From the NCBI RefSeq assembly GCF_009905375.1, contig NC_133650.1, positions 172,688,518-172,752,517 on the forward strand: a stretch of 64,000 bases of DNA, in the 5' to 3' direction. A program made the position numbers and the translations under genes. The DNA is from Apium graveolens. Lineage: Eukaryota; Streptophyta; Magnoliopsida; Apiales; Apiaceae. Each line of letters begins with the position of its first letter. Within the stretch, counting starts at the first letter, position 1. This document shows, one piece after another, positions 1-64,000 of this stretch. The notes below the pieces were generated by a model. The model had not been told where the DNA came from and ran no database searches. It saw only the letters and a program-made list of their open reading frames with translations.

Positions 1-2189
1 CCTCTGCCACAGAGGTGCATTCAAAACCTGAATTTGCTCTACTTTAAAGCACTCCTCTTTAGTTGTGGGTAATTTTATTTCCCTGAACACATTGAAAGTG
101 ACCTTCTGATCATGAACCTTCATCGTAAGCTCTCCTTTTTGCACATCGATCATAGTTCGGCCTGTAGCCAAGAATGGTCTTCCCAAGATAATGGGAATCT
201 TCTTATCTTCCTCGAAATTAAGAATTACAAAGTCAGCAGGGAAGAAGAGTTTATCCACCTCGACCAAGACATTCTCCACTATACCTCGTGGATAAGCGAT
301 GAAACGGTCAGCTAGTTGCAATGACATGTATATTGGTTTCGGCTCAGGCAGACCAAGCTTCTTGAAGATAGATAAGGGCATCAGATTGATGCTAGCTCCT
401 AAATCACATAAACACTTGTCGAATGACAAGTTTCCGATGGTGCAAGGAATAGTGAAGCTTCCAGGATCTTTAAGCTTCGGAGGCAACTTCTGTTACAGCA
501 CAGCACTGCATTCCTCCGTTAGAGCAACGGTCTCTAAGTCATCGAGCTTCACTTTCCGAGAGAGAATACCTTTCATAAACCTCGCATAGCTAGGCATCTG
601 TTCAAGAGCTTCAGCGAAAGGTATGTTGATATGAAGTTTCTTGAACACCTCCAGAAACTTCTCAAACTGCTTATCCAGCTTTTTCTTTTGCAGCCTTTTA
701 GGAAAAGGAGGTAAATGATAAATCTGTTTCTCCCCTGTATTACCCTCAGGAGGAGTGTATTCCACAGTAGTCTTCCTTGGTTCCACCTCTACTTTCTTCT
801 GCACATCTTCTTCAGCCATAACTGCATTTTCTGAATCTTGAGATTTTTCTAGCTCTTCGTCTTGCTGAACTTGGGGGCTTGCGACCTTTCCAGACTTTAA
901 GGTGATGGCGTTCACCTGTTCTTCAACTTCCCTCTTGCCTGGATTTGTTTCTGTTTCACTAGGAAGTGTTCATGGTGGTCGATTCAATAAGGCATTAGCA
1001 ATTTGCCCTATTTGGTTCTCTAGATTCTGGATAGAAACAGCCTGGCTTTGGCATATAAGAGCCTGGTTTTTGTACATAAGCCTCAACTCCTCCAATTCAT
1101 ATTTTTCATTTGAAGATAGACCTGCATCATTAGTTTGTTGTTGAAGTTGGAGTTGTTTTCTTGGTGTAAATTGTTGCTGAAAACCAGGAGGGTTAAATAG
1201 GTTATTTGCAAACTGCTGGAATGGCTGTTGCATCGCATTCTGATTGTTGCTCCAGCTGAAGTTAGGATGATTCCAGTTGTCAGGATGATAAGTGTCTGAA
1301 ACTGGTTGCTGCGATCTCTGAAAGTTGCTCACAAACTGAGCTGAGTCGCTAGATATAGCGCATTGTTCTGTCGCATGCGGACCTATACACAGCTCACAAA
1401 CACTAATTATCTGCTTAACACCATAGTTAGCCAGAGAATCGATCTTCATAGACAACGCCTTTAGTTGAGCAGTGATAGCTGTAGCTGTATCCACTTCAAG
1501 AACTCCTGCTACCTTGCCCTGTGGATATCTCTGGGTTGGATACTGATATTCATTAGCAGCCATCAGTTCAATTAGATCATAAGCTTCCTTATAGCTCTTT
1601 GCCCATAATGCTCCGCCTGATGCTGCATCGATCATGGGTCTGGACTGTGCTCCCAACCCATTGTAAAAACAAGTGATGATCATCCAATCAGGAATTCCAT
1701 GATGAGGACACTTCCTAAGCATCTCCTTGTAGCGCTCCCAAGCTTCACTTAGCGATTCTCCCGTTTGCTGTGCAAATTAAGTAATAGCATTCCTGAGTGC
1801 AGCTGTCTTCGCCATAGGGAAGAATTTATAAGAAACTTCTGAGCAAGATCTTCCCAAGTAGTAATCGAACCAGCTGGTAGAGAGTGTAACCAGCTCTTAG
1901 CCTTGTCCTTCAGAGAGAATGGGAACAGTCTTAGCTTCACAGCATCTTCAGAAACACCGTTGAACTTGAAGGTGTCGCATATTTCAATGAAATCCCTAAT
2001 GTGTGTATTGGGATCTTCCGTTGGAGAACCCCCAAACTGGACTGAAGTCTGTACCCATTGAATTATGCCAGGCTTGATCTCAAAGGTATTAGCTGTGATA
2101 GCTGGCCGGACAATGCTAGATTGAATGTCATTGATCTTGGGTTGAGAAAAATCCATCAAGGCTTTCGTTCGTGCTGCTGGATCTCCCAT
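1..2189 (-). pseudogene. Element A: broken Athila-type Ty3 gag and protease
   Basis: Gag starts at the ATG whose complement is at 2187-2189 (MGDPAARTK). Three blocks follow on the minus strand: capsid-like gag to about 1749, gag continuation 970-1722, and gag C-terminus 493-915. The same reading sense continues to base 1 with a retroviral-type aspartic protease whose active-site region reads DLGASINLMPLSIFKKLG near 349-405. The gag has the RDFIEICDTF and AKSWLHSLP motifs usual for Athila/Tat-type Ty3 gag. A one-base loss near 1825 shifts the frame, a TAA follows shortly after it, and a second TAA sits near 493; both stops look like CAA codons with C changed to T. RT and integrase would lie left of the window. 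Clade assignment is from motif memory; the broken state is seen directly. Confidence 0.85.
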
Positions 2190-2290
2190 TGTAATGAGTA
2201 CCTGAAACACAAACAAATAAACTGTGAAAGTAAAAGAATCCGAGTCAGTGAACTTTAACGACCACTGATGATAAGCACATAAACTAAACT

Positions 2291-3821
2291 TGTTAGGGCG
2301 AAAACACGCGCTAATATTCACGCAAGTATACGCGTTCGCAAGTAGTATAAGATATAAATCAGATTCGTTCCCACAGAGACTGGTTTAGGTTAAGTTCAAT
2401 TTATGCACCTATGCAACAATGTATGGTTATCGCTCAATGCTAAGACAAATAACAAATTGGGTTTTTATTAAACTAAGAGATTATACTAAATAACATTAAC
2501 TAAGAGAATTGAAGTTGAATTACTATATATGACAAACATGGGATCCTAACTTCATTAAATACTTCATTCAATAGCCTTATTGTTTTTAACCTTAGCATGT
2601 GATGGTGATGACACTAATCAGATAACACGAAACTGATAAACGCCAACTTTCGTTGCACGAGTACCATTCTACCAGACATCCACAAAAGAGATAGAAGCTA
2701 AATAGGCACCAATTATATTGAGACCCTATATGTCTATAGAATTTGACAGCATAACGGTTTAAGCACAAGTTATCTATCTTGATTACATAGGGCAAGTAAA
2801 ACGGTTAGAGTTACCTACGAATCATGCATACAATACATGAACCTATGCTAGCATGGCAAGTTCTAAACCTCTATATTCACTGTCGCTTCAATAAAGATTA
2901 ACACGCTATCTTATATGTTAGCTACGCACATAAGATGAATAAGCACAACCATACTAGGATATCAATCAATCACCACACACCAAGATATCAAAATAATTAA
3001 CTATTGAAATCCATAAGTAAATCCGCTAGAATCCCATGACAACGATTAGCCCATAATCGAACTCATCGTCACCATGGGTTCCAATGAAAGCATGGTATAA
3101 ACAAGGTCTTAATAAACTAAATAATAATCAAAGTACGAATAAACGAGATCTAGGTTCAACAAGAACGAAAACGAGCATCCAAACTTACAACTAATTCAAA
3201 GAATCACAAGTTAAAAACAAGATCTTCTTTTTCGGAGTTGTTCTGTGCTTCTAGGTCTTCTCCTTGGTATCCCAATCTTCCCGGATGATGAAAACCCTTT
3301 TTTTTAAGTATATATACGCCCCTAGTGGACCTGAACCCTTAAAATCGTCAAATTCTACTAAAAAAAGGCTTTTTCAGCGAAATCAGCGACCAGCCGCCTC
3401 CTGAGCGGCCGCTCAGCTCTCCTGAGCGGGCGCTCAGCTCTCTGAGCGGGCGCTCAGCTCTCTGAGCGGGCGCTCAGCTCTCTGAGCGGGCGCTCAGCTC
3501 TGCTAAGCGGGCGCTCAGCTACTGACTGGAAAAATATTCTAATGAATCTTGTTTTGACCATAACTTGAGTTCTACTCGTCAGAATTAGGCGATTCAACTG
3601 CCCACGCGAAGCTATTGAGATTCTCTACAACTTGACAATGGCCTTGGCTTCCAATTCTGATCACTTTTAATCATATTTCCTTTAAAAGCTCTTTTCTTCA
3701 TTTAACTAATACCTGAAATGCAATAACACAAAAACACATCAAAATACCAACAACTTGAGTCCAAAACACCAATTTAAGCTTGTAATAAAGCATTCCAAGT
3801 GGATATAAAATCCACTTATCA
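2291..3821 (-). repeat. Element A 5' LTR (approximate)
   Basis: On the minus strand the proposed LTR begins TGATAAGTGG at 3821, exactly where the X accessory ORF stops making sense, and may end ...CCCTAACA at 2291. Just inside its start is a perfect inverted repeat (AAGTGGAT, 5-base loop, ATCCACTT; 3796-3816). Between 2290 and the gag start is a short leader ending in a pyrimidine-rich tract and CAG. I do not recognise a primer binding site there, so the inner LTR boundary is uncertain; the outer one is firmer. The second LTR is outside the window. Confidence 0.55.
3401..3519. repeat. Tandem 20-bp palindromic repeats in LTR A
   Basis: Six copies of a 20-21 bp unit of the form CTGAGCGGGCGCTCAGCTCT start at 3401, 3422, 3442, 3462, 3482 and 3503. 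Every copy contains the self-complementary CTGAGCG...CGCTCAG. The block is strikingly GC-rich in an AT-rich region and, if transcribed, would fold into a row of short hairpins. The first copy has GGCC instead of GGGC and the last has CTAAG instead of CTGAG. Confidence 0.9.
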
Positions 3822-4318
3822 ACTTCCAATATCCTGAAGCTCCTCTAGAACCCACTTAGCCCACTCTACAAGAAAATCAGGGGTGATATCCTTATGAGTA
3901 GCCTCAGCAATCCTCACAGCAGCTGCTCTCCGAAACACCTGGAGCCTCTCTCTGAGTCGCCTCTCACCACTCACGACATCTCTGGTATGCATGATATGTA
4001 ATAACTCCTGAATCTGACCCCGTAGGAATCGCCGCTCCATAAGGCAAGCCTCAAACTGATGATATGGGACAGGATAGGAAATGAACTGAAAAGGTTCACC
4101 TGTAACTAAGTGACCAATAAGACCTGAATCAGCAGGTGGGGGTCCTCTAATAGGTGGCCTCATGCCTGGGGGTGGAATAGCCTGCAGTGGTATAGGCTAC
4201 AACACGGGTGAGGTAAAATAGCCAACACTGGTGGAACAACAGGACGTGGATCTAAAGATGGTTCTCCAACTGAGGGCTCTGAGTGATCAGCTGGTACGGG
4301 GACGAAAGAGTCGGCCAT
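3822..4318 (-). pseudogene. Element X: proline-rich pre-gag accessory ORF, truncated
   Basis: On the minus strand an ATG at 4318-4316 (MADSFVPVPADHSEPS) opens a proline-rich stretch. One frameshift near 4200 moves it into the frame open at 4163-3819. That part continues proline-rich (MRPPIRGPPPADSG) and then becomes helical and charged (ERRLRERLQVFRRAAAVRIA ... FLVEWAKWVLEELQD). It sits between the X primer site and where gag should be, the same place as the accessory ORFs of B, D, E and F. Insertion of element A cuts it. I do not recognise a named domain. Unlike B, D and E it has its own ATG. Confidence 0.6.
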
Positions 4319-4500
4319 CGCTGCTATCTGAAATCATATCGCAATATAAGAATCTCAAACCACAACGTGAATTAAACTAATACATGTTATACCATCGCAC
4401 TCATCCTCTCAACATCCTATCTTTCTATTTCCTTATTTCTAATCCTAACCCTGTACCCATCCCGTTAACCTAGGCTTGTGTCAGTGACTTTTAACCTGTA

Positions 4501-4512
4501 GCTCTGATACCA
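4501..4512 (-). other. Element X primer binding site (initiator Met tRNA)
   Basis: The minus strand reads TGGTATCAGAGC just after the LTR, the usual complement of the 3' end of plant initiator methionine tRNA. Confidence 0.85.
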
Positions 4513-4516
4513 AACC

Positions 4517-7500
4517 CGTGGCGCCCTCCAAACCTGGGTCAGAAGTTTGGGGTCCAAACACACACCTTAATTATAACTTGCTTATAACAATATTAAAGAT
4601 AATAATAATATGCAGTGACCCTACTTATCAAGTACCACAGATCGTAACAGGTTAAAGTATGCACACAAGCCACACACACACACTTATATTACAAACGCCC
4701 AAATCCCAACTATTCAAACTTATAAATGAATATTAAACATTATTACAAACTTCATAAACTTAAACTATTTCAAAAGCTGTCAGCTAGCTTAACTCGATCA
4801 ACCTGGACCCCTAGCTCTCGCACTGGATTGGGGATCCTCGCTACCAACAGGTTCCTTCTTAACTGGAAAAGAACATAAACAACATCGCACAAATGAGCTA
4901 ACTAGCTCAGCAAGTCACATTGACAAGACTGAGAATAATGATCATCAAGTGAAAAAAGTTAAGGTATCAAGTGAACAATGATTAATGATTTAGAATTGGA
5001 TATTATATTTTTATTTTAAAAACCAAGGTTAGGCTGCTGATCAGTCACGCACTAACCCCGTGCAAGGCACACAGCTCTGCTCTAATTAATGGATCCAAGA
5101 CACACATTGGCCTAACTTGACCACCAATCTGGTCTGACCACGAATCTGGTCCACAATTTTATAAAACAATCCAATTCTATCATAATAATAGAATAAACAA
5201 TGAAAAGCAATAAACAGAATTATAAAAAATATTGGATTTCCGATCATGAGATGGTTTCAATCTTCACAAGGAAACAATATGGCAATTTCAAAGAATGGCT
5301 ATCAGGTGATGAAAGAATTGGATAACAAAAGAATCAAAGTTTCAAGGTTATAAGGATTTGGTCTTTCAAAGCTTATGGTACAATGGTTTGAATATGTAAG
5401 CAATCTTGATTCAGTGTTTGGTATTTAGTTTGTATGTATTTGTGGAGTAGTATCGTATCTCAGTGGTTTTATTCGGGTAATAAACAATCAATGGTTCAAA
5501 AGAATAAGGTTTACGGCTCAAGGATCAATAACTGGAATCAAGGATTATGGTTCAGTGCTTCAAAACACTTGCAATATAAAACAGGGATATCAATTATCTA
5601 TAATATATCTCGAGAAAGTTTAGAACACTTTCCTGGTACTAGCTTGCTAAACTTTACCAATTTCCAATCACAATCTCCTACTCCTCGACTATCTGTTTCC
5701 CTTTCCTACGCCTTGCCTCTTCTGCTCACATAACATAAGTATTCATTTATTACTCAACTCATACGATTCTGTTTGGTATACACTTCTATCTACCCTTTGT
5801 TTTACCCGAATCTGACTAACGGATTGAAAGTTACGCTAAAAATAAGTAAACAATGAACATATAGACCGACAGTCAAATAACAAGTCACATATAACACAAA
5901 TATATCAAACAATCAATGACATTCCATTTATAAAGAAGTCTCGGGTCATAAAAAGGCTTTCGGGTATTTAATATGATTTTTAAAATATTTTTCGGAATTA
6001 AAACGGGTCGTTGGGTAAATTTTAAAGCAATAAACAGGGTTCAGTTGGCCAAATCTGGCTTTAAAATAATTTTATAATAATTATTGAGCCTTGAAAACAA
6101 TTTAAAATAATATTTTAAAGCTTGAAACTATTTTTCGAAATTTTTAAATCATTTATAAATAATTAAATCTAGTTAAATAATTAATTAAAATCAATTATTA
6201 ATTAATTAAATTAATTAATTCATTAATTGACCAATTTATCAATTAATTATTAACTAAAATTAATTAACTAATTAATTCATATTTATTTTTGAATTAAAAA
6301 TGATATTTGGAATTAAAATAAATTTTTTTGGAATTTTCAGTAATTAAAAACGAATTTTTATAATTAAAATAAAAAGGAAATATAATTTTTAAATAATTTA
6401 TAAACAGGAATCCCTTATTTGAAAAATTTACAAACTACAGGGACCAAACTGCATCGTTCTTAAAACTACAGGTACTAAACTGCAATTTTACAAGGGTTCG
6501 CCGGAAAACAATCGGGGTTCGCCGGAGAAGACGATTCTGGCGTCCTCACCCCACCATCACCTCCAGATCACAACTACAATTCACAAGGAACACAACCATG
6601 TAATCAAATCATTCAGATAATCCCTGAGTTGGCCGGAAATTGGCCGAGAAGTTCGCCGGTTTCCGGCGAACTCGAAGAAACTTCAAAACACAACTCCCTT
6701 TAAATCAGGGATCGTCTGTTAACATACTATATACCAATCGATTGCAAATTTCAAGGGGAACAAAACCCACCCATCTAGAACATCTAATAACCCCTGGAAC
6801 AAAAAGCCCTAAATTACAATTAAGAACATTCATACGGGTTATAAACCCTAATTTCAAAATTCAAAAACAAACTCAATTTTGAACATGTTATTGAACTCTA
6901 AATTAGTCATATGACATATCAAAATCATCAGGAAAACAAGCTCTACAACATGCAATCATCAAATCATTCGAACAATCATACGTACAAAAATTCATATTTT
7001 TAATCAAAATAGTTCGAAATTAATAAAAATTATAGAAAATAAACCTTTGATTATGCAGTGATATGAAACACAAATTCTGATAGTACTCCTTAAACCCTTC
7101 GATTTGGTTATTCGAGCTTTCCAAACAAAGATCAATAACACCTCCGATTTGCAGTTTGATTCTTGAAAGGTTATATGAATATAAGTATTTTCTCTGTAAA
7201 ATTATATAATTACTGTTTGCAAATAATTTTCGGTATGAAATAAAGTACGGTAAATGTTATTTATAATTACGGAAAATTAGTATCCCGTTGGATCACTCCG
7301 GATATAAAATAGTACGTTTATCTATAAAAACGGATCCAAACGGTATCGGTTTTCGGGATAATTATCCAAATCAGTACAATTTGTACTCCGGTCTTGGTCT
7401 CAGCGCCTGGTTACACGTATTAAGAGGTGATAATTGTAATAGTTTAATAAAAAGATCATGTTTATCGAAAATATGAGTTTTATTGATTTACCGAAACGAA

Positions 7501-7942
7501 TAATGTATCGAAAATATTGGTCAGGACCCGCACAGGACAAACTGTACGCCGTATCAAAAAAGTCAAAAGATGGAAAATGCTCGGAATATTACAATTGGGT
7601 TAGGAAGGATTCTCGGAAGAGTTTCGGGTTATAAAAACATAAAAACGAGTGAAGTCGGCTGGTTCCTGATTATATAAAATAGTTTATAAATACTCGAAAA
7701 AAGAAATTATAAAATCCATAAATTTCCTATTAAATCATAAATCATCATAAAAATAAATAGGAAAATATGACAATTATCTAAATTTTATTTTGGACATATA
7801 AAAATTAAAATACTCAATTTATATTATTTTTAAACATCCAAACACATATACCACCTAACAAATAATTCACAGAATAAATGCTGAACATGCATAATATTTA
7901 TCTATTTGCAAAATAATTACATTATATATCCCAGATATTATA
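4517..7942 (-). repeat. Element X 5' LTR
   Basis: About 3.4 kb of AT-rich sequence runs from TATAATATCTGGG at 7942 to the primer site at 4512. The start abuts the B integrase reading frame exactly, which fixes the insertion point. The same LTR start and downstream sequence recur on the plus strand from 28589, which confirms a repeat family. The expected TG...CA ends read TA...CG here, consistent with decay. The ORF-sized open stretches at 5434, 6640 and 7288 on the plus strand are antisense to the element, and I see no protein support for them. Confidence 0.75.
4894..4909 (-). promoter_or_regulatory. Conserved LTR hairpin TGAGC/GCTCA (X)
   Basis: TGAGC-TAACTA-GCTCA, a perfect 5-bp inverted repeat, preceded on the sense strand by CTTGC. 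The same arrangement occurs in the B, D, F and (degenerate) E LTRs. Its role is unknown. Confidence 0.7.
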
Positions 7943-8943
7943 GTCCGCGTACTTCCTTTGTCTATCCTGAGCAGCAATGAGTCTCTTCTTGATCACAGTG
8001 ACGGTGTCCTTCATTTGCTGAATCAATTCAGGTCCAAAAATCTTTCCTTCTCCAACTTCATCCCAACTCGTCGGTGTTCTACACTTTCACCCATACAAAG
8101 CTTCGTATGGTGGCATGCCAATATTTGAATGGTAACTATTGTTATATGAGAACTCTACGAGTGGTTGATGATCGTCCCAACATCCTGAAAAATCAATTGC
8201 ACAACTTCGCAACATATCTTCAATGGTTTGGATTGTTCGTTCGCTTTGGCCATCGGTTTGTGGATGGTATGTCGTGCTCATGTTTAGTTTTGTTCTGAGA
8301 TTTTCTTGAAATTGCCTCCAGAACCTCGAATTGAATCGCGGGTCTCGATCCGAAACTATCAATATAGGTACACCATGGTGTAACACAATTTCGCGTACAT
8401 ACATATGAACTAGTCTGTCTAACGAAGACTTCTCATTGATTGAAAAAAATGAGCCGACTTCGTAAGGCGGTCAACTATCACCCAAATTGTGTCGTGTCCA
8501 GAACGTGTTCGCGGTAATCCCACTACAAAATACATGGAAATATTTTCCCACTTCCATTCTGGAATCTTCAATGGTTGAATCAAACCACTTGGTTTCTGAT
8601 GTTCTGCTTTAACTCTTTGGCATGTGTCACATTTTGAAACCCATTCTGCAATTTCTCTTTTCATGTTCGGCCACCAAAAACTCTTCTTCAAATCATGGTA
8701 CATTTTGGTACTTTCCGGGTGAATAGAAAATCTTGGGTTGTGTGCTTCTTGCAAAATATCCTTCTTCAATTCAGTCACATTTGGAATCCAAATTCTTGTC
8801 GAAAACCTCAATACACCTTGTTCGTCTTTTTGTGTACATATCTCTTCTCCTGTCAACTGATTATTCTCTTGAGTCATTACTTCATCTTGGCATTTCCTTA
8901 TCCTCTCTAGTAGTGTTGGTCGAAAAGTAATGGCATAACACAT
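7943..8943 (-). pseudogene. Element B: Ty3 integrase, truncated by X
   Basis: The zinc-binding HHCC domain (IHPESTKMY ... CDTCQRV) and catalytic core are readable in two blocks, 8419-8943 and 8087-8404. The core has [13 protein letters not shown] and [15 protein letters not shown] with the expected Asp and Glu. The first catalytic region reads MYFVVGLP where the family has MDF, so the first Asp is lost. A frameshift separates the blocks at about 8410. Past 8087 the frame is shifted again but stays recognisable to RKYAD, where the X LTR begins at 7942. The C-terminal chromodomain, polypurine tract and 3' LTR of B are therefore not in this window. Confidence 0.88.
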
Positions 8944-8955
8944 TTCTTCCGCTCC

Positions 8956-10102
8956 TCAATGTTCACAAAGTTCTAATTGAAATTTTTCAACTTCATCAGA
9001 TAATTCCTTGGGCATTGTTATCATACTTAGCTTTTCCTTCCTACTCAGAGCATCTTCTACCATATTGGCCTTTCCCGGGTGATATTGTATCGAACAATCG
9101 TAGTCTTTGATCAATTCAAACCATCGGCGTTGTCTCATATTTAGCTCCTTCTGATTAAAGAGGTACTTCAGACTTTTGTGATCTGTGTATATCTCGCACT
9201 TTTCCCCATATAAGTAGTGTCTCCGTAGTTTCAAGGCAAACACTATTGCGGCTAATTCTAAGTCATGAGTCAGGTACTTTTGTTCATGTGGTTTAAGTTG
9301 TCTTAAAACATATGTTATCACCTTCCCGTGTTGCATCAATACGAATCCAAGTCCTTTATAAGAGGCACCACTGTATATCACAAAATCTCCCTTGTCATCT
9401 GGTAATGCTAAAACTGGAGCAGTTACCAATCTTTTCTTAAATTTTTGAAAACTACTTTCACATTTCTCCGTCCATTCAAACTTCTCATTCTTCCTTGTCA
9501 ATTTGATTAATGGTACGGCAATCTTCGAAAAATCTTTTATAAATCTTCTGTAGTATCCCGCTAGTCCCATAAAACTTCTCACTTCTATTAGCGTATTTGG
9601 TCTCTCCCAATTCATTACAACCTCAATCTTTTCAGGATCTACTCTAATTCCTTAACTTCCAACAATATGTCCTAGAAATCTTACTTTAGTTAACCAGAAC
9701 TCACATTTCGAGAACTTGGCATACAATCTCTCCTTTCGCAATACTTCCAAAGCTATTCTTAGATGTTCCGCGTGATCAACTTCTGTCTTTGAGTCTACTA
9801 AAGCATCATCAATGAAAACTATGACAAACTTGTCCAAGTACTCCTTGAATACACGATTCATTAAGTCCAAGAAAGCAGCCGGTGCATTTGTTAACCCAAA
9901 AGCCATAACGAGAAATTTGTAATGTCCATATCTTGTTCAAAAAGCCATTTTCGGTATGTCTTCAGACTTAATCTTCAATTGGGGGTATCCCGATCGCAAA
10001 TCAATCTTTGAAAAAATAGGAGGCTCCTTGAGTTGGTCAAACAGATCATCAATCCTAGGAAAAGGGTATCTATTCTTAATCGTCAACTTGTTCAATTCTC
10101 TG
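8956..10102 (-). pseudogene. Element B: reverse transcriptase (5'-deleted) and RNase H
   Basis: The RT palm is present from [20 protein letters not shown] through the FIDDAL catalytic motif (9652-9906). The connection and RNase H follow at 8956-9615 ([39 protein letters not shown]). Breaks: a frameshift near 9930, a stop at about 9650, and the first RNase H Asp changed to Gly (IYSGASYKG). Everything N-terminal to ELNK is missing: the RT fingers, protease and zinc knuckles have been deleted and the RT is joined directly to gag. The sequence resembles the RTs of D and E, so it belongs to the same Tekay/Del-like group. Confidence 0.9.
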
Positions 10103-10870
10103 ATTCTGGCCCTTGTAACTTGAGTCTTCTTCTCCTGTTTCAAATCTCCTTTTCTTTTTGTCGTTCTCCTTTTGATTCTGCTCACTCTCGCCTTCGATTA
10201 CCATCGCCTTCTGAACTACTTCAGCATAAGTAGTCAACTTAAAAGCTGCCACACGACTCCTTATCCAAGGCTTCAATTCCTGTTGGAACCTTTTTGCCCT
10301 TTTCTCTTCAGAATCAACATACTCTCCCATAAACCTAGAAAGTTATGTAAACCTCTTCTCGTATTCTCCAGCTGTCATATTGTCTTGCTTCAACTTGAAG
10401 AATTTCATCTCTATTTGTGTTTGCATATAGCGAGGAAAATAATTATCCAAGAACATTCTCTTAAACCTATCCCAAGTAATAACTTCAGCAGCTTCTAAAG
10501 CCTTCGCTGTCTCCCACCAATAGTTCGATTCACCTTTAAGAACATAAGTGGCATACTCCACCTTCTGATTATTTCCAACATTTGTTAAGGCATAAGCCTT
10601 TTCCATCTCCTTGAGCCAAGCATGAGCTTCTACTGGGTCTCGAGTTCCTCTAAATTCTGGGGGTTTTACAGATTGAAATATTTTGAAAGTAGTGACATTT
10701 GCTGGGGGTGGTTGAGGTGGTTGCATTAGTTGAAGAAGTTGTTGTTGTTGGGCTATAGTAGCAGTTTTTTGGCGTACCAATTCCATAAGTTGTGCTATAT
10801 CAGGGTTTTAGTTCTCTCCTTCACTTTCTTGGTTATTTGTAGGTCTTCCTCTGGCTCCTCTAGGTGCCAT
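10103..10870 (-). pseudogene. Element B: gag N-terminal and capsid part
   Basis: Gag starts at the ATG at 10870-10868 (MAPRGARGRP). A stop near 10810 (TAG-like decay) precedes the open block 10343-10786, which carries the Ty3 gag capsid motifs (VKPPEFRGTRDPVEAHAWL; NYWWE; NYFPRYMQ; EYEKRF). A stop after EKRFT separates it from 10076-10330 (RFQQELKPWIRSRVAAF). The frame is then joined abruptly to RT at about 10103. No CCHC zinc knuckle remains, whereas gag of D and E has three. Element C interrupts the leader 61 bases upstream of this start. Confidence 0.87.
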
Positions 10871-10931
10871 TTTCTGAAATAAGTGTTATGCAGTTTGAGT
10901 GACGCAGAAACTAGGGTATTATTTGCATTCA

Positions 10932-10936
10932 GCATG
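10932..10936. repeat. Target site duplication of element C, left copy (GCATG)
   Basis: GCATG here and at 18001-18005 directly flank the two ends of element C. Removing C and one copy restores a continuous B leader. Confidence 0.9.
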
Positions 10937-12237
10937 TGTTAGGTCCCAATATGTTTCTAGAAGGGGGGTTGAATACAAACAATACCGTTAAATTGAATTT
11001 AGTGCGGAATAAAAAATTGAAACAAAATTCAAGTTAAATAAAATATTATTAAACTTGAAAGGTGTTACAACAACGGTATCGATTACAAGGGATTAATCTC
11101 AAATTAATTATCACAAATCTAGAATAAATTCGACATGAACTTTTTCTATTTTTGCAATAAAAAGAATCAAATGCTAAAAGCAATTTGAGATTAAGTTCTA
11201 GGGATTTTGATCCGCTAGATAGTTACACAAGAATAAGAGAATGATTTCTAGTGGTTTGGATTTAACTTTAATAACTAAAAATTGATAATCTAGTGAGAGA
11301 TGTAATATTTGTGCGGCTGCTTTTCTTTCTGTGTTCTTGGTTGGTTGAAGATGATAAGATGACTTCTGCTGCTTCTTTCTTTTAAATAAATCAATCAATA
11401 GAATCCACTTGAACTGGCAAGACAATCAGCAAGACAATTGAATGAACTGGCAAGACTATCGGTAAGACAATTGATTGAACTGGCAAGACTATCGGCAAGA
11501 CAATTGATTGAACTAGCATGACAATTTGTTAAACTAGTAGAACTTTCGGTATGACAGTCTATTTGAGCTGGTATGACTTTCGGTATGACAATCTGATTGT
11601 CATACCAGTTCAATTGATTGTCATGTTGAATTAATATTAAATATAAATTCAAAATCAATTCTGAAAATTCCTAATATTAATTCAGAATTAATTAATCAAT
11701 TAATTCAATTAATAAATAAATTAATCTTTGCAGATTTAATTTATTTTCTTAATTAAACTATATGACTTAATTAATTAATAGAGAATTAATACTACTCTTT
11801 AATATCAACCATTCTTTGTGAAAATCTTCTGAAAATCACTGTCAATTATGAATCAATTCCACCACTTCAATGTTGATACTCGATGTACTGTCTGGTTCAT
11901 GAGTGACTAACTTCCGTGACATTTTTTCATGTCTTGACTTTGATACTTGATTTTCTACAGATTAAATCCATGTAATTATCTGATACCCTGACAAGATCTC
12001 TGTCACCTGATTAAATCCACAATCTTGATTTATATCACTGAGGCTTGATCAATTTCTTGAACTTCTTCCAGTGAATTAATTCCTCAAGTCTGTAGATGAA
12101 CCTTAGTTCTGAATCCTTTGACAGATGTTACTTTATGAGATCTCTTTGATGGTAGATCCACTATTTACTTATTACATTCTTATTTGAGTTGAGTTAAATC
12201 CTCGAATAAACAAATAGGCTATGACATATGCCTTACA
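10937..12237 (-). repeat. Element C 3' LTR
   Basis: Runs from TGTTAGGTCCC to CCTTACA and matches 16691-18000 almost throughout, with small indels (for example it lacks a TTGAATTCAGG-like stretch present near 17043). It contains a 33-bp minisatellite at about 11410-11600 built from ACTGGCAAGACTATCGGCAAGACAATTGATTGA-like units; the right LTR has the same array at about 17174-17340. The repeat creates open frames (SSINCLADSLA repeated), which I regard as incidental. Confidence 0.93.
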
Positions 12238-12250
12238 ATCTCCCCCTATT
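12238..12250 (-). other. Element C polypurine tract
   Basis: The minus strand reads ATAGGGGGAGATT directly before the LTR start TGTAAGGC; this is the plus-strand priming site of reverse transcription. Confidence 0.85.
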
Positions 12251-14106
12251 TGTTTGTTAGACAATAATAACAAATACCTAGAGGATAACTCAACTAACAA
12301 ATAAGAAAAAGATGTAAACAGAAATGCAAAGTAAATAGCAGAAAAGTTGTGGATTATATTTAACCTTTTCCATATTCCAAATAGATGTTCCTCTAGACTG
12401 AACATATCTTCAAGTAATTCATCTTCATTTGTACAACCACATTTCCTGTTGAGAAGCGCATATCTCTCTTACTTCTCCCCCTATGAGAATCAACTGCTTA
12501 AAAGAGATCACCTTCGTTTACCACATCTCCCGTACAATAGGATTCGCAGATAAAAACCAGTGGTACTCCCCTTTTGGAAAACAGCTTCTTCCCTTACTAG
12601 GAAATCACCTTGTGTTTACCAGCTCTCCCGTACAATAGGATCCGTAGTTACAAACAACAATGGTGTGGTGTAGTGTACATATGTAGGATCTTTTTCTTCC
12701 TCCCTGCTATTTCTCCCCCTTAGTTGAGGAATCCTCCAAACTATTACTTAAGCTTTTATCTCCCCCTTAGAGAAGGAATGTATGTCGTTGTCTGAAGGAG
12801 TTCTCATATTTCACTTGGTTGGAATAGAAATAACAAGTAGTTTCTCTTTCTTCCTCACTGTGAGTGTGTGATTCTGTTTAGTGTACCTCATATGTGTTTC
12901 ACTCTTCTCTCCACTCGTGTTTACACTCATTCTCACAAGTGTATCACTCTTCTCTCCACTCGTGTTTACACTCATTCTCACAAGTGAATCACTCCTCTCT
13001 CCACTCGTGTTTACACTCATTCTCACAAGTGTATCACTCCTCTCATAACTCCAAAATTCAGCAGTACCTGCAAGGAAAATCACCTTAGCCATCCTTAAGG
13101 AGGTCACAGGTGGTGCAATGGGGGTTCGCAAATCCCCATCCTGGTTAAACTCGTCAGATGAATCTGAGTCATAATCTACAAGTTGCTAGTTTCCCTTTTA
13201 GGGTTCCAGATTTGAATTCTGGGAAGGTAAACAATGATCCAACGAATTTAGCATAAAGACCAAAGTTCCCTTTTAATGTCTGTGAAGACATTTCCTTGTG
13301 ACTCATCAGGTAATATCTGAATCATTGTCAACAAGTTGCCGATCTGCACCTATGTCAGATCCACTATCCGCAGATGCATCCAGGGGATTTAAGCCTGGGG
13401 AGGTAGACACTAACCAATGACATATGGATTTTTGATCAGTATCCTCTCCTAACACCTGTAAAGGCAATTGGTCCATTAACGAGCCTTGAACAATCGAATC
13501 TGACCTTAAAATGGTCGAAACTCTTGTTTCCGTCAATCTCATCCTTTGTGTGTGTAACCTTTCCTTGTGCATCAAAAATTGTTTATGTTTGAGGTGGTGA
13601 CACTACAACGGATACCCTGACCGACATGCAAATTTCAATTGACGCACCCTGTTGAGAGAATGAATCTAGTAACTGTTTTTGTGCCTTTTTCAACCATTAC
13701 ATCTTTTTGAGAAGATGTATGAGGGCTAGCAGTTGTCTCGGTTTAAATACTACTCATCTTTGTAGGAGACAGAGCTGCTGGGTTGACTTCAGAACCTTCC
13801 TTATGTGGTGCACTAAGGCACTATCTCCCTCACGCTCATTCATACTTCAGTTTAGTGGTAATAGAGTGTTGGTTGGTTCTGTTTCTGTGTTTGTCTTTAC
13901 AGTCTAGGATAGAAGTTGTGGGTTTTCAACCTCATGACTGTCAATGAAAGAAAGCCATTAGAGACTGAACCTGTATCACAGAACATATGGCAATATAGAG
14001 ATAAAATGTACTTAAGATCGATAATGAATGAAAAATTATACATTTAATCTTTTGAGAGAAATGATGTACAATAGTGATTTCAAAAGATTTTAAATGAAAT
14101 AAGAAA
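12251..14106 (-). pseudogene. Element C: degenerate 3' region replacing pol
   Basis: About 1.9 kb that should hold integrase, RT and RNase H shows none of their motifs. It has short open stretches on the minus strand at 12811-13131 (containing 15-residue repeats) and 13306-13575, which look like pieces of one larger decayed reading frame. In Sireviruses an extra ORF can follow pol, so this may be its remnant. I do not recognise the product. Confidence 0.45.
12900..13044 (-). repeat. In-frame 45-bp tandem repeat
   Basis: Three full units (12900-12944, 12945-12989, 12990-13034) and a partial fourth. Units differ by one to three bases. The unit is 15 codons, and on the minus strand each encodes a version of SGERSDTLVRMSVNT within the open stretch 12811-13131, so copy-number change keeps the frame. 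Confidence 0.92.
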
Positions 14107-16594
14107 TCATAATGTTGAAAGAAGTTTGAGTTCAATGATAACATTACCAGCTTGCAAAGAGCCATATCCCTCAGTTAAACCTTTGTTGTTATTTCCAAAG
14201 GTAACCAGTGGGCCAGCTTTCTCAACCACATTTGATAGCAGGGCTCTATCTCCGGTCATATGTCTTGACGATCCCTTATCAAGAATCCATACTACCGGTT
14301 CCACCTGCTTACTGCCCTGCACTACAAATGGATTAGACCTTCTTCGGAACCCAAACTTGGTTGGGCCCGGCATACTTGTAGAATTGACCTTTGTCAGGCA
14401 AAACAACATTCTTAACTTTAATGTTGTCAACTTTCTCAATGAATGGACATTTGACCTTGTAAACAGCCTTAACAAATTTCTGTTTAGGCTTAGGCATAAA
14501 TGTCTCCTTTCTAGTCTTAGAAGGACTAGAAGTCTTAGACCTATCATGCTTTCTATTATTCACATGCTGACGAGGAGTAGTCTTATCACTAGTAACATGC
14601 TTACCATTAAAATAAGCATACATCAAATTTAAAGCACAAGACATACAATTAGCAACACCACATGCTTTATGAGAGGGATTAACAACAGGCAAAATATGCA
14701 TGGTAGACATGGCAATTTTGTTATCCAACTCATGTGTGTCTGAGTTAATCTCAGTTGCTTTCACAACTTTGACTAGGACTTTCGACACACTTGGCTTGGA
14801 AATAACCTTCTCATTAGCATGATCTTCAGCACATATTTCTTCTTGAATAATAGAGGAGGTCCCATCAAATGGTTCAGCAATTGATTTTTTATAGAGGGGT
14901 TTATCAACACCCTTAAGCACATGTGGTACTTCCCTACCTTTAGCACATACATGAGGAGGGGAGTTTATGCCTAATTCTCCAATACCAACATTGTAATCAT
15001 AACCTAGTCCAGATGTTTGATTAACAGCTTGCTTACTGTAGAACTCTTTAGCTTTCGAACAAGAATTGAAGTAGGCTTTAACCTTAGTCTCAAGACCGAT
15101 GATCTTGTCTTTGAGAATAGTTTCGAGTTATCTATAATAGTTAACTCTATTCTCTAGAAAAGATACTTGTTCTTTTAACTTGTCTTGATTAATGTGCATA
15201 AGTCTTAATTCATTGACCTCTTTCTCAAGGTCTTTGATCTGTTGACTTAACAGTTCATTATCACGACGAGCACAATCTAAGGAACCTTCTAGATGATAAA
15301 CTAATTCAGCATCAGTAAATTTTACCTCTTTTCTTGACGATGAAGCTTTTCCATCAATAGCCATAAGAGCAAGATTCTCATCTTCTTCATCTTCACTATC
15401 AGTATCATCCCAGCTTCTTCCCTTTTCCAGGTAAGCCCTTTCAGAGTTACTCTTCTTATTTGAATCATAAGAGTTCTTCCTTACTTGCTTTGGCTTCCTG
15501 CATTCTGTGGCAAAGTGTCCCAACTCATTGCAGTTATAGCATCTAATGGTGCTCCGATCAAGCATCCCTGTTTTGTATCCACCACTACTGGTGTTAGAGG
15601 ATGAAGATCTACCTGTCTGGAATCTGTTGTAGTTGGACTTGTACTTGAACTTGGGATTTCTCTTGAATCTGACATTGGAGAATCTCTTGACAATTCGGGC
15701 CATTGACTCATCTTCCAATTGCTCCAGCTCTTCCAAGGAGTAAAAATCATCACTGGATTGATTTGTAGTAGGAGGATCATATTCTGCTACTAATACATTT
15801 TCCTCAGCCTTGGAATACTGTACCATTCTCTCTGACTATTGAGATTGTTGTTGTTGTTGTTGACCTTCAGCTACTAGAGCAGTAGATGTGCTAACCACTC
15901 TATCTTTCCCGTAGACTTCCTTCTGCTGAATCTTCTCCAACTCATAGGTTTTTAACACACCATAGAGTCTATCCAAAGAAATCTCACTCAGATCTCTAGC
16001 TTCTCTTATGGCAGTGATTCTATGTTCAAGATGAGTTGGCAGTGTTAAAAGGAACTTTTTGTTGATCTTCCTGATTGAATAATATTTTCCATTTATGTTC
16101 AGGTTATTGATCAATACATTGTACCTCTCGAACACTTCAGTAATTCCTTCTCCTGGATTGGATTTGAAATGTTCATACTCAGAGGTTAGGATCTCTAACT
16201 TGTTCTCCCTAACTTCCTCTGTGCCTTCATTAATCACCTCAATAGTTTCCCACATGTGTTTGGAATTTTTACAGTTCATCACATGTCTGTTCATCAAGGG
16301 ATCAAGGGAATCAATTAAAATTAATTGAAGGCTGGCATCCAAGGAGGCTTCTTCCTTTTCAGCAGGAGTAAAATCTTCAGGCTCTTTTGCATAGGTTCTA
16401 GCTTTGGTAATCACAACATCATCTACTATAACCTCTGGTTCAATAACCATCGGAATTTTTGGACCCCTCTTTAACAAGTTCAGATATTTGGGATTTGCCA
16501 CTTGTAAAAACAAGAGCATCTTCTTCTTCCACATAATATAATTTTCTTTATCAAATAGTGGAATTTTAACGGTTTCAACTTTTTGTGAAGTCAT
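14107..16594 (-). pseudogene. Element C: Copia gag and start of protease
   Basis: The likely start is the ATG at 16594 (MTSQKVETVKIPLFDKENYI), the usual opening of Copia gag (UBN2/DUF4219-type). The first block runs to 15836 and ends in a Gln-rich stretch. After a stop, the second block 15128-15826 has an acidic region, a CCHC knuckle (CYNCNELGHFATEC, about 15499-15541), an Asp/Glu-rich segment and a coiled coil (QQIKDLEKEVNELRLMHINQ). A stop at 15128 and further frame changes lead into 14333-14920 and then 14107-14547. There the protease site reads WILDKGSSRHMTGD, where the family has Asp-Ser-Gly, so the catalytic Ser is Lys. Homology ends at 14107. Long coiled-coil gags are known in Sireviruses. 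Confidence 0.88.
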
Positions 16595-16676
16595 TATGAA
16601 TTTTTGAATAAATAAAAATTCAAGGAGTTGAAAATTCACAAAAGTCTAGGATCTTGATTTGTTCGTTAATCAGAAG

Positions 16677-16688
16677 GCTCTGATACCA
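16677..16688 (-). other. Element C primer binding site (initiator Met tRNA)
   Basis: TGGTATCAGAGC on the minus strand, two bases inside the 5' LTR end at 16691. Confidence 0.92.
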
Positions 16689-16690
16689 AT

Positions 16691-18000
16691 TGTTAGGTCC
16701 CAATATGTTTGTAGAAGGGGGATTGAATACAAACAATACCGTTTAATCGAATTTAGTGCGGAATTAAAAATTGAAACAAAATTCAAGTTAAATAAAATAT
16801 TATTAAACTTGAAAGGTGTTACAACAATGGTATCGATTACAAGGGATTAATCTCAAATTAATTATCACAAATCTAGAATAAATTCGACATGAACTTTTTC
16901 TATTTTTGCAACAAAAAGAATCAAATGCTAAAAGCAATTTGAGATTAAGTTCTAGGGATTTCGATCCGCTAGATAGTTACACAAGAACAAGAGAATGATT
17001 TCTAGTGGTTTGGATTTAACTTTAATAACTAGAAATTGATAATCTTGAATTCAGGAGTGAGAGATGTAATATTTGTGCGGCTACTTTTCTTTCTATGTTC
17101 TTGGTTGGTTGAAGATGATAAGATGACTTCTGCTGCTTCTTTCTTTTAAATAAATCAATCAACAGAATCCACTTGAACTGGCAAGACAATCGGCCAGACA
17201 ATTGAATGAACTGGCAAGACTATCGGCAAGACAATTGATTGAACTGGCAAGACTATCGACAAGACAATTAATTGAACTAGCATGGCAATCTATTGAACTA
17301 GTAGAAATTTTGGTACGACAATCTATTTGAGCTGGTATGACTTTCGGTATGACAATCTGATTGTCATACCAGTTCAATTGATTGTCATGCTGAATTAATA
17401 TTGAATATAAATTCAAAATCAATTCTGAAAATTCCTAATATTAATTCAGAATTAATTAATCAATTAATTCAATTAATAAATAAATTAATCTTTGCAGATT
17501 TAATTTATTTTCTTAATTAAACTATATGACTTAATTAATTAATAGAGAATTAATACTACTCTTTAACAACAACCATTCTTCTGAAAAACTTCTGAAAATC
17601 ACTGCCAATTATGAATCAATTCCACCACTTATATGTTGACACTCGATGTACTGTCTGGTTCATGAGTGACTAACTTCCATGACGTTTCTTCATGTCTTGA
17701 CTTTGATACTTGATTTTCTACAGATTAAATCCCTGTAATTATCTGATACCCTGACAATATCTCTGTCACCTGATTAAATCCACAATCTTGATTTATATCA
17801 CTGAGGCTTGATTAATTTCTTGAACTTCTTCCAGTGAAGTAATTCCTCAAGTCTGTAGATGAACCTTGTTTCTGAATCCTTTGACAGATGTTACTTTGTG
17901 AGATCTTTTTGACGGTAGATCCACTATTTACTTGTTATATTCTTATTTGAGTTGAGTTAAATCCTCGAATAAACCAATAGGCTATGACATATGCCTTACA
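16691..18000 (-). repeat. Element C 5' LTR
   Basis: Partner of 10937-12237, with TGTTAGG...TTACA ends. The few percent divergence from its partner shows the insertion is not recent. Confidence 0.93.
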
Positions 18001-18005
18001 GCATG
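18001..18005. repeat. Target site duplication of element C, right copy (GCATG)
   Basis: Matches 10932-10936. The element B leader resumes here. Confidence 0.9.
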
Positions 18006-18263
18006 GTATACAGTTTTCAATATAACAATAATGATGATGCATGGTTATGAGCAAGAATTTAAAAGAGAAAATATAGGAATCAAGGAAAGTGTATAACTGA
18101 ATTTAACATGGTTCAAGTGAAAAGGTACGAATCACAAGGTACAAATACGAATGCAGTTCCGAATTAAAATAGTACGAGAGTCTAGAAACGGAAACAAAGA
18201 ACATGTAAATAAAAGGAACAGTCTAATCTAAGCAACTAAAGGTCAAGTCCCCTAGAACTCATT

Positions 18264-18659
18264 CTAAGCCTCCTTCTCGGACTCCTCCTCGGGTTCCTCC
18301 TCAGACTCCTCCTCACGGGTCCTTACGACATCAGGGGTAGTGTCCTCACATAACATCTTGACCACGCTCTCAAGCTCATCCACTATCGTCTGCACAGTAA
18401 TCTGACTGTTCGGGTCACGATGCACAGGCATCTCCTCCAATCTTGATGTGGCCACCTTGATCAATGATTCGAGCCTCGAAATGGTTCTCTCCTTAGGTCC
18501 GCTACCCATCTCTTGCTTACTTGTATAGATCTCTTCAAGACGTTCCATAAGCCTGACATACTTTCCTTGGAGAAAGTCATGATGCATCCTTAAGTCAGCA
18601 TAGACGGAGAAAGCAATTGTGTCGTTCGGCGGAATCGAAGATGATGAGTGCGCACATTG
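18264..18659 (-). CDS. Element B accessory ORF, proposed exon 2
   Basis: Open on the minus strand from CAATGTGCGC at 18659 to a stop at 18264, 131 codons. The first Met is only at codon 25 (18587), yet the preceding 24 codons are conserved with element D (AHSSSS then IAFSVYADLR against IAFSVYAELR), so the real protein does not begin at that Met. Directly upstream is CTTGTCAG, a good 3' splice acceptor. The product has a helical first half (LQGKYVRLMERLEEIY; SRLESLIKVATSRLEEM) and an acidic tail (EEESEEEPEEESEKEA). It lies between the primer site and gag. No known domain is recognised. With the exon at 19033-19101 it would give a protein of about 154 residues with no internal stop. Confidence 0.65.
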   Translation of the reverse strand, partial: QCAHSSSSIPPNDTIAFSVYADLRMHHDFLQGKYVRLMERLEEIYTSKQEMGSGPKERTISRLESLIKVATSRLEEMPVHRDPNSQITVQTIVDELESVVKMLCEDTTPDVVRTREEESEEEPEEESEKEA

Positions 18660-18800
18660 CTGACAAGTAATATATATATATATATATACAAAAATTAGAT
18701 ACGATTTACTCGAATATCGAGCATTAGTACTCCCGATATTATATTATATACTCATATTTCGTATAGTCCTAATTGGGCTGTCCAGAGACTCTAAACCTAG

Positions 18801-18812
18801 GCTCTGATACCA
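18801..18812 (-). other. Element B primer binding site (initiator Met tRNA)
   Basis: TGGTATCAGAGC on the minus strand, four bases from the LTR end at 18817. It lies inside the proposed intron 18660-19032. Confidence 0.92.
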
Positions 18813-19032
18813 AACCTGTCATACCCCAAACCAAACACACACACACACACTAAATAAATGTGAACCATAATTATATTACAAATTTATAAGTCCAAAAGAT
18901 AATAATAATACGATTACAGACGTGACCAAAATAATAGAAATCCTGAGATCTTTACAGGTTCGGAGTTTGGAACAGCCCTTCTAACTAATACCACAATTAC
19001 AAGCTGGCGGATATTGCCTATATATATTCTAC

Positions 19033-19101
19033 CTGCGCCCTCAAATGGTCTTCACCCTGCCTACCGGTTGTCTTACGGGCGGTCTGCTTGGTACGAACCA
19101 T
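19033..19101 (-). CDS. Histone-H3-tail-like leader exon in LTR B
   Basis: The ATG complement lies at 19099-19101. The first 13 residues are MVRTKQTARKTTG. Plant and animal histone H3 starts MARTKQTARKSTG, so 11 of 13 match, including the R2, K4, Q5, T6, R8 and K9 positions that chromatin enzymes and readers recognise. Similarity to H3 stops there; the exon continues RQGEDHLRAQ. Read without splicing, the frame ends at a TAG at 19018. At the end of Gln-23 the sequence is CAG|GTAGAA, a close match to a plant 5' splice site, and the acceptor at 18660 resumes in the same phase. ATG is 37 bases after the LTR hairpin. Expression and splicing are inferred, not shown. Confidence 0.6.
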
Positions 19102-19138
19102 GATTGCTAGCTATAGAACAGGGTTAAATACAAGAAAA

Positions 19139-19154
19139 TGAGCTAATACGCTCA
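19139..19154 (-). promoter_or_regulatory. Conserved LTR hairpin TGAGC/GCTCA (B)
   Basis: TGAGC-6 bases-GCTCA, preceded on the sense strand by CTTGC and followed within 40 bases by the leader-exon ATG. A TATA-like stretch (TTGTATAATAG) lies about 20 bases upstream, so the hairpin may be near the transcription start. Confidence 0.65.
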
Positions 19155-22100
19155 GCAAGTACTAACAGTTCTATTATACAAGGCATTATCTCACTATCAT
19201 GGGTTCATGAATCAAGGGGTTATAGATGATTGTACAAATGACAATAAGAAACATGAAGTTAAAATGTAAAGACATGGTAAAATCATAGTAATCGAAACAT
19301 GACATATGGAATCATGGCATTGTGGTAACATGTTATAATATAAAGGCATGGTAGAATCATAATGATCGAAACATGGCATATGGTATCATGGCATCGGGCA
19401 ATATGTTATAAAAATCAAATCATCAAAATCATTTTAGGACGCTACGGATTACAGCCGGTGATCAGCCGTGAAGTAATCCCGAACCGCGCTGGGTTCTCAA
19501 ATATAATGGGATCCCTAGGCTACATGTGAGCCCATCAATACGAGTAAAAAGGACCTGCGTCTAGTCCAATCCACAAAGTCAAGAAAACATTTTATTTTTT
19601 TTAGGATTTATAAAATGGATGCCGGGAAAGATTTGGTATTATTTTAATGGAATTGTAACAAGAGAATTCAAGTTCACTAAGGAGGTTCGTTTTAGGGAAT
19701 TTGGTAGAGAGTTTATTATTCACGGTCTATTGGATAAAGAATGTTTTGAAGGTAAGGTACTAACAAGGTTAAGGGTTATTAAAGGTAGTATTTGAATTGG
19801 TTAATGACTTGGTAATTATCACAACGAAGAATTCACGAAAAATATGTATACTTGCAACAATTATAAGAATAAGGAGGTAAGTAACTTGCCAAAAATTATA
19901 AGCATAAGAAAGTAGTAACTTGCCTTCCAATAGTTCTAAAATTATTCGATCTTGACGGCACGAGTCTTCCCCTTCACTTCGGATCCTACACATTATATTA
20001 ACCTCATTACTGTTCAGCCTTTAACACCTTAAAAGCCTATAAACTCCTAGACTCACTATTACCTTTATCATACTACTATTACACGAGAACTTATAATTAT
20101 AAGAATACACATAACTTAATCATATACAATTCAGGTAATCCATATAGTCACATAATCACATAATGGCATGGCATATACTACTAGTTATTTATACTATAAT
20201 ATCGCCTAAATACCTAAGCACATAACCAAGTAACACATAAGAACTTAAACCCAAATATGATGTGCAACACTCAGACACTTCACTTCTAAGTCCCAAATAC
20301 AATGAACACCACTAAGGTTTTCCTATGACCACTCGAAGGGTGCTCTCGGGTTTCTTGGTCGAAATGGGGTGTCTCCATCTTGGGCCTTCACTTCAAACCA
20401 CTTCCTACAGGTTGTTAAGACTCTAAAATAACTTCTAGAGTTGGTGAGACTCAAAGGCCTCACTCCTATAGGCTTACAGAAATTAATACTCACACTAAGG
20501 TTTCTGCTAGCACCAGATTGCACGTCTTTTGCTCCTTGGCCGAAATCTCAACTTCCACATGGGGAATTATAACAAAAACAATTCTAATGGATTCTTAAGA
20601 CCTAAACCTAACTCTCAGACTTGGTTTCAGGCCAATGCCTCACCTAGGATTCTCTAGACCTCTGCTCAAAATTGACACTATCCAGCCTTCCTAGAAAACA
20701 CTCTGCTCTATTTTTACTCACATAAAACTCACTTTTCTCACTCAATTCTTAATTTTAATGGTTTGTTAAACTTCCTAATGATGTATTACACTAATTTAAG
20801 CCAAGCACCCGTGAAGGCCTAGCCCATGGCATGGTTAAAGTCGACCAAAGTTTAAGCTTACGTAATTCTGCCATGTTCTGAGTTACTCTCGGAAATGTGT
20901 TTGTGCACCTACCTAAATGCAAGGTTTTCAACGAATCCAAGCCACAAGGCTCAATTAAAACTCAAGTCCTAACTCCAGTAAACTCAGGCCCAGCAAGGCC
21001 TTACCAAAACTCACCTAAAACAACCTATACTTATGGTGACAAATTCTGCTACAAAGTGCTTAGTGTACCTCCTTCCACCTTAACTCCCATATCAACACCA
21101 AAACCAACATGTAAGCCCACAAATCTATCCTACATTGTACACAACCCTATTAACTATCATTATATGGAAAAATTAGAGCATAAACCTAGCCATAAAAGCC
21201 ATTTACTGAGGCAAAAACAGAGGGCATAGCTAAGCAGATTTTACATATGAAATTTTAAGCAAATATTCGAACTAAAAACACATGGTATCAACTTGATGGC
21301 TACAAAATTTGATCATAACTCATCAAGGCACATAGCATACTAGCATTTTAGAGCATAAACTGTGGCACGCATTGCATACAAACTCATATTTAGATCACAT
21401 AGCACATTTATCTGAAATACTTCTCATTCTACAACATGCAAGTATAACTTCAACTTTTTAACGTAAAAATCATGGCATGCAAGGATGGAAACTTGGTAAA
21501 ATACATATTATAAGATCATAAGTTCTTTTAAAATTCACATGCAAAGTCTCTTTCTTCTTGAAAACAAACAAAACTATCGCATAAATAATAAAAATCCATT
21601 CAGCTCCTTGGGAGTCATTGCCGAATGCTTGAGGCCAAGATTATGGCTTGAAAATGGAAGCAAAACACTTCATCAAGACCATCTCTTGCTCAAGTTTTCT
21701 GAGACACATTAGGTTCAACTCTAGATTCAGAAGAATCAAAGTTAAACCCTTGGCTTTATCTACATGCAACTAAGAAATTAACTTTGAATGAAGATATAGA
21801 ACCAAGTGAAATTGTCCTTTACTTAGAGGAGTTGAAAGATGCAAGAAGATGAAGAAATGAAGAAGAAAAAAAATGTGAGGGGAGGTGGTGTAGGCGCGGC
21901 CGAGAGGGAGGGGTAGGGAGAGGATAGAGTGGAGTGAGGTGTTGGTGAAGAAAAATGAGGTGAGTGGAGTGTATAAATTTGTTTTTGTCTCACCAAAATG
22001 GTAGTGGAGTTTGAACTAACTATTTTATCCTTCATCCACTAATAGCCAACTTTTGCATGCAAGGTTTTATTGGTCTTTTGCTTGGTCAAATGGAGTTAGT

Positions 22101-23236
22101 GGGGAGTTAAAGGACGGTCCTGCCCTTGATCTCTATTTGGGTGGATGTTGCATGCAAGGGCACATTTGTAATTCAATAATTATTAATAGTATAATTAAAA
22201 AGAATGTATTTTAGTAATTAAAATATAAATCTGTAAATCACCAAATTAATACCATTAATACCATGAGATTTTAGAAATTTAATAAAATTGTTTTCAAAAA
22301 TTTAGAACCAAAATTTTATATTAAAAGAATTTTTCTAACATTATCACACTAATAAATAATTCATGTAAAATATAATTTAACACATTAAAAATCACACAAG
22401 CAATTGCAAATAAATTGACTCTACTCCACAATATTAGAATATAATTTATCCGTCTATTCACAACTAATACAAATATCACTATATCGCGAGAATCTCAATT
22501 ATTACTTAATCGCGTAGTAGCAACTAATCAAATCGCGCTACTTATTTAATTGCGTAAAGAAAATCTTACTCGCGTACAAAAGCTATACGCTTAACAATAT
22601 TCCAGCAACATTTGCAACGCCATACAACAAAATTTCACACAAGATATAATAAATCCACATAGTCGGCCCTATAACATAGAATATTGACGAATATATACAT
22701 CGCACTTATAAAACAACTCAAATATTTACTGGTTGTCACAATTTATAAATTTAAGCAATAAATTTTATTTTGTCAAAATTAACTAATTTTAAAAATCAAA
22801 TATAATAATTTTTATATATTTTTGTTTTAAAATTTATTTATAATATATTTAAAACTGAGAATAACTTTAATATTTAAAATAAATATAAAATTCTTGACAA
22901 AACAAAATATATAATTATTTTATTATATTGAACGAAGCTATATTTTAATATTATTGCTTTATTATATTATCAAAAAATGATTAATTTTGAAGTCAAACAA
23001 TTAAATATATTTAATTATTTATAAAATGATAATATTGTGTCCATTGATACCCTATTATAACACAAGTTTTCATATGTTACCGTGTGTAGCACTTTGTAGT
23101 TGTAGTAACATATTACAAAGGCTATGGTAACATTAAAATTCCAATATTGCGATAGATTGAGATGCGCATATCTAATGTAACATAACTTTGTAACAAGCAT
23201 GATCAAACCATTGCGATTGGCCATCTATGGCGTAGT

Positions 23237-23625
23237 GTGATTTATGAGGTTGTAGTTGATGTTCAATATACCATTCAAAAGATAATGAAGTGTAGTTCGT
23301 TACATAATTTATGTCTCAAGAATTGAATCATTGTACAATGAGATAAAGTTATTTTACTACAAGTGTGTAAATTAATTCTACTAATGTTATAAAATTATGA
23401 TACTTCTAATCCCATGCTGAAAGAATTAACTGTTATGATTTACGAGGCTGTAGTTGATGTTTTATATACCAATGGAAAGATAATGAAGTGTAGTTTGTTA
23501 AAAAAATTACCTTTCATAAAATGAACAATTCTACTATAAGATAAAGCTATTTTAGTACATATATGTCAATAAATTCATCTAATATTACAAAATTATGATG
23601 CTTCTAATCCCTATTTGAAAGAATT
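23237..23625. repeat. Two-copy tandem duplication, about 198 bp
   Basis: GTGATTTATGAGGTTGTAGT at 23237 recurs as ATGATTTACGAGGCTGTAGT at 23435. The similarity continues through AGATAATGAAGTGTAGTT, GATAAAG and AAAATTATGATRCTTCTAAT to about 23625. The copies are clearly diverged. Confidence 0.8.
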
Positions 23626-24425
23626 ATGTTTTACTAAATTCCATGGTTTACTACCTATTTCAGGAATTATGTTATAAAGTTGAGTTTCTTTGGTTGGTTA
23701 GATCGGTATAAACATACTATTGCAGAGATGTCTTCCTTATAACTTAAGTATCTTTTAGAATGTGCAACAACATCGCACTTCACTCTAATTGCAGCTTGCA
23801 GGGTCACACACCAAATATCATTGTAGTGTTATAAATGGTTATATATTTTTTTCATGTTATAATCATCAAAAGTACTATTTCTAATTTTGATTTATGTTAG
23901 TCTTTAAAAGAATTTTGGTTCAACTTTAATTTTGTAGTTGTTTTAACACAATTTGGTTATTGGCGCATAAATATCAGAAACTAGAATATGATTTTTTATG
24001 CTAATAAGACAAGTTCAAAAGTAAACTTTAAAGGTCGTTAGATGCTATACTCTTAAATGATGAGTGTGTTCTTTGATGTTTCAAGAATATGAACAAATTT
24101 TAAATACATTTTTCCCTCTCTAACTTAATTCTTCCTCTTGGATCTTTCTTAATCACTATTATATGCTTCTTTTGCTTTCAGCTTAAGGGGATCCTCTATC
24201 AAGTCTATTTTTCTGACATTTAAGTTTACACAAGTGGAGATCAAGGATTTGGTATTGTAGATGGTGGAGCAACTGTCATAGGTATATTTATTTGTGCATA
24301 CATTCTCCCTTATATAGTAATAGTAATAACTATATTAACCCGCAGCTTTACCCAAAATTATTGCTTATTTTTATAACCAGTATTAACTTAACTGATGCTT
24401 TAGTTTTAATAATTTTTTTATCATA

Positions 24426-24486
24426 GGGAACCCGCAGCCGCTACCCTTCGGGTGCGCACTGGGTAAACCCCACGGGCTCACGCAAT
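24426..24486. repeat. GC-rich island, possible repeat terminus
   Basis: About 60 bases (GGAACCCGCAGCCGCTACCC ... CACGGGCTCACGC) stand out in very AT-rich sequence. A shorter echo, TTAACCCGCAGCTTTACCC, lies about 95 bases upstream near 24334. The type is unknown. Confidence 0.45.
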
Positions 24487-27480
24487 ATCTAGTTTTAGTA
24501 ATTTTATTTTGAAATATATTGTATGCCAATTTCAAGAAATTAGTTTGCTGAATTAGGTGTTTTTTGGGTAAAGTGTACTACACATATACGTTATATAATA
24601 CATTTGGCCAATTTTATTATCTACCTAATTCTATTTATCGTCAAATGTAATCGAAAACTAGGAATCAAAAAAGAATTTCGTAGACAACTGGGAATCTAGC
24701 AAGAATTTCTCAAACAACTAGCAAAACTAAATTGTTAGCTCTGTTGAGTTCACAGGCTCTGAATCAAGAATTTAAAGCAAATTAGTGTTCAAAACTAAGC
24801 TTTTATTTCAGATGAATGGATTAAAGGTACATAAACTGAGATTATTTGTGAGTTATTTACAATTGCAGGTAGCTTCTCTTTTTATTTTAAGCATTTTCAA
24901 CTATTCCATATCTTTTATAAGTTACATTTACTGAAGCGGATAATTTTTTATTCTCATACTACAGCGGAGAAAAAAAATAGTTGTTTGCTCTGAAATCCAA
25001 CTCCTCATCACCTATGAACCAAAAAACTCAACAAAGTACACCTGCATCTGTAAGTCAGTTAGCCACAACACTGGAATGCCAAACAGAGAAGTTGAAATTA
25101 CATCTGTATATATCCATATTTAATGCAAGTACAAAAATTTGATTCACTAGGAACATCATGGAATGATTCCCAAGATCTCCACTTCTTTAACACAACTTAT
25201 TTGGATGGAAGAGAAACCATATTTCTTGGTTTTTGTGTGAAATCAGTTCTTTGGTTACTGTGGTGATGGTAACACTCTATATTTTGCTACAAAAGACGGA
25301 GTAGTACTTTTACAAAGAATGATTCCAAACACTAACGTGATCGTAATGAGCAACCCAGTATTCTGCTAATAAATTCATCCTGTGCTCAAGTAAGTCAAGT
25401 TAACAACATTGTACATGCATTTAGGGAACTAAGTATTTGTTAAATTGTTCACCTCTAAATTTTGTTGGGATGAAATTTGTTATGTATTTTATTCCTTTAT
25501 TTCTGATAAATTTCTCTCCATGTATGCAAGGTGTAAACAAGTATATTAAATTGTCATAGAGCTTAGTGCATGGCTTCAATAATGTGTTTGATAAAATTGT
25601 GGGAATAATTATGTAAGCATGATTTAAGTGGTGTGACTTCTTCTTTTAAAGTGGTGTTAGTCTATTTAAATTAAATTTAAATAGAACCGGACATGATTTC
25701 TTATCAATACATATTTGTATTTTAAATATTGGAAAAGATATAAATATATATAAGATTATCAACGTGAATGGAAAATAAATTTTTTGACAGTATTATATGA
25801 ATATAAGAACAAATGTATGTAATATTATTAGAAATTTTTAATTTTTTTAATAAACAAAATTATCAAAAGGAATATTTTAAACAAAAAAGGGGCTCAACAA
25901 TTTTTATTTATTTTAGGTAAGGAAATTATAATTTAAATATTTGTCTGCCAAGAGTATGCAGAGATATGTAGTTGAGAATATAAACAGATGCTCACACTAA
26001 GTAAATAAATTATTTATAAAATTTTCTCTAACCAATTTTCTCTTGAAAATATATTGAAAATTACAAATAAATATTTCCAACAAATTTGATAAAATACTTT
26101 ATGCTCACATGATTTTGAATCAAGATAAACATTTTACCCCATCAATATATCATTTTTTGTTCAGTCTCTCATTACAATGAATCATTAATTTCGATTTAAA
26201 ATAAAACAAATCAATAATTCAAGTACGCTTTGTCAAAAAAGTACACTATACATAGCTTCACAATTTAGCATTATGTTATAAAAATTATTCGCTCCACATA
26301 TTTTTATTTATCATTTTTAAAATAATTTGACATATAAAAATGCTAATTCTAACAAGAATTCTTAGACTTTAATATAAATTAAAATGGTCTCATTCATTTA
26401 TTTTAATTTAAATATTCTAATAAATACTAATTTTATATTATAATCTATAAGGTTGATTTATATAAAATATTCTCAATCATAGGCATGTAAATTGTTTAAA
26501 AAAATGCTACCATTGAATAATTTATAGTAATAATTTTTTTCCTAATATGGTTTATAACATTACATTTTTTTATAACACTCATCATCAACTTTAATCAACT
26601 AAAATATACTGACTTCTAATCTCTTCTGAATCAGAGAAGTCTACAAATACTCTACAAATACTAATCACCTCAAAAAATTGAATAATGAAGAAGTTATCAA
26701 TATCACAACTCTTGAAGATGACACTTGGAGATAAAAATGATACTAGACAAAAAAAGAATTCTCATTAAGCAAGAAAGAAATAGAAGGTTATATTTCGAAA
26801 CTTGGACATTGGGAAATCACTTACAAAAAATAAAGTGACTCGCTTACTATTTTTTTTATCAAATACACAGGTCTAGCTTCTCAAGGATGAAGAATGCGAC
26901 GATGTGGATCAATATTTTTGAAGCATGATTCACAAATTTAATCTTTTAAAATAAGTTATTTTATTAAAGAACTTGGTTTGATTTGGTGCACTGCTTTCTT
27001 TTATTTTGGTTTTTAAGTAATATAAAATTGAACTCCTATAATTTATAATTCCTCATGGATGATATTTGCCTATTGATTTTCATATCAACATTTGATTATA
27101 GAGCTTAGTTTCTCATTATACACAATTATGCCTATTACTTTTTGCTAAGTTTACAACTATTAAATTTAATAAACTTTAAATTGATACTAAACACTTTCAT
27201 GACATATTAAAAATTATACTTAGCAAATTAGACTATGCAAAAGTTCAATATCCAAAAGTTAAATAGATGAGATATAAATGCAGTAATCATGTTCAATGTA
27301 AATAAAATACCAAAGAAAATTGTGTAGCCACAATTATGCCTATACCAAATATCCGGATAATATCACCTCCAGTACCTATTTTATACCCGTTTATCTTCAA
27401 CTTCAATCTGAATTTTTTTACACCAAGCCCAACAAGAGAATATGTGTCCACCTACCTTCTTAAAAAATATTTAATGGGGA

Positions 27481-28588
27481 TTTCTGATACGTATGTCCAA
27501 CATCAATAAATATGTATTCAATCCTAGACTAATCCAAGAATCATGTGAAGAGGTTTGTATTTATAACAAATAAGATTATTGAAATATTTCTATAAATATT
27601 TAATTTGTTTATAAAAACCTAATGAATATTCCTAAAACAACGGTGTACTGTTGTGCAAGACATGCCTGTACATAACAAGACTAAGTCATCTTGAAAAACC
27701 TAAGATGAGTTATATGATACTCTAATTGTATTCTATAATTGTGTTTCTTGAGTCTGTAAAAATTCTAAGAAGATTAGACTAGATGATCTTTCTATGAACA
27801 ACCATCAAGATAAATAATAAACTCTGGAAGAAGATCAATCCTGATCATGGCTCAGAGAGAAGTGTAATGCTAAGAAGATTAGACTGGAGGATTTTATTAG
27901 GAAAAATGTTCCAAGTCAGATATCGACAAGTCATAGATCAAGGAATATCGAGAAGTATATCGAGAAGCCTAAAATGACTTGTAGAGAAGTCCCAAGAGAT
28001 ATTAATAAGTAAATATGCATTTAGAGAACTGAAGATATCGGCAAGTCAAAAGTCCATGTAGAGAACTGGAGATATCGACAAGTCAATTCCTCATGTAGAG
28101 AACTAGAGATATCGATAAGTCAAAATCTCATGTAGAGAACTGGGGATATCGATAAGTCAAAAATATTATGTAGAGAACTGGAGATATCGACAAGTCATTC
28201 TACTTCTAGAGAATTGGAGACCTCGACAAGTCAAAATCCATGTAGAGAACTTGAGATATCGATAAGTCATTTTACTTATCGATATGTGACATCTCTACAC
28301 AACAAAAGAGATCTCGGCAAACTATTTCATAATTCAGATTACATACAACTTGAAGATCCAAGATTATCAGTCAACAAATAATTCTATCAATGAATTGAAA
28401 ATCCTACAGATATAACTTGAAGAATGCAAGATCAAGGGCCAAGATGAACTAGAGAAAGGAAGGTCACAGACCTAGTTGATTCTACACAGATATGCTAACA
28501 CTAGAAATGGAAATAGACAAAGTAGTTTTATAAAATGTGTTAGTCCATTTTAGTCCAAGTTATGTAAACAGTGCATGTTGATCTATAA
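27481..28588. repeat. Probable Copia LTR fragment bearing minisatellite
   Basis: About 1.1 kb ending exactly where the X' LTR starts. The text style (repeated AAGAAGATTAGACTRGA at about 27770 and 27875, then the GATATCGACAAGTC array) resembles LTR sequence of large Copia elements. No terminus, primer site or partner LTR is visible, so this is only a suggestion. Confidence 0.35.
28022..28280. repeat. Tandem repeat, about 37 bp, seven copies
   Basis: The unit is close to TAGAGAACTGGAGATATCGA followed by CAAGTCAAAATCTCATG. Copies start at 28022, 28059, 28096 and then every 36-38 bases to about 28280. Looser related motifs (ATATCGAGAAG, TCGACAAGTC) extend back to about 27915. GATATC is at the centre of most units. 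Confidence 0.88.
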
Positions 28589-30084
28589 TATAATATCTGG
28601 GATATATCGTGTAATTATTTTTTCCAATAAATAAATATTCTTTATTTATTCTGTGAATTATTTGTTAAGTGGTATATATGTTTGGATATTTAAATATGAT
28701 AAAATCTGAGTATTTTAATTTTTATATGTCCAAAATAAAGAATAGATAATTGTCATATCTTTCTATTAATTTTTATGGTGTTATATGATTTTATAAAAGA
28801 TTTATGGATTTAATAAATTATTTTTCCAAGTATTTATAAATTATTTTGTATAATCGGGAACCAACCGACTTCAACCGTTTTTACATTTTTACAACCCGAA
28901 ACTCTTCCAAAAACTTCTTCCTAACCTAAGTGCAATATTCCGAGCACTTTCTATGTTTTGACTTTTTCGATCCGGACTATGCTTTTCCACGTGAGGGTCC
29001 CGGCGTAAAATTTTCGATACAAAATTCGTTTCGATAAATCGATAAAACCCGTACTTTCGAGAAACAGGATCTTTTTTTTAAACTATTATATTATATTCTC
29101 GTAATACGTGTAACCAAAGCGCAGAGACCAAGTCTGCAGTTACAAAATATATAGATTTGGACAATTATCCTAAAACCGGTATCGTTTTGGATCGGTTTTA
29201 TACAATAAACGTAATATTTTATATCCGGTATGATCCAACGGTGTACCAATATTCCGTAAATATAAATAGCCTTTACCGTATTTTATTTTGTACAGATAAT
29301 CATTTGCAAACAGTTAAATATATAATTTTCCAGAGAAAAACCCTAAATTCATAATAGTTTTTGAGAATCGAACTCAAATTTCAAGGCGTTAACGAACTCC
29401 GATTGGAAAGCTCGAGTACTAAAAATGAAGCTCTTGAAACCTACTTTCGTATTCCCTGACTTGTTTTTGTGCAGAATAAAAGGTTATTTTTCTAATTTTT
29501 TATTTATTTTCGAATTATTTTTGAATTAAATTATGAATTTTTGTTCGAGATGTTGTTTGTATGATTTGATGATTGCATGTTGTACATCTTTTCTTCCTGA
29601 TCATTTTGGTATATTATATGACTGATTTGGAGTTCAAAACATGTTCAAAATAACATTTTGGTATATTATATGACTGATTTGGAGTTCAATAACATGTTAG
29701 GGTTTATAACCCATATGAATATTTTCAATTAAATTTGGGCATTTTTTACCTGAGGGTTATTAGTTGTTTTTGATGATTGCATCATGTTCCTGGTAGAATT
29801 TGCAATCGATTCATCTATAGGTTAACAACAGACAATTCCTGGATCTATCAGATAAAAGAAAATAAAACTCGCCGGTGACGGCGAGTTTCTTGCTCATTTT
29901 CCGGCCAATTTTGTGAATGGTGTTCTCCGGCCAAACTCCAGCGAATCGACGGCGGGACTGTCATTTTTGCAGTTTAGTACCTGTATTTTTTAGAATGATG
30001 CAGATCAGTCCCTGTAGTTTCCAGAAATTACAATTTTAGATTCCTATTTAAAAATATTTAAAAATCATATTTTCTATTTATTTT
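28589..30084 (+). repeat. X' : partial LTR related to element X
   Basis: Starts TATAATATCTGGGATATAT and follows the same sequence as the X LTR read from 7942 (for example TCTGTGAATTATTTGTTA, then AATCGGGAACCAACCGACTT, related to the X text near 7680). The right side is cut by element D at 30085. The rest of this LTR is not found on the other side of D, where element F begins instead. Confidence 0.75.
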
Positions 30085-30261
30085 GTCACGCCCCAAACAT
30101 TTACAAAAGACAATATACGAGTAATTATATTAGTTAACAAAAGGAAGTAAATACATCTGAATCCAAGATCTTTACAGTTTAGGGTTTGGAATAGCCCAAC
30201 ACTATTAACTATTACAACCTGATTCCAATATCGAGTCCTCACACACAAAATCACTAACTAC

Positions 30262-30324
30262 ATGAGCTCAAACATACGAATCGACATCACAAGTCTTACG
30301 CGTTGTCTGTTTGAATCTAACCAT
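30262..30324 (-). pseudogene. H3-tail-like leader exon, copy in D 3' LTR
   Basis: Starts MVRFKQTTRKTCD. Positions R2, K4, Q5, T6, R8 and K9 of histone H3 are kept, T3 is Phe. The frame is interrupted by TGA after SYV, where the 5' LTR copy has CGA, a C-to-T change. The donor-like CAT|GTAGTTAGT is preserved. Confidence 0.5.
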
Positions 30325-30358
30325 ATCTGCTAGCTGTAATATCAGGGTACGCAAGTAG

Positions 30359-30373
30359 TGAGCCAAATGCTCA
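30359..30373 (-). promoter_or_regulatory. Conserved LTR hairpin TGAGC/GCTCA (D 3' LTR)
   Basis: TGAGC-CAAAT-GCTCA, preceded on the sense strand by GCTTGT and a TATA-like TATATTATAG. It lies 34 bases from the leader-exon ATG. Confidence 0.65.
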
Positions 30374-33300
30374 ACAAGCGCTATAATATACATAAACAAG
30401 AATAAAAAAATAACAATGGAAATGAAAGATTCAACAATATAGTAACAAGAGATAAACTTTCAGGGTGATGGCATATTTTTTTGTAATAAAACCATTCAAA
30501 ACCATTTCCTTATCAAAAACCATTTTATGACGCTACGGATTAGATCCGGTGATCAGCCGCGAAGTAATCCCAAACCTCGCTGGGTTCTAGAACATTAGTG
30601 GGATCCCTATGAAAATTTTAAGCCTACAAATTAAGAGCAGAAAGGACTTGCGTCTCAGTCCAGATCCACTATCTAAAGAAAATATTTGTCCCCCTTTGGA
30701 ACTGGAAATCCAAATTTTAACTTATTATTTTTAAAAAAAACGGATGCCAAGTGACGGTTAATTTCTTAAACAGTGAACATCTCTATCAAGGGTTCTAGAT
30801 CAACTTTGAAGCATAGGGAATAGGTCCACTAAATTTCAAGGCCATGATCAACTAGACTATACTTTATCAAGGGAATTGCAAGGTTTATATTCACAAGGAA
30901 TTTGACAATGAGATTTAGCAGGGTTATCGGATAGTATGAAGGAACTAAGTCAAACTAGGTTCAAAGTAATGGTTCTAGATAAGACATAGGTATTGAAATA
31001 TAAAAAAGGTGAGCATCAGTTCAAAGTATAACAGGGTATCATGTTTTCGGAGTAAGAATAGGGTTATCAAGCAATCATGAACGACTTTTAAGGGATAGCT
31101 TACTTTTAGGTATCAAGATAAGATTACTGAGTATAATTTGCACAGGGTTCCACATCACAATTACTTGGTATATTAGCATGGTACGACTTTTGAATTACTT
31201 GCATAGAAATCTCCAAGCAAAGCTAAACTACTTGCAATAGATACTTGAGGGTTCATGGCATTTGCATATAATACGAAAGATAGATTTGAAACCACTTGGA
31301 TCATATATATCAAGGTAAATTTGAATACTCGCATCATAGATAAAAGCTGGGCTAACACTATCTTGCAGTATAAACAAAAAGGTAGGTTGAAATACTTGCC
31401 TTGAGAAAAGCTTGACTTGACTGGCAGGTGGGAGCAACTGGAGCTTCACTCAACTTTAATGGCAAGTTTACCCTCATCTCGAGAGCCTACATAAAATAAT
31501 AATATCCTCATTATAATATATACTCACTAACTCAACCTAATTATAAACCGAAATTACGCACATTGGCACTTAGGCCTATATACACATAAACGCTTATAAT
31601 TACCTTATAAGCATAATAGTTCACATAACCACTCATGTTCACATAGCACATTTAAGTACATAATAAAATATCCATACACATTATATTGCATCACTAGGCT
31701 TGGATGATCTCACTCCACTTACTCAAATCACTTAGTTATACTAAACTAGCCAAAACTCTTAATATCATCCTTATAAATTGAAGTGCCTTTTCTAAACCGT
31801 CAAGTTATTATGGACCCCGACTTAGGCCTTACACTCTACTGACCTCATACTATCTTAAAACTGTGGTGGTCAACCTAGGCCTCACTCGTAAGTGCCCTAA
31901 AACTAAAGGTTAAGTGATTTGGCTCATTATAGTGATTTCAGGGTGACACCAATGGGTTTATTAGTACAATTAAACCCTTACACTTCAAGTTTACCTCAAA
32001 TTCTACACTAGAATCTTCTGACCATAAGGAAACCCTCAAAATTGGTTTGGCTCAAGGGCCTAGCTTGGGCCTACTTGGGCCTAAGCTTAAAGTCCAATGT
32101 TCCCCCTGTTTTTTGGACAAAAAAGTGTCCTGTTTTGCACTAACTTATGACACATGATTCTAACTAAATTCCTATGAACTATGGCTGGAAAAACTCCTCT
32201 GACACTCCCTCTAACTAGGGCTAACCAAGGCCTAGTTAGGGCCTACCCATGACATGGTCAAAACTCCTCATTTCTAAGTTGAAACAAAACTGTCCCCTGC
32301 TGAACGGATTCTAAATTTTGGTGTGTGCACCTCACTAAATGGTTGGGCTTCTCTAATTTGTGACTTCTAGACTTAATTATACCCCAATTCTTAACTCCCC
32401 GTGGTTTGGGCTTAACAATGCCTAAGAAATGCCCATTCAAAATAAACACAAATCTCACATGCAAATCTGGAAAAAAAATTCAGGATTCTATCCTAGCCTT
32501 TTCACCTTAACTCCCACTTTAAAATCACGAATTAAATCTCAACCAAGGCAAATTTACTACTATAAGACTCTAAGCTAAAGCCTCAACCAATAATGGAGAT
32601 CATCCATGCCCTATAGTACCATCATGCAAAATAAAACTTAACATGCAACTCAAGATGATCACTAAATCAAGTTCGACTAAACAAGAGGGTTACTAGCTCA
32701 TAAATTCGACTTAAAATACTTAAATACTTCAAGAGATCATGCACACTACCTTTTAACAACTAAGATCAAGCTTAATATCAAGGAAACAATTCGTTTTACG
32801 CACATATAAGGTCGAATTTAACACAAACTAAGCATGCACGTACATTTTCGAAAAGAAGAGCATATATAACATGATTATACTTGAAAATAATGCCCTATCT
32901 CTAACATGCAAAGTAGAATATGACTTTACAACTAAAGATCAGTAGCATGCAAATATTTTAAAAGAGTTTTATTCATGGAATAACTTAGTTTATGCACATA
33001 AAAAGTATATCTCATAGAGAACTCTTTAATCCACATGAAATTAAGAGTTTCTCTTTGGAGATCACATAAAATCAAGACATGCAAGCATTAAACTTCATCT
33101 CATGAGGATGGAACTTCTTGTAAAGTGTGTATTATATGAATGGGTAATGGAATTACACTATAATGGCAAGGATTTGATGAAGAAAAGTTTAAGGGAATGG
33201 GGAAGGGGCTTCGGCCAAATGAAGAAAAAGAGAGGGGGGAGAGAAAATTTGAGAGTGAAAATGTTGAGCTTGAGTGGAGTGTGGTTTTGGGTTAACTTTT

Positions 33301-33877
33301 CTCGTTATGGTTCATCATGCACTAATTCAATAGTGGAATTTGGAATGTACGAAAGTGTCCTTCTCCAATAACCAAGCAAAAGTGCATGCAAGGGTAGTTT
33401 AGTCTTTTGGTGGATAGAAGAAGGTTAGTGGGGTATGAATTGTCTCTTATGCCCTTTAAATTGAATTGGAGGGTATTTGCATGCATGGGCAACTAAGTAA
33501 TTTGCAATTTAAAAATCAACTAATTTATATAAAACAATTTTTATAAATATAAATGCACCTCCATAAATCACAAAATAAATATCATAAAATAGCTTATGAT
33601 TTTGGAAATTTAATGATATAAAATTTGAGAATTTATTGTTAAAAGATTTTTAAAATCATTTTTTCATATAAAATGAAGTACTTTTGATTATCATTTAAAA
33701 ATACTAAATGATAAGATTTTCTTTTTAAAATTTTTTATATAAACTAATACATTAAACACTTAGTTTATAGGCACTCAGTCATATAGATCATCCACATTTA
33801 TAATTCCACATAATTTAAATTTTAATTATATACACCCAATAATATATAGATAGGGTTTACAAATACCGGTCGTAAAA

Positions 33878-33893
33878 TCCTCTCCCCCTTTAA
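33878..33893 (-). other. Element D polypurine tract
   Basis: The minus strand reads TTAAAGGGGGAGAGGA just before the 3' LTR. Confidence 0.85.
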
Positions 33894-33911
33894 GGATTCT
33901 GTCTTCAGAAT

Positions 33912-35319
33912 TTAGGAGAATAGGTGAGGATACCGGCTACGCATATCCGACTCTAGTTCCCACGTTGACTCCTCAACCTTGGGATTTCTCCAAAGTACTC
34001 TTACCAACTTGACCAAATTATTTCTAAGACTCTTCTCCTGCCAGTCGAGTATTTTGACAGGTTGCTCCACAAATGACAGGTCTGCCTGAATCTCTATAGA
34101 TTCATATTCTATCACATGGTTGGTATCAGGATTATACTTCTTAAGTAATGACACATGAAACACCTTATGCACATGCTGATACTAAGGCAGCAAAGCTAAT
34201 TCATAGGCCACCTTCCCTACTTGACTCAAAACTTCAAAATGACCAATATATCTAGGTGTTAACTTCCCTTTCTTTCCAAATCGAGACAATCCTTTCCTCG
34301 GTGATACTTTCAGCAATACGGCTTCACCTACTTGGAATCTGATATCCTTACGTGTCGGGTCTGCATACTTTATTTGCATATCTTGAGCAGCAAGTAATCT
34401 CTTTTAAATCAATTTGACTGTCTCATGCATTTGTTGTACCAATTCAGGGCCTAAAATCTTTCTTTCTCCCACTTCATCCCAGCTAGTTGGTGATCTGCAT
34501 TTCCGTCCGTATAAAGCTTCGTATGGTGGCATGCCAATACTGGTGTGATAGCTGTTGTTATAGGAGAATTCTACCAATGGCAGGTGGTCGTCCCAACTTC
34601 CCGCAAAATCAATCGCACAGCTATGCAACATGTCTTCAATTGTTTGAATTATCCTCTCGCTTTAACCATCAGTCTGCGGATGATACGCCGTACTCATATT
34701 CAACTTGGTGCCAAGACTTTCTTGAAATTGCTTCCAGAATGGTGCCAAGACTTTCTTGAAATTGCTTCCAGAATCTCGAGTTAAATCATGGATCTCTGTT
34801 CGAAACTATTGATACAGGTACGCCATGTCATAATAAGATTTCACGCACATACAGGTGGACCAATCCATCCAATGAAGACCTCTCATTGATCGGAAGAAAA
34901 TGTGCTAACTTCGTAAGGAGATCAGCTATAACCCATATAGCGTCATGTCCGGATTTCGTTCATGGTAATCCTACTATAAAGTCCATGACAATGTTTTCCC
35001 ACTTCCATTCTGGAATCTTTAAAGGCTGAATTAATCCACTTGGTCTTTGATGTTTTGACTTCACTTTCTGACAAGTATAGCACCTCGCAACCCATTCTGC
35101 TACTTATCACTTCATATTTGGACACCAAAAGTTCTGCTTCAAGTCCTGGTACATCTTGGTTCTTCCCGGATGGATTGAAAATCTAGAATTATGAGCTTCT
35201 TATAATATCTCATTCTTCAATTCAGTCACATGAGGAATCCAAATTCTTGAGGAAAACCTTAATATACCTTGTTCATCCTTTTGAGTACAAATCTCCTCTC
35301 CGGTCAGTTGATTATTCTC
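33912..35319 (-). pseudogene. Element D: integrase and chromodomain, broken
   Basis: Remnants in order: linker before the zinc domain (about 35220-35319), HHCC domain and core N-part (34943-35200), core with FNSRFWKQFQ near 34760, C-part (34404-34631, VEFSYNNSYHTSIGMPPYEA), the GPY-type segment (34182-34379, GEAVLLKVSPRKGLSRFGKK), and a chromodomain-like tail (33912-34172, LRNNLVKLVRVLWRNPKVEE). The usual SDRDP reads SNRDP, so a catalytic Asp appears lost. A 34-bp exact tandem duplication at 34706-34773 shifts the frame. The chromodomain is the group that lacks the first aromatic cage residues, as in Tekay/Del. Confidence 0.87.
34706..34773. repeat. 34-bp exact tandem duplication within D integrase
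   Basis: TGGTGCCAAGACTTTCTTGA plus 14 more bases occurs at 34706-34739 and again at 34740-34773. The length is not a multiple of three, so the copy breaks the frame. Confidence 0.92.
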
Positions 35320-37200
35320 CTATTTCATCACTTCTTCCTGACATTTCTGTATCTTTTCCAATAATGATGGCTGAAAAGTCATAGTGCGACAAATCTCCTC
35401 AGCTTTTCCGCAAACACACAGTTCTAATTCAAATCTCCTGATTTCTCCAGATAATTCCTTTGATACCGCTGCCATATTTAACCTCTCTTTCCCACTCAAA
35501 GCATCAGCTACCACATTTGCCTTTCCCGGATGATAATTTATTGAGCAATCATAGTGCTTAATTAATTCCAACCATCTCCTTTGCCTCATATTGAGCTCCT
35601 TCTGAGTGAAAATATACTTCAAACTCTTGTGATCCGTGTAGATCTCACACCTTTCTCCGTAAAGGTAATGTCTCCAAATCTTAAGTGCAAATACTATAGC
35701 TGCTAATTCCAAGTCATATGTAGGATACTTCAATTCATGTGGTTTTAACTGTCTTGATGTATACACAATCATCTTATTGTGTTGCATTAGCACACAACCC
35801 AGGCTCTTATGTGAAGCATCACTGAAAATCACAAAGTCTCCTTGATCTTCTAGTAATACTAGTACCGGAGCTGTAACCAACCTCTATTTCAATTCTTGAA
35901 AACTATCTTCACATTCTGCGTTCCATTCAAATTTCTGATTCTTCCTAGTCAACTTAGTCAATGGCGTGGCGATTTTTGAGAAATCTTTAACAAACCTTCT
36001 ATAATATCCCGCCAATCCTAGAAATCTTCGCACTTTCATAGGTGTCTTTGGTCTCTCCCAACTCATAATTGTCTCAATCTTTGCCGGATCCACTTTGACT
36101 CCTTCATTTCCAATAACATGTCCCAAAAATTGAACTTCCTTTAACCAGATCTCACACTTGGAAAACTTGGCATACAACTTCTCTTGTCGGAGTATCTCCA
36201 ATGCTAACCATATATGTTGCATATGTTCTTCTTCTGACTTTGAATATATAAAAATATCATCAATGAATACCACTACAAACTTGTCCAAATACTTTTTAAA
36301 TACCCGGTTCATCAGATCCATAAATGCTACAGGAGCATTAGTGAACCCAAAAGGCATTACTAAGAATTCATAACGTCCATATCTTGTTCTGAATGCCGTC
36401 TTCGGGATGCCGTCTTCTTTGATCTTCAATTGATGGTATCCTGATCTTAATTCAATCTTGGAAAAACACTTAGCTCCTTTTAGCTGATCAAATAAATCAT
36501 CTATTCTTGGTAGCGGGTAACGGTTCTTAATCGTCCTCTTATTCAACTCCTGATAGTCTATACATAACCTCATGCTTCCATCCTTCTTCTTTACGAATAG
36601 AACAGGTGCTCCCCATTGTGACGTACTTGGCCGTATCACTCCTTTGTCAAACAATTCATGTAGCTGGCTCGCCAACTCTTTCATTTCTGCTGGTGCCATT
36701 CTATAAGGTGCCTTCGAAACTGGTTCCGTGCCTGGATCAAGGTTGATCTCAAACTCAATCTGTCGATCGAGCGATAAACCTGGTAGTTCATCTAAAAACA
36801 AATCTGGAAATTCATTGACTACGGGGATATCTTCCATGCGGAGGCTCTCTCTTTCTGAATCCACTACATAGGCTAGGAACGATTCACAACCTCTCCTAAC
36901 CAATTTCTTAGCCTGGACGATTGTAAGAAACAGTCGCTCTTGCCTCTGACCCTTAAATACCACTTTCTTTCCAATCTCTGTCTTTAAATATACTTTCTTA
37001 GATTTACAATCTATCTGGGCATTATTCTTCCCTAACCAATCCATGCCTAAGATTATGTCAAACTCCCCTAACTTGAAAAGTATCAAGTCTGCTGAAAATT
37101 TATGCCCCGAAATATCAATCTCACACTTAGGACAGAAGTGACTCATAGGAATATTCTCTTGGTTCGCAATTACCACATCTATTGCCTCGTTCAGGGTCAT
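35320..37200 (-). pseudogene. Element D: protease C-part, reverse transcriptase and RNase H
   Basis: The largest open block of D is 35884-37200: protease C-part ([10 protein letters not shown]), then RT from [16 protein letters not shown] through [24 protein letters not shown] (catalytic Asp pair) and LGHVIG. One TAG codon at about 35881 separates it from RNase H (35320-35880), which keeps [15 protein letters not shown] and [11 protein letters not shown], so the Asp-Glu-Asp set is intact. It is the best preserved RT in the window, with a single stop between RT and RNase H. Confidence 0.92.
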
Positions 37201-38559
37201 TTTATCACATTTAAGTTTATCAAGGAAAGTTTATGATATAAAAGATTTAGTAGCTCCAGAATCAATCAATACATTAGCTTCAACACTATTCATTAAAAGT
37301 TTACTTGATATCACCTCAGAATTCTGAACAGCGTCCTTCATCTTTAAATCAAATATCCTTGCTGTCGCTTGCGGAGTTGCGATAGATGGTGGAGGTAATG
37401 CCAATACCTCAACTAGCATGCTTGCACTAGTACTTGCCACGTTCATTAAAGCCTTGACTGGTCCGGTTGACTTGCATTCCCTAGATATATGTCTAGTCTT
37501 TCCACACTTATAGCATGTAACTCCCGGCTTCGGTATCTTACACTCGTTAGCAAAGTGTCCCTTCTGATTGCATCTATAGCATGTCATGTTCAACTTATTA
37601 CACACTTCTGGATGTCTTTTTCCATAATGCTTGCACTCTGGTCTCTGAAATCTATTTTCTCCAACTTGTCATTGGCTTGACTGGTTGTCTCCCTTAGAAT
37701 CTTGTCTCTTGTTCAAATTTCCCTTCTTCTAAAAATTTCCGCCTTTGTGGAATCCAATCTTTTTCACACTCCTGTCTTGTGAGCTTCCGGCTTCAGACTT
37801 ATCTCCATAAAATGGAACCTTTCTCTTCTTATTATCCTTTTCTTTCCTTGAGTGTATCCCATTACTCTCAGTCAGAGCAGCCTTTTGTACTACTCCAACA
37901 TAAGTATCAAGCTCAAACATAGCCACTCTATATCTGATCCAAAGCTCTAATCCTTGTTAGAATCTCTTTGCTTTCTCTTCCTCAGTGTTGGTATACTTCG
38001 TCACAAACCTTGACAGCTCCGTAAACTTCTTCTCGTACTCCAATACAGACATACTTCCTTGCTTCAATTCAAGAAATTTAAGCTCCATCTGATTCTGCAT
38101 ATACTTAGGGTAATAATTTTCCATAAATAACTTTTTAAACCTTTCCCAAGAAACCGGCTGATTTGCCTCCATAGCTATCATTGAATCTCACCAATAGATG
38201 ACTCCACCTTTCAGAAAGTAAGTAGCATATGGTGTCTTATGATCTTCTCCTAACTGAACTAATTCAAAAGCTCTTTCCATTTCCCTAATCCATGTATTAG
38301 TTATTACCAGATCAGTGGTATTATAAAATGCAGGTGGATTCACATTCTGAAAAGCTTTAAAGGTAACAATTTATCGAGGTGGTACTGGTGGATCAGGTGG
38401 TTAGTGTGGTTCACGGTTATCCTGGTTTTCAAATTATTGTTGAAGAGTTAGTTGTTGTTGAGCTATAGCGTTTATTTGCTGTTGTAAGGTTTCCAGAAGT
38501 CAAAGAATATTAGGATCTGTGGTAGAAGTTGTTGTCGGGTTCTTCTTTTTAGGTGGCAT
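37201..38559 (-). pseudogene. Element D: gag and start of protease
   Basis: Starts at the ATG at 38559-38557 (MPPKKKNPTT). A TGA occurs within the first 20 codons and several more stops break the capsid. Readable blocks are 37957-38181 (NYYPKYMQNQMELKF; YEKKFTELSRFV) and 37729-37926. Block 37231-37605 has two full zinc knuckles (CYRCNQKGHFANEC, CYKCGKTRHISREC, the latter with Arg for Gly) preceded by a degenerate third, then the protease site [16 protein letters not shown], probably from CAA, then interrupts protease. Confidence 0.87.
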
Positions 38560-38911
38560 GATTCTGAAATAGAAGTTATATCAAAACAGGTATGAACAAT
38601 ACAAAAAATTTCATGGTTATGGTGTCACAAGTCATTATATTCATTCAATCGGGTTTCAAATTAAACAATAAGGGTGATGCATATAAAAGCATAAGAACAA
38701 TTGAAAGCAAATAGAATGATAGTGCATAATTATCGAAATTGGGGTCAAGGTACATCAAGATTGGAATAGGGTCTGAATCTAGGGATAACATGCTTAATTT
38801 AAGGAAACAACAGGGAATTCTACAAAGTCCTATAATAAAATGACATGAAAAGTAGATAATGGAAAGAACTAAGGCTCCACTCCATCAGAACGGGGTCCTG
38901 TAGTCTTCTCT
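38560..38911 (-). other. Element D leader between accessory ORF and gag
   Basis: About 350 bases without coding support, also found at this position in B (10871-10931 plus 18006-18263) and E (54534-54943). Confidence 0.5.
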
Positions 38912-39190
38912 TCATGAAGCGTCTTCATAACACACTGGATAGTATACTGGCTGGTACGGTCTCCCATCAAGCTTAGTGTTAACGTATTGAACCAAGGTCT
39001 CAAGTCTCGCAGTCATCTGCTCCATAGGCTTTCCTTCATAGTTTCGGCTATCCGGATACACGTTCTTCAATCGCTCTAACACTCGATCATACTTGCCCTG
39101 AAGCCTGTCGAACTCACGCCTCAACTCAGCATACACGGAGAAAGCAATTATGTCAGACGGTTCAGAAGATGACGAAGAATGCGCCCTTTG
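38912..39190 (-). CDS. Element D accessory ORF, proposed exon 2
   Basis: Open on the minus strand from CAAAGGGCGC at 39190 to the stop at 38912, 92 codons with no early ATG. Conserved with B: AHSSSS near the start, IAFSVYAELRREFDRLQGKY against IAFSVYADLRMHHDFLQGKY, then ERL and a second helix (TARLETLVQYVNTKLDG). It ends sooner than B and lacks the acidic tail, perhaps by a nonsense change. Upstream is TTTTTTGGAAG, a weaker acceptor than in B. Phase matches the exon at 39530-39592. Confidence 0.6.
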   Translation of the reverse strand, partial: QRAHSSSSSEPSDIIAFSVYAELRREFDRLQGKYDRVLERLKNVYPDSRNYEGKPMEQMTARLETLVQYVNTKLDGRPYQPVYYPVCYEDAS

Positions 39191-39334
39191 CTTCCAAAAA
39201 ATGCATAGATATATATATATAAGAGAATTAGTAGCGAATGACTCGAATATCCTATACCTACACTCTGGTATAATATTCTATAAACCTATATACATATATA
39301 ACCTATTTGGGCTGTCCAGGGACTCTAAACCATA

Positions 39335-39346
39335 GCTCTGATACCA
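39335..39346 (-). other. Element D primer binding site (initiator Met tRNA)
   Basis: TGGTATCAGAGC on the minus strand, five bases from the 5' LTR end, within the proposed intron 39191-39529. Confidence 0.92.
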
Positions 39347-39529
39347 AAACCTGTCACGCCCCTAACATTTACAAAAGATAATATACGAGTAATTATATTA
39401 GTTAACAAAAGGAAGTAAATACATCTGAATCCAAGATCTTTACAGTTTAGGGTTGGGAACAACCCAACACCATTAACTATTATAACCTGATTCCAATATC
39501 GAGTCCTCACACACAAAATCACTAACTAC

Positions 39530-39592
39530 ATGAGCTCGAACATACGAATTGGCATCACAAGTCTTATGCATGGTCTGCTTGAATCTAACCAT
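39530..39592 (-). CDS. H3-tail-like leader exon in D 5' LTR
   Basis: The 21-codon exon starts MVRFKQTMHKTCD. R2, K4, Q5, T6 and K9 of histone H3 are kept, while T3, A7 and R8 differ. It reaches CAT|GTAGTTAGT, donor-like, in phase 0 with the accessory exon at 39190. Without splicing the frame continues to 39473. The ATG could be internal, since the frame is open upstream to 39667 within the LTR. Fewer matches than B, so on its own it would not be convincing. Confidence 0.5.
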
Positions 39593-39626
39593 ATCTGCTT
39601 GCTGTAATATCAGGGTAAGCAAGTAG

Positions 39627-39641
39627 TGAGCCAAATGCTCA
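39627..39641 (-). promoter_or_regulatory. Conserved LTR hairpin TGAGC/GCTCA (D 5' LTR)
   Basis: Identical to the 3' LTR copy (TGAGC-CAAAT-GCTCA), 34 bases before the leader ATG. Confidence 0.65.
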
Positions 39642-40566
39642 ACAAGCGCTATAATATACATAAACAAGAATAAAAGAATAACAATGAAAATGAAAGATTC
39701 AACAATATAGTAACAAGAGATAAACTTTCAGGGTGATGGCATCTTTTATTGTAATAAAACCATTCAAAACCATTTCCTAATCAAAAACCATTTTATGACA
39801 CTACGGATTATAACCGGTGATCAGTCGCGAAGTAATCCCGAACCTCGCTGGGTTCTAGAACATTAATGGGATCCCTAGGCAACTTTTAAGCCTACAAATT
39901 AAGAGCGAAAAGGACTTGCGTCTCAGTCCAGATCCACCATCTAAAGAAAATATTTGTCCCCCTTTGGAACTGGAAATCCAAATTTTAACTTTTTATTTTA
40001 AAAAAAAACTGATGCTAAGTGATGGTTAATTTCTTAAATGGTGAACATCTTTATCAAGGATTCTAGATCAACTTTGAAGCATGGGGAATAGGTCCACTAA
40101 ATTTCAAGGCCATGATCAACTAGACTATACTTTATCAAGAGAATTGCAAGGTTTCTATTCACAAGGAATTTGATAATCAGATTTAGCAGGGTTATCGGAT
40201 AGTATGAAGGAACTAAGTCAAACTAGGTTCAAGGTAATGGTTCCAGATAAGAAATAGGTATTGAAATATAAAGAAGGTGAGCATCAGTTTAAAGTATAAC
40301 AGGGTATCATGTTTTAGGAGTAAGAATAGGGTTATCAAGAAATCATGAATGACTTTTAAGGGATAGCTGACTTTTAGGTATCAAGATAAGGTTACTGAGT
40401 ATAACTGGCACAGGGTTCTACATCACAATTACTTGGTATATTAGCATGGCACGCCTTTTGAATTACTTGCATAGAAATCTCCAAGTAAAGCTAAACTACT
40501 TGCAATAGATACTTGAGGGTTCATGGAATTTGCATATAATACGAAAGATAGATTTGAAACCACTTG

Positions 40567-40620
40567 GAATCCAATCCAATCCTGTCTTATGAGCTTCCGG
40601 CTTCAGACTTCTCTTCATAA
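40567..40620 (-). repeat. Gag-derived patch inside D 5' LTR
   Basis: TCCTGTCTTATGAGCTTCCG and the following 21 bases match D gag at 37769-37809 at about 38 of 41 positions, in the same orientation. An AATCCAATC-like flank also matches 37751. The 3' LTR has no such sequence. Confidence 0.82.
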
Positions 40621-42345
40621 GGCAACCCCCAAGTTCTTATGGACCCTGACTTAGGCCTTACACTATACTGACCGCATACTATCTTACAACTATGGTGGTC
40701 AACCTAGGCCTCACTCATAAGTGCACTTAGTTATGCTAAACTAGCCAAAACTCTTAATATCGTCCTCATAACTTGAAATGCCTTTTCTAAACCATCAAGT
40801 TCTTATGGACCCTGACTTAGGCCTTACACTCTACTTACCTCATACTATCTTAAAAGCTATGGTGGTCAACCTAGGACTCACTCATAAGTTCCCTAAAAGT
40901 AACGGTTAAGTGATTTTGCTCATTATAGTGATTTCAGGGTGATACCAATGGGTTTATGAGTACAATTGACACCCTTACACATCAATTTTACCTCTCAAAA
41001 TTCTACACTAGACTCTTCTGACCATAAGGCAACCCTCAAACTTGGTGTGGCTCAAGGGCCTAGCTTGGGCCTAAGCTTAAAGTCCAATGTTCCCCTATTT
41101 TCTGGACATAAAAGTGTCCTATTTTGCACTAGCTTATGAAACATGATTCTAACTCAATTCCTATGAACTATGGCTGGAAAAACTCCTCTTACACTCACTA
41201 TAACTAGGGCTAACCAAGGACTAGTGAGGGCCTACCCATTAAATGGTCAAAACTCCTCATATCTAAGTTGCAACAAAACTGTCCCCTACTGAACATATTC
41301 TAAATTTTGGTGTGTGCACCTCACTAAATGGTTGGGTTTCTCTAATTTGTGACTTCAAGACTCAATTATACCCCACGTCTTAACTCCCCGTGGCTTGGGC
41401 CTAACAATGCCTAAGAATTGCCCATTCAAAATCAACACAAAACTCACATGCAAATCTGGAAAAAATTTCAGGATTCTATCCTAGCCTTTCCACCTTAACT
41501 CCCACTTTAAAACCACGAATTAAATCTTAACCAAGGAAAATTTACTACTATAAGACTCTAAACTAAGGCCTCAACCAATAATGGAGATCATCCATGCCCT
41601 ATAGTACCATCATGCAAAATAAAACTTAACATGCAACTCAAGATGATCACTAAATCAAGTTCGACTAAACAAGAGGGTTATTAGCTCATAAATTCGACTT
41701 AAAATACTTAACTACTTCAAAAGATCATGCACACTACCTTTTAACAACTAAGATCAAGCATAATATCATGGAAAAAATTCGTTTTAAGCACATATAAGGT
41801 CGAATTTAACACAAACTAAGCATGCATGTACATTTTCGAAAAGAAGAGCATATATAACATGATTATACTTAAAAATAATGCCCTATCTCTAACATGAAAA
41901 GTAGAATATGACTTTACAACTAAAGATCAGTAGCATGAAAAGGTTTTAAAAGAGTTTATTTCATGGAAACACTTAGTTTATGCACATAGAAAGTATATCT
42001 TATAGAGAACTCTTTAATCCACATGAATTAAGAGTTTCTCTTTGGAGATCACATAAAATCAAGACATGGAAGCATTAAACTTCATCTCCTAAGCATGGAA
42101 CTTCTTGTAAAGTGTATATTTTATGAATGGGTAATGGAGTTACACTAGAATGGCAAGGATTTGATGAAGAAAAATTGAAGGGAATGGGGGAAGGGGCTTC
42201 GGCCGAATGAAGAAAAAAAGAGGGGGAGGAGAGAAAATTTGAGAGTGAAAATGATGAACCTGAGTGGAGTGTGGTTTTGGGTTAACTCCTCTCTTTATGG
42301 TTTATCATGCACTAATTCAATAGTTGAATTTAGAATGTACTAAAG

Positions 42346-45300
42346 TGTAACGTCTGGGAAATTTACGTCTGTATTGTATCATATTTATAATAAATTATGT
42401 GTGTTAATATGTCATTTATGTGTAATTAACTGTCAAACCCTAATTACTATGTGTTACGTGCATTTTGTGTCGTCCAGGTATTTTTAAGATATTTTTCAGA
42501 TATTTATTTTTGCATTCATAGCTTTCATTTCAAAAGTTTTACGACCCGAATCATGATTTTAAAGCAAGTAATTCAAATAAAACAATGGGCCTTATTTTTC
42601 ATCAAACGGCTTTTACCATCGCATTATTATGAACATCTAGGTATTTTACAAATTTTCTCGTTTCGCGAAAAATGACTTTCCCGGGCCCCATTAGGTGTTA
42701 AAAATCCCACAAAAATCACATTTTTATTTTTATAAAATTATAGGAATTTCATTTATACCATTTCTTTGTATTTTTGTATTGTTCACAAATTTTGGGAAAA
42801 TTTGACATATATATTGCATATATAAAATATTTATAAATTAAATTTTAATACTAAAAAATTATGAAATTAAGGGCTTATTAATTTTAAAAGATGTAGAGTT
42901 AGGGCCTTAATTTTAACTAGGAGTATTAATTTTACTACTATAAATAGCATAATAATTAATTAATTAATTAATTAAAAAACAGGAAAATCAGAAAATTTTC
43001 TGCAGTCGGGTTTAGGGTTTGCAATTCGGGTCAAGAATTCGAGCAGTGATTCCGATCAGTTTCCGGCATCGATTACAGTCATGTAAGTACTTAAAACGAA
43101 GCTATTGAGTTGTTCTTTCGGTTTGTATCATCAATTTCATGTTTAAATCAATATATTTTTTATTTCGATTTCTAGGGTTCATTACTGCGATTTGGGGTTT
43201 TTATTTGGTGTTGAATGATTTTGATGGCTAATATAGTTTCTCTGTGTTGTAAGCAATCGATTGGTACTAATTAATTGAACAAACGATACTTAGATCGATG
43301 AATTCGATTTCTAGGGTTTATGCCTAATTTTTAATTAGTCGTTTCTGATTTTACAGATAGCTGAGGTATATAGTGATATAGGGGTTTGATTGTGTATGTT
43401 TTAAACTTTATTTTAAGCTATAGATTATAATTTTTCATGTACAAATCTGTGATTTTGACTTTTGGTCGGAAAACTTTAAAGTTTGGCCGGAGATTTTGAT
43501 TCCGGGATGATTACGAGTTGTGTTTGCCAGAATTAGAATGGTGAAGTGATGAGAAACGATTTGCCATCGAAAATACTATCAAACGATACATGTTTAGTCG
43601 ATATCGGAGCATCGCCGGAGTCCGGGGACTCGCCGGATTCTGGGTTGATTCCGGCAAGTTCATCCCGACCCGAGATGTTCTTCCCCAACCCGTTTTGACC
43701 CGGTTTTTAAACCCGGTTTTGATCCTTCACTGTCAGAAATGGATTTCTGACAAATGATTTCGAGAATTATTTTTTATTTTATTTTATTTTAATTATAAAA
43801 TCAGTTTTATTTATTTTATAAATTGATTAATTAATTATTTAATTAATTGAAATATATTATAAATAATTCTGAAATATTTTCTAAAAATCAGATTTAATTA
43901 TTTTCTTATTTATTTATTATTTAAAAATGATTAAATATTTTCATAATTAATCAAATAATTTGTAATAAATCATAATAAATTTATTTTAATTCCGAAAATT
44001 ACAGAAAAATCATTTTTAGTTATGGTTTTTCCTAAATAATTATTTAAAAATTATTTTAGGGTACAAAAATTAGTAATAATTATTTATATTGAATAATTAA
44101 TTGAATTATCTGTGTTTAATTGATATTAAATAGACCGTTAGTCCGATTCGAGCGAAACGAAAACCCTTTGACTAAGAAAAATGAATTATTTTTATTAAAA
44201 ATAAAAATTAAAACCTAATGTCTTGTTTGAATATAAGCCAAATCGCGTGCCGAGACGAGTCCGATAAATCCCGAAAAATAGGAAACGAGTCAGATAATGA
44301 TCAGCTAAGCGATCAGCGAGTCAATTTTGATTCTAAAAATTATTTTAACTATAAAAATAATTATGTGGCTTATGTGCTTATGTGTATTATGTGGTTAATC
44401 GAGTCTTACGTGTTAATATATAATATACGAGTCAGTCATAAGCGCATGGGTAGATAATAGGAACGATTTGAAGTCGGTTCAAGACGCAATTGAAGTACGA
44501 AATGACTAAACCAGTCTATTTCTCTAACAGAAGCTATGCCAGCAAGGCAGGTTGAGTCGGTCATAGACGAAGGTGATTTAATTGAAGTGAGTCGCACAAA
44601 AGGCAAGTTTTTCCGCTATTCTAATTTTAGAATAGTGATATTTCTTCAGATTCCTATCACGCTTACACTCTTTTGATTCTTCTTAATAAACACTGATACA
44701 CACTTGTTATTCTCATGTTCATATTTCATTTCGATTCTTGATTTTTCCTTTTTCCTTTGAATTTATTGTTCATATTCCAATTGCTACGCATGCACATTGG
44801 TATATTCTGGTGATTAGAATATATCAAAGCATACTGATTATTCCAGTTGCTACTCCATGGACTGGACGGTGATATTTTTGGGGATTAAGTTTACTTAATC
44901 CTAAGGACCAGGACATATCCGGATCCTTGAGATGGGCCGTAGTTCCTGGGTGCCCGACTGGATCTATATAGTGGGATATAGATCTGCACTGTATCCTGGC
45001 TGATCAGTAGGGTATAGATCCGAACTTGTGTCCAGTTTAGTTCATTTTTACTCGCCAGTAGTGGCTTTCTTTATATTCTCGCATGGTTATATCTTTGCAG
45101 ATATACCCAGATTACTGAATCGTTTAAACTGCTTTAACACTGTTAATATTTTGCAGACTTGTTGAGCAATTTTGGCTCACCCCCCTTTTGTTGTTATTCA
45201 CCTTATTGTTTTCAGTTAAGAAGGAATATAAAACTCATCAGGACTCGAGTGGTAAAGATGCGGGTCAAGCCTCGGGATCCTCTCATACCCAAGGTGTTGA

Positions 45301-45616
45301 TCCCAATCCAGGAAGAAAGCTTTGAGTTGCCCGAACAGGTTGAGTGTGGATAGTTAGTGCGTGTGTTTGAATAAAAGATGGAGTTTGTTTAAAACTGGTT
45401 AGACAATGGTTTGTAATAAAGAGAGTTGTAAGATTTTAAATTTGGTTTGTAATAAAGTAGTTAGTGGTTCTTGTTTTCATACTTCAACCTAAAAAAATCA
45501 TGGTTAGTGTTAAAGGGGTTTAAATACATTTCTTTATTATTTGTTAATCAGATTGTACAAGTTTGGTGATTAGCTAGTAACCCCCAGACTATGCCCCAGG
45601 TCTGGAGGGCGTTATA
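42346..45616 (+). repeat. Element F 5' LTR
   Basis: Starts TGTAACGTCTGGG exactly where the D LTR is cut and ends ...GGGCGTTATA before a degenerate primer site, 3271 bp. The final TTATA is probably TTACA with C-to-T. It carries the TGATCA motif (45001) and the hairpin (45163) at the positions expected for this group. Open stretches at 42451, 44218 and 45159 have no protein support. Confidence 0.75.
45163..45179 (+). promoter_or_regulatory. Conserved LTR hairpin TGAGC/GCTCA (F)
   Basis: ACTTGT followed by TGAGC-AATTTTG-GCTCA. It is followed by TTGTTTTCAGTTAAGAAGGA, an acceptor-like tract also present in LTR X (TTTTCCAGTTAAGAAGGA). No H3-like ORF follows here. Confidence 0.65.
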
Positions 45617-45620
45617 GGTT

Positions 45621-45631
45621 TGACATCAGAG
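45621..45631 (+). other. Element F primer binding site, degenerate
   Basis: TGACATCAGAG where the intact site is TGGTATCAGAG; two substitutions. Confidence 0.6.
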
Positions 45632-45810
45632 TTATAGGTTTGGTCCCTGAAAACAAGAACATTAGTGTTAAGATAAGATAGGGAGATCACATAGGATAGG
45701 AATAGTCAATTAGGAAGAATAGTGTTAGGATTTAAATAAGATTAGGATAAGAAGATATTAGTTCTAGGAATGGTTTAGTGACCTTTCTTTTTTCTTTGGT
45801 ATATTATCAT

Positions 45811-46059
45811 ATGGCATCATCAGGATATTCAGGTTCATCCGAGAGGACTGTGACAGGACCAGTTGCACCAGTGGTTCCACCAATGTCTGAGTTTATATTT
45901 CCACCTCTTCCACCTCCTCCACCATGGCCCTAGGAGCCAGCACCACCAATGCCAGGGATAGTTCATGATCCTATAGAGATGTTTAATTCGTTAGAGTTCT
46001 TCGAGCTGATGCTTCCACCTTAATTTCCAGTAGAGCATCAGTTCATACCAGGGATTGTG
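45811..46059 (+). pseudogene. Element F proline-rich pre-gag ORF, broken
   Basis: ATG at 45811 opens MASSGYSGSSERTVTGPVAP, then a run of prolines (FPPLPPPPPWP), a TAG, and more proline-rich sequence (EPAPPMPGIV) with a second stop. It resembles the X ORF in position, own ATG and proline content, including a PVxxxQF-like end. It is cut near 46060 by Copia sequence. Confidence 0.55.
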
Positions 46060-46282
46060 TTTTGTTATTATCAAGTTTCTCTTAATTTATGCCTACAATT
46101 CCAGTAGACATAAATTAGGGGAGATTGTTAGAAATATGTTGTGTACTTGATGATAAGCTAAACAAAACACCTTAGTAGATTTAATTTAGTGGTTTTATAG
46201 CTTTCAACGAATAATCACTTTAATATCCGTTAAAAGGGTGGCTTATGTATTAATAAGTTTAGTAGCACATTTCTGCATACTG
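46060..46282 (+). mobile_element. 3' end fragment of a Copia (Sirevirus-like) element
   Basis: A polypurine tract AGGGGAGAT (46117-46125) is followed at once by TGTTAGAAATATGTTG (46126), a typical Sirevirus-like LTR start. Only about 157 bases of LTR remain before element G cuts it at 46283. The left limit is approximate. Confidence 0.6.
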
Positions 46283-46850
46283 TGTTAGGTCACACAACAC
46301 TGTAGAAGGGGGTTGAATACAGTATTTAATATAATCAAATCAATTTCGAACACAAGTAACAGTAAACAGATACATTCAATATAATAAACTCTGTTACAAT
46401 GGAACTGTTCTCTCTCAGTGATGAACAAATATCACGAGAGCTGCTATGTTACAATATATGATCTTCTCAGTAATGATAACACATATAGAATAAACCTATG
46501 TCTGTGTTTATATAGTACACAGTTACAAGATAACTTCTAATTGATATGGAATATAATTCTGTCTCCTAAAATATATCAATTAGATATCTTATACAAGTCT
46601 TCTTACCTTCTTACTCTTTCCATGCATATCTTCTTTTGTCTTAGTCTCGATCTTCTATCATGTAAATCAGTTTCCTTCCTTAACTGTAAGTCCTCTTGTA
46701 CTTAAGTTCTGATATGACCTTAAGTTCTGATATCTATCTTTTGACTTCCAGTAAGTACTGATTCCAGCAAGTCTTGATATTTCCTGTTTGTTAAGATCTG
46801 AAAACTAAACATGAAACATATTAGACATGACATCTCAAATATATCTAACA
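46283..46850 (-). repeat. Element G 3' LTR
   Basis: 568 bp, TGTTAGATATATTTGAG at 46850 to ...CTAACA at 46283. The minus-strand end has TATTCAACCCCCTTCTACAG, as in element C. No 5' LTR is visible. Confidence 0.8.
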
Positions 46851-46863
46851 ATCTCCCCCCAAC
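46851..46863 (-). other. Element G polypurine tract
   Basis: GTTGGGGGGAGAT on the minus strand, touching the LTR. Confidence 0.85.
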
Positions 46864-46989
46864 TTGTAAATTATGCAAAAATATACAAGTTAATAGATTT
46901 GATGATGTCAAAAACATTTAAGTTCAAATGCAATAAGAGTTTAATAAGACTATTAACTACAACTTACAGTCCTTGTAGCTTTACCAACA

Positions 46990-49609
46990 TCACTGGATCA
47001 ATCTGAGTCCATAATGATTCTTAACAAAATCTTTTACCAGCTTATCTTCAGCTTTTCTCAGAACTTCAACTAACTGTGCTTTGACATGCATCAGTTCTTC
47101 ATCTTTACTGTCACCAATTTGATAAATGGCTGTTCAGAGAGCTTGAATTGATGTTCTTTCAAGTCCATCACCATGTCTGATAACTCTAGGATGTGAAGAG
47201 TCTTTATTATAACATAAGCATCTTCCTTTCAGAATAACTTCCACCTTAGCAGAGTTCTTCAGCATAGGAATTTCTCTTCCATCACCTTCAGTAATCATTC
47301 ATATATACTGAGAAATCTTTGTACCAGAGATTCTAAGTAGATCTCTTATAGCCTTCAAAATGTATTATGACCATCTTCTTGTAACATCAGATTTTACTTT
47401 CAGAAGATAGTGAATATGTAGTTCTCTGACAGACTTCTTTAGCACATCAGTATCAGCTTGTCTGTAAGTTAGTCCATCATTGAGAAATAAAATCAATTTC
47501 TCCTTTAGATTATCCTTATCATGTGCATCTATCGCAATTTGAGCAGACAGCACTTTGTCAAGGTGCTTTTGTTTGATTTGTTCATATGGTTTGTCTGTCA
47601 ACATGAAAGGATCTCTTAGAGTAACTTCTACTCCTGTTTGTATCTTCTCTTCATCAGAACCTAATCCAGCTCTATCTCTAGACTGCTTGGCTCTCAACCC
47701 AAATGTTGCGAGTTGATTAATCATAAGAATGGATTTTGGTTCAACTGGAGTAGCTTTCTTCCATAACAGCTTCTTCTTATCAGCAATTTTCATCTTTTTC
47801 AAATCAACTTGATCAGAATTTGATGTTTCTTCTGTAACTTGTTGTTCTTCATTGTGAACAACTTGAGCGGTGTTAGAGGTTGTTTTAGATTCTTCAATTA
47901 ACTTTATTCTTTTTAGAATTTGAACAGTTTAATCTTCTATCAAATCATCATCATGCATTGTAGTTTGATAGACTGGAATGGAAGAACTTATCTTTTTCTC
48001 AATCTTTAAAGCTTCACCAACCTTTTCTTTTCCCTTTGACTTAGGATCAATCTTAGTTTGTGATCTAATCTTGGACTTTGAAGCCTCAGAATTTGACTTT
48101 TCTTTGATCACAATGCCTTTTTCCTTAGGCCTTGGAGGTTTCTTTGCATCAGAAGCTTTAGACTTAAGATTTGTCTTCTCAACTGCAAATCTAGCTTCTT
48201 CCTCCTTGAGAGTTTCCAAATCCATTCCTGGATTTTGTTTCAGAAATAATCTTCTAGCTATCTCCTCATCAAGTGTCTGGATTTTAGGATCTTTGTAATA
48301 AACAGTAGTCTGCTTCCCCTTTAGCTTCAGAGTTTGTAAAAACTTGTGAGAGTCTTTAGATCCTGACTGAATCAGAATATCAGAACTTGACATTAGATTT
48401 TGCTTATCAGAACTTGACTTCAGAATTTTAGCATTCACAGCATCAGAACTTGACTTGTTCTGTGTAGAAAATTTTCCTTGAACATTTCCTTGACCTATGC
48501 TCTTATCAGAGTTTCCCTGATCATCACCTTTGTTATCCTTCTTCTTCAGTATTTCAGTAGGTGAGCATTTGGACTTAACTACCTTCTCCCCCTTTTTGGC
48601 ATCATCAGGAAGTAAGAGAGAGAGAGAGAAGAAGTTCAACTGAAGATTGGATCTCATCCAATTGAGCTTTCTGAGAAGCTTGATTAGCTAGGACCTCATC
48701 AATTTAGGCCTGTTGCTTCTCTTGAATCTTCTCAATGGCTTCAACTTTCTCAAGAGCAGGTCTGATATATATATATTCTTGTCAAGGTTGATTTGTAGAT
48801 CTAGCTTATCATCTTTTTCCTTTACTGTATCAACCTTATCATGAGTAGAAGAATGTAGACCTTGAAGATGTTTGGTAGATAGAGCAGTGATCTTGAGTTG
48901 TGTCTTTAAATCAGCATTTGTGAGCAACTCATCAGCTTTAGCAATATGCTCTGTCAGAATTTTAGGGCTTGGAATAAAATCTGAGTCATTCCACCTCTTG
49001 GTCCACTCCACACCTATGTGAGTATCTTCCCAAGGAATAGGTGCTTCCTTTTCAACAAATTTCTTCACCAATTCTTCCTTGCCTAGTATGGGAACTGGAG
49101 TCTCAACAGAAACACTGTCTTCAGAACTTGAGGAAGACTCATTACGTTCTGACAGCACAAGAGTGTGTGACGCTACTGGAGATTCAGGAATAACATTATC
49201 TAAATTCTGAGCATCAGAATTTATCTCCAGAGCTGGTGTGGTTGGTGTAGATGGTATCTCAACATTTAAAATTGGAGAGTTGACTGTAGATGGCTGAGCT
49301 TCTGTAGATGGAGCTTCCAGATAAAGAAGATTTGGTATATTCAAATTGTGAATATCTATCTTAGAGTTTTCAGTTTGTTCTTCAGCAACATCTGTAACTT
49401 TAATAGGAGAGACAGGAGGGGTAACCACTGTATCATTAGCAGTGTCTTTGGCTTGAGCTGGAAGGCCTTCAATAATAATTGGTTCTTGTGAGATCAGAGA
49501 TTCCTGATCCCCTTCCTCAGCTTCTTCAATATCTTCTGATGGAGCCTTAGCCAAATACCTCCTAGCCTTCACTTTCTTTAATCTCCTTGCTAATCAAGGA
49601 GTTTCTTCA
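46990..49609 (-). pseudogene. Element G: large ORF in the env-like position of a Sirevirus
   Basis: One decayed reading frame in blocks 48688-49572, 47929-48657 and 47365-47802, with weaker traces to about 46990. The first block is acidic and Pro/Ser/Thr-rich, then has VEWTKRWNDSDFIPSPKILT and a helical stretch (KTQLKITALSTKHLQGLHSS). The second is Lys/Ser-rich with repeated SSSD motifs and KQTTVYYKDPKIQTLDEEIA. The third is basic and helical (EQIKQKHLDKVLSAQIAIDA). It lies directly upstream of the polypurine tract, where Sireviruses can carry an env-like gene. I see no signal peptide or membrane segment, so an envelope role is not supported. Upstream of 49572 a TGA (probably CGA) interrupts the frame and element E cuts it at 49610. 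Confidence 0.6.
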
Positions 49610-51780
49610 TGTAATAACCCCCAAAATTTTCAACTTTTTGTAACCCTTGTGAATAGTTTTTTAGCTGAATGAGAAAACTTTTCATGCCACACTATGTAGG
49701 GGTTCTGTTATGGATATTATGAGATTTTATTAGTACTCTATACGGTATATGAGTGTATGTAAAGATCGTCAGAATCCAATTCCGAACACTTTGGTTTTTC
49801 CCGGAAATCTACTAGATACAGAGAGAATTGAGTATAAGTTAACAGGATAAAAATTATTTAAATTAAAGGATTATAATAGAGGATCATAAAAAGGAATATA
49901 ATGTATTGAGAAAGGTTAAGGGAACCTAAGTAATAAGATCCCGGGTATGATCCTTCAAACGATAAACGAGAACGAAAGTTAAGCGAACCGTATAACAGAT
50001 CAGCGGTCATTAGGCAAACAATTAGGAAGTTAATCAAAGGGATTAGAGAGAGTGATGTCACCCAACCAATGAGAAGAGGACAAGGAGGGAAGGATGACAT
50101 CACCACATGACATGGGCATGACATAGGAAGGAAGGAGATGTGGTGGCTTTTTAACCACACAAAATCAAGGGCAACAAGGTAACTAAATCAAACACAAAAA
50201 CAAATCAACCAAGCCAAGCAAATTCATTCTTCATCAAAATCAAAAAGAAACCAAGGCATTGTTCTTGAGAGCTCTCGGCTTTTTACTATTGCAAAAGGCA
50301 AGAACATTCAAAATCAAATATCCAAGCTTCCTAAATTGGTGAGTTAATTCCCTAATCATCCTTATGCTTAGTTAGGGCTATATCATGAGTTTAAGCCATC
50401 AATTCCTTCTCAATCTTCTTCATTTAATCAAAGAAGAAGACTATAAATAGTGTTTTCAAGTTTTTAACTTGAAATTTTTCTTGTTTTCCTTGAAGATCCA
50501 AGCATTCCTAAGACTTCTCAAAGCTTCTTAAGGCTTCCTAGCTCCTCCCACCACTTCAAGGAAGGTATATCATCTCCAAACCCTAGATTCCTATGTATTA
50601 TAAGATGATTTTGATTAGTAGGGTGATATTGTAGCTTGATGTTTGTGATTTAGAGTTTGGGATTGAAATGGTATTGAAATGGAATGGTAAATGTTGTTGT
50701 TTTGGTTAAAAGATTGTAGTATAGTTAAATTCAAGCTTAGGCATAAGTATGAATGTTAAAATTGAATTGGTTGGGGCTGATATGAGGTGATAAGGATGGA
50801 TGTTGGTTGTATGTTTGATTTGAGGTTAAATTGGGTTGGTTTTGAATGGTTTTAAATTGGGAAATCGCGTAAACATAGCCGTCGTAACGTCCGATTTTCT
50901 TTAGACTGTTTTTGTGCATAACATTAGGACCCGAGAACCCCCTGCTAGATTATGACCATTGCCATTTTTAGATAGTTCGTGTTACGAGCTTCGTTTTGAT
51001 ATGTAGTTCGTTCGATTCCGATGCACGGTTTAGGAGAAACGACCGTTTCAAGTAACGACGTTTCGCGAACGAAACTTTTCCCCTCGCCTTACTTTGAAAC
51101 ATAGGTTAAAGACCAAAAAGGGTTAATTAATGTATGAAACATTTATGGTAAGTGTGTTAGGAAGTTGGTAAGACACTCGCGAAGGAATCGCCTTAAAACT
51201 CGTAAAAGTTAAATTATTAAAAATAGTGGAGCCGAGGGTACTCGAGTGACTTAAGAGAATCAGTAAGCGCAAAATAAGCGTTAGAGTCTAAGTTAGTTAA
51301 AGTATAGATTTACAAGTGACTTTGGTTTAATTCCAACTTACTTGTTGTTTATAGGTTACCAAACTCGTCCCGAGCCTTTTATCACCCTAAGTCGCTCAGG
51401 CAAGTTTTCTACCCGTTATAACTGTTGTTGTGATGTATTTGTGTATATGCATGATCTTGCGTTAAATGCATATTTGTTATAGCAAATGTTGCAATATATT
51501 GAAGCATGCTGCTATGATATATATATATGCATGCCTGTTTCGTATTCTTGCTATATATATCTGTTGATTCAGTTGATAATACCTATGCTAGAGGATAGCG
51601 GTAACTTGCATATACCCTTACTATAGGGACCCAAAAGGTGGAAATATTTTCTAAACCGGGAGTCGAGGATCCCGAGTAGATTTTGTATATATGTATATAT
51701 ATACATATATATTTATATATATATATGGTTATACTTTTCAAAACTATTAATCGAATAAGGTTTATTCGATAACTTTATTT

Positions 51781-52038
51781 TATTTAATGAATATTATTAT
51801 GAATATTCATTCGAGGGCTTATGACTTCTTTATTTTATTAAATGAATATTATTTGAATATTCATTCGAGGGCTTATGACTCTTTATATTATTTATTGAAT
51901 ATTATTTCGAATATTATTCGAGGGCTTATGACTCTTTTATATTATTATTGGATATTACTTGGATATTCATTTGAGGATGTATGACTCCTTTATTTTATGA
52001 ATATTATTTATTAAATTCATTCGAGGTATTATGACTCC
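51781..52038 (+). repeat. LTR E minisatellite, about 58-bp units
   Basis: Four to five imperfect units of the type GAATATTCATTCGAGGGCTT followed by ATGACTCTTTATATTATTTATT. The counterpart in the 3' LTR is at about 61843-62080 with several small deletions. Confidence 0.85.
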
Positions 52039-52551
52039 GCTTATTACTGCAATATATTCTTTATTTTATTAAAGAATAAGGTGTCAATAATCAAACTTAT
52101 TTTCGATTATTCAAATAAAGATAGTACTTTCGTATAAGTATATCTTTGATTATTTAATACTCGTTTCAAGTATAAGTTTTAATACTTCTACTTCAATTAT
52201 TTTTATAAAGATTATTCTTTATGGGAATATTATTTAAATAATAATATTCAGACATTTTCTAAATATACTGGGGACTGATTTACTTCATTAAATCAGCTTT
52301 ACTCCAAACACTCTTTAAAGTGTTTTCGAGTCTTCAAAATGATTTTTAAAAGTTAGAGCGGATCCCAAAACTCATTTTTATATTTAAGATCTTCCTTTTT
52401 AAGGGGATTTAAATACTCGCTCAAAACCTGAGGGATCCGGCTCTGTGGTGTATTTTATATTCGCAACAAGGTTGCAGTTTTGGTAAATGAATTGATTACT
52501 TACCCAACGTTCGGGAAGTAAGTCCATCTATTGAGTCGGCATAAGCAACAT

Positions 52552-52640
52552 GGGCTCAGTGGGCGTCCATGATAGTGTAAGTGGCTCAGTGGGAGTCCAT
52601 CAAATGCATAAGTGGCTGAGTGGCAGTCCAGCATAAGGTC
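52552..52640 (+). repeat. Short imperfect repeats around GTGGCTCAGTGGGAGTCCAT
   Basis: Three units: GGGCTCAGTGGGCGTCCATG, GTGGCTCAGTGGGAGTCCAT and GTGGCTGAGTGGCAGTCCAG, spaced about 30-34 bases. Two are intact in the 3' LTR and the third has lost three bases. Confidence 0.8.
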
Positions 52641-53160
52641 CTATTGAGACCAGGGTGATTACCAGTGGGGAATTCGTCCATCTACTAGTAGAAAAGGTTA
52701 CTTATTGGTATCTTTGCCTGATCAGCGAGATACCTGGTTTATGCCAAAAAAAAATTCCTTTCCCAAAATTTATTGGATGTTTCAAACTCTGTTCATACTT
52801 TACATGACAGAGGTTTTCAGGAAATGTATAAAGAAGATGTATATGTGGATATATATATATATCAGAACTTAATGAAGTATATCATAACTTCATTTCCTTT
52901 AATAATATTTCAAAGGTTTAATCTATTTAAATCTTGTCTGGTAGTCTCATCTATGTGATGAACTGGTAAAAGCTCATTATACTTTGAACAGTGGTAGTTC
53001 AAGTAGCTTTATAAATGATATAACTGTAGTGAAGTATCTGGTAACTTCATCCCTTGCTTTTACTTATATCTAGTAAGTAATTATCTTACACATGATAAAA
53101 GATTCTAGTAAGTATCCATTTAGATACTTATATTATTATTATCACTATATATTATCTTGC

Positions 53161-53174
53161 GAGCTGTAAGGCTC
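53161..53174 (+). promoter_or_regulatory. LTR hairpin (E), degenerate form
   Basis: CTTGC-GAGC-TGTAAG-GCTC-AC: one base shorter than CTTGCTGAGC in other LTRs, leaving a 4-bp stem. A TATA-like CTATATATTATC lies just upstream at about 53145. Confidence 0.55.
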
Positions 53175-53217
53175 ACTCTTGCTTTATTTCTTCATCACAC
53201 AACAACAGTTAGGAAAG

Positions 53218-53304
53218 ATGGCCAGACTCCAGCAGACCCAGTGCAAGCGTGTGGGAAGCGTCCCGCGTCTTCCCGATGATGTTGTAGCTGCTATAGCTGC
53301 AGAG
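53218..53304 (+). CDS. H3-tail-like leader exon in LTR E
   Basis: ATG at 53218; begins MARLQQTQCKRVG. A1, R2, Q5, T6 and K9 of histone H3 are kept; T3, K4, A7 and R8 differ. Twenty-nine codons later GCAGAG|GTAGAT is donor-like in phase 0. Without splicing the frame stops at 53340 (40 residues). The acceptor at 53800 (TGTGTAG|GCG) continues in the same phase into the acidic accessory ORF. It is preceded by ACAACAACAGTTAGGAAAG. Taken alone the H3 likeness would be weak; the shared position and phase with B give it weight. Confidence 0.5.
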
Positions 53305-53616
53305 GTAGATCTATTGGTAGATCAGGCATTCTATTTTTGAGAATCAAATTATGTATAATTATAACTTGTGGCAGATAATGGCAATTAATTGTAAATTTAT
53401 CAAGTAATCATTTTGGGTTGTAATAACTTTTAAATTGTGGATTCAAAGACTTGTACTTATTTCAATTTCATCTCTGAGACTATAACGGGTTGTGGTGTGT
53501 GTTAGTGTGGGGTCATAGCATAAGGTTATTATTATTAATTAAGTGAAGTGATATTGTGGAAAGAAAGACCGTGACGACCCGGATCCCCGACCCCGGATCT
53601 AGGGGTGTTACAGAAA

Positions 53617-53628
53617 TGGTATCAGAGC
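53617..53628 (+). other. Element E primer binding site (initiator Met tRNA)
   Basis: TGGTATCAGAGC four bases after the LTR end, inside the proposed intron 53305-53800. Confidence 0.93.
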
Positions 53629-53800
53629 TAAGCGTTATAAACCTCAGAGATGATGCGTCGATATAATAACAAACTCACAAAGATAATAAGAACTCTTGCC
53701 AAGTTCATGGTCGGACTACTTAAAGTAGTGCTGACAGTTAAAACCCTTACGGGAACCCTTATAAGTATCATGATAGTAACTTAGCTCGTTTAATGTGTAG

Positions 53801-54533
53801 GCGCCTGAGATAGAGGACCCTGAGATGTTCGAGCGTGAGCATGATGAGGCACTGCTAGATGTTGAGGATCAGGAGGAGCCTGAGATGGAGGAGGATGAGG
53901 AGGACCCCTCAGAGGAGTTAGAGACGGAGGTCATTGCTATTTCAGATGAGGAGGACCCCTCGGAGGAGTCAGAGACAGAGGTTATTGCTATTCCAGATGA
54001 GGAGGACCCGGATGAGGTCCCAGTAGCTGAGGAGCGTGTTGGACCTATGGTAGTGTATGCTGGTACCCCATTACCCACACTTCCGGTGGTCAGCTACCCC
54101 TCCACCACTATCTTGGATTCCCGATGATGACAGCTCAGAGACCCATACTTCCGAGCCTAGGCAGACCGAGGAGGCACCCTCAGCGGCTCCGGATTCACCA
54201 CCTCTTGACCCTACCCACAGGCAGTCTTCGTTAGCTCATGGATATGTTCAGGATGTTCTGAGGACCCGAGTGGCTGTTGCCGAGGGCCGACTGGATGAGG
54301 CCAGGAGGGAGTTGGATGCAGAGAGGGCGGGTAGGCGTACCCGAGCTTATGAGACTAGGGCTTCTATACCCCGATCCTTGAGGAGGGAGCTTACGGGGAT
54401 AGAGCTCACATCCCGAGCGAGGCTCAGATCGCTCCAGGGGGACATGCATGGTAGGATCTCCAGGCGGCAAGCCGACTATATCTTCCGTCGTGCGATGGAA
54501 AGGGTATGGGAGCTGACCAGCTCCGGTGTATGA
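53801..54533 (+). pseudogene. Element E accessory ORF, proposed exon 2, frameshifted
   Basis: From 53801 (APEIEDPEMFERE; first ATG 53825) a strongly acidic domain with two near-identical units of about 18 residues (EEDPSEELETEVIAISDEED, then a second with SEESETEVIAIPD). A one-base loss at about 54100 shifts to the frame ending at 54533, which is proline-rich, then helical and Arg-rich (AEGRLDEARRELDAERAGRR; RRAMERVWELTSSGV). It is longer than the B and D versions, with the acidic part first rather than last. No known domain. It sits between the primer site and gag. Confidence 0.6.
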
Positions 54534-54943
54534 TTCAGGATTGATGATGGAATAGTCTAGTTGTCTAGTTAGCCGAGGCCTTAGTAAGAGCCAATTTTCC
54601 GGGATAGTTGACTTGTATATAGCATCCCTTTTTCTGACTAGACAGATAGACTCTTGTTTATCACTTTTGGGACAGATGACTGTAGCACTGTTGTACTTTT
54701 GACCAGATCAAACTATGTATTTCTCGCATTATGTATATATTTGTTTCCTTTCGGTTCAGTTCCATAGTGACGGGATCACTGCTTTTATCATTATTATTAC
54801 TGCACTTCGTATTAGAACTGTCATAAAATAATAGAATTGCGATATACGTTCTCCCCATTATAAGAGCTGTGCAAGGCACAATGTTGTATATGATTGTGAC
54901 CTAACGTTGAATTTCCCAATAATTTGTTTTTATTATCAGAATC
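54534..54943 (+). other. Element E leader between accessory ORF and gag
   Basis: About 410 bases without coding support. It ends TTTTTATTATCAG just before the gag ATG, an acceptor-like sequence, so gag might also be made from a spliced RNA. Confidence 0.45.
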
Positions 54944-56320
54944 ATGCCGCCAAGAAAGATTGGAACTAGGGTGAACCCTGGATCTGAGGACCAGGGAAGC
55001 CATAACCAGGATGATAGGAACCAGGAACACAGTGAAGAGCAAGATGAGGATTATGTGGAACAGGATGACTCCCTGTATGAAGAGGAAGAGGAAACATATG
55101 ATGTTGAGGGATTTGAGATAGAGGCTGAAGAAGGAGAAACCGAGGTTGAGCAACCGGTACCAAACCCGGGCATGGATCCCATGGGCCAATTCATGCAACT
55201 CCTAAGGCAGAATTTGGAACGTCAACCCAACCCACCCCCTCAAGGAAATAATAATACTGTGGCAAACTCTTTCAGGGCTTTTAAGTCCCTTAAGCCCCCT
55301 GAGTTCCACGGATCAGCCGACCCAGTTGAGGCAAGGGCATGGTTAAAGGAAATGGAGAAATCCTTTGAGATTTTGAGTACCGATGAGGCACAGATGACTG
55401 TATTTGCTACCTACCTTCTGAAAGGAGAAGCTAACTACTGGTGGGAGGCCAAGAAAAACATGGAGACAGATGCTATTATAACCTGGGAGAGATTTAGTCA
55501 GTTGTTTCTGGGAAAGTATTTCCCGAGGTTTATGGAAAACCAGATGGAGCTCAAGTTCTTGGAGCTAAAGCAGAATAACTTGTCTGTAGCAGAGTACGAA
55601 GCGAAATTTACTGAGTTATCAAGGTTTGTGCCGGAGTTTGTGAGCACCGAGGAAAAGAAAGCTAGGAGGTTTCAGCAGGGACTGAAACCGTGGATTCAGA
55701 ATAGGGTGGCAATCCTTGAGCTTACGGACTATGCCACTCTGGTGTAAAAGGCAACGATTGTAGAAGTCGGAAGTGAACAGATGCAGAAGGAAAGAGAGAA
55801 GAAAGGAATAAAGAGGAAAAGTATGAGCATGGGTGGAGGTTCCGCAGGAAGGAGCTTCCCAACTAGATTTAATCGAGGAGCAGTGTCCCTACCAGGAAGG
55901 AACACTAGGTTTAAGCGGCCAATGAGTGTGAGCGTGAGCCAGGGCGGCCAGAAGTCAAGAATGTCCTATTCCAACCAGTCTCGACCCCCATTGCCAGCCT
56001 GTAACATATGTGGAAGGAATCACACTAGGGAGTGTAAAGGAAAGCCAGTAACCTGCTTTAAGTGTGGTCGGGAAGGCCACTATTCAACTAAGTGCCCATC
56101 ATCAACCCCTGCCGTCATTCCAACCACCACTTGTCATCAGTGTGGACGCCCAGGTCATTGGAAGAGGGAATGCCCAATGAACAAACCAGCAGCTTCGGGA
56201 GCAAGCAGGGCTGCTTCTAATAAGCCACCTACTGCGAGGACTTTCAACATGACAGTCCAGGATGCTATGAAAGATTCAGATGTGATAGCAGGTACCCTTT
56301 CTCTAAATTCAGTCAGTGCA
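54944..56320 (+). pseudogene. Element E: gag
   Basis: ATG at 54944 (MPPRKIGTRVNPG). A long acidic N-terminus precedes the Ty3 gag capsid domain (LKPPEFHGSADPVEARAWLK; NYWWEAKKN; KYFPRFMENQMELKFLELKQ; RFQQGLKPWIQNRVA). One TAA at 55747, probably CAA originally, interrupts it; the frame is otherwise open. Then a basic linker and three zinc knuckles: [12 protein letters not shown] (short form), [14 protein letters not shown] and [14 protein letters not shown]. It is better kept than gag of B and D. Confidence 0.92.
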
Positions 56321-57870
56321 AACATTATATTTGATTCGGGAGCAACTAAATCTTTTATATCAAAGGACCTTGCGCGTAAGTTAAGACTTAAGGCTGAACC
56401 CTTGATAGAACCCTTACAAGTAGAAATAGCCAATCATGAAATTATTCCTGTTAACCAGATTCACCCCGCCTGTGAGATAGGCATAGGGGAGCAATCTTTT
56501 AGTGTTGATCTGATTCCTTTTAAATTAGGGGAGTTTGATGTAATTTTGGGAATGGACTGGCTATCTAGCAATGATGCTCAGATAGACTGTAAAGGGAAGA
56601 AAGTTAAGCTAAATATCCTAGGGAAGAAGGAGGTTATATTTAGAGGAAAGAGGCAGACGCAGAAATTTTTGACTATGGCCCAGGCCAGAAGGATGCTACG
56701 AAAAGGAAATGAGGCCTACCTAGCCTATGTGGTGGACACACAGAAGGAGATGCCCAACTTACAAGATATTCCAGTAGTCAACGAATTTGAAGATGTATTC
56801 CCACAAGACCTTCCGGGATTACCACCCGATAGAGTGATTGAATATGCTATTGAGTTGGCCCCGGGGACGGCGCCAGTTTCAAAGGCACCTTACCGGTTAG
56901 CCCCGTTAGAAATGAAGGAATTAGCTATCCAATTGCAGGAACTCTTGGATAAGGGTATGATAAGACCCAGTGTGTCTCCGTGGGGAGCACCAGTTTTATT
57001 TGTTAAGAAGAAAGATGGGAGCATGAGGCTGTGCATCGACTATCGAGAGTTGAACAAGCTAACCATAAAGAACAGGTACCCATTACCTAGAATAGACGAT
57101 CTGTTCGACTAGCTAAAGGATGATGTTTATTTTTCCAAGATCGACCTGAGAATTGGATATCACCAACTAAGATTAAACCCGAAGATATTTCCAAGACAAC
57201 GTTCCGTACCAGGTATGGGCATTATGAGTTTCTTGGTAATGTCCTTTGGATTAACCAACGCCCCAACGGCTTTCATGGATTTAATGAATAGAGTATTTAA
57301 GAAGTACTTGGACAAATGTGTGATAGTTTTTATCGATGATATTTTGATCTACTCAAGGACTGAGACAGAACATGCAGAGCATTTGAGGATAGCTCTAGGA
57401 ATACTCAGAGAGGAACAGTTATATGCCAAATTCTCGAAGTGTGAATTCTGGCGGAATGAAGTACAGTTTTTAGGACATGTGATCAATAAAGAAGGAGTAT
57501 TGGTCGACCCCTCCAAGATAGAGGCGGTCTCAAATTGGGAAAGGCCAACCACCCCCACAGAGGTAAGGAGTTTCATAGGATTGGCCGGCTACTATCGTAG
57601 ATTTGTACAGGACTTTGCGAAGATCGCAACCCCTTTGACACGACTTACTCGTAAGACAGAGAAGTTTGAATGGACGGAGAAATGCGAGAACAGTTTTCAG
57701 GAATTAAAGAAAAGGTTGATAATGGCTCCGGTATTGGCATTGCCGGACGGAAAAGGAGATTTTGTGATATATAGTGACGCGTCGTACAAAGGATTAGGAT
57801 GTGTGCTATGCAGCACGGTAAAGTGATTGCGTATGCGTCGAGAAAATTGAAGGAATACGAGGTTAGATAT
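56321..57870 (+). pseudogene. Element E: protease and reverse transcriptase
   Basis: The frame from gag continues to 57112. The protease site is [13 protein letters not shown] (about 56326-56364) with [12 protein letters not shown] further on. RT follows from [20 protein letters not shown] through [24 protein letters not shown] at 57110 (probably CAG) and a one-base loss near 57171 lead into 57215-57826, which has FIDDILIYS (catalytic Asp pair) and [10 protein letters not shown], then the connection and the start of RNase H ([16 protein letters not shown]). A further one-base loss near 57808 ends the block. Confidence 0.92.
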
Positions 57871-58204
57871 CCTACTCATGACCTTGAGCTCGCGGCATAG
57901 TATTTGCCTTAAAAATTTGGAGGCACCACTTATATGGAGAGAAGTGCGAGATTTTCACATACCATAAAAGCCTCAAGTACATATTTACGCAGAAAGAGCT
58001 CAACATGCGCCAGAGGAGATGGTTAGAACTAATCAAGGACTATGATTGTGAGATTCTCTATCATCCAGGGAAAGCCAATGTGGTGGCTGATGCCCTTAGT
58101 AGAAAGGAAAGACTTAGAATGATAACGACTTCGGAAGAATTGATAAGGGATTTTGAGAAAATGGAAATAGAAGTAAAGGTAACCGAAACCGGAACAGAAA
58201 AGCT
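57871..58204 (+). pseudogene. Element E: RNase H remainder
   Basis: Reading frames change near 57896 (one A missing in the LELAA region). The third catalytic Asp site reads [11 protein letters not shown] where the family has Thr-Asp-His, so Asp is Tyr. [17 protein letters not shown] and [18 protein letters not shown] follow intact from 58005. Confidence 0.85.
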
Positions 58205-59671
58205 TTTTGAGATCTCAATGCAGCCCGAGTTATTGGAAAAATATCAGATTGTGCCAGGAGAAAATAATGAATGAAGGCAGAGAGTCAATGACTGGAGAGG
58301 AGATCCATACTGAGAAAGATGATAAAGGGATAATGAGGTACTCCTACCGGATTTGGGTTCCGAATGTTCAAGAGCTTAAAGATGAGATATTGGATGAAAG
58401 CCATAGTTCAAGGTATTCCATTCACCCGGGAAGTACCAAGATGTATAGGGATTTGAAGGAATATTACTGGTGGCCCAACATGAAGAGGGACGTAGCAGAA
58501 TGGGTAAGCAAATGTTTGACTTGCCAAAGGGTAAAGGCAGAGCACCAGAGACCCAGTGGACTCTTACGACCCCTGGAGATTCCCGAATGGAAATGTGAAC
58601 AGATAACGATGGATTTTGTTGTAGGATTGCAAGGACGAAAGCCAATCACGACGCCATTTGGGTAATTATAGACTGACTGACAAAGTCAGCTCATTTCATT
58701 CCTATCAATGAGAGATACACAGTCGATAGACTGGTGGACATTTACCTTAAGGAAATAGTAACGCGACATGGAGTCCCAGCGTCCATTGTCTCAGACCGAG
58801 ACCCCAGGTTCAACTCCAGATTTTGGAGGAGCTTTCAGGAATGTGCGGGGACCAAGTTAAATATGAGTAACGCGTACCATCCCCAGACGGATGGGCAGAG
58901 TGAAAGGACCATCCAGACACTAGAGGATATGTTGAGAGTCTGTGCAATAGACTTTAAAGGGAGCTGGGATGATCACTTGCCGTTGATCGAGTTTTCTTAT
59001 AACAATAGCTTTCATGCTAGCATCGGAATGCCGCCTTAAGAGGCCCTGTACGGAAGAAGGTGCCGATCTCCCTTATACTGGGATGAAGTAGGAGAGCGGA
59101 AGATGCTCGGACCCGAAGTGGTCCAAAGGACCAAAGATATAGTGGATCTTATCAGAGGGCGACTTGTAGCAGCCCAAGACAGACAGAAAAAATATGCAGA
59201 CCTAGCCCGAAAGGACAAGGAATATGAAGTAGGGGACTTAGTACTGCTAAAGGTATCCCCTTGGAAGGGATTAATGAGGTTCGGAAGGAAAGGAAAACTA
59301 AGCCCAAGATACATTGGACCTTTGAGATATTAAGACGGATTGGAAAGTTAGCTTACGAGCTAGCCTTACCCCCTAACTTGCAACAAGTTCATAATGTGTT
59401 CCATGTGTCAATGCTAAGGAAGTATCATCGGGATGCCAGACATATAGTGGAGTACGAGCAGGTGGATATGCAGCCAGATCTAACTTACGTGGAGAAGCCA
59501 GTAAGGATTATAGATAAGAAGGAGCAGGTGCTTCGGAACAAAGTGATCAAGCTAGTCAGAGTACTATGGCAGAATCATAATGTGGAAGAATCAACTTGGG
59601 AACTAGAGAGCACAATGCTAGAAAAGTACCCCCATTTGTTTCTGTTTGATTCCGGGACGGAATCCTTTTAA
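58205..59671 (+). pseudogene. Element E: integrase with chromodomain, broken
   Basis: HHCC domain (IHPGSTKMYRDLKEYYWWPN ... CLTCQRV) and core Asp (MDFVVGL) in 58207-58665; [11 protein letters not shown] and [20 protein letters not shown] in 58734-59039; GPY-type segment in 59103-59333; chromodomain-like tail in 59261-59671 (VLRNKVIKLVRVLWQNHNVE; ESTWELESTMLEKYPHLF). Breaks: frameshifts near 58255, 58650 and 59318, a TGA at about 58676 (probably CGA) and a TAA at 59037. All three catalytic acidic residues of the core are present. The tail type suits Tekay/Del, whose chromodomains are thought to guide insertion to H3K9-methylated chromatin. Confidence 0.9.
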
Positions 59672-59682
59672 GGAGGGGAGAC
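59670..59682 (+). other. Element E polypurine tract
   Basis: AAGGAGGGGAGAC directly before TGTAATAACC of the 3' LTR. Confidence 0.9.
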
Positions 59683-62600
59683 TGTAATAACCCCCAAAAT
59701 TTTCAACTTTTTGTAACCCTTGTGAATAGTGTTTTAGCTAAATGAGAAAACTTATCATGCCACACTATGTAGGGGTTCTGTTATGAATATTATGAGATTT
59801 TATTAGTACTCTATACGGTATATGAGTGTATGTAAGATCGTCAGAATCCAATTCCGAACACTTTGGTTTTTCCCGGAAATCCACTAGATACGGAGAGAAT
59901 TGAGTATAAGGTAACAGGATAAAAAGGATTTAAATTAAAGGATTATAATAGAGGATCATAAAAAGGAATATAATGTATTGAGAAAGGTTAAGGGAACCTA
60001 AGTAATAAGATCCCGGGTATGATCCTTCAAACGATAAATGAGAATGAAAGTTAAGCGAACCGTATAACAGATCAGCGGTCATTAGGCAAACAATTAGGAA
60101 GTTAATCAAAGGGATTAGAGAGAGTGATGTCACCCAACCAATGAGAAGAGGACAAGGAGGGAAGGATGACATCACCACATGACATGGGCATGACATGGGA
60201 AGGAAGGAGATGTGGTGGCTTTTTAACCACACAAATCAAGGGCAACAAGGTAATTAACTAAATCAAACACAAAAACAAATCAACCAAGCCAAGCAATTCA
60301 TTCTTCATCAAAATCAAAAAGAAACCAAGGCATTGTTCTTGAGAGCTCTCGGCTTTTTACTATTGCAAAAAGCAAGAAAATTCAAAATCAAAGATCCAAG
60401 CTTCCTAAATTGGCAAGTTAATTCCCTAATCATCCTTATGCTTAGTTAGGGCTATATCATGAGTTTAAGCCATCAATTCCTTCTCAATCTTCTTCATTTA
60501 ATCAAAGAAGAAGACTATGAATAGTGTTTTCAAGTTTTTAACTTGAAATTTTCTTGTTTTCCTTGAAGATCCAAGCATTCCTAAGACTTCTCAAAGCTTC
60601 TTAAGGCTTCCTAGCTCCTCCCACCACTTCAAGGAAGGTATATCATCTCCAAACCCTAGATTCCTATGTATTATAAGATGATTTTGATTAGCAGGGTGAT
60701 ATTGTAGCTTGATGTTTGTGATTTAGAGTTTGGGATTGAAATGGTATTGAAATGGAATGGTAAATGTTGTTATTTTGGTTAAAAGATTGTAGTATAGTTA
60801 AATTCAAGCTTTGGCATAAGTATGAATGTTAAAATTGAATTGGTTGGGGCTGATATGAGGTGATAAGGATGGATGTTGGTTGTATGTTTGATTTGAGGTT
60901 GAATTGGGTTGGTTTTTGAATGGTTTTAAATTGGGAAATCGCGTAAACATAGCCGTCGTAACGTCCGATTTTCTTTACACTGTTTTTGTGCATAACATTA
61001 GGACCCGAGAACCCCCCTGCTAGATTATGACCATTGCCATTTTTAGATAGTTCGTGTTACGAGCTTCGTTTTGATATGTAGTTCGTTCGATTCCGATGCA
61101 CGGTTTAGGAGAAACGACCGTTTCAAGTAACGGCGTTTCGCGAATGAAACTTTTCCCCTCGCCTTAATTTGAAACATAGGTTAAAGACCAAAAAAGGGTT
61201 AATTAATGTATGAAACATTTATGGTAAGTGTGTTAGGAAGTTGGTAAGACACTCGCGAAGGATCGCCTTAAAACTCGTAAAGGTTAAATTATTAAAAATG
61301 TGGAGCGAGGGTACCGAGTGACTTAAGAGAATCAGTAAGCGCAAAACAAGCGTTAGAGTCTAAGTTAGTTAAAGTATAGATTTACAAGTGACTTTGGTTT
61401 AATTCCAACTTACTTGTTGTTTATAGGTTACCAGACTCGTCCCGAGCCTTTTATCACCCCAAGTCGCTCAGGCAAGTTTTCTCCGTTATAACTGTTGTTG
61501 TGATGTATTGTGTATATGCATATCTTGCGAAATGCATATTTGGTTAATTAGCAAATGTTGCAATATATTGAAGCATGCTGCTATGGTATATATATGCATG
61601 CCTGTTTCGTATTCTTCCATATATATCTGTTGATTCAGTTGATAATACCTATGCTAGAGGATAGCGGTAATTTGCATATACCCTTAGTATAGGGACCCAA
61701 AGGTGAAAATATTTTCTAAAACCGGGAGTCGAGGATCCCGAGTAGATTTTGTATATATGATATAAATATATATTATATATATATATATGGTATAGTTTTC
61801 AAAACTATTAATCGAATAAGGTTTATTCGATAACTTTATTTTTTAATGAATATTATTTGAATATTATTCGAGGCTATGACTCTTTATTTATTAAATGAAT
61901 ATTATTTGAATATTCATTCGAGGCTTATGACCTTTATTTATTTATTGAATATTATTTGAATATTCATTCGAGGGCTTATGACTCTTTTATATTATTATGA
62001 TTATTGATATTCATTGAGGATGTATGACTCCTTTTTTATGAATATTATTTATAATATTCATTCGAGGTATTATGACTCCGCTTATTACTGCAATATATTC
62101 TTTATTTTATTAAAGAATAAGGTGTCAATAATCAAACTTATTTTCGATTATTCAAATAAAGATAGTACTTTCGTATAAGTATATCTTTGGTTATTTAATA
62201 CTCGTTTCAAGTATAAGTTTTAATACTTCTACTTCAATTATTTTTATAAAGATTATTCTTTATGGGAATATTATTTAAATAATAATATTCAGACATTTTC
62301 TAAATATCTGGGGACTGATTTACTTCATTAAATCAGCTTTACTCCAAACACTCTTTAAAGTGTTTTCGAGTCTTCAAAATGATTTTTAAAAGTTAGAGCG
62401 GATCCCAAAACTCATTTTTATATTTAAGATCTTCCTTTTTAAGGGGATTTAAATACTCGCTAAAACCTGAGGGATCCGGCTCTGTGGTGTATTTTATATT
62501 CGCAACAAGGTTGCAGTTTTGGTAAATGAATTGATTACTTACCCAACGTTCGGGAAGTAAGTCCATCTATTGAGTCGGCATAAGCAACATGGGCTCAGTG

Positions 62601-62883
62601 GGCGTCCATGATAGTGTAAGTGGCTCAGTGGGAGTCCATCAAATGCATAAGTGGCAGTGGCAGTCCAGCATAAGGTCCTATTGAGACCAGGGTGATGACC
62701 AGTGGGGAATTCGTCCATCTACTAGTAGAAAAGGTTACTTATGGTATCTTTGCCTGATCAGCAAGATACCTGGTTTATGCCAAAATTTTTCCTTTCCAAA
62801 ATTTATTGGATGTTGCAAACTTGTTCATACTTTACATGACAGAGGTTTTCAGGAAATGTATAAAGAAGATGTATATGTGGATA
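59683..62883 (+). repeat. Element E 3' LTR, cut by assembly gap
   Basis: Matches 49610-52850 until the run of Ns. About 750 bases of the LTR, including the hairpin and leader exon, are missing. Differences from the 5' LTR are few to about 61250, then become mostly one- to few-base deletions (for example GAGGCTATGACTC against GAGGGCTTATGACTC) up to the gap. Confidence 0.92.
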
Positions 62884-62983
62884 NNNNNNNNNNNNNNNNN
62901 NNNNNNNNNNNNNNNNNNNNNNNNNNNNNNNNNNNNNNNNNNNNNNNNNNNNNNNNNNNNNNNNNNNNNNNNNNNNNNNNNNN
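62884..62983. other. Assembly gap (100 N)
   Basis: Exactly 100 Ns, a common placeholder for a gap of unknown size. The sequence on its right does not continue the E LTR. Confidence 0.98.
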
Positions 62984-63946
62984 TATACTATCATTCGTAT
63001 ATAAGACTTGACATCAGGTTAAAGTACTATTCTAAGGAGAAAATAACCCATTACCCTTCATCCCGATATAAGATGAATTAGGTTAAAGTACTATTCTAAG
63101 GAGAAAACTATTCACTACCTTTTCTCCTTCCCATGACTTGAAAAAAAAAAATCAAATACATAATGGAATACAAATAGTTGATGGGGCCTTGAATTGTTTT
63201 GCATGTGATCTTATGTTCAATTAGTATAATTTTATGTTAGGGACATTTTAGTCTTGTTTAGTGACAAATATTATATATTATATTAATATGAGTTATATAT
63301 GAGTAAAAATAAATCATGGGACATATTCATAATTATTAAATAAAATGTGACATATTGATAAAGTAACTCCTTAATATGGGACATGTTATATATAAATTCC
63401 CAATAAATTTTGACGATTTATCACCGTTTTATTAGAGAATTCAAAAAATAAGGTAATATATTTTTAATTAAACTATCCTTTTAAATTTACATAATTAATA
63501 AAATTATTTTTTCATAGCAAAAAAATTACTCATATTAATTGTAAATGATTAACGTTTAATAGCATGTTGTTCAATTCAGTTGCAACAAATAAGTGTTTAA
63601 TAACAAAAAAATACAAAAGTTTTCGACATTATCTTTAAAGGAAGCAATACACAATGGATTGATATGTATATGATAAGGTGGTGATTATTGTTAAAATTAT
63701 ACGCGAATTTAAGTTGTGATTATTGGATAATTTTTTTTTACTTATAATCATAAATATAATATCGTGATGTGTGTGTATATTAATGTGAATCAGATTGAAA
63801 GCTGGTTGAGTTAAGTAAAAGAGGACCAATCCATAATCCGCAGATTTTTAAAATTAGTTGAACAACATTTTGGTTTCGGTTTGGATCAGTTTATATCGAA
63901 TCGGTTTATGCGAATTATGCACTTTAATCTGAACCGTGGTCACCTC
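62984..63946. other. AT-rich sequence after the gap, no gene recognised
   Basis: About 960 bases with no supported gene. A 28-base direct repeat starting AGGTTAAAGTACTATTCTAA lies at 63016-63043 and 63080-63107. A stretch of GGTTTCGGTTTGGATCAG-type sequence near 63875 is of unknown type. Confidence 0.6.
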
Positions 63947-64000
63947 TGAAATTCTACACCTAGAGGGGGTGAATAGGTGTTATAGCTAACTAATATCAAT
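63947..64000 (-). repeat. Edge of a Copia LTR (candidate)
   Basis: TGAAATTCTACACCTAGAGG followed by GGGTGAATAGGTG. In minus orientation this is a CACCTATTCACCCCCTCTAG-type end, like the LTR ends of C and G (TTCAACCCCCTTCT). The rest lies beyond the window. Confidence 0.4.

Follow-up and report, generated by a model that had tools for sequence, protein, structure and literature searches.

Methylation of H3K9 is the main route by which plant LTR retrotransposons are silenced, and the response of these elements at the protein level is poorly known. Several non-histone proteins of viruses and hosts carry short linear segments that mimic the H3 tail, among them the ARKT of G9a, the ARSK of influenza NS1 and the SNAG domain of SNAIL, each copying a few residues that are mostly internal or C-terminal, and we know of no closer copy of the H3 N-terminus outside histones than the one described below. 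Additional ORFs at the 5' side of Tekay elements were reportedly described by Steinbauerova in 2011. Such 5' additional ORFs (5'aORFs), including that of sunflower Tekay group 2, are presented as extra sense ORFs lying between the 5' LTR and gag, with no known domain and with both helical and disordered parts (PMC11728184; reviewed in PMC7264820). Splicing that yields a message separate from the full-length RNA is in turn described for the env-like product of Bagy2, for Ogre and EVADE, and for Cer1 of C. elegans (PMC7264820, PMC12786077), and the ARKS peptide of ADNP is described as a histone-tail mimic on a host protein (PMC3022755).

The window analysed here (the whole stretch of 64,000 nucleotides of celery DNA) holds LTR elements that we call A, B and C. 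As in Tekay elements with a 5'aORF, a sense ORF is present between the 5' LTR and gag, the likeness being one of position and description. In contrast to the sunflower Tekay ORF, described as 402 residues long (PMC11728184), the predicted celery protein has about 150 residues, and its start lies in an LTR exon with an H3-like tail. Unlike the spliced messages of Bagy2, Ogre, EVADE and Cer1, it has a coding exon 1, and its predicted donor sits inside the LTR, ahead of the primer-binding site. The viral and host mimics share with it a short linear H3 segment on a non-histone protein, but the celery element reproduces 10 of the first 11 H3 residues where it is of the Ser type, and 9 of these 11 in the copy of the window, and does so at the N-terminus and in a transposable element. 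A literature search covering few subscription papers or preprints returned, in the text available, no report of an H3-like tail in such elements or of an LTR-encoded spliced first exon in Tekay elements, and the words 'histone', 'spliced' and 'intron' do not occur in the main text of PMC11728184. Tekay 5'aORFs and histone mimics are themselves already known.

The Tekay assignment derives from the integrase ends of A and C, that of element B not having been located: the motif EEXTWEXE, given for the Tekay integrase chromodomain in PMC3350952, reads EESTWELE in A (33912-34181, minus strand) and in C (59228-59671, plus strand). Agreement with the second motif, (K/R)-X-(L/T)-R-X-(k/r), was partial (KSLRNN in A, QVLRNK in C), and Pfam Chromo scored 22.2 bits on element C, below its cut-off of 25.1. 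A search of viral contigs by RT confirmed no relatives. We also observed a further element at 10937-18000 (minus strand), which has a copia-like gag and a separate pair of LTRs that are 95% identical; it appears to lie in the internal region of element B.

The H3-like start and its spread across LTR families

The initial annotation had claimed that an ORF in LTR B starts like histone H3. The ORF is read from 19101 to 19018, on the window's minus strand, the element there having its sense strand in this orientation, and alignment of MVRTKQTARKTTGRQGEDHLRAQVEYI* with H3, MARTKQTARKSTG, bore the claim out, as 11 of 13 residues agree and the likeness stops there, with the sharp end at residue 13 that had been noted. 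The plus-strand reading of 19018-19101 gave nothing H3-like and was discarded. In 100 random 64-kb sequences that keep the base-to-base steps of the window, the highest-scoring Met start reached 5/13 in 72 and 6/13 in 28, and the GTN (Val) form of the back-translated pattern had no match in prokaryotic contigs (257 billion bases) or in viral contigs. A chance origin, already judged unlikely in the annotation, was therefore rejected, and the identity of the mini-ORF to this segment of the H3 tail exceeds chance. The ORF differs from H3 in that Val replaces Ala1, in that the likeness stops after codon 13-14 and in that the encoded protein has no histone fold after the tail. Without its Met, the tail of Ser-type copies reads VRTKQTARKST, one residue away from H3 1-11; the window's copy has Thr instead of Ser and is two residues away.

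The homologous starts in the window and the motif upstream of them are as follows.

19018..19101, minus strand: LTR B mini-ORF as first reported, MVRTKQTARKTTGRQGEDHLRAQVEYI*
19139..19159, minus strand: inverted-repeat motif CTTGCTGAGC-GTATTA-GCTCA preceding exon 1; LTRs A and C have counterparts
39530..39592, minus strand: LTR A, 5' copy, exon 1 homologue, MVRFKQTMHKTCDANSYVRAH (start MVRFKQTMHKTCD)
30262..30324, minus strand: LTR A, 3' copy, exon 1 homologue, decayed, MVRFKQTTRKTCDVDSYV*AH (start MVRFKQTTRKTCD)
53218..53304, plus strand: LTR C exon 1 homologue, MARLQQTQCKRVGSVPRLPDDVVAAIAAE (start MARLQQTQCKRVG), followed by the donor GTAGAT

The inverted repeat, GAGC..GCTC, precedes the H3-like start in the four LTR copies listed (two of A, one each of B and C). 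Two long segments could be aligned between the LTRs of element A, with identities of 94.7% and 92.3%. Separately, about 170 bp of LTR B (19422-19592) are about 80-82% identical to LTR A (39780-39955 and 30512-30687), and the flanking LTR sequence does not align; the block is possibly a conserved U3 or regulatory one.

Copies of the LTR were then collected from the host genome. The LTR-B stretch gave at least 40 scored copies from 1290 candidates, and a recognisable MVRTKQTARK start was found in all 28 copies compared out of the 40 reported (the window's own included), one of them with an 8-nt gap inside it and several carrying the Ser that H3 has at codon 11. The copies thus hold the same start and not the random residues that would have spoken against a mimic. 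The pattern M[A/V]RTKQTARK, which also lets in Ser at codon 3 (1 of the 92 GTN matches listed), had 221 matches in the host genome (3.33 Gb) and its reversed control none. Among the 100 matches listed, codon 2 was GTN (Val, the LTR type) in 92 and GCN (Ala, the H3 type) in 8, and the 92 fell into three synonymous-codon groups, 71 B1-like, 11 B2 and 10 B3, the B2 matches having Arg as AGA and Thr at codon 4 as ACC, ACA, ACG or ACT. Family A, whose copies were collected by DNA similarity alone, had Phe at codon 4 in every one of the 30 copies compared (out of 40 reported, and counting both LTRs of the window), with Lys5 in 29, Gln6 in 26 and Lys10 in 30, mostly reading KQT[A/T]RKT, and family C read MAR[L/P]QQTQ[R/C]KRVG in the 12 copies fetched of 40 reported. 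The H3-like tail is hence family-wide in these Ty3 LTRs and not a one-off. Common to the families is [A/V]-R-x-x-Q-T-x-R-K, that is R2, Q5, T6, R8 and K9 in H3 numbering; since T3 is missing from A, and T3, K4, A7 and S10 from C, the full mimic is not kept everywhere.

A predicted spliced accessory protein

The ORF had been reported as a sense-strand ORF in the LTR. Its surroundings most likely make it the first exon of a spliced accessory gene, on the evidence of a conserved donor, a second exon lacking an ATG and deposited protein models that join the two; it is probably not free-standing. The predicted parts are these.

19033..19101, minus strand: predicted exon 1, 23 codons, phase 0, H3-like tail and linker, MVRTKQTARKTTGRQGEDHLRAQ
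19031..19032, minus strand: predicted splice donor, CAG/GTAGAA; AGGTA found here in 30/44 in-frame copies
19032-18660, minus strand: predicted intron of B, 373 nt, spanning the primer-binding site
18802..18812, minus strand: primer-binding-site-like TGGTATCAGAG, directly past the LTR end, inside the predicted intron
18660..18661, minus strand: predicted splice acceptor, TATATTACTTGTCAG/CAA; AG kept in 11/16 copies examined
18267..18659, minus strand: accessory protein, predicted exon 2 (131 codons), its C-end acidic and its TAG stop at 18264-18266
38915..39190, minus strand: exon 2 homologue in element A, QRAHSSSSSEPSDIIAFSVYAELRREFDRLQGKYDR...
53801..54127, plus strand: element C, strongly acidic frame predicted as exon 2, opening at TTAATGTGTAG/GCG

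The mini-ORFs of B1, B2, B3 and family A share a C-end, ...RAQ/V, encoded by CAG/GTA, a phase-0 donor, which is GAG/GTA in C and CAT/GTA in the A copies of the window. Beyond the LTR, between the primer-binding site and gag, a second frame opens at an AG past an AT/T-rich stretch, with the conserved sequence Q-[C/R/H]-A-H-S-S-S...FSVYA[D/E]LR...LQGKY; it starts about 140-150 nt past the primer-binding site, and gag-like frames follow at about 890-1000 nt (L030, L040, L045, L057). The start of exon 2 was located in 16 of 68 long loci, and in none of the 16 does an in-frame ATG occur in the stretch that reaches from the acceptor back to the first stop on its upstream side. In L047, the only B2 copy read through to exon 2, ATGs occur at exon-2 codons 2-3, and exon 2 could therefore start there. 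Donor, acceptor and phase are conserved, the donor being intact in 30/44 copies and the acceptor AG lost in 5 of the 16. The CAGs at the splice sites are often CAA or TAG in copies of exons 1 and 2 (e.g. L005, L030, L045, L050, L057), the pattern expected of post-insertion decay at methylated CHG sites. A TATTTAA sequence (19124-19130, minus strand) ends 22 nt upstream of the exon 1 ATG; taken as a TATA box, it would place the transcript start at about the ATG, which is awkward for a coding exon 1.

A protein search with exon 2 found seven deposited models running through the predicted junction, which was read from the protein sequences of the gene models alone. Three are from Heracleum sosnowskyi, P0010 (a cluster of 13), P0016 and P0026, and read MVRTKQTARKSSNGV[A/T][E/G]QYVIAQ/Q[R/C]AHSSSS. 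The other four are from celery (P0011, P0022, P0028 and P0030), with the A-type tail MV[R/I]FKQT[A/S]RKTCDA[D/N]AYVRAQ/Q[R/S]AHSS, and in them the junction sits inside longer models, chimeras whose upstream part is unrelated. In P0008, also from celery, MVSTKQTARK is joined to exon 2 at a later point, P0020 (Heracleum), P0015 and P0027 (both celery) join exon 2 to something else, and the contig-derived relatives that reach the junction (P0003, P0012, P0023, P0024) are unspliced. The first eleven residues of P0010, MVRTKQTARKS, are identical to those of celery copies such as L051, and the identity of exon-2 sequences to P0010 is about 60% for P0003 as well as for P0002. Among 6, 22 and 24 protein matches, no relative from outside Apiaceae was named, the named ones being from celery or Heracleum. 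For P0010, P0012 and P0003 no Pfam hit reached the cut-off and no histone match appeared at E <= 1, and the exon 2 protein model had no PDB fold match at E <= 0.001. AlphaFold predicted helices at residues 40-69, 78-99, 106-128 and 139-153 of P0010 (mean pLDDT 67.9), and gave residues 1-31 a pLDDT below 50, which would leave the H3-like segment free and flexible at the N-terminus, like the tail of a histone. Most likely, then, judging from these models, the LTR encodes a disordered tail resembling H3 1-11 on a Tekay accessory protein.

In element C, the frame that opens, at a comparable acceptor, is a different and strongly acidic one; this frame and its acceptor were present in the window and in 3 of 14 further stretches fetched; of the other 11, 5 have a different sequence in common and 6 look unrelated. 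Nearly identical C-type LTRs (window 52940-53615; L161-L174) thus precede two or more distinct internal sequences, a sign that a non-autonomous partner family may use the same LTR. On the plus strand of the C leader, the acidic frame (53801-54127) overlaps a frame of 158 aa without Pfam hit (54057-54533), and the two look like a different kind of 5'aORF.

Protein-level constraint and origin of the tail

Loci found through the tail pattern were unusable for dN/dS, because the pattern itself imposes the amino acids, and were replaced by loci found through the downstream exon 2. Sixty were chosen, blind to the tail, from 150 scored exon-2 matches: ranks 1-42 minus the window's own copy and one small-contig duplicate row, plus 20 lower-ranking loci hand-picked as matches that begin near the query start. 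Exon 1 aligned about 410 nt upstream in 51 of them and did not in 9; 2 of these 51 alignments were spurious and belonged to the 7 that were discarded as broken, which left 44 usable copies. All ten residues of MVRTKQTARK were intact in 17 of the 60 loci.

Between B1 (37 copies) and B3 (7 copies), pN/pS over codons 2-10 was 0.096, far from the value near 1 that the initial annotation had named as counting against a mimic; together with the family-wide start, this leaves its proposal of an H3 tail mimic standing. Even pN was lower between the two families (0.063) than within B1 (0.092). Within families, the ratio was 1.68 in B1 (666 pairs), the value of unconstrained decay after insertion, 0.73 in A and 0.23 in B3 (21 pairs only), and since B3 is also low and A is 0.73, the within-family contrast rests mainly on B1. 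Over codons 13-23 the ratio between B1 and B3 was 0.41. Taking as fixed those differences whose majority bases reach at least 80% in each family, codons 2-12 had 5 synonymous and no replacement differences fixed between B1 and B3, against 11 and 24 polymorphic (Fisher p = 0.0066), and codons 13-23 had 4 and 5 fixed against 12 and 34 polymorphic (p = 0.42), both p values treating sites as independent with few fixed differences. Comparisons of A with B1 (pN/pS 0.52, p = 0.16) and with B3 (0.27, p = 0.22) were not significant, because A has a fixed T-to-F change. The exclusively synonymous fixed changes and the low pN/pS indicate that, between B1 and B3, the tail residues have been under selection at the protein level.

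The nucleotide alignment with host H3 genes gave a mixed answer on origin. Over codons 1-12 (36 nt), one B1 copy (L051) was 0.92 identical to the host H3 gene L039, 0.75 to the H3 gene L056 and 0.81-0.86 to other LTR families, as a captured fragment would be; B2 and B3 copies were farther, at 0.72-0.78 to the two H3 genes. Over codons 13-23 (33 nt), identity was 0.24-0.33 with these genes and 0.48-0.64 among LTR families, and the similarity to H3 ends at codon 13-14. Of the captured H3 fragment and the selected mimic first proposed, the B1-B3 constraint bears out the selection. Val at codon 2, common to the A- and B-type families seen, speaks for one origin followed by selection, and what fits best on these alignments is one early gain, by capture or convergence, in a common LTR ancestor in which Val2 became fixed; B1 may later have been refreshed by an H3 gene.

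Possible roles of the tail and other readings

We propose, with a probability of roughly 60%, that the anatomy described above, an LTR exon 1 of a spliced accessory protein, is combined with H3 mimicry under selection. A Tekay-type LTR would hold the first coding exon, starting M-V-R-T-K-Q-T-A-R-K-S/T and ending at a phase-0 donor within the LTR; splicing would take out the end of the LTR together with the primer-binding site; and a helical body with an acidic end would come from exon 2, which is located between LTR and gag. As the predicted intron holds the primer-binding site, the spliced RNA would serve as message only and not as template for reverse transcription. The product would be a helical protein carrying a flexible H3-like N-terminal tail. 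Removal of the Met, which is usual before Val, would expose VRTKQTARKST in Ser-type copies, and this tail could engage host factors that modify or read K4/K9 of H3, such as the silencing H3K9 methylation machinery, which would then be drawn off the chromatin of the element, or else element complexes would be tethered to heterochromatin. We consider such a role as histone-tail decoy or adaptor the most likely one, though at somewhat less than even odds. In a peptide study (PMC7181051), VRTKQTARK(me3)ST is listed as displacing an H3K9me3 peptide from the ADD domain of human ATRX with an IC50 of 4.3 uM, against 7.6 uM for the natural sequence, so that at least one reader, of human origin, tolerates Val1. 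Across the families it is the residues around K9 that are kept, which makes enzymes or readers of the H3K9 type likelier targets than readers of K4; K4 (H3 numbering) is lost in C.

Other readings of the same features were weighed. The tail, whether methylated or unmethylated, might be a ligand of the element's own group II integrase chromodomain, holding the integrase off chromatin or in the particle until delivery. The integrases of A and C do end in a chromodomain-like sequence with the Tekay motif EESTWELE, Lys10 of the ORF (H3 K9) is kept in A, B and C, and the interacting factor of plant group II chromodomains had not been found according to PMC3350952; these chromodomains, however, are described as lacking the aromatic cage residues (PMC12786077), and K4 and T3 are kept too in the B families, so that we consider this reading improbable. 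We also find it unlikely that the ORF is free-standing, giving an unspliced peptide of 25-40 residues that acts as a mimic by itself or regulates the translation of gag: the frame does as a rule close within the LTR in the copies listed, and the contig-derived relatives are unspliced, but the last residues common to the families are those of the donor consensus, with C-ends that differ beyond it, exon 2 generally lacks a separate start, and the deposited protein models have their junction here.

The constraint data weigh against two further readings. That a fragment of a host H3 gene was passively captured and is carried in the LTR as a neutral passenger would agree with the near identity of L051 to L039, but the differences fixed between B1 and B3 in codons 2-12 are synonymous only, Heracleum has the same start though the rest has diverged, and the similarity ends at codon 13-14 while Val2 is common to the A- and B-type families seen; we regard it as very improbable. 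Equally hard to sustain is a constraint on the nucleic acid (RNA packaging, a splicing enhancer or a promoter) that reads as an H3 tail by coincidence. The region does contain a donor, adjoins a TATA-like box and has a conserved inverted repeat upstream, yet third codon positions vary between families with the amino acids kept, Arg3 being CGT, CGC or AGA (a codon list that comes partly from a pattern imposing the amino acids, unlike pN/pS).

For annotation, matches to the LTR exon 1 resemble fragments of H3 genes, and LTRs can conceal protein-coding exons. No function has been established for the 5' extra ORFs catalogued in Tekay elements, and a conserved H3-like tail on a predicted spliced accessory protein offers a direct, testable hypothesis on what their products contact. 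It is conceivable, though we would not put it at even odds, that an abundant chromovirus lineage presents a near-perfect H3 1-11 tail that host H3K4/K9 factors treat as H3, thereby steering or subverting heterochromatin. If true, this would be a retrotransposon-encoded histone mimic in conflict, or in collaboration, with plant silencing, and an unexpected way for a transposon to imitate host chromatin.
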